A stretch of 35,770 bases of DNA from the NCBI RefSeq assembly GCF_001995255.1, contig NZ_MUZR01000051.1, positions 35,001-70,770 of the forward strand, read 5' to 3'. The notes under the pieces were generated by a model that worked only from the letters and a program-made list of their open reading frames with translations, was not told the DNA's origin and did no database searches. Below, in pieces: positions 1-35,770 of this stretch (its first letter is position 1; every line of letters begins with the position of its first letter). The stretch comes from Thioalkalivibrio halophilus (GTDB lineage Bacteria; Pseudomonadota; Gammaproteobacteria; Ectothiorhodospirales; Ectothiorhodospiraceae). Made by a program: the position numbers and the translations under genes.

Positions 1-1383
<1,383 letters not shown>

Positions 1384-1468
1384 ATAACACCCAAATGGTT
1401 GTTGGTCTCTTCTGACACATCACCTAGTTGCATTCCGAATTTGGACAGTGAGCGCTGTCCAGCCAGTT

Positions 1469-1587
1469 TGCCTGGCGGCTATAGCGAGCAGGAACCACCC
1501 GATCCCATCCCGAACTCGGAAGTGAAACTGCTCTGCGCCGATGGTAGTTAGGGGCCTCCCCTCGTGAGAGTAGGTCACCGCCAGGCA
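1469..1587 (+). rRNA. rrf: 5S ribosomal RNA
   Basis: About 119 nt beginning TGCCTGGCGG and ending CCGCCAGGCA. These ends pair to form helix I. Inside are the typical 5S segments CCCGATCCCATCCCGAACTC and GAGAGTAGG. It lies about 85 nt after the 23S end, the normal order in an rRNA operon. No tRNA is seen in the 23S-5S spacer or after the 5S gene. Confidence 0.97.
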
Positions 1588-1596
1588 TTTACACCG

Positions 1597-1634
1597 AAAG
1601 CCCGATTCCTCTTGCGAGGGGTCGGGCTTTTTTT
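1597..1634 (+). terminator. Rho-independent terminator of the rRNA operon
   Basis: A hairpin with arms AAGCCCGA...TCGGGCTT (inner part CTC/GAG around a TTGC loop) is followed by a run of seven T at 1628-1634. It begins about 10 nt after the 5S gene, where an rRNA operon terminator is expected. Confidence 0.93.
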
Positions 1635-1685
1635 GTGCCTGTTTTTGTGGTGGTGAGACGCCGGACGGCCGGCGGGAGGTATGCG

Positions 1686-1892
1686 GTGGCGAACAAGCGG
1701 ACGGATGGTGGGCTGGTGATCGTGGGCCTGGTGCTTATTGCCGTGGGGGCGTATGCGCTGCTGGGGCAGCAGGTCCATTTCTCGCCGATCGCTCCCCGTG
1801 AGGATGGCGGGTTTGGTGGGTGGTTCGCGACGGTGGTGGGCGTAGTGATGATCCTTGGCGGGCTGTATTTCCTCCGCGAATCGCGCAAGTAG
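1686..1892 (+). CDS. Small two-helix membrane protein (hypothetical)
   Basis: A 68-residue protein of unknown function. The GTG start at 1686 is chosen because GGGAGG lies 6 nt upstream (1674-1679). A longer version from GTG 1635 would start at the edge of the rRNA terminator and adds an Arg-rich stretch. Two hydrophobic segments are visible, LVIVGLVLIAVGAYALLG and FATVVGVVMILGGLYFL, separated by a short polar loop with PIAPRED. The end is RESRK, so both ends are probably cytoplasmic (inference). It stands alone between the rRNA operon and the convergent hydrolase gene. No family was recognised. Confidence 0.6.
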   Translation: MANKRTDGGLVIVGLVLIAVGAYALLGQQVHFSPIAPREDGGFGGWFATVVGVVMILGGLYFLRESRK

Positions 1893-1920
1893 CCCTCGGC
1901 AGCCAGCGGGCTGCGGCTCC

Positions 1921-2682
1921 CTAGAGCTCGCGCCAGCTGAACCCTTCTTCCTGGGTGGCGAGTTCCATTTCGGCTGCGGCCGCGCCGACGCCCTCTGCAA
2001 GCGCTTTCCGGGCGTGGTCGGGATGGTTGTTGTCGCTGGACAGGTGCATCCCGATCAGGGAGCGCAGCTTTCGGTTGTCGGCCCGCCGGAGCAGGTCACG
2101 CGCCGCGTGGTTGGGGAGGTGGCCCCATCCTCCGCGAATGCGCTCCTTGAGACGCTCGGGGTACGGGCCGGCCTGGAGCATATCCGGCTCGTGGTTGCAT
2201 TCGAGCAGGAGGCCGTCGGCCCGGGCGGCGATCTCGACCATGTGGGGCGTGACATGGCCGGCATCGGTCATTAGTGCCAGCTCGCGGTCGCCATCGGACA
2301 ACGTGAACTGCGTGGGTTCCCGCGAGTCATGCGGGACGGTGAACGGAATCACCCGCAGGTCGCGGATCTCGATCGGCGAGTCGCTGGTGATTTCCAGGGT
2401 GCTGGGGAAGCGATTGTCACGGGCGGCACGGATGGTGCCGTGGGAAGCGTATACGGGGATTCCGTGGCGTCGGGAGAACGCGCCGGCGGCACCGATATGG
2501 TCACCGTGCTCGTGCGTGATCAGGAGTGCGTTGAGCTGGTCGGGCTGCAGGCCGGCGCGCGCGAGCCGACGTTCGGCCTCCTGCGCGGAGAAGCCGCAGT
2601 CGATCATGATGCAGGTATGGCGGGCCCGCACGACCAGTGCGTTTCCGCCGCTTCCGCTTCCAAGAGAACAGTATCGCAGCAT
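1921..2682 (-). CDS. Metallo-beta-lactamase-fold hydrolase (YycJ/WalJ-like)
   Basis: A 253-residue protein with the MBL-fold zinc motif HxHxDH in THEHGDHIGAA (H57, H59, D61, H62). Further likely metal ligands are in TVPHDS, LMTDAGHV and IGMHLSSDNNHPDH. The N-terminus LGSGSGGNALVV is typical of the YycJ/WalJ group, which in Gammaproteobacteria sits next to bamC and dapA. The family includes proteins linked to DNA exonuclease activity or cell-wall signalling, but the substrate here cannot be told. It is the third gene of dapA-bamC-hydrolase, 24 nt after bamC, and ends 28 nt from the convergent small membrane protein gene. Confidence 0.88.
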   Translation of the reverse strand: MLRYCSLGSGSGGNALVVRARHTCIMIDCGFSAQEAERRLARAGLQPDQLNALLITHEHGDHIGAAGAFSRRHGIPVYASHGTIRAARDNRFPSTLEITSDSPIEIRDLRVIPFTVPHDSREPTQFTLSDGDRELALMTDAGHVTPHMVEIAARADGLLLECNHEPDMLQAGPYPERLKERIRGGWGHLPNHAARDLLRRADNRKLRSLIGMHLSSDNNHPDHARKALAEGVGAAAAEMELATQEEGFSWREL

Positions 2683-2706
2683 GCCGACAGTGCCGGTGCT
2701 CGGCGG

Positions 2707-3885
2707 TCAGCGGCGAAAGCCTTCCTCGATCTTTTCGAGGAGGAACCGGGTGTCGTCCTCGTCCAGCGGTTCGCCGTCGATGTCCCGTGCACGCAGGAGG
2801 GACTGGCCGTTGTCCGCGGAGAGTTCGATCCGGTAGCGCGTGTCTGCGCGGCGGTCACCGCGACCGAACAGGCGGCTGAAGAAGCCACCTTCGTCTTCGT
2901 CGGCGCTGTCCGGGCGATAGGTGACTTCGTGCACCCCGCTGCGGCGGTCGCGTTCGTCGACGAGGAGGCCGGAACGGTCGAGGCGCGTGCCGAGGTGCCG
3001 CCATACCTGGTCCGCGTCGCTGTCAAAGCGAAGAACCAGTTCGTCGCCGACATTCTCGATGCGTGCGCCCGGCACCCGCTGGACCTCCGATTCGTCGGCG
3101 CGCTGACCGCCTTCGCCGGGGTCGCCGGTGAGCAGGAACAGGCGCAGGCGATTGAGCATTTCCGCCTCCAGCTCCGGATCGGAGGGGCGGGAAACCCAGA
3201 GGAAGCGTTCTTCGCCCACGGGCTGTTCTTCGGCCCCCCGATGGGTGATGTAGACCGCGGTGCGACCGTCTTCCTCGCGTTCCACGCGCAGGCGGTACCG
3301 GTCACGGGTGTTCGAGTCGTAGAGACCGCCAATGGTCCGGGCGATGAAGCCGCGGCTGCCGCTGAACGGGATACCGGCGCGGTCTTCGGCCCACTGGGTT
3401 TCCATGATGCCGACTTCCGGCTCGTTGCGTTCCAGCGGCAGGTTCTGGCTGTCCCAGAACGCGGCCAGACGATTCCACAGGGCGTCCGGGGCGGTATCGA
3501 CCGTCAGCCAGCGCGTATCGCCGTCACGCCAGATCTGTACGTCGCTGTCTTCGGGCAGGACCTGGACCTCGCCGGCGCGCGGCGCCAGGGCGCCCGTTCC
3601 ACCCGGTGTGCCGGTCTGTCGGGTATCGGGCTGCTGCATCTCGCGGGCGCTGACGCGTTCTCCCGGCGCGTCGGGGACGCGGTAGCCGTCGCGGCTGTCG
3701 GGGGCGCTGAGCTCGGGCGGAACCTCGAGGTCAGGGGCCTGACGGGATTCCTGATAAACAGGGCCACCGTCATCGGTACCGGCGCAGCCGGCGGTACCCA
3801 GGGCAAGGGCGACGGCCAGCGGCAGCGCCGCGGGCAGGTAAGCGCGTACGGTAGTACGAGCGGAAAAGGACGAAAAACGGGTCAT
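2707..3885 (-). CDS. bamC: Outer membrane protein assembly factor BamC (lipoprotein)
   Basis: A 392-residue lipoprotein. A hydrophobic signal sequence ends in the lipobox LGTAGC with the acylated cysteine at residue 34. After it comes a disordered Pro/Asp-rich stretch (residues 36-100), like the extended BamC N-terminus that contacts BamD. Two BamC-type domains follow: the first includes WNRLAAFWDSQNLPLERNE and RTIGGLYDSNTRDRYRLRVE, the second VWRHLGTRLDRSGLLVDERD. BamC is an accessory part of the BAM complex that inserts beta-barrel proteins into the outer membrane. The gene starts 8 nt downstream of the dapA stop and its GAGGT ribosome-binding site overlaps the dapA end, so the two are probably cotranscribed. 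Confidence 0.9.
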   Translation of the reverse strand: MTRFSSFSARTTVRAYLPAALPLAVALALGTAGCAGTDDGGPVYQESRQAPDLEVPPELSAPDSRDGYRVPDAPGERVSAREMQQPDTRQTGTPGGTGALAPRAGEVQVLPEDSDVQIWRDGDTRWLTVDTAPDALWNRLAAFWDSQNLPLERNEPEVGIMETQWAEDRAGIPFSGSRGFIARTIGGLYDSNTRDRYRLRVEREEDGRTAVYITHRGAEEQPVGEERFLWVSRPSDPELEAEMLNRLRLFLLTGDPGEGGQRADESEVQRVPGARIENVGDELVLRFDSDADQVWRHLGTRLDRSGLLVDERDRRSGVHEVTYRPDSADEDEGGFFSRLFGRGDRRADTRYRIELSADNGQSLLRARDIDGEPLDEDDTRFLLEKIEEGFRR

Positions 3886-3892
3886 GAACGGT

Positions 3893-4771
3893 TCATACCT
3901 CGATGCCGGCCTGGCGCATGGCGTCCAGAACCGGGGCGTGAAACGGAGCCGAAAGCGGTGTCAGCGGGAGGCGGATGCCTTCTTCCATCATGCCCATCTG
4001 CTGCAGCGCCCATTTGACCGGGATCGGGTTGGCTTCCAGGAACAGGGCCGAGTGCAGCCCGTCCAGCTGGCGGTTGATCTCGCGGGCTCGTTCGGCATCG
4101 CCTTCGCGTACCGCTCGGCACATCTCCGACATCAGACGCGGCGCGACGTTCGCCGTGACCGAGATGACGCCGTGGCCACCGGCCAGCATGAAGGCAAGTC
4201 CGTTGGCATCCTCGCCGCTGAACAGGTCCAGGCGGCTGCCGACACGTTCGACCAGTTCGGCGGTGCGCTCGTTGCTTCCGGTGGCTTCCTTGATGCCCAC
4301 GATGTTGGGCACCGCGGCAAGGCGTTCGACCGTTTCGGGCAGGATGTCGACCGCCGTCCGACCGGGCACGTTGTACAGGATCTGCGGGATGTCCACCGCC
4401 TCGGCGATGGCCTTGTGATGAAGATACAGGCCTTCCTGGGTGGGCTTGTTGTAGTAGGGGGCGACCAGCAGGCAGGCATCGGCACCGGCTTCCTTCGCGC
4501 ACCGGGTCAGGGCGATGGCCTCGCGGGTGGAGTTGGCTCCGGTTCCGGCAATGACCGGGAGCCGGCCATCGATGGTGCGCACGACGTGCGCGATGGCCTC
4601 GCAGTGTTCGTCGAAATCGAGGGTGGCCGATTCGCCGGTGGTGCCCACGGCGACGATGGCGTCGGTACCCGACTCGACATGGAATTCCAGCAGCCGATCC
4701 AGCGCTGGCCAGTCCAGGCTGCCATCGGCGTGCATCGGGGTCGCGAGCGCGACCATGCTGCCTTGAAACAT
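3893..4771 (-). CDS. dapA: 4-hydroxy-tetrahydrodipicolinate synthase
   Basis: A 292-residue enzyme that condenses pyruvate with aspartate semialdehyde in the lysine/diaminopimelate pathway. Visible motifs are GTTGES (residues 43-48, substrate-binding threonines), YNVPGRT with the catalytic tyrosine at 133, and GIKEATGS with the Schiff-base lysine at 161. Length matches the family (about 292). The ATG start follows a strong GGAGG about 6-10 nt upstream. It is first in the minus-strand dapA-bamC-hydrolase operon, an arrangement common in Gammaproteobacteria. Its 5' end faces gcvR across about 170 nt in which no clear site was recognised. Confidence 0.97.
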
Positions 4772-4941
4772 CGCCCCCTCCAGGACAAGTAATGGTGCAG
4801 TCTAACGGGGGACTGACAGGGCATTCAAGAAAGCGCCGCGTTGGCCTGTACCCGGGGAGGTGATATGTTCCGGCATCATGATCCACGCGATGCGCCATTG
4901 CTGTTCGCCATCCTGCTCGCCGGTCGCAGGAGGCCGGGCCC

Positions 4942-5496
4942 GTGGCTGAGGTCGTCGGGGCCGGTACGCACACCGAGCTGGTGCTGAGCCTGCTGGGGCC
5001 GGACCGGCCGGGCCTGGTGACTCAGGTGACCCAGCACGTTGCCGAATCCGGTTGCAATCTGGAAGCCAGTCGCATGGTGGTGCTTTCCGGCTACGCCTGC
5101 ATGGCGGTGACCGCCAGCGGAAACTGGAAGACCCTGGCGACCCTGGAAGGGCGGCTGGAACGTCTGGAACGCGAGAGCGGGCTGGTGGTGACCGCGCGTC
5201 GCGGGCCGCTGGAGGAGGCCGGAGAGGCCGCCATGGCCTATGCCGTGGACGTCATCGCCCTGGATGCCCCGGGGCTGCTGCACGGCCTGGCGAACTTCTT
5301 CGCCACGCGGGGCGTCAACCTGCGGGATGTACAAAGTCGCGTCTACACGGCGCAGCAGACAGGCGCCCGCATGTTCGCGGCGAACATCGTGATCGACATC
5401 CCGGCCGCGCAGCATCTGGCGACGCTGCGGGGCGAATTCATGGACTTCTGCGACGAACTCAATCTCGACGGGGTGCTGGAGCCGATCAAGGCCTGA
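4942..5496 (+). CDS. gcvR: Glycine cleavage system transcriptional repressor-like ACT-domain protein
   Basis: A 184-residue protein with two ACT domains, the first starting LVLSLLGPDRPGLVTQVTQH and the second YAVDVIALDAPGLLHGLANF. There is no DNA-binding domain, as in GcvR, which acts by binding the activator GcvA. The GTG start is supported by CAGGAGG at 4927-4933. In Gammaproteobacteria a gcvR-like gene often sits between dapA and bcp, as here. Whether it controls the gcv genes in this organism is inference, because no gcv gene is in the window. Confidence 0.85.
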   Translation: MAEVVGAGTHTELVLSLLGPDRPGLVTQVTQHVAESGCNLEASRMVVLSGYACMAVTASGNWKTLATLEGRLERLERESGLVVTARRGPLEEAGEAAMAYAVDVIALDAPGLLHGLANFFATRGVNLRDVQSRVYTAQQTGARMFAANIVIDIPAAQHLATLRGEFMDFCDELNLDGVLEPIKA

Positions 5497-5528
5497 ATGC
5501 CGCCCCGTCCCCGACCGGAGACACGAGA

Positions 5529-6002
5529 ATGACGGTTGCGATCGATCAGCCCGTACCTGCCGATATCCGCCTGCCGGCCACCGGCGACCAGGAGCTGGCG
5601 CTGGAGGATTTCCGCGGGCGTATCGTAGTGCTTTATTTCTATCCCAAGGACAACACCCCGGGATGCACCAACGAAAGCCGGGACTTCGCCGAGCGCCTGG
5701 CCGATTTCGAGGCAGCGGGGGCGGTGATCCTCGGGTGCTCGCGCGACAGCGTGAAGAGCCACGAGAATTTCCGCAGCAAGCAGGAGCTGCCGTTCGACCT
5801 GCTCAGCGATGCGGACGAGCGCCTGTGCGAGGCCTTCGACGTCATTGGCATGAAAAACATGTACGGCAAGCAGGTGCGGGGAGTGGAGCGCTCCACGTTC
5901 CTGATCGACGCGGACGGCGTGCTGCGCCGGGAATGGCGCAAGGTGAAGGTCCCCGGCCACGTGGACGAGGTGCTCGCCGCGGTGCGCGAGCATGCGGCCT
6001 GA
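5529..6002 (+). CDS. bcp: Thioredoxin-dependent peroxiredoxin, BCP/PrxQ family
   Basis: A 157-residue peroxiredoxin that reduces hydrogen peroxide and organic peroxides. The peroxidatic cysteine is C46 in FYPKDNTPGCTNES. The resolving cysteine found five residues later in many BCPs is absent: the sequence reads TPGCTNESRDF. This should therefore be the 1-Cys variant, or use another thiol such as the Cys in ILGCSRDS. Residues GVERSTFLIDADGVL are typical of the C-terminal half. The ATG at 5529 is chosen because GGAGACACGAGA precedes it. It starts 32 nt after gcvR. Confidence 0.93.
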   Translation: MTVAIDQPVPADIRLPATGDQELALEDFRGRIVVLYFYPKDNTPGCTNESRDFAERLADFEAAGAVILGCSRDSVKSHENFRSKQELPFDLLSDADERLCEAFDVIGMKNMYGKQVRGVERSTFLIDADGVLRREWRKVKVPGHVDEVLAAVREHAA

Positions 6003-6047
6003 CGTGCGGCGCGCTTTCGTGTCCCGCCCGTGCGCCCCGGAGGCCCG

Positions 6048-7469
6048 ATGATCGAAGACCGCGAACCCGGCCGCCATCTGTTCGTGCTGGACACCAATGT
6101 CCTGATGCACGACCCCACCGCGCTGTTCCGTTTCAAGGAGCACGACATCTTCCTGCCGATGGTGGTCCTGGAAGAGCTGGACCGGGGCAAGAAGGGGGTC
6201 TCCGAGGTGGCGCGCAACGTGCGTCAGGTGAGCCGGTTCATCGACGAGCTGATGACCGGGGCTACCCACGAGGCGATTGTCGCCGGGCTTTCGCTGACCG
6301 CGACGTCGCTGGAGGACTCCGATCTCGGCGGCCATGGCCGGCTGTTTTTCCAGACCCGCAGCCTGAATTCGCATTTGCCCGAGTCGCTGCCGGGCTCTTC
6401 GGCCGACAACGATATCCTCAGCACCGCACGGGCGCTGGAAGAGGAGCTCCCGGATGTCCGGGTGACCCTGGTGTCCAAGGACATCAACCTGCGCATCAAG
6501 GCTGCGGTGATCGGCCTGCATGCGGAGGATTATCACAACGACCAGGTGCTGGATGACGTTTCTCTGTTGTACTCGGGGATGCAGGAGCTGCCCGGGGACT
6601 TCTGGGACACCCACGGCGCGGCGATGGATTCCTGGCAGGAGGCCGGCCGGACCTATTACCGGGTGAAGGGGCCGCTGGTTGCGGAATGGCATCCCAACCA
6701 GTTCGTCTATCGCGAGGGCGAGCAGCCCCTGAGTGCCATCGTGCTGGAGGTGGATCGGCCGGCCGAGAGCGCCGTGATCGAGCTGGTGGACGACTACATG
6801 AATCCCCGGCACACCGTCTGGGGCATCAATGCCCGCAACCGCGAGCAGAACCTGGCGCTGAACCTGCTGATGGATCCGGAGGTCGATTTCGTCTCGCTGG
6901 TGGGAGCGGCGGGGACGGGCAAGACCCTGCTGACCCTGGCGGCCGGCCTGGCGCAGACGCTCGAGGACGGGACCTACAAGGAAATCATCATGACCCGGGT
7001 GACGGTGCCGGTGGGCGAGGACATCGGCTTCCTGCCGGGTACCGAAGAGGAGAAGATGACCCCCTGGATGGGGGCCCTGATGGACAATCTCGAGGTCCTC
7101 GGCGGCAACACCGAAGGGGCCGGGGAATGGGGCCGGGCGGCCAGCGGGGACATCCTCACCAGCCGCATCAAGATTCGCTCGCTCAACTTCATGCGCGGGC
7201 GTACCTTCCTCAGCCGCTACATCATCCTGGACGAGGCGCAGAACCTCACCAGCAAGCAGATGAAGACGCTGATCACCCGTGCCGGGCCGGGGACCAAGAT
7301 CGTCGCGCTCGGCAACATCGCGCAGATCGATACCCCGTATCTCACCGAGACCACCTCGGGGCTGACCTACGTGGTGGACCGCTTCCGTGAATGGACGCAC
7401 AGCGGGCACATCACGCTCACCCGCGGCGAGCGTTCGCGGCTGGCGGATTACGCTTCCAACAACCTGTAG
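6048..7469 (+). CDS. PhoH family ATPase with N-terminal PIN domain
   Basis: A 473-residue two-domain protein. The N-terminal PIN-type ribonuclease domain starts FVLDTNVLMHDP (acidic D15) and continues with VVLEELDRGKKG. The C-terminal PhoH P-loop domain has Walker A GAAGTGKTLL (about residues 286-295) and Walker B IILDEAQN (about 391-398). The PIN-PhoH (PhoH2/YlaK-like) architecture is known for RNA helicase/RNase activity, and members work alone or with a small antitoxin-like partner; no such partner is seen beside it. ATG 6048 with CCGGAGG just upstream is preferred over GTG 6030. It is 45 nt after bcp and ends facing queD. Confidence 0.92.
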   Translation: MIEDREPGRHLFVLDTNVLMHDPTALFRFKEHDIFLPMVVLEELDRGKKGVSEVARNVRQVSRFIDELMTGATHEAIVAGLSLTATSLEDSDLGGHGRLFFQTRSLNSHLPESLPGSSADNDILSTARALEEELPDVRVTLVSKDINLRIKAAVIGLHAEDYHNDQVLDDVSLLYSGMQELPGDFWDTHGAAMDSWQEAGRTYYRVKGPLVAEWHPNQFVYREGEQPLSAIVLEVDRPAESAVIELVDDYMNPRHTVWGINARNREQNLALNLLMDPEVDFVSLVGAAGTGKTLLTLAAGLAQTLEDGTYKEIIMTRVTVPVGEDIGFLPGTEEEKMTPWMGALMDNLEVLGGNTEGAGEWGRAASGDILTSRIKIRSLNFMRGRTFLSRYIILDEAQNLTSKQMKTLITRAGPGTKIVALGNIAQIDTPYLTETTSGLTYVVDRFREWTHSGHITLTRGERSRLADYASNNL

Positions 7470-7506
7470 GTGGCGCAGGGGTTGGTGGAGCGAGTGCGGT
7501 GTCTGG

Positions 7507-7890
7507 CTAGCCGTCCTCGCTGTAGCGCACGCAGGCGCGGTCGGTCTCCCACAGGGTCAGGCTGCTGACGCGCAGCCCGGGGCGGTTCAGGCGTTCCGCC
7601 AACTCGCGGAAGAACCAGCGGGCGATGTTCTCCGCGGTGGGATTGACGGTGTCGAACGGCGGCACGTCGTTGAGGTAGCGATGATCCAGCTGCCCCGCGA
7701 TCTCGCGCGCGGCATTCTTGACCACCTTGAAATCCACCGCCATCCCGGTGTCGTCCAGGGTTTCGGCCTCGACCTCGGCTTCCACCTTCCAGTTGTGGCC
7801 GTGCATGTTCGCGCACTGCCCCGGATAATCGCGCAGGGTGTGCGCGGAGGCGAAGTCGGTCAGGACGCGCAGGGTATAGCGGGCACTCAT
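7507..7890 (-). CDS. queD: 6-carboxy-5,6,7,8-tetrahydropterin synthase (QueD)
   Basis: A 127-residue 6-pyruvoyl-tetrahydropterin-synthase-fold enzyme that makes carboxytetrahydropterin from dihydroneopterin triphosphate for queuosine synthesis. The zinc-binding set is visible as ASAHTL (H17) and NMHGHNW (H30, H32), with catalytic Cys26 in GQCANMH. Later conserved pieces are MAVDFKVVKN, LDHRYLN and PTAENIARWFF, then the C-terminal glutamate in LWETDRA. Length is normal. It follows dxs by 45 nt on the same strand and converges with the PhoH gene. Confidence 0.94.
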   Translation of the reverse strand: MSARYTLRVLTDFASAHTLRDYPGQCANMHGHNWKVEAEVEAETLDDTGMAVDFKVVKNAAREIAGQLDHRYLNDVPPFDTVNPTAENIARWFFRELAERLNRPGLRVSSLTLWETDRACVRYSEDG

Positions 7891-7935
7891 GTTCGGATTC
7901 CGGAAGCGGTCGGCCGGCGGGCCGGGAGATGGCTG

Positions 7936-9846
7936 TCAGCCTGCAAAGCCTAGCCGGCCGCCCGGTGCGGCGCAATTCTCCTGCCCGGCCGCGTGGCGAA
8001 TCGCTGCCAGCACGCCGGCGGTATCGAGACCGCATTCGGCGAGGATGGTCTCGCGCGGCCCGTGTTCGGTGAAGCGGTCGGGGATGCCGAGGGTCTGGCA
8101 GGGGATGTCGAGCCCCTCCGCCGACAGCCACTCCAGGACCGCGCTGCCGGCGCCGCCGGCGCGGGCATGATCCTCCAGCGTCACCAGGCGGTCGTGTTCC
8201 GCCGCCAGGCGGGCCAGGCAGGCGGTGTCCAGCGGCTTGACGAAGCGCATGTTGACGACCGTCGCATCCAGGGCTTCGCCGGCCTCCAGCGCCGTATCCA
8301 GCAGGGCGCCGAAGGACAGGATGGCGATGCGTTCCCCCGCACCGGCCGCGCCCGCCTCGCGACGGATCTCGGCCTCGCCCACCGGCAGCGGATCCAGACG
8401 GTCGCCCGGATCCGTGCCCGGGCCGCTGCCGCGCGGATAGCGCACCGCGGCCGGACCGTTCCAGGCAAAGCCGGTCGCCAGCATGCGGCGGCATTCGGCC
8501 TCGTCGGCCGGGGCCATCAGCAGAAGGTTGGGTACGCTGCGCAGCAGGGCGATGTCGAAGGTACCGGCATGGGTGGGGCCGTCGGCGCCGACGATGCCGG
8601 CCCGGTCGATGGCGAACAGCACCGGCAGATCCTGCAGGGCGACATCATGGATGACCTGGTCCATGGCCCGCTGCAGGAAGGTCGAGTAGATCGCGACCAC
8701 CGGGTGCTGGCCCTCGCAGGCCATGCCGGCCGCCAGGGTCACTGCGTGCTGCTCGGCGATGCCGACGTCGAAGTAGCGCTGCGGGTACTGTTCGGAGAAG
8801 GCGACCAGGCCCGAACCCTCGCGCATCGCCGGGGTGATGCCCAGCAGGCGCTCGTCGGCCGCCGCCTGGTCGCACAGCCACTGGCTGAAGACGTCGGTGT
8901 AGGTCGGTGCCTTCGGACCGGAGGGGGCGAGACCGTTCTCCGGTTCGAACTTGGACACACCGTGATAGCGGCAGGGGTCCTCTTCGGCCGGGGCATAGCC
9001 CTGGCCCTTGCGGGTGACGACGTGCAGCAGCTGCGGTCCGTGCCCGCCGCGCAGGTTCTTGAGGATGCCGGCCAGACCGCTGACATCGTGACCGTCGACC
9101 GGGCCGAAGTAGCGAAAACCGAGCTCTTCGAACAGCGTGCCGGGCACCAGCATGCCCTTCATGTGCTCCTCGGCGCGCTGGGCGAACGCCTTCATCGGCG
9201 GCACGAACTCCAGCATGCGCTTGGAGCCCTCGCGCATCGAACTGTACAGGCGCCCCGACAGCAGCCGGGTGAAGTACTGGTTCATCGCGCCCACGTTGGG
9301 CGAGATGGACATGTCGTTGTCGTTGAGGATGACCAGCAGGTTGCAGTCCAGCTCGCCGATGTGGTTGAGCGCCTCGAAGGCCATCCCGGCGGTCATCGCG
9401 CCGTCGCCGATCACCGCCACGTGGCGCCGGTCGAGGCCTGCGTGGCGGGCGGCCAGGGCCATGCCCGCGGCGGCGCTGATGGAGGTGCTGGAATGCCCGG
9501 CGCCGAAGGCGTCGTATTCGCTCTCCGCGCGCTTGGGGAAGCCCGCCAGTCCGCCGTGCTGGCGCAGGGTCGCCATGGCCTCGCGCCGTCCGGTCAGGAT
9601 CTTGTGCGCATAGGCCTGGTGCCCCACGTCCCAGACGATCCGGTCGTCCGGGGTATCAAAGGCGTAGTGCAGGGCGATCGCCAGTTCCACCGTCCCGAGG
9701 TTGGCGGCCAGATGTCCGCCGGTGCGCGAGACACTGTCGATCAGAAAGGTGCGCAGCTCCCGGGCAATCTCCGGCAGTTCGGCGCCCGGTCGGGCGCGCA
9801 GATCGGATGGCCACTCGATGGCATCGAGGAGGGGGGTGGCTTGCAT
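7936..9846 (-). CDS. dxs: 1-deoxy-D-xylulose-5-phosphate synthase
   Basis: A 636-residue thiamine-diphosphate enzyme, the first step of the non-mevalonate isoprenoid pathway (pyruvate + glyceraldehyde 3-phosphate). Motifs: GGHLAANLG near the N-terminus, GHSSTSIS, and the ThDP/Mg site [15 protein letters not shown] continuing to LNDNDMSIS. The transketolase middle domain has [15 protein letters not shown] with the catalytic Glu. The frame stays open 25 codons upstream, but the start at ATG 9846 ([10 protein letters not shown]) gives the usual length and does not run into ispA, which ends at 9863. Its position directly after ispA is the standard gammaproteobacterial xseB-ispA-dxs order. Confidence 0.97.
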
Positions 9847-9862
9847 CGCGGAGGGCACCGGC

Positions 9863-10807
9863 TCAGTGGATGCGGTCGACAATGTAACGCGCGAGATGGC
9901 GAAGCAAATCGGCCTCCGCATCCAGGGGTTGCAGCGCCTCGAGTGCCTGGTCGACCAGCGCCACCGCGCGTTCGCGCGAGGCTTCCAGGCCCATCAGCGC
10001 GGGGAAGGTCGACTTGTCCAGGCGCGCATCCGCTCCGCAGGCCTTGCCCAGGGTCTCCGGGTCGCCCTCGACGTCCAGGATGTCGTCGCGGATCTGGAAG
10101 GCCAGGCCGATACATTCGGCGTAGTCGGTCAGGCGCGTCAGCAGGGCGTCGTCGGCGCCGCCGGCCAGCCCGCCCAGGCGAACCGAGGCGCGGATCAGGG
10201 CGCCGGTTTTCAGCCGGTGCATGCCCTCCAGACCCGGCAGGTCCAGGCGCCCGCCGCAGGCTCCCAGATCGATGGCCTGGCCCCCGGCCATGCCCTGCAG
10301 GCCGGCGGCGCGGGCCAGTTCCTGCAGCATGACTGGGGCGCGCCCGGCCGGCAGTGCCGCCGTCCCGCTCGACAGCGTGACAAAGGCCTGCGCCTGCAGG
10401 GCGTCGCCGGCGAGGATCGCGGTGGCTTCGTCGTAGGCCCGATGACAGGTCGGGCGCCCGCGCCGCAGATCGTCGTCATCCATCGCCGGAAGGTCGTCGT
10501 GGATGAGCGAGTAGACGTGGATCATCTCCACCGCCGCGGCTGCGGCATCCAGCGCGTCCTGCGGGGCCCCCAGGGCCTCGCCGGTGGCATACACCAGCAG
10601 CGGGCGCAGGCGCTTGCCGCCGGAGAGCGTGGCATAGCGCATTGCCTCGATCAGCCGGGCGTCGGGCGCGCCGGCCGGATCGAGGGCTCGGTCCAGGACC
10701 CCCTCGATGCGTTCCTGATACGCGGGGATGGCCTGTTCGGGCGAGGTGGTGGCTGTCACGTCGGGCGTCCGCGGGTCCGGATCAGAAGGGCACCGGGTCA
10801 TCGTCAT
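9863..10807 (-). CDS. ispA: Farnesyl diphosphate synthase (polyprenyl synthetase)
   Basis: Up to 314 residues. The first aspartate-rich motif is [14 protein letters not shown] and the second [11 protein letters not shown], both needed to bind Mg-diphosphate. [18 protein letters not shown] near the N-terminus is also typical. The product extends dimethylallyl/geranyl diphosphate to farnesyl diphosphate. The start is uncertain. ATG 10807 overlaps the end of xseB by 26 nt. A GTG at 10759 would give about 298 residues, closer to E. coli IspA, but has no clear ribosome-binding site. Translational coupling with xseB is likely. Confidence 0.95.
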
Positions 10808-11066
10808 CCGTCGCGGGCGGGGTCCCGCTGGCGGCTTCCGGGTTGCCGGAGGTTTCGGTGGTCAGGGCTTCCATGCGCCGCTGGGCCTCGTCGAGGGCCC
10901 GCTGGCAGCGATCGACCAGCTGCATGCCCTGCTGGAACTCTTCCAGCGACTGTTCCAGACCCAGCTCGCCCGACTCCATGCGGGCCACCAGGGTCTCCAG
11001 GGCCTCCAGGCTGGCTTCGAAGTCGGCCGGGGTTCCGGGTGCGGGATCGGGAGTCTCGTCGGACAT
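10782..11066 (-). CDS. xseB: Exodeoxyribonuclease VII small subunit
   Basis: A 94-residue protein. The helical hairpin core FEASLEALETLVARMESGEL followed by LEQSLEEFQQGMQLVDRC is the signature of XseB, the small subunit that binds the XseA nuclease. The start at ATG 11066 (MSDETPDPAP) is chosen over the longer open frame because family proteins begin shortly before the FEASL block. The C-terminus is an acidic tail (DDDDPVPF) overlapping the start of ispA. It heads the minus-strand xseB-ispA-dxs operon and is divergent from the rubrerythrin operon. Confidence 0.92.
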   Translation of the reverse strand: MSDETPDPAPGTPADFEASLEALETLVARMESGELGLEQSLEEFQQGMQLVDRCQRALDEAQRRMEALTTETSGNPEAASGTPPATDDDDPVPF

Positions 11067-11134
11067 GGCGATTGTCGGCTGCAAAAACGGCCAAAGTACC
11101 GGATCCGCGCGTGCGTGAAAAGCACGGGGGCAGG

Positions 11135-11163
11135 TTGACAGGGCCGGGGGCAGGGCATACATT
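11135..11163 (+). promoter_or_regulatory. Probable sigma-70 promoter of the rubrerythrin operon
   Basis: A perfect -35 TTGACA (11135-11140) is followed after 17 nt by TACATT (11158-11163), which matches TATAAT at four of six positions. Transcription would start near 11170, about 93 nt before the rubrerythrin ATG and just before the palindrome at 11174-11190. Confidence 0.65.
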
Positions 11164-11173
11164 TGCGCTACGG

Positions 11174-11190
11174 TTTAGACAGAGTCTAAA
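11174..11190. promoter_or_regulatory. Operator-like palindrome of the rubrerythrin operon
   Basis: TTTAGACAGAGTCTAAA has perfect 7-bp arms (TTTAGAC/GTCTAAA) around AGA and lies at or just after the predicted transcription start, a position suited to a repressor. It partly resembles the TTAGAATNATTCTAA form of Fur/PerR-family boxes (11 of the 14 defined bases), and rubrerythrin is a classical PerR target in other bacteria. The regulator's identity is inference. The segment TTAGACAGAGTCT also resembles the palindromes at 14291-14690. Confidence 0.5.
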
Positions 11191-11262
11191 TCACCCTCTG
11201 CACTCGATGCGACACTCGCTCGTTGTGTCTGTGTAGAACCCATACGAAGAAGGAGAGACATC

Positions 11263-11682
11263 ATGGATCTGAAAGGCAGCAAGACCGAAGAAGCCCTGAA
11301 GGAAGCCTTTGCCGGCGAATCGATGGCGAACCGTCGCTATCTGTACTTCGCTTCCAAGGCGGACGTGGAAGGCTACAACGACGTCGCCACCGTGTTCCGT
11401 TCCACCGCCGAAGGTGAAACCGGCCACGCCCACGGCCACCTCGAGTATCTCGAGAGCTGCGGCGATCCGGCCACCGGCCTGGAGTTCGGTTCCACCGACG
11501 CGAACCTGAAGACGGCGGTCGCCGGCGAGACCCACGAGTACACCGACATGTACCCGGGCATGGCCAAGACCGCGCGTGACGAGGGCTTCGACGAAGTCGC
11601 CGACTGGTTCGAAACCCTGGCCAAGGCGGAGCGGTCCCACGCCAACCGCTTCCAGAAGGCGCTGGACCAGCTGGACGACTGA
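11263..11682 (+). CDS. Rubrerythrin-type ferritin-like diiron protein (no rubredoxin domain)
   Basis: A 139-residue four-helix diiron protein. Ligand motifs are visible: [29 protein letters not shown] (ExxH), [22 protein letters not shown], and [12 protein letters not shown] (second ExxH). Full rubrerythrins carry a C-terminal rubredoxin domain with two CxxC motifs. This one ends after the ferritin-like domain, so it needs an outside electron donor. Family function is peroxide reduction. It starts with a good AAGGAGAG ribosome-binding site and leads the operon rubrerythrin - Fe-S oxidoreductase - ferritin-like - DUF3501. The neighbouring Fe-S protein is a candidate donor (inference). Confidence 0.93.
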
Positions 11683-11705
11683 TCGTCGCGGCTCGTGTCC
11701 CGCAG

Positions 11706-11737
11706 CGGGGCCGGTTCAGCCGGCCCCGTCTTGTCTG
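11706..11737 (+). terminator. Hairpin after rubrerythrin, possible attenuating terminator
   Basis: CGGGGCCGG and CCGGCCCCG (9-bp arms, loop TTCAG) are followed by TCTTGTCT, a weak T-rich tail. It lies between rubrerythrin and the Fe-S oxidoreductase gene 36 nt further on, so it could reduce downstream expression relative to rubrerythrin, or stabilise the mRNA 3' end. Confidence 0.5.
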
Positions 11738-11772
11738 CAAGAACAGAACAATCAGAACATCCGGAGGGATGA

Positions 11773-13125
11773 ATGTCTGCGCCGACCCATCAACGTGAAG
11801 GCAGTCTCGAAGCCCCGACCCGCCATCCACTGGACTGGAAGAACCCCGAGTTCTACAACGAGGAATCGTTGTTCAGCGAGCTCGAGCGCGTCTTCGACAT
11901 CTGCCACGGCTGCCGGCGCTGCGTCAGTCTGTGTCATTCATTCCCCACGCTGTTCGATCTGGTCGACGAATCCGAGACCATGGAAGTCGACGGGGTCGAC
12001 AAGAAAGATTTCTGGCAGGTGGTGGATCACTGCTACCTGTGCGACCTGTGCTACCTGACCAAGTGCCCCTACGTCCCGCCGCACGAGTGGAACGTGGATT
12101 TCCCGCACCTGATGCTGCGGGCCAAGGCATTCCGGTTCCAGAACGAGGGTGCGAAGACCTCGCACAAACTGCTCTCCAGTACCGACACGGTGGGCAAGCT
12201 GGCGGGCATTCCGGTGGTGGCCGGCGCGGTCAACGCGGCCAACAAGAACGCAACGGTGCGCAAGCTGCTGGACAAGACCGTCGGTGTGCACCCGGACGCC
12301 CCGGTGCCCGAGTATCACTCGAACAAGGGCCGTTCGCGCGTGGCGAAGGTGGCCGGCGGGGTGAGCAACCCGGAGCCGGCCGGCACCACTCAGGGCCGGG
12401 TCGCGCTGTATGCCACCTGCTACGGCAACTACAACGAGCCGCACCTGGTCGAGGATCTGGTCAAGGTCTTCGAACACAACGGCATCGAGGTCACGCTGGT
12501 CGAGAAGGAGCAGTGCTGCGGCATGCCCAAGCTCGAGCTGGGCGATCTGGAGTCCGTGGAGGCCTCCAAGGACGCGAACATCCCCGCGATGAAGAAGATG
12601 ATCGACCAGGGCTACGACATCGTCGCCCCGGTCCCGTCCTGCGTGCTGATGTACAAGCAGGAACTGCCGCTGATGTTCCCCGACGAGCAGGACGTGGCCA
12701 CGGTACGCGATCGCATCTTCGACCCGTTCGAGTACCTGATGGAGCGCCACAAGGACGGCAAGCTGAACACCGACTTCCCGGAAAAGCTGGGCAAGATCGC
12801 CTATCACGCCGCCTGCCATCTGCGCGTGCAGAACATGGGCCTGAAGACCCGCGATCTGCTCAAGCTGGTGCCGGACACCGAGATCGAGACCGTCGAGCGC
12901 TGTTCCGGGCATGACGGTACCTATGGCGTGAAGAGCGAATTCTACGAGACGGCCAGCAAGATCTGCCGGCCCGTGGTGAACCGGGTGCAGAAGGCCGAGG
13001 CGGACCACTTCTCCAGTGACTGCCCGATGGCCGGACACATGATCGAGAACGGACTGCAGGGCAAGGGCGAGGACAAGGCACCCGAGCACCCGCTGACCCT
13101 GCTGCGCCAGGCCTACGGCCTGTAA
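11773..13125 (+). CDS. Fe-S oxidoreductase, GlpC/HdrD-like (two 4Fe-4S clusters plus two CCG domains)
   Basis: A 450-residue protein. Two ferredoxin-type cluster motifs are visible: [13 protein letters not shown] (C44, C47, C50, C54) and [13 protein letters not shown] (C87, C90, C93, C98). Two cysteine-rich CCG domains follow, the first with [10 protein letters not shown] and [15 protein letters not shown], the second with [13 protein letters not shown] and [11 protein letters not shown]. This is the architecture of the GlpC/heterodisulfide-reductase D group, which moves electrons between quinones or ferredoxins and a partner. Genes of this type next to rubrerythrin and a DUF3501 protein recur in Proteobacteria. 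An electron-transfer role for the diiron proteins of this operon is inference. The true substrate is unknown. Confidence 0.9.
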
Positions 13126-13148
13126 CGACACTAAGGAGGGGAGTCTTC

Positions 13149-13454
13149 ATGGCCAGCGACAGCTATCACGAACCCGTTGCGGAACTGAGCGACGAATCGC
13201 GCGAGATGCACCGCGCCATTTCCTCGCTGATGGAAGAGCTCGAGGCGGTGGACTGGTATCAGCAGCGCATCGACGCCTGCAAGGACGACGAACTGAAGGC
13301 GATCCTCGCGCACAACCGCGACGAGGAGATCGAACATGCCGCGATGGTGCTGGAATGGATCCGGCGCCGGAACCCGGTGTTCGATCGCGAACTCAAAGAC
13401 AATCTCTGGTCCGACAAGGACTACACCGACAAAAGCCAGCATCACGACCACTGA
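13149..13454 (+). CDS. Encapsulated-ferritin-like (EncFtn) protein
   Basis: A 101-residue helical protein. The segment SLMEELEAVDWYQQRIDAC and the block AILAHNRDEEIEHAAMVLEW closely resemble encapsulated ferritins such as the Rhodospirillum rubrum protein. Likely iron ligands by alignment from memory are E30, E60 and H63. EncFtn proteins are half-ferritins that form an annular decamer with an iron site at the dimer interface. They are normally loaded into an encapsulin shell by a short C-terminal targeting peptide. Here the C-terminus is DKDYTDKSQHHDH with no such peptide, and no encapsulin gene is in the window. The ribosome-binding site AAGGAGGGG is strong. It is 23 nt after the Fe-S oxidoreductase gene and 49 nt before the DUF3501 gene. 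Confidence 0.87.
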   Translation: MASDSYHEPVAELSDESREMHRAISSLMEELEAVDWYQQRIDACKDDELKAILAHNRDEEIEHAAMVLEWIRRRNPVFDRELKDNLWSDKDYTDKSQHHDH

Positions 13455-13503
13455 TGCCCCCCGCGCGGGTGATGTGGCTCCCGGTGCTCGAGGAGGTGAG
13501 AAC

Positions 13504-14115
13504 ATGGTAACGGAGGAAAACGTGGACAAGCTCAGCCGTGACGACCTGTATTCCCTGGAACAGTATTCCGAGGTACGGCCCAAATTCCGCCGCGACGTGA
13601 TGGAGCACAAGCGCCACCGCGTGCTGCAGATCGGTCCTGCGGTCACCCTGCACTTCGAAGACCGCATGACCATGCAGTACCAGGTCCAGGAGATGCTGCG
13701 GGTCGAGAAGATCTTCGACCGCGAGGGCATCGAGGACGAACTGGGTGCCTACAACCCGCTGATCCCGGACGGCTCCAACTGGAAGGCGACCATGATGGTC
13801 GAATTCCCCGACGCGGACGAGCGCAAGGTGCAGCTGTCGAAGCTGATCGGCATCGAGCGTGCGACCTGGGTGCAGGTGGAAGGCCACGACAAGGTCTACC
13901 CGATCGCCAATGAAGACCTCGACCGCGAGACCGAAGACAAGACCTCGTCGGTGCACTTCCTGCGCTTCGAGCTGACGCCGGCGATGGTGTCGGCGGTCAA
14001 GTCCGGCGCGGCCATCGCCGCCGGCGTGGAGCACGAGAACTACAACCACCGCGTGGACGCCGTGCCCGAGGGCATGCGCGAATCGCTGGCGGCGGATCTC
14101 GACGCCGTGAACTGA
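13504..14115 (+). CDS. DUF3501 family protein
   Basis: A 203-residue soluble protein. Recognised by the N-terminal LSRDDLYSLEQYSEVRPKFR and the core VGPAVTLHFEDR-like stretch (here IGPAVTLHFEDRMTMQYQVQ), followed by LRVEKIFDREGIEDELGAYN. DUF3501 proteins have no known biochemical function and usually sit in operons with rubrerythrin and a GlpC-like Fe-S protein, as here. No cysteines or membrane segments are seen. The ATG at 13504 is supported by GAGGAGGTGAG; the longer open frame runs back through the previous gene. Last gene of the operon before a strong terminator. Confidence 0.88.
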   Translation: MVTEENVDKLSRDDLYSLEQYSEVRPKFRRDVMEHKRHRVLQIGPAVTLHFEDRMTMQYQVQEMLRVEKIFDREGIEDELGAYNPLIPDGSNWKATMMVEFPDADERKVQLSKLIGIERATWVQVEGHDKVYPIANEDLDRETEDKTSSVHFLRFELTPAMVSAVKSGAAIAAGVEHENYNHRVDAVPEGMRESLAADLDAVN

Positions 14116-14141
14116 CGCGCGGATTCCCGCACGCAGCAGTG

Positions 14142-14168
14142 AAAAAGGCGCCTCCGGGCGCCTTTTTT
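14142..14168 (+). terminator. Rho-independent terminator of the rubrerythrin operon
   Basis: AAAAAGGCGCC, loop TCCG, GGCGCCTTTTTT: perfect GC stem with flanking A and T runs, 26 nt after the DUF3501 stop. The A/T symmetry would let it work in both directions. Confidence 0.93.
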
Positions 14169-14290
14169 GTGTGCAGGCCACGTGGATCCGCGGTCCGGCA
14201 GGTTCCGGCTCGCCCCGGGGTTTCAGGGATTTACCCGGGCCTCCCGCCGTTGCGCTGACCGGTGGGGCGCTGCCGTCCGTTCTGGCTTCA

Positions 14291-14319
14291 CGATGTTATA
14301 CAGAATCCGTATAGCATCG
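14291..14319. repeat. 29-nt imperfect palindrome, core TATACAGAATCCGTATA
   Basis: Positions 14291-14304 pair with 14306-14319 except at two places (14296/14314 and 14302/14308). The core TATACAGAATCCGTATA matches the core of the perfect palindrome at 14647-14673 with changes only at the centre and one arm base. It looks like a protein-binding operator or a small stem. Function unknown. Confidence 0.6.
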
Positions 14320-14570
14320 ACCGTCTGACGGGCTGCCGACCTTGCATCGACAATATCTGCCCCTCCATGGTGAGGTGACCGGCAATGCCCTCCGCCACGA
14401 GTCCCGCCAGACGAGGCCCGGGGAACCGAGTGATCAACCGTTCCGTCCGCACCGATTACCGGTGAGCCCACTTTACCTTAACCCCTTGAAAAAACGCGCC
14501 TCCCGGTGTCCTTCCCGCAATCAGCGCCCCCTTCCGGCACGGATCCCTGTCGCCATGAGCTCACCTCACG

Positions 14571-14599
14571 GTTTAGCCATGATCCCACCATGGCTAAAC
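14571..14599. repeat. Inverted repeat, 11-bp arms, 7-nt spacer
   Basis: GTTTAGCCATG (14571-14581) and CATGGCTAAAC (14589-14599) are perfect inverted copies separated by ATCCCAC. No T run follows on either strand, so it is not an ordinary terminator. It could be a binding site, an RNA stem or a remnant of a mobile element end. Confidence 0.6.
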
Positions 14600-14646
14600 T
14601 GTCGGAGCAGAAGCCACCAGAGGAAGGGGCGGTGCCGCGAGGATCA

Positions 14647-14673
14647 GGTGATATACAGACTCTGTATATCACC
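14647..14673. repeat. 27-nt perfect palindrome, core TATACAGACTCTGTATA
   Basis: Thirteen-base arms are perfectly complementary around a single central C at 14660. The outer ends are GGTG and CACC. A perfect 13-bp dyad of this kind is far beyond chance and suggests a dimeric regulator site or a DNA cruciform. It sits about 28 nt before the first cassette boundary and could control transcription into the cassettes (inference). Confidence 0.7.
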
Positions 14674-14679
14674 AATATT

Positions 14680-14690
14680 ACAGATTCTGT
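14680..14690. repeat. Third ACAGANTCTGT palindrome
   Basis: ACAGATTCTGT is a perfect 5-1-5 palindrome whose centre (14685) is 25 nt from that of the preceding palindrome (14660). On the opposite strand the surrounding bases read TTAGACAGAATCTGTAA. That is very close to TTAGACAGAGTCTAAA in front of rubrerythrin. Confidence 0.5.
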
Positions 14691-14713
14691 CTAATCTGCT
14701 GTTGGGTGACAAG

Positions 14714-15265
14714 ATGAGCAGTGCCGACAAACTCGCTGAAGCCAGCTTTTTTCTGGAGCTATTGGATGCTCTAGAAAATAGAAAGCGCCCGCTTACGAGC
14801 GGTGCAACGCCAGCGATGGAAGTCTCCTACTTGCTCAGTGCTGTCCTCAACTCTCTTTATTCAGCTCTTGAGCAGGCAAAGCCAATTGCGGGTGTTGAGG
14901 CAGTCAAGGCATACAAGGCCACCCGCTCGGCGCTACTAGGTGGCCAGGGTGTTCGCAACATCACCATTCACGAGAAGCATGTCGGCATTGATCATTCTGG
15001 CTACATTCCGCCACCGGGTAACGCGGTTAACTTCGACCTCCGCAAAACGCCACGTTTAATCCAAGAAGAGCGAGCTGCTTCAAAGGGTGTCGTAGTGCGT
15101 ATGGGCGCCAAACACTATATCGAGCATGAGGGCAAGCTTACTGATGTCACTGAGCTTTGCTTTCGCCAGTTCTATGAGCTGCGTGCATTCCTTAGCTCTC
15201 GCGGGATTGTCACCCAACAAGACGCTCAAGCGGACAGCCCCGCCTCCGGCGGGCCTGCCGCTTAG
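14714..15265 (+). CDS. Cassette 1 protein, HEPN-like helical protein (function unknown)
   Basis: A 183-residue protein, mainly helical. Residues 7-20 (LAEASFFLELLDAL) and 36-53 (MEVSYLLSAVLNSLYSAL) look like long amphipathic helices, followed by VKAYKATRSALL. GVRNITIHEKH contains R81-N-x3-H86, which fits the Rx4-6H motif, with a polar residue after R, that defines HEPN ribonucleases. A HEPN-type RNase or toxin role is therefore possible but unproven. The last 16 or so residues (QQDAQADSPASGGPAA) are encoded by the attC site itself, so they are probably not functional. The ATG is 12 nt inside the cassette boundary with only a weak ribosome-binding site. Confidence 0.75.
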   Translation: MSSADKLAEASFFLELLDALENRKRPLTSGATPAMEVSYLLSAVLNSLYSALEQAKPIAGVEAVKAYKATRSALLGGQGVRNITIHEKHVGIDHSGYIPPPGNAVNFDLRKTPRLIQEERAASKGVVVRMGAKHYIEHEGKLTDVTELCFRQFYELRAFLSSRGIVTQQDAQADSPASGGPAA

Positions 15266-15279
15266 CTTCGGCGTTAAGG
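15211..15279 (+). repeat. attC site of cassette 1
   Basis: R'' core CACCCAAC (15211-15218) and R' core GTTAAGG (15273-15279) bound an imperfect inverted repeat: ACGC/GCGT, AAGCGG/CCGCTT, CAG/CTG and CCCGCC/GGCGGG around a short loop. Unpaired bases between the blocks are as expected for extrahelical bases in a folded attC. Length about 69 nt. The stop codon of the cassette gene lies inside (15263-15265). Confidence 0.92.
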
Positions 15280-15304
15280 GCCCATACCAGACAAAGGAGA
15301 TCAG

Positions 15305-16225
15305 ATGCCACGTTATTGGGTGATTGCCCCCATAGATTCTCAACCAGCTGACTTCTTCGAGAAGGTGTGGCGCTTTGATGTCGAAAATGAAGTCATCTCA
15401 ATTGGTTGGTCTCAGTTCGGTGATGTTTCCGGCATGAGTCGAGGCGAGCTGGCAGAGGTCGTGGCCGACCACTACCCTGAGAAGCCGCAGCAGACCAAAG
15501 GCTTGATCACTAATATGGTGTGGTCATTTTGCAACGAGATAGAGTCGGGCGATGTCGTTATAGCCCGGCGTGGAAGAAAGATGCTCGCAGCCGTAGGCAC
15601 AGTCCGAGAGAAAGCATTCTACGAGACTGGGAAAAACCCTGATGTAGATCACCGGCTTTTCCTTCCTGTGACATGGCACCAAGAACCCAGAAACAAAGAC
15701 TTTGGTGCAGTAGTGTTTCCCATGCCTACTCTGGCAGAAATTGATGAAACTCAATTCCAGAATCTCGTCGAGGGGTCGGGGCTCGAACTCGCCAAGAGCG
15801 AGGAGGGAGAGACTTACGAGAATCAAGCAGAGTTTGTTCTGGAAAAGTACCTCGAGGAATTTATCGTCTCCAATTTTTCAGGAATATTTAAGGGTGAGCT
15901 CCAGGTATATGTAGACGAGGACGGTAATACTGGGCAGCAGTACACCACGGACATTGGTTCGATTGATATTCTTGCGGAAGACCGCCGCAGCAACTCTCTG
16001 GTGGTTATTGAGCTCAAAAAGGGACGCCCTTCGGATCAGGTGGTAGGGCAAATCATGCGCTACATGGGATGGGTCAAAAAGAACCTTGCGCAAGAAGGCC
16101 AGAGGATACGAGGGCTTGTAATTTGCTGCGAGGAAGATCAGAGACTTAGCTATGCGCTAGAAATGATTGATCATGTTGATGTCCGGTACTACAGGGTGTC
16201 GTTTTCGCTTTCGGAGCGCCCTTAA
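15305..16225 (+). CDS. Cassette 2 protein: PUA/EVE-like domain fused to a NucS-like PD-(D/E)XK nuclease
   Basis: A 306-residue protein. The N-terminal part (residues 3-150) has YWVIAP, NEVISIGWSQFGDVS and SGDVVIARRGRKMLAAVGTV. These resemble PUA/EVE-like domains that read modified bases or occur in restriction proteins (inference). The C-terminal part (about 175-300) resembles endonuclease NucS/DUF91: IGSIDILAED (D221), LVVIELKKGR (E236, K238) and QIMRYMGWV (Q249, Y253). The spacings K-11-Q and Q-4-Y fit NucS as I recall it. A nuclease targeting modified or foreign DNA is plausible. AAAGGAGAT lies just before the ATG. The TAA stop overlaps the attC R'' core. Confidence 0.85.
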   Translation: MPRYWVIAPIDSQPADFFEKVWRFDVENEVISIGWSQFGDVSGMSRGELAEVVADHYPEKPQQTKGLITNMVWSFCNEIESGDVVIARRGRKMLAAVGTVREKAFYETGKNPDVDHRLFLPVTWHQEPRNKDFGAVVFPMPTLAEIDETQFQNLVEGSGLELAKSEEGETYENQAEFVLEKYLEEFIVSNFSGIFKGELQVYVDEDGNTGQQYTTDIGSIDILAEDRRSNSLVVIELKKGRPSDQVVGQIMRYMGWVKKNLAQEGQRIRGLVICCEEDQRLSYALEMIDHVDVRYYRVSFSLSERP

Positions 16226-16278
16226 CAAAACGCTCAACCGGACGCTCGTACCTCGCGCCGGTTAGCTTTGCGTTAGCT
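16219..16278 (+). repeat. attC site of cassette 2
   Basis: R'' core CCCTTAAC (16219-16226) and R' core GTTAGCT (16272-16278), with ACGC/GCGT and AACCGG/CCGGTT arms. About 60 nt, the short form common among chromosomal attC sites. Its R'' is the exact complement of GTTAAGGG at the left edge of the cassette. Confidence 0.93.
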
Positions 16279-16292
16279 AGTGAGTACAAAAA

Positions 16293-16311
16293 GCACATAG
16301 TGTGCTAAACT
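16293..16311 (+). promoter_or_regulatory. Operator-like palindrome and possible -10 of the brnTA cassette
   Basis: GCACATAGTGTGC (16293-16305) is a palindrome with five-base arms, immediately followed by TAAACT (16306-16311), a fair -10 element. Transcription would begin about 7 nt later, practically at the ATG of brnT (16319), which has no visible ribosome-binding site. This suggests a leaderless message. Autorepression by the antitoxin at this palindrome would fit the family (inference). The -35 is not clear. Confidence 0.4.
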
Positions 16312-16318
16312 TTGACCT

Positions 16319-16597
16319 ATGAAACCTATCACATGGAACCCAGAGAAGAACAAGCTTCTCCAAGCAGAAAGGAACGTCTCTTTCGAGGATGTGGTTTTGC
16401 ATATCTCGGTTGGAGGCATCTTGGATACGTTCGAGCATTCGAATCAGGAGCGATATCCGGGGCAACAAATTCATGTGATTGAGATTGAGGGGTATGCGTA
16501 TTTGGTGCCCTTTGTGGAGTCAGAGGATGAGGTTTTTCTGAAAACGATCATCCCGAGCCGGAAAGCGACCAAAACCTATTTGGGAGGTCCAAAATGA
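16319..16597 (+). CDS. brnT: BrnT family ribonuclease toxin (cassette 3)
   Basis: A 92-residue protein. The opening ITWNPEKNKLLQAERNVSFE, the central DTFEHSNQERYPGQQ and the closing FLKTIIPSRKATKTYLG match the BrnT/DUF497 family. Its members are RelE-fold ribonucleases that stop translation and are neutralised by BrnA. The usual family order is toxin first, antitoxin second, as here. The gene overlaps its antitoxin by 4 nt, typical of translational coupling. As an integron cassette, a toxin-antitoxin pair may stabilise the array against loss. Confidence 0.9.
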   Translation: MKPITWNPEKNKLLQAERNVSFEDVVLHISVGGILDTFEHSNQERYPGQQIHVIEIEGYAYLVPFVESEDEVFLKTIIPSRKATKTYLGGPK

Positions 16598-16866
16598 GTA
16601 GGCTGGATAAAGAAGAGCAGGAAGTTCTGGATGCATTCGATGCAGGAGAGCTGCAGAGGTCGCCAGACAGTGAAGACAGGAAACTGCGGCATCAACAATA
16701 CGCCGAGGCCATGTTCAAAAAAGATGCCCGTATTAACATCAGGCTTTCTTCCAAGGATCTTCGGGGGCTCCAGAAGAAAGCCCTGGCGGAAGGTATTCCC
16801 TACCAAACACTTGTTGCCAGCATCCTTCATAAATATGTGGAAGGTCGCTTGCACGAGGATCGATAG
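16594..16866 (+). CDS. brnA: BrnA-type antitoxin with C-terminal ribbon-helix-helix region (cassette 3)
   Basis: A 90-residue protein. The C-terminal RINIRLSSKDLRGLQKKALA followed by EGIPYQTLVASILHKY is a CopG/ribbon-helix-helix-type DNA-binding region. The charged N-terminal part (residues 1-45) is probably the toxin-wrapping part. BrnA antitoxins bind BrnT and repress their own promoter. The ATG overlaps the end of brnT (ATGA-type overlap at 16594-16597). The stop codon TAG at 16864-16866 is part of the attC R'' core, showing how tightly the cassette is packed. Confidence 0.88.
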   Translation: MSRLDKEEQEVLDAFDAGELQRSPDSEDRKLRHQQYAEAMFKKDARINIRLSSKDLRGLQKKALAEGIPYQTLVASILHKYVEGRLHEDR

Positions 16867-16942
16867 CTAACCAGGCCATGCACCGGATGCCAAAACCTCC
16901 GCTTCGCTCTGGTTTTGTCACCGGTGATGGCGGGCGTTAGCG
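16864..16942 (+). repeat. attC site of cassette 3 (last in the array)
   Basis: R'' core TAGCTAAC (16864-16871) and R' core GTTAGCG (16936-16942), with arms GCCAT/ATGGC, CACCGG/CCGGTG and CAAAACC/GGTTTTG around a loop near 16898-16908. About 79 nt. The R'' is the exact complement of GTTAGCTA at the left edge of the cassette. No further attC follows, so TTAGCGG to the right comes from the ancestral insertion site or attI. Confidence 0.9.
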
Positions 16943-17080
16943 GCTCATGAACCGACATCGCTGCACACATCAGGCACATGATCGGGCGAAGGTGGAAGGG
17001 GTGGGAGGCTTGCGGCGCCACAAGATCCACCAGCGGTGGGGCCGGGGGTAGGCACTGCACGGGAGGCGGCCCGGGCTCGA

Positions 17081-18430
17081 CTACAGCGCGTCGAGGACCT
17101 CGCCCAGGCGTGAGACGGCGACTACCTCCATGCCCTTGATTGGCTTGCGCGGGGCGTTGGCGGCGGGGGCGATGGCGCGGGTGTAGCCGTGCTTGGCGGC
17201 CTCGCGCAGGCGTTCCTCGCCGTTGGGGACCGGGCGGATCTCGCCTGCCAGGCCCACCTCGCCGAAGGCCAGCAGTTCCTGCGGCAGGGGCCGGTCCCGC
17301 AGGCTGGAGAGTGCGGCGGCCAGCATCGGCAGGTCGGCGGCGGTTTCGGTCACGCGTACGCCGCCGACCACGTTGATGAACACGTCCTGGTCGAACAGGG
17401 CGACGCCGCCATGGCGGTGCAGCACCGCCAGCAGCATGGTCAGGCGGTTCTGCTCCAGGCCCACGGTGATGCGTCGCGGCTGCGAGGCGTGGCTCTCGGC
17501 GACCAGGGCCTGGACCTCCACCAGCAGCGGGCGCGTACCTTCGCGGGTGACCATCACTACGCTGCCGGGCACCGGGTTCTCGTGGCGTGACAGGAAGATC
17601 GCCGAGGGGTTGGAGACCGGTTTGAGGCCGGTCTCCAGCATCGCGAACACGCCCAGCTCGTTGACCGCGCCGAAGCGGTTCTTGACCGCCCGCAGCATGC
17701 GGTAGCGCCCGTCCGGATCGCCCTCGAAGTACAGCACGGTGTCGACCATGTGTTCGAGGATGCGCGGGCCGGCCAGCTGCCCGTCCTTGGTCACGTGGCC
17801 GACCAGGATCACGGTGATGCCGCGCTGCTTGGCGAGCCGCACCAGCGCCGCGGCGGCATCGCGCACCTGGCTGACCGAGCCCGGGGCCGACTGCGAGGCC
17901 GCGGTGAACAGGGTCTGGATCGAGTCGATCACCAGCACCCCGGGGCGTTCGCTTTCGCAGGTGGCAATGATGTTTTCGACCTGTGTCTCGGTCAGCAGGC
18001 GCAGGCCGTCCACTTCCAGCCCCAGGCGCTGCCCGCGCATGCTCACCTGCTGGGCCGACTCCTCGCCGGTCACATACAGGGTCTGCTCCGCCGGCAGGGC
18101 GGCCAGGGTCTGCAGCAGCAGGGTCGACTTGCCGATGCCGGGATCGCCCCCGATCAGGATCACCGAGCCGGTGACCAGGCCGCCGCCCAGCGCGCGGTCG
18201 AGTTCGGAGATCCCGGTGGAGGTGCGCGGCAGCTCGCCCGTCTCGACCTCGCCCAGCCGGGTGATGCGTGCGCTCTCGCCGGCATAGCCGCCGCCGCGCG
18301 GCCCGGCGGAGGCGACCGGCGCGGCCTCCTCGAGGGTGTTCCAGGCGCCGCATTCCCCGCACTGGCCGGCCCATTTGGGCGAGGTCGCGCCGCAGGCGCG
18401 GCAGATGTACTGAGTCTTGCTGCGGGCCAT
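17081..18430 (-). CDS. radA: DNA repair protein RadA (RecA-like, Lon-like domain)
   Basis: A 449-residue protein that helps branch migration and processing of recombination intermediates. Order of motifs: N-terminal zinc finger CRACGATSPKWAGQCGECGA, Walker A GGDPGIGKST, Walker B VLVIDSIQTL, the RadA-specific KNRFGA in RAVKNRFGAVNE, and the C-terminal Lon-protease-like domain (GGVRVTETAADLPMLAA). Length is typical. It starts 1 nt after the yfjD-like gene stop, in the operon ypjD - yfjD-like - radA. It is the first core gene to the right of the integron cassettes and is transcribed toward them. Confidence 0.97.
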   Translation of the reverse strand: MARSKTQYICRACGATSPKWAGQCGECGAWNTLEEAAPVASAGPRGGGYAGESARITRLGEVETGELPRTSTGISELDRALGGGLVTGSVILIGGDPGIGKSTLLLQTLAALPAEQTLYVTGEESAQQVSMRGQRLGLEVDGLRLLTETQVENIIATCESERPGVLVIDSIQTLFTAASQSAPGSVSQVRDAAAALVRLAKQRGITVILVGHVTKDGQLAGPRILEHMVDTVLYFEGDPDGRYRMLRAVKNRFGAVNELGVFAMLETGLKPVSNPSAIFLSRHENPVPGSVVMVTREGTRPLLVEVQALVAESHASQPRRITVGLEQNRLTMLLAVLHRHGGVALFDQDVFINVVGGVRVTETAADLPMLAAALSSLRDRPLPQELLAFGEVGLAGEIRPVPNGEERLREAAKHGYTRAIAPAANAPRKPIKGMEVVAVSRLGEVLDAL

Positions 18431-18431
18431 G

Positions 18432-19712
18432 TCAGTCTTCCGGGGTGGTCGGGCTGTGGTGTTCGGGCGGGATGCGCACGGTGCGGATGGTGTTGTTCTT
18501 GATCTGTACGATGTCCATCACCACGCCGTTGATGCGCACGCTGACCGGGGCTTCCGGGATGCTCTCCAGGTGCTCCACGATCAGGCCGCTGAGGGTGCGC
18601 GGGCCGTCCAGTGGCAGATCCAGGGCCAGCAGCCGGTTGAGCTCGCGCAGGTGGATGCCGCCGTCGACCATCGCCGCGCCGTCTTCCTGGAACAGGATAT
18701 CGTCGCTCATGGTTGGCGAGTCGGTGGTGAATTCGCCGACGATGTCCTCCAGCAGGTCCTCCAGGGTGATCAGGCCCTGGATGTCACCATATTCATCCAC
18801 TACCAGCCCGATCCGTCGACGCTGCTGCTGGAAGTTGATCAGCTGGCGGTTCAGCGGCGTCCCTTCGGGAATGAAACAGGGTGCCGTCACCACCTGGCGC
18901 AGCGCCTCGGGGCCGAATTCGTCACGCTCGATCAGCGGCAGGACGTCGCGCAGGTGAAGAAAGCCCAGCACTCGGTCCAGCTCGCCCTCCACCACCGGCA
19001 GCCGTGTGAAACTGCCGTGCAGCAGCTGATCCAGGACCTCGTTCCACGGCTCGGTCAGGTCCAGCACCACGATCTCGTTACGCGGGATCATGATGTCCTC
19101 GACCGTGGCCCGCTCCAGATCCAGCAGGTTGAGCAGCATGCGGCGGTGGTTCGGAGGGATCAGCGAGCCCGCCTCGGAGACCACGCTGCGCAGCTCGTCC
19201 GCATTGAGGGCCGAGCGCTGGCGGGCATCCACCGGCACCCCGAACAGCCGCAGGAAATTGTTGGCCAGCAGGTTGATGAGCCATACCACCGGCCACAGCA
19301 CCCGCATCAGGATGCGGTAGATTCGTGCCGCGGGGTAGGCGACCCGCTCGCTGTGCAGGGCCGCCAGGGTCTTGGGCGCGGTCTCGGCGAAGATCAGCAG
19401 GGTCAGGGTCAGTATGCCGGTGGCGATGGCCACCCCGGTGTCGCCGAACAGCCGCCAGCCGATGATGGTGGCGATCTGGGCGATCAGGATGTTGACGAAG
19501 TTGTTGCCCAGCAGGATCAGCCCGATCAGCCGGTCCGGTTGTTCCAGAAGGTGTGCGGCATCCGCCGCCCCGCGGTGCCCGGTCTGGGCGCGATGCCGCA
19601 TGCGGTAGCGGTTCAGCGCCATCAGTGCCGTCTCCGACCCGGAGAAGAAGGCCGACAGCAGGAACAGCACGACCAGCGCGCCGAACAGGACGGACAGCGG
19701 GATTTCTTGCAA
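18432..19712 (-). CDS. CNNM/CorB-like membrane protein with CBS and transporter-associated domains (YfjD-like)
   Basis: A 426-residue protein. Three or so hydrophobic helices form the N-terminal DUF21/CNNM domain (LSVLFGALVVLFLLSAFFSG at the start, with GSETALMALN). A CBS pair follows, starting ATVEDIMIPRNEIVVLDLTE, and then the CorC/HlyC-associated domain (DGGIHLRELNRLLALDLPLD). Family members are tied to magnesium and cobalt efflux or resistance. In E. coli the related yfjD gene lies beside ypjD and ffh, the same neighbourhood as here. Substrate not determinable. Confidence 0.9.
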   Translation of the reverse strand: MQEIPLSVLFGALVVLFLLSAFFSGSETALMALNRYRMRHRAQTGHRGAADAAHLLEQPDRLIGLILLGNNFVNILIAQIATIIGWRLFGDTGVAIATGILTLTLLIFAETAPKTLAALHSERVAYPAARIYRILMRVLWPVVWLINLLANNFLRLFGVPVDARQRSALNADELRSVVSEAGSLIPPNHRRMLLNLLDLERATVEDIMIPRNEIVVLDLTEPWNEVLDQLLHGSFTRLPVVEGELDRVLGFLHLRDVLPLIERDEFGPEALRQVVTAPCFIPEGTPLNRQLINFQQQRRRIGLVVDEYGDIQGLITLEDLLEDIVGEFTTDSPTMSDDILFQEDGAAMVDGGIHLRELNRLLALDLPLDGPRTLSGLIVEHLESIPEAPVSVRINGVVMDIVQIKNNTIRTVRIPPEHHSPTTPED

Positions 19713-19791
19713 CGGGGCGACCTGCGGTCAGGGGTGGGCTGGCTCCATTTCAGGCAAGCCCCGCGAGGCTGTCAAGCGCCGGGGCAGGGGC

Positions 19792-20592
19792 TCAGACGCG
19801 CCCGAGGATGACCTCCAGCACCAGCTTGGTGCCGAAGTAGGCCAGCACCAGCGCGACGAAGCCGCCGGTGGTCCAGGCCAGCGCGCGCGACCCGCGCCAG
19901 CCCAGCCGCCAGCGCCCCAGCAGCAGCACCGAGAAGATGAGCCAGGCCAGGATCGACAGCACCGACTTGTGCACCAGGTCCTGGGCGAACAGGTCGTCGA
20001 CGAAGATGAAGCCCGAGATCAGGCTGAGCCCGAGGAACAGCCAGCCGATGAAGATCATGCGGAACAGCCACAGCTCCATGGAGAACAGCGGCGGCAGGTA
20101 GCGCACGATCCCGCGCGTGTGGTGATCGTGCAGGGCGCGGTGCTGGGCGGTCATCACCGCAGCCTGCGCGGTGGATAGTGCAAGAAAAGCCCAGCCCAGG
20201 GCGGAAAACAGTACGTGCACCGCGATGCCGGCCGAGGTCGCGTAGCGGGCGTCGCCGTCGCACAGCAGCGCGGTCAGCGCGGCCAGCAGGGTCAGTGGCA
20301 GGACCACCATCCCGAGACTGGCCAGCGGGTGACGCAGGGCGGTGACCCACAGCAGGGCCGCCACCAGCCACATCGACGCCGACAGCGCATTGCCCAGGCA
20401 CAGGTTCCAGCCCGTGCCGGTGACAACCGCCGGCACCAGCGCCACCACGTGGGCGATCAGCGCCAGCAGCCACACTGCCAGCGGTCCGCGTGGCTGCCCG
20501 GCGGCCAGCGGTCGGTCGCGTATGCCCAGGGCCAGGTAGCCCAGCGCGATCAGGTACAGAAAAACGGCGATGGTTCCGGCGATCGTGATCAT
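19792..20592 (-). CDS. ypjD: Cytochrome c assembly (CcsA/CcmC-like) inner membrane protein YpjD
   Basis: A 266-residue integral membrane protein with about eight hydrophobic segments, among them ITIAGTIAVFLYLIALGYLA at the N-terminus. The central LFSALGWAFLALSTAQAA and the LPPLFSMELWLFRMIFIGWL stretch resemble the CcsA/CcmC haem-handling family. The exact role of YpjD is unsettled. It is divergent from ffh and upstream of the CBS protein and radA genes, the conserved gammaproteobacterial order. Confidence 0.85.
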   Translation of the reverse strand: MITIAGTIAVFLYLIALGYLALGIRDRPLAAGQPRGPLAVWLLALIAHVVALVPAVVTGTGWNLCLGNALSASMWLVAALLWVTALRHPLASLGMVVLPLTLLAALTALLCDGDARYATSAGIAVHVLFSALGWAFLALSTAQAAVMTAQHRALHDHHTRGIVRYLPPLFSMELWLFRMIFIGWLFLGLSLISGFIFVDDLFAQDLVHKSVLSILAWLIFSVLLLGRWRLGWRGSRALAWTTGGFVALVLAYFGTKLVLEVILGRV

Positions 20593-20665
20593 GCGCGGAT
20601 TATCTCTTGTCGCGCCCGCGATTGCACTTCGTTACCGCGCGCTGCAGGAGACCCCCGGTCACGGG

Positions 20666-20671
20666 TATAAT
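20666..20671 (+). promoter_or_regulatory. -10 element (TATAAT) upstream of ffh
   Basis: Perfect TATAAT at 20666-20671, 56 nt before the ffh start. The -35 at the right distance is poor, so strength and exact start point are uncertain. Confidence 0.5.
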
Positions 20672-20726
20672 GTCGGATTCGATGCGGGCCGCTCCCCGCC
20701 GATTTCATCCGCAGGAGACACGTCCC

Positions 20727-22115
20727 ATGTTCGACGGCCTTTCCAGTCGCCTCCAGGACACGATGAAGCGCCTGAAGGGTCAGGCGCGCCTGACCGAGGA
20801 CAACATCCAGGAGGCCCTGCGCGAAGTGCGTATGGCCCTGCTCGAGGCCGACGTCGCGTTGCCGGTGGTGCGCGAGTTCGTGAAGGACGTCAAGGAAAAG
20901 GCGCTGGGCAAGGAGGTCATCGGCAGCCTGACGCCGGGGCAGGCCCTGATCAAGGTCGTGCACGACGAGCTGGTCGCGACCATGGGTGGCGAGAACGCCT
21001 CCCTCAATCTGGCCGCGCAGCCGCCGGCGGTGGTGCTGGTGGCCGGCCTGCAGGGTGCGGGCAAGACCACCAGTATCGGCAAGCTGGCGAAGCTCCTGCG
21101 CGAGCGCGACAAGAAACGCGTGGCCGTGGTCAGCTGCGACGTCTACCGCCCCGCCGCGATCCAGCAGCTGGAGACCCTGGCCGGCCAGGTCGAGGTGACC
21201 TTCTACCCCAGCGACACCTCGCAGAAGCCCGACGACATCGCCACCGACGCGGTGCAGCGGGCCCGCCGCGAAGGGGTCGACGTACTGCTGGTGGACACCG
21301 CCGGGCGCCTGCACGTCGACGAGGACATGATGGCCGAGGTGCAGAGCCTGCACGCAGCGGTCGAACCGGTGGAGACCCTGTTCGTGGTCGACTCCATGAC
21401 CGGGCAGGACGCGGCCAACACCGCGCGCGCGTTTGGTGATGCCCTGCCGCTGACCGGCGTGGTGCTGACCAAGGCCGACGGCGATGCCCGCGGGGGTGCC
21501 GCCCTGTCGGTGCGGCAGATCACCGGGGTGCCGATCAAGTTCATCGGCACCGGCGAGCGCCCCGACGGGCTCGAACCCTTCCATCCGGAACGTATCGCGT
21601 CCCGTATCCTCGGCAAGGGCGACGTGGTCTCCCTGGTCGAGGAGGCCTCGCGCCAGGTGGATCAGGACAAGGCCGAAAAGCTCACGCGCAAGCTGAAGAA
21701 GGGGCGCGGCTTCGACCTCAACGACCTGCGCGAACAGCTGGCCCAGATGGAGAAGATGGGCGGCATGGGCAGCATGCTGGAAAAGCTGCCCGGCGGCGGC
21801 AAGATGCAGGAGGCGATCAAGAATCAGGCCGGCGACAAGGAGATCCGGCGCATGCAGGCCGTGATCTCCTCGATGACCGACGAGGAACGCCGCCACCCGG
21901 ACATCATCAAGGGGTCGCGCAAGCGCCGCATCGCCGCGGGCTCCGGCTGCCAGATCCAGGACGTCAACCGCCTGCTCAAGCAGCACACCCAGATGAGCAA
22001 GGCGATGAAGAAATTTTCCAAGGGCGGCGCATCGAAGATGATGCGGGCCCTTGGAGGACAAATGGGCGGCATGGGCGGCCCTGGAGGCCCCGGAGGGGGC
22101 CTGCCGAAACGCTGA
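20727..22115 (+). CDS. ffh: Signal recognition particle protein Ffh
   Basis: A 462-residue GTPase that, with 4.5S RNA, delivers membrane proteins to FtsY. N domain: [19 protein letters not shown] domain: [14 protein letters not shown] (P-loop), [25 protein letters not shown] and [11 protein letters not shown]. The methionine-rich M domain has [28 protein letters not shown] and a C-terminal Gly/Met tail. The ATG at 20727 is chosen (GCAGGAGA upstream) and gives the standard N-terminus; the frame stays open 40 codons further up. It leads the ffh - rpsP - rimM - trmD - rplS block. Confidence 0.97.
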
Positions 22116-22131
22116 CGACGGGGCTTCGGCC

Positions 22132-22159
22132 TTGTCTTGGCGCTGCAATTCGTTATAAT
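22132..22159 (+). promoter_or_regulatory. Probable sigma-70 promoter of the rpsP operon
   Basis: TTGTCT (22132-22137), 16 nt spacer, then perfect TATAAT (22154-22159), 45 nt before the rpsP ATG. It lets the ribosomal-protein operon be transcribed independently of ffh. Confidence 0.65.
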
Positions 22160-22204
22160 CGCGCGTTTTCTCGCGAAACCGAACTTCACGGGGTTCAAGA
22201 CTTC

Positions 22205-22465
22205 ATGCTTACAATTCGTCTGTCACGCCGCGGCGCCAAGAAGCGCCCCTTCTACTCGATCGTGGTGACCGACTCCCGCGCCCGCCGCGACAGCGGCTAC
22301 ATCGAGCGCGTCGGTTTTCACAATCCGGTTGCCCGCGGTCAGGAAATCCCGCTGAAGATCGACCTCGAGCGGGTCGATTACTGGCTGAGCCACGGCGCCG
22401 GCATGTCCGAGCGCGTGGAACACCTGGTCAAGGGGTACCGCAAGCAGCAGGCTGCGGCGGCCTGA
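22205..22465 (+). CDS. rpsP: 30S ribosomal protein S16
   Basis: An 86-residue protein beginning [20 protein letters not shown] and containing [20 protein letters not shown], the clear S16 signature. Length matches the family. First gene of rpsP-rimM-trmD-rplS, the standard operon, preceded by its own TATAAT promoter. Confidence 0.98.
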
Positions 22466-22481
22466 CTTCCGGGAGACGCAG

Positions 22482-22991
22482 GTGAGCGAGGCGGGTGAGC
22501 GCATCCGCGTCGGACGCGTCTCCGGGGTCTACGGCGTCAGGGGCTGGGTCCGGATCTTTTCCGAGACCGAGCCGCGTGACGCCATCACCGGTTTCCCCCG
22601 CCTGTGGATGAAGCAGGCCGAGGGATGGCGGCTGGTGGAGATTGAAAGCGGCCGCGCGCACGGCCCCGGCGTGGTCATCAGGTTCGCCGGGGTGGCCGAT
22701 CGCGACGCCGCCTACGGACTGATGGGGGCCGAGCTGGCGATCGAGCGCGAGTGGCTGCCCCCGGCGGAAGAAGGCGAGTACTACTGGGCCGACCTGCAGG
22801 GCCTGTCCGTTGAACATGGCGACGGCACGCCGCTGGGGACGGTCACCGGTTTCATGGAGACCGGCGCCAATGACGTGATGGTCGTGAGCGGTGAACGCGA
22901 GCGGCTGATCCCCTGGGTGCAGGGTCCGTACATTCTCGAGGTCGATCTCGAGGGTGGGCGGATCCGGGTGGACTGGGATCCGGAATACTGA
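22482..22991 (+). CDS. rimM: Ribosome maturation factor RimM
   Basis: A 169-residue protein that binds S19 and helps maturation of the 30S subunit head. N-terminal RimM domain: [21 protein letters not shown]-terminal PRC-barrel: [16 protein letters not shown] and later [21 protein letters not shown] start with GGGAGACGCAG upstream, 16 nt after rpsP. Confidence 0.96.
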
Positions 22992-22998
22992 CGCGGCG

Positions 22999-23766
22999 AT
23001 GCGCTTCGACGTCATCACCCTGTTCCCGGAGCTGGTCGCATCCGTGACGCAGTGGGGCATCCCGCGCCGGGCCGTGGAGGCCGGGCAGCTGGACCTGCGG
23101 ACCTGGAATCCGCGGGACTGGGCCAGCGGGGTGCACCAGGCGGTGGACGACCGGCCCTATGGCGGTGGCCCCGGCATGGTCATGCAGGTGCCCCCGCTGA
23201 AGGGGGCGCTGGACGCCGCCCGGGCCGATGGTGATGAACCGCTGCACGTGGTGGCTCTGACGCCACAGGGGCGGCCGCTGGACCAGGAGCGCGTGGGGGC
23301 CCTGACACGGCGCCCGCGTGTCGCACTGGTTTGCGGGCGCTACGAAGGGATCGACGAACGCTTTATCGAAGCCGAAGTCGACGAAGAAATCTCGCTGGGG
23401 GACTACGTGCTCTCCGGCGGTGAACTGGGTGCCATGGCGATCATCGATGCCTGCGCCCGCCTCCGGCCCGGGGTGCTGGGGCATGCGGACTCCGCCGAAC
23501 AGGATTCCTTCAGCGAGGGCCTGCTGGACTGTCCGCACTACACCCGGCCGGAGGAACTGAACGGACACCGCGTCCCCGGCGTCCTCCTTGGAGGCGACCA
23601 CGGCGCGATCCGCCGCTGGCGCCGCCGTGAGGCGCTGGGGCGTACATGGAGCCGCAGGCCGGATCTGCTGGCCCGGCTCGAACTGGGGGGCACGGATCAG
23701 GCCCTGCTGGACGAATACCGCGAGCGTCACCGACTGGGTGGCGTCCGCTCCGAGAGCGATGATTGA
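22999..23766 (+). CDS. trmD: tRNA (guanine37-N1)-methyltransferase
   Basis: A 255-residue SPOUT-fold enzyme that methylates G37 of tRNAs reading CNN codons. Motifs: [13 protein letters not shown] at the start, [29 protein letters not shown], and the knot segment [17 protein letters not shown] that binds S-adenosylmethionine. The start at ATG 22999, 7 nt after rimM, gives the normal N-terminus; the open frame extends further upstream inside rimM. Confidence 0.97.
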
Positions 23767-23775
23767 GGTCGAGCA

Positions 23776-24144
23776 ATGAATAACGTCATTCAGCAACTGG
23801 AAGCCGAGCAGATGAAATCCGATGTCCCGGATTTCGGCCCGGGCGATACCGTGGTGGTGCAGGTCAAGGTGCGCGAAGGAGAGCGCGAGCGCCTGCAGGC
23901 CTTCGAGGGCGTAGTGATCGGCAAGCGCAACCGCGGGCTGAACTCCGCGTTCACCCTGCGCAAGACCTCCTACGGCAACGGAGTGGAGCGCACCTTCCAG
24001 ACCCACAGCCCGCAGATCGCCGAGATTCAGGTCAAGCGTCGCGGCAAGGTCCGTCGTGCCAAGCTGTACTACCTGCGCGATCGTACCGGCAAGGCCGCGC
24101 GCATCAAGGAAGACGTGCGCGCCCGGGCCAAAGGCCGCGGCTGA
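23776..24144 (+). CDS. rplS: 50S ribosomal protein L19
   Basis: A 122-residue protein with the L19 segments [40 protein letters not shown] and [20 protein letters not shown]. Length typical. Last gene of the ribosomal/tRNA operon, 9 nt after trmD. Confidence 0.98.
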
Positions 24145-24186
24145 CCTCCGGGCCGCGGTTGGTCCCGCGGACCCCCGCGCGAGCGC

Positions 24187-24699
24187 ATGCAAGGCCGGCG
24201 CTGCATCCTCCCGGGTGCATCGCTGGCCTTTGTGTATGCCTGCGACCCCGAAGACTCCCTCCTCCTGCTCGGCTGGGAAGGCCATGAGACGCGGGTTTCC
24301 GTCCCGCTGCGCCTGCCCTTCGCGCCCGAGTCCTATTGCCGCGATCCGCTTGTCTGGGTCGCGCCCGATTGCCTCCCGCCCGGTACCGCGCATCAGCGCC
24401 GGGTCTGGCACGCGCTGACCCGCATCCCCGTCGGAGAAACCCGAACCTACGGCCAGATCGCCCGCGCCATCGGCTCCTCGCCGCGGGCCGTGGGCCAGGC
24501 CTGTCGTGCCAATCCCTGGCCGCTGCTGATCCCCTGTCATCGTGTCCTGCCGGCCGGTGCCGCCCCCGATCGCGGATCCGCGGGGGGATACGCCGGCCAG
24601 GTCGCGGGCCCCCTGGTCGGCGCCAAACAGGCCCTCCTGCGACACGAAGCTGACCGGAAAACCGAAATCAACGGGAACTTTTTGCCAAAAGGGGAATAG
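24187..24699 (+). CDS. Methylated-DNA--protein-cysteine methyltransferase (Ogt/MGMT-like)
   Basis: A 170-residue suicide DNA repair protein. The active-site motif IPCHRVLP has the acceptor cysteine at 117. Upstream is the helix-turn-helix-like IPVGETRTYGQIARAIGSSP followed by RAVGQACRANPWP, and downstream GGYAG, all standard for the C-terminal MGMT domain. The N-terminal ribonuclease-like domain (about residues 1-65) is short and divergent. It would move alkyl groups from O6-alkylguanine to itself. The ATG at 24187 lacks a good ribosome-binding site, so the start is less sure. It is 42 nt after rplS and may be read from that operon. Confidence 0.88.
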   Translation: MQGRRCILPGASLAFVYACDPEDSLLLLGWEGHETRVSVPLRLPFAPESYCRDPLVWVAPDCLPPGTAHQRRVWHALTRIPVGETRTYGQIARAIGSSPRAVGQACRANPWPLLIPCHRVLPAGAAPDRGSAGGYAGQVAGPLVGAKQALLRHEADRKTEINGNFLPKGE

Positions 24700-24767
24700 A
24701 TCCTTTCGCCGGGGCGTCTGCCTGTCGGTGCCGGACTGCAAGAACCCTTGAAAAACAGACTGTTAGG

Positions 24768-24786
24768 AAACGCTAATATAGCGTTT
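24768..24786. promoter_or_regulatory. Palindrome AAACGCTA-ATA-TAGCGTTT upstream of soxA
   Basis: Perfect 8-bp arms around ATA, immediately upstream of a perfect -35-like TTGACA (24792-24797). No convincing -10 was found at 16-18 nt. Position and symmetry suggest an operator for a regulator of the sox genes (inference). Confidence 0.5.
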
Positions 24787-24885
24787 GTTTGTTGACACGG
24801 TGTTCACGTATTCCGCACTCTGCAGCGTAGGTTCGGGCGACGGAGACCCGGGCCCATCGAATAAAACCGTGTGATGGAGGTTTCC

Positions 24886-25731
24886 ATGTTCAAGAAAGCA
24901 TTGCTCGCCTTGCCCGTAGCAATGGCGGTCGGGGGCGCTGCCCAGGCCGGCGAATGGCAGGACCCGGCGGATGTCCTGAATAATCTGCTCGAGGCCAATC
25001 CCGATTCGGCCTATCTGCATCAGAGTGAGATGAACATCATGATGATGCCGGACAACCCGGCCCTGTGGGTCGCCGATGACGGCGAGGAGCTGTTCTACCA
25101 GGAGCGCGGCCCCAACAATGCGTCGCTCGAGTCCTGCGATTTCGGCAAGGGGCCGGGCGTGCTGGACGGTGCCTACGTTGAACTGCCGCGTTATTTCGAG
25201 GACGTCGGCAAGGTCATGGACTTCGAGCAGCGTCTGGTGCACTGCATGAAGGAGATCCAGGGGTTCGACGAGGATGATGCCGCCGTCGCCCAGCGTCATG
25301 GCAGCGGTTCCGACATCATGCAGCTGACCACCTATATCGCCATGCAGTCCTCCGGCATGGAATGGCAGCCGCAGAACGATCATCCCGAGGAACAGGCTCT
25401 GATCGCCGCCGGCGAGAAGCTGTTCTTCCGTCGCGGCGGAGCCCAGGACTTTAACTGCGCTGCCTGTCACGGTCAGTCCGGCAAGCGCATCCGCGCCTCG
25501 GTCCTGCCGCAGATGCGCAATTCGCAGGAATGGACCAAGGCGGTCTCCTGGCCGGCCCAGCGTGCCGGGCACGACAACGTCCGCAGTCAGAACCACCGCA
25601 TCCGTGGTTGCGTGTGGCAGATGCGTCATGCCGCCATCAAGCCGGACTCGATGGCCAACACCGCGCTCATCGCCTTCTGGAATGACGCGGCGCGTGGCGA
25701 GCCGGCGATCCTGCCCGACCTCAAGCGGTAA
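24886..25731 (+). CDS. soxA: SoxA, L-cysteine S-thiosulfotransferase diheme/monoheme cytochrome subunit
   Basis: A 281-residue periplasmic protein. Signal peptide MFKKALLALPVAMAVGGAAQA, cleavage likely after A21. SoxA markers are NASLESCDFGKGPGVLDGAY (C84) and LVHCMKEIQGFDED (C120). The single haem-binding site is CAACH (191-195), with the active-site cysteine in NHRIRGCVWQM (C242). The N-terminal CxxCH of diheme SoxA is absent, leaving C84/C120, so this is the monohaem type. With SoxX it attaches thiosulfate to the carrier SoxYZ. ATG 24886 is preferred (ATGGAGG 5 nt upstream) over in-frame GTG/ATG codons just before. It starts the soxA-soxX-soxX cluster. Confidence 0.93.
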   Translation: MFKKALLALPVAMAVGGAAQAGEWQDPADVLNNLLEANPDSAYLHQSEMNIMMMPDNPALWVADDGEELFYQERGPNNASLESCDFGKGPGVLDGAYVELPRYFEDVGKVMDFEQRLVHCMKEIQGFDEDDAAVAQRHGSGSDIMQLTTYIAMQSSGMEWQPQNDHPEEQALIAAGEKLFFRRGGAQDFNCAACHGQSGKRIRASVLPQMRNSQEWTKAVSWPAQRAGHDNVRSQNHRIRGCVWQMRHAAIKPDSMANTALIAFWNDAARGEPAILPDLKR

Positions 25732-25758
25732 CCCCGGACGCAATAGGAGACAGCAAGC

Positions 25759-26439
25759 ATGTTCAAGAAAAATACTGTTGCGGCCGGTGTGGCCGCCTTT
25801 GCAACCATCGCGCTGGCAACGGGCTGCGCCGTGGCCGAGGGCAACAAGTCGGACGATGTTGACATCACCGCCATGAGCGCGGATGAGCTGGCCGAATACA
25901 TGATCTTCGAGTCGGACAGCTTCCGTTATGACCAGGTCCCGCAGGAAGGCGGCACCATGGAAGAGCGCATGACCCAGGACGAGATCCAGGCGGCCTGCTC
26001 GATCGAGGGTGATCCGGACGGCGAGACCGCCGGCCGCGTGGTGGCCCTGGCTCGTGAGCAGTACGAGGCTCCCGAGGGCGACATCGAACTGGGCGACTGG
26101 CAGCGCGGCGAAGAACTCGCGTTCTCCGGCTACGGCTATCGGATCGGTCACCGCATCGATGATCATTCGACCCGGGAAGCCGGCGGCAACTGTGTCAACT
26201 GCCACGTTTTCGACGAGGACGGTCCCGCTCAGGGCACCATCGGGCCGAGCCTGGTGAATTACGGCGCCACCCGTGGCGACAGCCAGGCGATTCGCGAGTA
26301 CGTCCACCAGGTGATCAACAATCCGCATCAGTACTTCCCGTGTGCGGAAATGCCCCGCTTCCAGGGGCTGCTGAGCGAGGAGCAGATCAGCCATATCATG
26401 GCTTACATGCTGGATCCGGAGTCCCCGGTCAACAACTGA
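25759..26439 (+). CDS. soxX: SoxX c-type cytochrome, first copy
   Basis: A 226-residue protein. One haem site CVNCH (145-149) and the axial-methionine segment FPCAEMPRF (M198) identify the SoxX cytochrome domain, along with GTIGPSLVNYG and LLSEEQISHIMAYMLDPES. An N-terminal region (about 35-125) precedes the haem domain, as in the longer SoxX forms. The signal sequence ends ALATGC, a plausible lipobox with C23, so the protein may be membrane-anchored. SoxX is the electron acceptor of SoxA. ATAGGAGACA precedes the ATG. 27 nt after soxA. Confidence 0.92.
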   Translation: MFKKNTVAAGVAAFATIALATGCAVAEGNKSDDVDITAMSADELAEYMIFESDSFRYDQVPQEGGTMEERMTQDEIQAACSIEGDPDGETAGRVVALAREQYEAPEGDIELGDWQRGEELAFSGYGYRIGHRIDDHSTREAGGNCVNCHVFDEDGPAQGTIGPSLVNYGATRGDSQAIREYVHQVINNPHQYFPCAEMPRFQGLLSEEQISHIMAYMLDPESPVNN

Positions 26440-26490
26440 TCCGGGGCGGCCGCAAGGCTGCATGACGATCCGTTCGGCGGATCGTGACCC

Positions 26491-26517
26491 GGGCCGCCGC
26501 GTTCCTCGCGGCGGCCC
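26491..26517. repeat. Strong GC hairpin between the two soxX copies
   Basis: GGGCCGCCGCG, loop TTCCT, CGCGGCGGCCC: perfect 11-bp arms. A smaller hairpin GATCCG/CGGATC lies just before it (about 26467-26483). No T run follows, so it is more likely an mRNA stabilising or processing stem, which could set different levels for soxAX and the second soxX. Confidence 0.55.
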
Positions 26518-26669
26518 CCTCCCGGGGCATTCGCCACGGGACCAGACATTATTCACCATCGCACCCGCGAGCCGGGGTCAACCGGGCGCCGCAGTGCACT
26601 CTGCCGGTGCCGCCGGCGTGGCTGCGGTCGCGGGTTCGAGGGCGAAACGGAATCGGGGAGACATCAGGG

Positions 26670-27359
26670 ATGCCAGGCCAAAGCGTACGTTGGGGGTTGC
26701 CGCTTGCCGTGTCGGCAGCGTTATTCACCACCGGGTGTCAGTTCTTCGGCGACGCCGACGAGGGCGAAACTGATATCGCCGCGATGGAAACGGACGAACT
26801 CGTTGAACACATCGTGTTCGAATCGGACAGCTATCGACTGGATCAGCCCGTTCAGGAAGGTGGTTCGGCCCGCGGGCGCATGGAGCAGGATGACCTGCAG
26901 CGTGCGTGTTCCGTGGTCGGAGGGGAGCTTTCGGGCGATCAGGTGCAGGAGGTGATTACCCTCGCCCGGGAAAGCTACGAGGCTCCCCCCGGGGGACCGC
27001 GTCTGGGTGACTGGGAGCGGGGCGCGGAGCTGGCCCGTTCGGGCTACGGTTTCCGCGTGGGTCATCGCAATGACGACCATTCCACGCGTACCCCCGGGGG
27101 CAACTGCTATGCGTGTCATCAGATGGATCCGAACGAGCCGATCTACGGTACGATCGGGCCGAGCCTGGCCGGGTACGGGAGCGGCCGGGGTACCGACGAG
27201 GCGTCGCTGCGGTATGCGCATGAGGTGATCTCGAATCCGCACCAGTATTTCCCCTGTACGGAGATGCCCCGGTTCGGTGCCAACGAACTGCTGAGCGAGC
27301 GGGAGATCAGCCACATCATGGCCTATCTGCTGGACCCGGAGTCCCCGGTGAACCAGTAA
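26670..27359 (+). CDS. SoxX paralogue, second tandem copy
   Basis: A 229-residue protein strongly similar to the preceding SoxX over its whole length. Shared stretches include VFESDSYRLDQ/IFESDSFRYDQ, NDDHSTR/IDDHSTR, GTIGPSL, NPHQYFPC.EMPRF and LDPESPVN. The haem site is CYACH (146-150) and the likely axial Met is M199 in FPCTEMPRF. The signal sequence ends FTTGC (C23), again lipoprotein-like. ATG 26670 with CGGGGAG upstream is chosen; the open frame runs further up but through the GC hairpin region. The pair arose by tandem duplication (inference) and has diverged clearly. Confidence 0.88.
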   Translation: MPGQSVRWGLPLAVSAALFTTGCQFFGDADEGETDIAAMETDELVEHIVFESDSYRLDQPVQEGGSARGRMEQDDLQRACSVVGGELSGDQVQEVITLARESYEAPPGGPRLGDWERGAELARSGYGFRVGHRNDDHSTRTPGGNCYACHQMDPNEPIYGTIGPSLAGYGSGRGTDEASLRYAHEVISNPHQYFPCTEMPRFGANELLSEREISHIMAYLLDPESPVNQ

Positions 27360-27418
27360 ACTGCACCCGTAGCGGGCGCCGTGCTCCGTGACCCGGAGCC
27401 GGCCGCAAGGAAGTCCAG

Positions 27419-27447
27419 CCACCGTGGTCCGCCGCGGTGGTTTTTTT
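27419..27447 (+). terminator. Rho-independent terminator after the sox cluster
   Basis: CCACCG...CGGTGG stem (27419-27440) followed by seven T (27441-27447), 60 nt after the second soxX. It separates the sox cluster from rlmJ, which starts 26 nt later. Confidence 0.85.
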
Positions 27448-27473
27448 ATGGCCGGGGCGTAAGGGAGCGAACC

Positions 27474-28367
27474 ATGCTCAGCTATCAGCACGACTACCAC
27501 GCCGGCAATTTCGCCGATATCCACAAGCATCTGGTGTTGCGTGCGGTGCTCGCGGCATTGCAGCGGCGGATCAAGCCGTTCGTGGCGCTGGATCTGCATG
27601 CCGGGGCCGGAGTTTATGACCTGGACGGCGAGCGGGCGCGCAAGACCGGCGAGGCGGCGCTCGGCATCGAGCGCCTGCGCGCCTGTGCCTGCGAAGCCGC
27701 GCTGCCGGAGGCGGTGACCGGGTTTCTGGAGACCGTGCAGCAGGTGGCCGGGACCGACGGGTATCCGGGATCACCGGCGCTTATCCGCGCGTCTCTGCGC
27801 GAGAATGACCGACTGGTGGCGTCCGAGATGCACCCCGAGGCCCACGAACGCCTGCAGGGCGCGTTCGCCGGGGATGCGCGCTGCCATGTGCACCGGCGCG
27901 ATGCGCGCGAGGCCGCCCGAGGGCTGTTCCCGCCGCAGCCGCGGCGCGGGTTCGCCCTGCTGGACCCCTCGTACGAACGCCCGGCCGAATACCGTGAAAT
28001 CGCGGAGATGGCGGAGATCATCCTGGAGCGCTGGAACACCGGGATGGTGCTGGTCTGGTATCCGGTGCTGGCGGGACGTCCGGATCATGCCCTGGTCGAA
28101 CGGCTGTGCACCCGCAGCACCCCCTGGCTGCGCAGCGAACTGCGTCTGCGTGATGATCCTGGCGTGGAGCGCGGGGCGCATACCGGGCTCGCGGGATCCG
28201 GCATGCTGGTGCTGCGTCCGCCGTGGCAGCTGGAAGAAGAACTGGCCGCAACGCTGCCTGCGGTGCTGGGCTGCCTCGACTCGGAGGGCGAGGGGGCGCT
28301 TTATCGCGCCGAGGGGCTTGAAGAAGGTCGCGGCGACCCCAGACTCCGGCGTGTTACCAGTAACTGA
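27474..28367 (+). CDS. rlmJ: 23S rRNA (adenine(2030)-N6)-methyltransferase RlmJ
   Basis: A 297-residue enzyme. The opening MLSYQHDYHAGNFADIHKHL is the RlmJ signature. Next come FVALDLHAGAGVYDL (S-adenosylmethionine site) and the catalytic DPSYE in FALLDPSYERP, a variant of the (N/D)PPY motif. SGMLVLRPPWQLEEEL near the C-terminus is also typical. ATG 27474 follows AAGGGAGCG. It precedes htpG by 33 nt and may be cotranscribed with it. Confidence 0.94.
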   Translation: MLSYQHDYHAGNFADIHKHLVLRAVLAALQRRIKPFVALDLHAGAGVYDLDGERARKTGEAALGIERLRACACEAALPEAVTGFLETVQQVAGTDGYPGSPALIRASLRENDRLVASEMHPEAHERLQGAFAGDARCHVHRRDAREAARGLFPPQPRRGFALLDPSYERPAEYREIAEMAEIILERWNTGMVLVWYPVLAGRPDHALVERLCTRSTPWLRSELRLRDDPGVERGAHTGLAGSGMLVLRPPWQLEEELAATLPAVLGCLDSEGEGALYRAEGLEEGRGDPRLRRVTSN

Positions 28368-28400
28368 ACCCATCCGAACCCATCACGGAGTCGTAACCCC

Positions 28401-30314
28401 ATGACCGAAACCCGGACCGAGCAAGCCGCCGAGGCGGAAACCCGCCAGTTCGAGACCGAGGTCAGCCAGCTGCTGCAGCTGATGATCCACTCGCTGTATT
28501 CCAACCGCGAGATCTTCCTGCGCGAGCTGATCTCCAACGGCGCGGATGCCTGCGACAAGCTGCGCTTCGAGGCGACCGCGAACCCCGATGCGATCCCGCA
28601 GCCGGCCGAGCTGCACATCGACGTGGACGTGGACAAGGACGCCCGCACCGTGACCGTGCACGACAACGGCATCGGCATGTCGCGCGACGAGGTGATCCGG
28701 CAGATCGGGACCATCGCCCATTCGGGTACCCGGGCCTTCCTCGAGAAGCTGACCGGCGACCAGCAGAAGGATGCCCAGCTGATCGGGCAGTTCGGGGTCG
28801 GGTTCTATTCCTCGTTCATCGTGGCCGACCACGTGCGCGTGGAGACCCGGCGCGCGGGTACCGGGGTCGAGGCCGGCACGCGCTGGGAGTCGAAGGGCGA
28901 TGGCGAGTACACCCTGTCAGACTGCGAGCGCGCGGAACCGGGCACCGAGATTACCCTGACCCTGAAGGAAGACGCCGACGAGTTCCTCGAGCCGATGCGC
29001 CTGCGCCACGTGATCGGGCGCTACTCGGACCACGTGGCCTTCCCGATCCGCATGCGCAAGCAGGACGACGAAGGCAATCCCACGGACGAGTGGGAGACCG
29101 TCAACCGTGCCAGTGCACTGTGGACGCGGCCGAAGAGCGAGATCTCCGACGAGGAATACCGCGAGTTCTACAAGCACATCGCGCACGACTTCGAGGACCC
29201 GGTGGCCTGGACCCACAACCACGTGGAAGGCCGCCAGGAATACACCACGCTGTTCTACATCCCCGGCCGGGCGCCGTTCGACCTGTGGGATCGCGACGCA
29301 CGCCACGGGGTGAAGCTGTACGTGAAGCGCGTGTTCATCATGGACGACGCGGAGAAGCTCCTGCCGAACTACCTGCGCTTCGTGCGCGGGGTGGTGGATT
29401 CGTCCGACCTGCCGCTGAACGTCTCGCGCGAGATCCTGCAGGACAACCGCCTGGTGGATTCCATCCGCTCGGGGTCGGTGAAGAAGATCCTCGGCCTGCT
29501 GGAGAACATCGCGAAGAACGAGCCGGAGAAATACGCCGGGATCTGGGACAACTTCGGTCGCGTACTCAAGGAAGGCCCCGGCGAGGACTTCGCCAACCAG
29601 CAGCAGATCGCGGGCCTGCTGCGTTTTGCCAGCACGTACAACGACGATGACACGCAGAACGTTTCTTTCGCCGACTACAAGGCACGCATGAAGGAAGGGC
29701 AGGACGCGATCTACGTGATCAGCGCCGACAACGCCGCCGCCGCGCGCAACAGCCCGCACCTGGAGGTGTTCCGCAAGCACGGCATCGAGGTGCTGCTGCT
29801 GTCCGACCGGGTGGACGAGTGGCTGCTGTCCAACCTGCGCGAGTTCGACGGTACGCCGATCAAGAACGTCGCCAAGGGCGATCTCGATCTGGACAACATC
29901 ATCGGCGAGCAGGATTCCGACGACGCGGACAACACCGAGGACCGGAAGGACGACGAACTGGGCGACCTGCCCGAGCGCATCCAGAGCGCACTGGGTGACC
30001 GGGTCGACTCCGTGCGCCCGTCGAAGCGGCTGGTGGACTCGCCGGCCTGCATCGTCCTCGGCGAGCACGAGATGGCGCTGTATCTGCAGGAGCTGCTGAA
30101 GCAGGCCGGACAGGAGACCTTCTCCTCGAAGCCGGTGCTGGAGGTCAACGCGCAGCATCCGCTGGTCGAACGGCTGAAGACGGCGGAAGGCGACGACTTC
30201 AACGACCTCGCCTCGCTGCTGTTCGAGCAGTCGCTGCTGGCCGAGGGCGGGCAGCTGGAGGACCCGTCGGGTTTTGTCCACCGGCTCAACCGGTTCTTGC
30301 TGCAGGCCGGCTGA
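28401..30314 (+). CDS. htpG: Molecular chaperone HtpG (Hsp90)
   Basis: A 637-residue Hsp90 homologue. The N-terminal GHKL ATPase domain shows [19 protein letters not shown] (catalytic Glu in RELI), [26 protein letters not shown] and [16 protein letters not shown]. Middle domain: [16 protein letters not shown] with the ATP-contacting Arg. The C-terminal dimerisation domain follows from about residue 500. Length is usual for HtpG. ISNGADAC replaces the more common ISNASDA. Followed by a terminator hairpin. Confidence 0.98.
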
Positions 30315-30345
30315 CCCCCGTTCCGTCGCGGACGGTCAGTGCATG

Positions 30346-30370
30346 CGCCGGGCCCAGTGCCCGGCGTTTT
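30346..30370 (+). terminator. Terminator after htpG
   Basis: CGCCGGGC, loop CCAGT, GCCCGGCG, then TTTT. 31 nt after the htpG stop and about 106 nt before slyD. Confidence 0.75.
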
Positions 30371-30475
30371 CGTTGGTGTGCCCCGGAGCGGATTCGGCCA
30401 CTGTCAGCGGGGACTGTGACGCGAGGGGGCTGGTCGGGTTACCCTGTCGGGCCACATTTCAAGAGAGCAGTGTCC

Positions 30476-30958
30476 ATGCAAGTCGCGCAGAATTCCGTAG
30501 TGTCCATCCACTACAAGCTCACCAACAACGATGGCGAGACCATCGACAGCTCCGAAGGCCGCGAGCCGCTGGCCTATATGCACGGTAATGGCCAGATCGT
30601 GCCCGGTCTGGAACGCGAGCTGGAAGGCAAGGCCGCCGGCGACAAGGTCCAGGCCACCGTGCCGCCGGAAGAAGGTTATGGCGAAAAGATCGACGCCATG
30701 GTGCAGGAAGTCCCGATGGAGGCCTTCCAGGGCGTCGACTCGATCGAGCCGGGCATGCAGTTCCAGGCTCAGACCGAAAACGGCCCCCTGACCGTGACGG
30801 TCACCAACGTCGAGGGCGACACCGCCACGGTGGATGGAAACCATCCGCTGGCCGGCCAGACGCTCAATTTCGACGTCGAGGTGGTGGAGGTGCGCGAACC
30901 CTCCGCCGAAGAGCTGGAGCATGGCCACGCCCACGGGCCGGGCGGTCACGAGCACTGA
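30476..30958 (+). CDS. slyD: FKBP-type peptidyl-prolyl isomerase SlyD
   Basis: A 160-residue protein. The FKBP core is split by the insert-in-flap domain: VSIHYKLTNNDGETIDSSEG and PGLERELEGKAAGDK on the first side, then PPEEGYGEKIDAMVQEVPME, then the returning AGQTLNFDVEVVEVREP. The C-terminus is His-rich (HGHAHGPGGHEH), the metal-binding tail that in E. coli SlyD helps deliver nickel to hydrogenase. ATG 30476 (AGAGAGCAG upstream) gives the standard N-terminus. Confidence 0.95.
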   Translation: MQVAQNSVVSIHYKLTNNDGETIDSSEGREPLAYMHGNGQIVPGLERELEGKAAGDKVQATVPPEEGYGEKIDAMVQEVPMEAFQGVDSIEPGMQFQAQTENGPLTVTVTNVEGDTATVDGNHPLAGQTLNFDVEVVEVREPSAEELEHGHAHGPGGHEH

Positions 30959-30996
30959 TCCTGCCTGCCGGGCCGGCCCCCGTCCGGTCCGGATCC

Positions 30997-31033
30997 CCCG
31001 GCGGTCGCAGCCCCGCGGCCGCCGGGACTTTCT
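30997..31033 (+). terminator. Terminator between slyD and the convergent cydC
   Basis: CCCGGCGG (30997-31004) and CCGCCGGG (31019-31026) enclose a GC-rich loop and are followed by ACTTTCTT. It lies between convergent genes and may act on the slyD side. Confidence 0.6.
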
Positions 31034-31049
31034 TCCTTCTCCCGCTTCC

Positions 31050-32690
31050 CTAGAGCGCCAGCCGTGGCCAGTGCGCCGGCATGCGCCGGGGTGCGTGGGT
31101 CACGATGACCGTCTGACGCGCCTCCAGCCAGGGCCCGATGCGCTCCAGGATCGCCGCCTCGGTGGCTTCGTCCAGTCCCGCGAAGGGCTCGTCCAGCAGG
31201 GCGACCGGCCGGTCCTGCAGCAGCAGCCAGGCCAGCGCCACCCGGCGTGCCTGTCCGCCGGAAAGATTGCCGGCATCCTCGCCCAGCGGATAGTCCAGGC
31301 TGTAGCCCATGCGCTGCAGCAGCGGCGCGATCCGCACCTGATCCAGCACGGCCCACAGCCGGTCAGCGGAAAGTTCCGGCTGCCCCAGTCGCAGGTTGGC
31401 GGCCAGGCTGTCGTCTAGCAGGCGCACGCGCTGGGGCAGGTAGCCGATTACCCGGTGGCGGGTATCGGGGTCCAGCGTGGTCAGGTCCCGCTCGCCCCAC
31501 AGCAGTTCGCCGCCGGTCGGCGTCAGCTCGCCGGCCAGGGTCTCCAGCAGGGCAGTCTTGCCGCGCCCGCTGATCCCGTGAACCACCAGCGGGTACCCGG
31601 GCTCGGGCCGGATGTCCAGCGGGCCTGCCAGCGGGCGGTCGGCGCGGAAGCCGACGCTCAGGCCACGCGCCTCCAGCGGGCCGGGGGGCAGGTCGACCGG
31701 TTCTGCCCCGGCGGGCTCCGGAGCCTCGGCTCCGGCCTCGGTCTCGCGCAGGCGCCGGGCCGCTTCCAGGCTCTCGCCGAGGCGCCACCAGGCGCCGGGC
31801 AGGCTGCCCAGCGCCTCGTTGAGGCCCAGGGTCATCAGGGTGAGCAGCACGGCGACCGGCCCGGAGATCAGCCCCTCGGCGTAGGCATGCAGCGCGTAGC
31901 CCAGCATGGCGAGGGTGGTCAGCATCACCACCAGCTGCACGCCCTGTTCGCCCAGCACCCCCGCGCGTTCCTGGGTCAGGCGCCGCGCGGCACCCTCGCG
32001 GGCCCGGCGGGCCAGGGCCGCCCGGTGCTCCTCCAGGCGGCCGAAGGCGGTGAGCTCCGGCAGCCCGCCGAAGTAGTCCAGCAGGGCCACGCGTTCATTG
32101 GACTCTTCCCGCACCAGCCGGCGGCCGCGGCGCTGGCCGGCGGTCGCGGCGATCGCTGCCGTGATCAGGGTGATCGCGGCGGCGACCAGCAGTAGCAACG
32201 CCGCCTGCGGCGGGGCCAGCCACAGGGCGATCGCCACGGCGCTGACCAGCGCCAGCAGGGCCCCGACCATCGGTCCCACCACCCGCAACGGGATGGCGTC
32301 CAGGGTGTCGATGTCGCTGGTCAGGCGGGCCTGCAGGTCGCCGCTGCGCAGACTCGCCAGGCTTCGCGCCGGCCAGCGCGCCAGCTGGCGGAAGGTGGTC
32401 GCGCGCAGGTCGGCGAGGATGCGCAGGACCGCTTCGTGTCCGGTCACGCGCTCGAAATAGCGGGCCACGGTGCGCAGTACCGCCGCCGCACGAATCCCGC
32501 CGGAGGGCGAGTAGATGTCCAGGGTGGCCAGCATGCCGGCCCCGGCCAGCGCCGTGGCGGTGATGAACCAGCCCGACAGGGCGAGCAGCACGATGCCGCT
32601 GACCCAGGTCACCGCCAGCAGCAGCCAGGCCAGCAGGCTCCAGCCGAGGCGCGAGGCGAACAGGCGTTGCAGGTATTCGCGGTCCGTCAT
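31050..32690 (-). CDS. cydC: Thiol reductant ABC exporter, CydC subunit
   Basis: A 546-residue half-transporter: six-helix membrane domain (about residues 1-310, starting around LGWSLLAWLLLAVTWVSGIV) and ABC ATPase domain. Walker A is GISGRGKTALLE, the signature motif LSGGQARRVALAW and Walker B VALLDEPFAGLD. With CydD it forms the heterodimer that exports glutathione and cysteine to the periplasm, needed for cytochrome bd and c-type cytochrome assembly. That fits an organism with Sox cytochromes. The ATG overlaps the cydD stop (32687-32690), so the two are translationally coupled. Confidence 0.93.
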   Translation of the reverse strand: MTDREYLQRLFASRLGWSLLAWLLLAVTWVSGIVLLALSGWFITATALAGAGMLATLDIYSPSGGIRAAAVLRTVARYFERVTGHEAVLRILADLRATTFRQLARWPARSLASLRSGDLQARLTSDIDTLDAIPLRVVGPMVGALLALVSAVAIALWLAPPQAALLLLVAAAITLITAAIAATAGQRRGRRLVREESNERVALLDYFGGLPELTAFGRLEEHRAALARRAREGAARRLTQERAGVLGEQGVQLVVMLTTLAMLGYALHAYAEGLISGPVAVLLTLMTLGLNEALGSLPGAWWRLGESLEAARRLRETEAGAEAPEPAGAEPVDLPPGPLEARGLSVGFRADRPLAGPLDIRPEPGYPLVVHGISGRGKTALLETLAGELTPTGGELLWGERDLTTLDPDTRHRVIGYLPQRVRLLDDSLAANLRLGQPELSADRLWAVLDQVRIAPLLQRMGYSLDYPLGEDAGNLSGGQARRVALAWLLLQDRPVALLDEPFAGLDEATEAAILERIGPWLEARQTVIVTHAPRRMPAHWPRLAL

Positions 32691-34375
32691 GCCAGGCTCT
32701 CCACGCGGCCTTCGGCCAGCCGGACCACCCGGCTGGCACGTTCCCTAACGGCCTCGCGGTGGGCCGCGATGACCAGGGTGATGTCGTGCTCGGCGGCCAG
32801 GGCGAACAGGGTGTCCAGCAGGGCGGCCTCGGTGGCTTCGTCGAGCGCGCTGGTGGGTTCGTCCAGCAGCCACAGCGGATGCCTGGCGAGGATCCCGCGG
32901 GCCATCGCGATGCGCTGGGCCTGTCCCCCGGAGATCCCGGTGTTGCCTTCGCCGATGGCGGTATCCAGCCCGTCCGGCAGCTGCGGGTCATCCACCGGCA
33001 GCCCGGCGCGGGCGAGGGCGTCGTGCATCGCCGCGTCGCTTACCGGTTCGGCGCTGGCCAATTGCAGATTGTCCCGCAGGCTGCCATGGAACAGGTGGGC
33101 GTCCTGACCGAGCCACACGAACCGCTGCAGGTCGTCGGCCACGCGGATCTCGCCGCCGGCCGGTCGCAGGAAGCCGGCCAGCAGCGCCAGCAGGGTGGAC
33201 TTGCCGGAGCCGCTGGGGCCGGTCACCGCCAGGTGTTCCCCGCGACCGATCTGCAGGTCGATGTCGTGCAGGGTCGGTTGGGCGGTATCCGGATACTGCA
33301 CCTGCACTCCGGCCAGGTGTATCGCCGTGCGCGGGCTGTCCGGCGCCCCGGCCGGGGCGGAGGCGGGGCCACCGGCCGGCTGCAACAGCGGCGCCAGGGA
33401 CTCGGCCGCGGCCAGGGCGGCGGCCCGATCGTGATAGCTCTGCGCGAACTGGCGCAGGGGCAGGAAGTATTCGGGCGCCAGCACCAGGATGAACAGTCCG
33501 GTGAACAGGGTCAGGCTGCCGGCCGGGCCGTAATCGATGGCCCCGAACAGGCCGAAACCGATATAGATGGCCAGCAGGCCGATCGCGACCGCGCTGAAGA
33601 ATTCCATGATCGCCGACGACAGGAACGCGACCTGCAGCACGCGCATGGTCAGGCGGCGGTGTTCGTCGCTGGCGGCCACCACCGCCTCGCGGGCTGCCTG
33701 CGTGGCGCGCGCGCGGCGCAGGAAGTCGAGGCTGCGCAGGCGGTCGAGGAAATGCCCGGCCAGGCGGTTCTCCTCGTCCTGCTGGCTGCGGTGGATCTGT
33801 TCGGCGCCCATGCCGACCAGGGCCATGAAGGCGGGGATCAGCGGCGCCGAGAGCAGCAGCAGGCCGGCGGCGAGCCAGTCCAGCCAGGCGACCGTCAGCA
33901 GCAGCACCAGCGGGGTCAGGATCACCATGCGGGTGCCGGGCAGGTAGCGCGCGTAGTGGCCGGTCAGATCTTCCACCCGCCGCAGGTAGTGATCGACCCA
34001 GGCCCCTGAAGGGGCGCGGTGCGCCAGATGGACGGGGCCGTCGCGCCGGGCCGCGTCCAGCAGTTCCTCGCGCAGTTCACGCTTGACCGCATCCGCCAGA
34101 CGATGGCCGGCGCCATCGCGCAGGGCCTGCAGGGCATAGCGCAGCACCGCCGCCACCGCCGCGCCCGCAAGCACCATGCCCAGTGGCAGGCGTTCCGGTG
34201 CGAACAGCGCCATGTGGACCGCCCAGGCGATCAGGCCGGCCAGGGCCACGGTGGCGAGGGTGGCGCCCAGCCCGGCGGCGGTGGCGCCCAGCAGCCAGTG
34301 GCGGTGCGGACGCATGCGCGCCTGCAGCCAGGGGCCGGGGCGTGGAAGGCCGGAGTCGGGGGCGTCGGTGGGCAT
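32687..34375 (-). CDS. cydD: Thiol reductant ABC exporter, CydD subunit
   Basis: A 562-residue half-transporter with a membrane domain (first helices WLLGATAAGLGATLATVALA onward) and an ATPase domain. Walker A is GPSGSGKSTLLALL, the signature ISGGQAQRIAMARG, and Walker B LWLLDEPTSALDEA. IEFFSAVAIG-like residues (here MEFFSAVAIGLLAIYIGF) in the membrane part are typical of CydD. AAGGA lies before the ATG. First gene of cydDC, divergent from bfd. Confidence 0.94.
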   Translation of the reverse strand: MPTDAPDSGLPRPGPWLQARMRPHRHWLLGATAAGLGATLATVALAGLIAWAVHMALFAPERLPLGMVLAGAAVAAVLRYALQALRDGAGHRLADAVKRELREELLDAARRDGPVHLAHRAPSGAWVDHYLRRVEDLTGHYARYLPGTRMVILTPLVLLLTVAWLDWLAAGLLLLSAPLIPAFMALVGMGAEQIHRSQQDEENRLAGHFLDRLRSLDFLRRARATQAAREAVVAASDEHRRLTMRVLQVAFLSSAIMEFFSAVAIGLLAIYIGFGLFGAIDYGPAGSLTLFTGLFILVLAPEYFLPLRQFAQSYHDRAAALAAAESLAPLLQPAGGPASAPAGAPDSPRTAIHLAGVQVQYPDTAQPTLHDIDLQIGRGEHLAVTGPSGSGKSTLLALLAGFLRPAGGEIRVADDLQRFVWLGQDAHLFHGSLRDNLQLASAEPVSDAAMHDALARAGLPVDDPQLPDGLDTAIGEGNTGISGGQAQRIAMARGILARHPLWLLDEPTSALDEATEAALLDTLFALAAEHDITLVIAAHREAVRERASRVVRLAEGRVESLA

Positions 34376-34514
34376 CGAAATCCTTCCGTGACGAGGCGGG
34401 GTCCGCGGGTCCGGGGCGGCCCGGGGACGGAAATTCGAAACTAATCTATAAGAAGATGCTGATCAATGGACCCGGCAACGGGTGGGGCCGACACACCTGA
34501 AAAGAATAGTGTTG

Positions 34515-34533
34515 AAAAGCATTCTCATTAGCG
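34515..34533. promoter_or_regulatory. Probable Fur box upstream of bfd
   Basis: GAAAAGCATTCTCATTAGC agrees with the 19-bp Fur consensus GATAATGATAATCATTATC at 13 positions. It lies about 48 nt upstream of bfd, in an AT-rich patch within GC-rich DNA. Iron repression of bfd-exbB-exbD is what the gene content predicts. Confidence 0.6.
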
Positions 34534-34580
34534 GTAATGTCGCCTCATCCACCCATTGCCAGGGGCCGGAGCCGTCAAAG

Positions 34581-34850
34581 ATGATTGTATGTGTCTGCAA
34601 TGCCGTGCGCGAACGCCAGATTCGGGAGCTGGTGGCGCAAAGTGATTCCCGCGTCCGTATGCGTGATCTGCGCGAACAGCTGGGTGTGTGCGGTGATTGC
34701 GGCAAGTGCGCGCGGCGGGCCCGGGGGATCCTGCGCGACTGCGCGGATTGCGCGGGCGACCCGGTGGCCGGACACGCTCCGGCCGGGGGCTTCGCGGGCA
34801 TTCCGGTGACGGCCGGGACCACGGCAGCGGGGGCCTGCGCGGCCACCTAG
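34581..34850 (+). CDS. bfd: Bacterioferritin-associated ferredoxin (Bfd)
   Basis: An 89-residue protein. MIVCVCNAVRERQIREL (C4, C6) and VCGDCGKCARRARG give the [2Fe-2S] ligands, most likely C4, C6, C40 and C43 by comparison with E. coli Bfd. C37 is extra. Bfd reduces and releases iron stored in bacterioferritin and is induced when iron is scarce. The C-terminal 35 residues (Ala/Gly-rich, two more Cys) extend beyond the usual 60-residue protein. The ATG 34581 is chosen because it gives the classical N-terminus. Confidence 0.92.
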   Translation: MIVCVCNAVRERQIRELVAQSDSRVRMRDLREQLGVCGDCGKCARRARGILRDCADCAGDPVAGHAPAGGFAGIPVTAGTTAAGACAAT

Positions 34851-34910
34851 GGAACTCCCTGGTCCGGTGCGCCCCGCGCGCCCCTTCAGGCAACGAATTC
34901 GGGATCCAGC

Positions 34911-35603
34911 ATGAATGCATTGATCGAGTCCCTGGCGGGCAAGCGCTTCGCCGGGTTTCTGGACGCGGGCGGGCCCGTGGTGGCCATCCTGCTGGTGGCG
35001 TCGGTGGTGGCACTGGCGTTCGTACTGGTAAAGCTCTGGCAGCTCTGGCAGCTGCGGGTGACCGACGTGCGTCCGGCCGAACAGGCCCTGGAGTTGTTCC
35101 ACGGCGGGGACCCGGAGGCCGCCATTCGGCATGCCGAAGCCACGCCCAACCCGGCGGCCCGCGCGGTGGCGCGCGGCATCCGCGGACTGCGTGCCGGTGC
35201 CCCCGAGGCCATGGTGCGGGAAGAGGTCGTGCGTTATGGCAACGCGACCATCCAGTCCCTGCGCCAGGGTCTGCGGCCGCTGGAAGTGATCGGCGCGCTG
35301 GCGCCACTGCTGGGCCTGCTGGGCACGGTGATGGGCATGATCAGGGCCTTTCAGGCGCTGGAAGAGGCAGGCAGTCAGGTGGATCCCGCCGTGCTTTCCG
35401 GCGGGATCTGGGAAGCGTTGCTCACTACCGCCGTGGGACTGGCCGTGGCCATTCCGGTGGTGGCCGCACTGAACTGGCTGGAGACCCGGGTCGAGCGGGT
35501 GGCGCATCGCATGGATGACGCGGTCACGCGGCTGTTCACCGGCCAGCTGATGACCCCGGCCCCGCGCGAGAAGGCCGCGGATGCGGAGCCCGCCAGCCAA
35601 TGA
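34911..35603 (+). CDS. exbB: MotA/TolQ/ExbB proton channel family protein (ExbB)
   Basis: A 230-residue membrane protein. Three hydrophobic segments: residues 21-42 (GPVVAILLVASVVALAFVLV), about 125-145 (LRPLEVIGALAPLLGLLGTV then MGMIRAF) and about 168-190 (LLTTAVGLAVAIPVVAALNW). The block LAPLLGLLGTVMGMI and the following GIWEALLTTAVGLAVAIP are the family signature. With ExbD it powers TonB-dependent iron uptake. TolQ is the alternative, but the bfd and Fur-box context favours ExbB. Its stop overlaps the exbD start (ATGA). Confidence 0.9.
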   Translation: MNALIESLAGKRFAGFLDAGGPVVAILLVASVVALAFVLVKLWQLWQLRVTDVRPAEQALELFHGGDPEAAIRHAEATPNPAARAVARGIRGLRAGAPEAMVREEVVRYGNATIQSLRQGLRPLEVIGALAPLLGLLGTVMGMIRAFQALEEAGSQVDPAVLSGGIWEALLTTAVGLAVAIPVVAALNWLETRVERVAHRMDDAVTRLFTGQLMTPAPREKAADAEPASQ

Positions 35604-35770
35604 CCGGTGACCCGGCGGAACAGCCGACGCTGGACACCGGTCGTCCGCGCCGGCGCAACCTGATCAGCCTGACGCCGTTGATCGACGTCGTTTTCATCCT
35701 GCTGGTGTTCTTCATGCTCGCCTCCAGTTTCCTCGACTGGCGCGCCGTGGAACTGGAGGCGAGCATGAAG
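35600..35770 (+). CDS. exbD: ExbD/TolR family biopolymer transport protein (partial, runs off the right end)
   Basis: The first 57 residues are present. After a charged start (TGRPRRRN) the single transmembrane segment begins: LISLTPLIDVVFILLVFFML, with the conserved proton-path aspartate D29. The ATG overlaps the exbB stop. Overlap and content indicate an exbB-exbD pair. Confidence 0.92.
   Translation, partial: MTGDPAEQPTLDTGRPRRRNLISLTPLIDVVFILLVFFMLASSFLDWRAVELEASMK

Follow-up and report, generated by a model that had tools for sequence, protein, structure and literature searches.

The window analyzed here, a stretch of 35,770 nucleotides of Thioalkalivibrio halophilus (contig NZ_MUZR01000051.1, positions 35,001 to 70,770 of the forward strand), contains an array of three integron cassettes that lies behind a remnant of an integron integrase gene and an attI-like leader (Table 1). 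The second cassette carries a gene for a protein of the candidate family PDC-S02, in which a predicted EVE/YTH-like reader domain precedes a predicted nuclease domain of the EndoMS/NucS type. Searches of Pfam (E up to 1), PADLOC and PHROGs, and of plasmids by tblastn, gave no match to the protein encoded in the first cassette. The third cassette encodes a BrnT/BrnA-like pair, and long matches to it (16319-16866), 72-77% identical, are present in several congeners.

Table 1. Features of the cassette array and its attI site (window coordinates).
Feature	Position	Strand	Basis or remark
5' remnant of integron integrase gene, rest of intI absent (limits approximate)	14266..14580	-	homology to intI of contig C10
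attI-like leader, GTTGGGT core at 14701-14707	14644..14707	+	homology to C10 leader and three congeners
Cassette 1 ORF, 183 aa	14714..15265	+	no Pfam, PADLOC or PHROG match
attC of cassette 1, R' box GTTAAGG at 15273-15279	15212..15279	+	hairpin with R''/R' boxes
PDC-S02 gene (cassette 2), ATG to TAA, 306 aa	15305..16225	+	EVE/YTH-like reader and EndoMS/NucS-like PD-(D/E)XK nuclease (predicted)
Codons of D221, E236-x-K238, Q249, Y253	15965..16063	+	invariant in 65/65; aligned to NucS residues
attC of cassette 2, R'' box CCTTAAC	16220..16278	+	hairpin; R'' overlaps stop codon of PDC-S02 gene
Cassette 3 BrnT-like toxin ORF	16319..16597	+	Pfam BrnT_toxin 3.2e-05, under gathering score
Cassette 3 CopG/BrnA-like antitoxin ORF	16594..16866	+	Pfam CopG_antitoxin 7e-06, slightly under gathering score
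attC of cassette 3, end of array	16865..16942	+	hairpin; homology to congener locus L135 resumes inside, at 16927

The PDC-S02 protein is matched by the PADLOC model PDLC04824 with an E-value of 5.3e-55 (residues 47-303 of 306, profile positions 48-306 of 308) and by a second PDC-S02 model, PDLC04799, with an E-value of 3.6e-45. Of the Pfam models, NucS_C is above its gathering score (9e-08) and YhcG_C slightly under the cut-off (2.9e-07). Judged by sequence comparison, the family match (PDLC04824 and NucS_C) is far beyond chance. Phage records yield no relative at an E-value of 1e-5, and four IMG/VR contigs encode one; three of these belong to the second clade of the tree described below and the fourth matches in the nuclease half only.

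Organization of the Integron Cassettes

The PDC-S02 gene is cassette 2 of the array. The cassette opens with GTTAAGG and closes with CCTTAAC, which are exact complements, and attC sites flank the gene, so that the terms used for it in the original prediction, a cassette and a single mobile gene, are borne out. The attC sites were scored by position weights and arm pairing after training on ten sites, namely the three of the window, five of the Marinobacter scaffold L032 and two of L116; the window sites score 60.2, 58.1 and 72.7 compared to a best score of 46.6 in 1.33 Mb of reversed sequence, but the scores of all three loci are inflated because their sites are in the training set. Among the loci outside this set, scores above 46.6 are reached in Smithella L033 (56.4, 56.4 and 48.9) and Chromatiales L035 (50.2 and 48.1), and single sites barely above this value also occur, away from the gene, in L039, L087 and L117. 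An attC finder that demanded near-perfect arm pairing recovered only the second attC of the array.

Cassette ends are found in part of the close relatives. A strict R''/R' pairing test, which was passed by 3/20 close loci downstream and 2/16 upstream compared to 0/63 and 0/62 far loci and was failed by the window itself, was replaced by a test of the boxes within one cassette because, in an array, the R' box belongs to the next cassette. Complementary within-cassette boxes are found in seven of the 16 close loci with readable flanks, the window included (5/21 are without such flanks), which corresponds to 7/15 rows of the tree, and in 0/63 far loci. The seven loci have four kinds of box pairs (GTTAAGG, GTTATGG, GTTAGGG and GTTAGGC with their complements); when cassette ends are swapped between different close loci, 27 of 240 combinations are complementary. 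Similarly, YYYAAC is located at the stop codon in 11/21 close versus 1/63 far loci, and GTTARR within 60 nt upstream in 9/17 versus 4/63. Neither of these two motifs is present in L041, L046, L048 and L051 of the close group, and at least three members of the close clade (L041, L046 and L048) show no cassette end whatever. An integron integrase above the curated cut-off is encoded in six of the 20 genomes with loci L032-L051; the 14 genomes without one are represented by assemblies that may be incomplete.

The nearest relative of the window protein, 92% identical over the matched part, is encoded in L032, an array of short ORFs several of which appear by eye to be toxin-antitoxin-like. With the scoring used above, five attC sites of this array reach at least 45; all of them belong to the training set. 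The L032 copy of the PDC-S02 cassette is 89.6% identical to the window over 15273-15990, and the match opens exactly at the R' box (15273); no full attC is visible just 5' of the copy. The BrnT/BrnA-like cassette 3 is also present there (94.5% identity). Near residue 229, and thus N-terminal to E236 and K238, the PDC-S02 copy (3716-4441) departs from the window protein and continues into a different ORF, which may reflect either a natural truncation or a join in the metagenome assembly; no second copy was found in this genome.

Over the 226 codons common to the window gene and the Marinobacter copy, dN/dS is approximately 0.09 (dS 0.43, dN 0.04), which indicates that the reading frame has been under purifying selection. 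This low value argues against the view that the cassette is inert or decaying cargo without a present function in the host, as do the full length of the ORF, the presence of all five motif residues and the GGAG located just 5' of the ATG. The truncated Marinobacter copy could be taken to favor such decay, as could the result of a consensus scan that detected no promoter-like site on the strand of the gene in 14100-17100, but the attI leader upstream may hold a promoter for the array. On balance, inert cargo appears very unlikely.

Predicted Structure and Conserved Residues

For structure prediction, an alignment (A3) of 65 full-length sequences was used that includes the window protein, 61 proteins from genome contigs and three from viral contigs. 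It was derived from the best 80 of 294 confirmed loci after exclusion of fragments and of sequences with a different or doubtful N-terminal part, and it does not contain the nearest copy, that of Marinobacter L032. The AlphaFold2 model built on this alignment has a mean pLDDT of 88.7 and a pTM of 0.55, and shows a reader domain (approximately residues 1-161), a linker (approximately 162-173) in a region of weak prediction at approximately 161-180, and a nuclease domain (approximately 178-300). A single-sequence AlphaFold2 model of residues 1-163 (mean pLDDT 44) was set aside.

A Foldseek search of the PDB with this model gives five matches at E-values up to 0.001, which are to EndoMS, NucS and a YTH domain. 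In VIA-align comparisons of the predicted model, the nuclease domain (residues 178-300) superimposes on EndoMS (5gke) with a Z score of 13.6 (rmsd 2.5, 110 aligned residues) and on NucS (2vld) with a Z score of 13.3. The reader domain (residues 1-161) fits PH1033 (1wmm; Z 11.4, rmsd 2.2, 114 aligned residues), which we take to be an EVE protein, as well as VcaM4I (6yex; Z 10.9, rmsd 3.2, 125 aligned residues) and many YTH domains (Z about 10, about 119 aligned residues). The Pfam models of EVE, YTH and PUA give no match to the window protein at E-values up to 1, with HMMER filters that remove most weak matches, and none across the 65 aligned sequences at E-values up to 0.01. Thus, in the predicted model, the reader half is EVE/YTH-like and is recognized as such by its fold only.

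These models supply the structure prediction of both halves that the original prediction had called for. The ORF is present, and D221, E236-x-K238, Q249 and Y253 lie exactly where they had been placed; the NucS-like nuclease at the C-terminus is upheld by both the predicted fold and the NucS_C match. The PUA/EVE-like nature of the N-terminus holds at the level of the fold (1wmm, 6yex and YTH domains) but has no counterpart in a sequence-model match at the thresholds used.

In a phmmer alignment with Pyrococcus abyssi NucS (2vld), the E-value of which is only 0.11 for the single sequence, D221, E236, K238, Q249 and Y253 pair with D160, E174, K176, Q187 and Y191, so the NucS-like spacing proposed for these residues is correct; D160, E174 and K176 of 2vld are presumably catalytic. 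All five residues are identical in each of the 65 sequences of A3. The genome-contig loci had been gathered by means of two peptide patterns, one of which, VGQ[IV][QM]RYM, favors Q249 and Y253, whereas D221, E236 and K238 are outside both patterns. The original prediction had named loss of the catalytic residues in homologues as evidence against it; no such loss is seen in the 65 sequences, and the Marinobacter copy, left out of the alignment, ends before E236.

In the reader half, W124 is present in all 65 rows. W5, W22, W35, F75, R88, K92 and F138 do not vary among the 15 closest rows and are mostly replaced by other residues in the remaining 50. Position 35, which follows the second strand, is tryptophan in 15/15 close rows and aromatic in 49 of the 50 others; by eye, we liken it to the cage tryptophan of YTH domains. 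When the position of W82 of VcaM4I is mapped by eye on the conserved GD strand, it corresponds to R88 in 15/15 close rows and to proline in 48/50 others. In VcaM4I, the flipped 5mC or 5hmC is held mainly by P24, W82 and Y130, according to the accessible part of PMC7897488.

The closeness of the catalytic domain to the mismatch endonuclease EndoMS/NucS raises the possibility of a repair-type or RNA-directed nuclease, which would read either damaged or mismatched bases, like EndoMS, or modified RNA, like YTH proteins, with defense a secondary role or none at all. The latter variant draws on EVE domains being known primarily from RNA biology (accessible part of PMC7897488). However, the score of the window protein with the NCBIfam NucS equivalog is far under the cut-off (39.2 versus 216 bits; second model, 20.4 versus 252 bits), for which reason membership in the NucS mismatch-repair family was dropped, and the similarity to NucS sequence models is limited to the catalytic part (residues 211-277 of 306). 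In addition, the gene is patchily distributed, with matches at an E-value of 1e-15 in 12 of the 369 genomes of the class, several of them only partial, and its location on a cassette, along with the restriction neighborhoods of its relatives, is unlike that of a housekeeping repair gene. We consider a repair or RNA-directed role unlikely.

Phylogeny and Genomic Neighborhoods of the Relatives

In the tree of the 65 sequences, the window protein and 14 others form one clade with a branch support of 100/100. These 14 full-length relatives are 42-62% identical to the window protein and are assigned to eight phyla (Pseudomonadota, Thermodesulfobacteriota, Myxococcota, Hydrogenedentota, Planctomycetota, Acidobacteriota, Kryptoniota and Chloroflexota), but single assignments may be wrong because, by their titles, all 14 come from metagenome bins, some of the contigs being only 3-10 kb long. 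The other 50 rows make up the second group, and long branches with full support lie between the two clades. Both the candidate family (PDC-S02) and the architecture are known, and the window protein belongs to a distinct clade with cassette-borne members.

The neighborhoods of the distant relatives are of a different kind. For the distant genome-contig loci L053-L111 (n=59), which mostly belong to the second group of the tree although a few share chiefly the nuclease half, and for the viral loci, the nearest ORF of 120-1200 aa, if present, was taken on each side. This yielded 114 ORFs, of which 105 were scanned, two long ones and seven next to viral loci being left out. At E-values up to 1e-10, these 105 ORFs include matches to type I methyltransferases (20), type I restriction endonucleases (18) and specificity subunits (18), counts that are per model and may overlap. 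On an Acinetobacter plasmid, the relative is encoded directly 3' of hsdS, and an Abi gene is located between it and hsdR; a Paracoccus protein that shares the nuclease but has a different N-terminus is encoded between the M and S genes. The expectation that homologues would be found in defense surroundings is thus supported for the distant relatives. No restriction-modification gene is annotated next to the other plasmid relatives examined, which are from Paenarthrobacter, P. aeruginosa and Halobaculum; the P. aeruginosa relative adjoins a gene of an abortive-infection family.

This association, which extends to plasmids, could mean that the entire family consists of accessory nucleases of type I systems, which would, for instance, read the N6-methyladenine made by HsdM or clear restriction intermediates, the cassette clade being a free-living offshoot cued by a resident methyltransferase or by phage methylation. 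The N-terminal domain would be compatible with such a role, since the matched YTH domains include several m6A readers and it fits them about equally well as it fits EVE proteins. However, the cassette gene has no such partner next to it, and no restriction-modification model matches the ORFs of the array. Moreover, the clades are split by long, fully supported branches and differ in several conserved aromatic positions, and an enzyme reading self m6A would be expected to attack its own host. An accessory role in type I systems appears rather unlikely, and the type I association of the other clade could also mean that these nucleases act on modified phages missed by type I restriction, or that they cooperate with it directly.

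Both halves of the protein also occur in other combinations. In L020 and L007, a similar N-terminal domain is joined to a nuclease of the Mrr type (P0001 match 1.3e-09 and 6.5e-06; Mrr_cat 4.7e-24 and 3e-22, respectively), and the NucS-like domain of L013 is located 3' to a DUF3427 match. Because the PADLOC label spans several such layouts and is also given to L020 with its Mrr nuclease, genome counts of PDC-S02 do not measure how often the architecture described here occurs. An Mrr-like C-terminal half following an EVE/YTH-like N-domain is seen in L004, L007, L018 and L020, of which L007 and L020 were run against Mrr_cat. The loci with such N-domains (L004, L007, L008/L019, L018 and L020) include those of two congeners, one of which has L007; in one of the two, the open frame is 215 aa long.

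Comparison with Known Systems and Predicted Function

EVE-PD(D/E)XK proteins have been listed previously as putative type IV enzymes (accessible part of PMC7641849). In the accessible parts of the papers that name PDC-S02, the family is given as predicted or software-identified: of 39 P. aeruginosa strains with a predicted PDC-S02, 59.0% were phage-resistant, which is a correlation only, and a rumen survey counted PDC-S02 2715 times under a label that covers several architectures. In the literature searched, no experiment on the window gene or on the PDC-S02 family was found. The terms NucS, EVE, integron and PUA are absent from the DefensePredictor paper. Among the works on integrons and defense and on NucS or EVE proteins in restriction or defense, no title or beginning of an abstract reports the cassette clade; the main integron-defense papers of 2025 are outside this coverage, so absence is not proven.

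The closest known counterparts are the relatives described by the PADLOC PDC-S02 models (308 positions): the profile match is near whole-length, and the best-fitting relatives align over the full length and share the catalytic residues. Nevertheless, the window protein is only 29-32% identical to the five relatives in alignment A1, its gene is located on an integron cassette rather than next to type I restriction-modification genes, and the residues W5, W22, W35, F75, R88, K92 and F138, invariant in its clade, are mostly absent from the other 50 rows. VcaM4I (6yex), an EVE-HNH enzyme that restricts the 5hmC phage T4gt (accessible part of PMC7897488), is likewise the product of one gene with an EVE-like reader, a linker and a C-terminal nuclease; in contrast, its nuclease is of the HNH type whereas that of the window protein is predicted to be an EndoMS/NucS-type PD-(D/E)XK enzyme, and the position of W82 appears by eye to be R or P in the PDC-S02 proteins. 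EndoMS/NucS (5gke and 2vld) share the fold of the catalytic domain and the D-ExK-Q-Y motif but not the N-terminal half, which in the window protein is EVE/YTH-like. CMoRE, a one-gene type IV enzyme of the GIY-YIG type (accessible part of PMC12923530), similarly combines a reader with a nuclease and lacks a partner methyltransferase, but the nuclease is unrelated. Finally, phage defense genes carried as integron cassettes are described by Darracq 2025, Getz 2025 and Kieffer 2025, as summarized in the accessible part of PMC12444791, and the cassette studied here, with its defense candidate, resembles them in this respect.

The joining of a reader-type domain to a predicted DNA-cutting domain points to a probable one-gene defense against phages with altered DNA. 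It appears fairly likely that the PDC-S02 gene encodes a one-gene, modification-dependent (type IV-like) restriction nuclease that is moved by integrons. The EVE/YTH-like domain would probably flip out and recognize a modified base in incoming (phage) DNA, and the EndoMS/NucS-like domain would then cut the modified DNA by means of D221, E236 and K238. The nuclease would probably act as a dimer, as VcaM4I and EndoMS do. A methyltransferase would not be required because unmodified host DNA would not be a target, and no methyltransferase model matches the window gene or the ORFs of the two neighboring cassettes. The predicted anatomy, with a reader, a linker and a nuclease but no methyltransferase, fits that of type IV enzymes. 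This reading is favored by the fold matches of both halves, the invariant catalytic residues, the PADLOC assignment, the type I genes next to distant relatives, the fusion of a similar N-domain to an Mrr nuclease, the precedents of EVE-PD(D/E)XK proteins and VcaM4I, the low dN/dS, the cassette structure and the PDC-S14 candidate at the corresponding site of L137. Points that weigh against it are the absence of Pfam matches for the reader half, the R or P at the place assigned by eye to W82, the shortened Marinobacter copy (although this may be an assembly join) and the cassette boxes being complementary in only 7/15 close members. The ORF, predicted fold, conserved residues, cassette boundaries and clade are computed, whereas the dimer, base specificity, DNA cleavage, phage defense and integrase action in trans are inferred. 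This compact, complete and cassette-borne member, the fold of which is predicted well and in which catalytic and candidate pocket residues are defined, makes the mechanism of the family testable with a single gene.

The attI Site and Its Variable Content

The segment 14266-14703 of the window aligns over 441 bp, with 77% identity, to a region of contig C10 of this genome (G000:C10:71127-71566) that comprises the 5' part of an intact intI gene and the attI leader of this gene, which places the array behind an integrase remnant and an attI site. The attI homology ends at 14703 in the comparison with the C10 intI leader and at 14700-14703 in the comparison with three congeners. A search of the own genome found no match to the integron integrase family on the contig of the window (C51); altogether, three attI sites and a single integron integrase above the cut-off are present in this genome.

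In two of the congeners (G024 and G022), the same remnant and attI are located between a DUF3501 gene and radA; in the third (G026), radA comes after the remnant and attI, and on the upstream side the match begins at 14119, just past the DUF3501 gene, with a further 255 bases to the contig end unmatched. The DNA between attI and radA differs from that of the window in all three congeners, and homology to the window resumes at 16927, inside the attC of cassette 3, in G024 and at 17081 in G022 and G026. These different inserts behind a shared attI indicate a fixed site with exchangeable content. The insert in G022 (L137) contains an ORF (1406-2239) for a 278-aa protein that matches DUF4357 (3e-19), shows a weak GIY-YIG match under the cut-off (0.032) and is assigned to PADLOC PDC-S14 at 2.4e-99. 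The two ORFs of the G024 insert and the one scanned ORF of the G026 insert have no Pfam match above the cut-off and no PADLOC match. Thus, a one-gene defense candidate occupies the attI slot in two of the four species, PDC-S02 in the window and PDC-S14 in G022.

Under the favored interpretation as a modification-dependent nuclease, the gene would travel as an integron cassette. Here it is the second of three that follow an orphan attI with a fixed place in the chromosome, and this site could be served in trans by the intact integron integrase encoded elsewhere in the genome. A broader and only tentative extension is that the cassette-adapted EVE/YTH-like-NucS clade, with members in bins of eight phyla, might be a type IV enzyme spread by integrons that reads a base modification outside the range of the known enzymes, and that the attI slot between the DUF3501 gene and radA, kept after the loss of the integrase, might exchange one-gene modification-dependent nucleases (PDC-S02 and PDC-S14). 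The window also suggests that a single integron cassette can carry restriction of modified phage DNA from one phylum to another, and that loss of its own integrase gene need not end the use of an attI site.

Among the 30 genomes of the genus, the 60-bp attI core is present in nine, and a TIGR02249 integrase at 1e-60 in only three. The third attI copy of the own genome (G000:C35:17125-17184) belongs to another array (G000:C35:16118-17184) on a contig with no integron integrase match; there, the attI core is followed within about 1 kb by an attC stretch with 45 bp identical to the attC of the PDC-S02 cassette. The intact integron integrase ORF of L116, on the minus strand (10032-11489), is long (485 aa by the longest ORF) and has two SAM-like Pfam stretches; several integron integrase matches in the genomes with loci L032-L051 also lie in open frames of 464-511 aa. 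The attI leader of the window contains the palindromes ATATACAGACTCTGTATAT and ACAGATTCTGT (14650-14692), which are largely kept in the C10 copy and are possible operator or integrase-binding sites.
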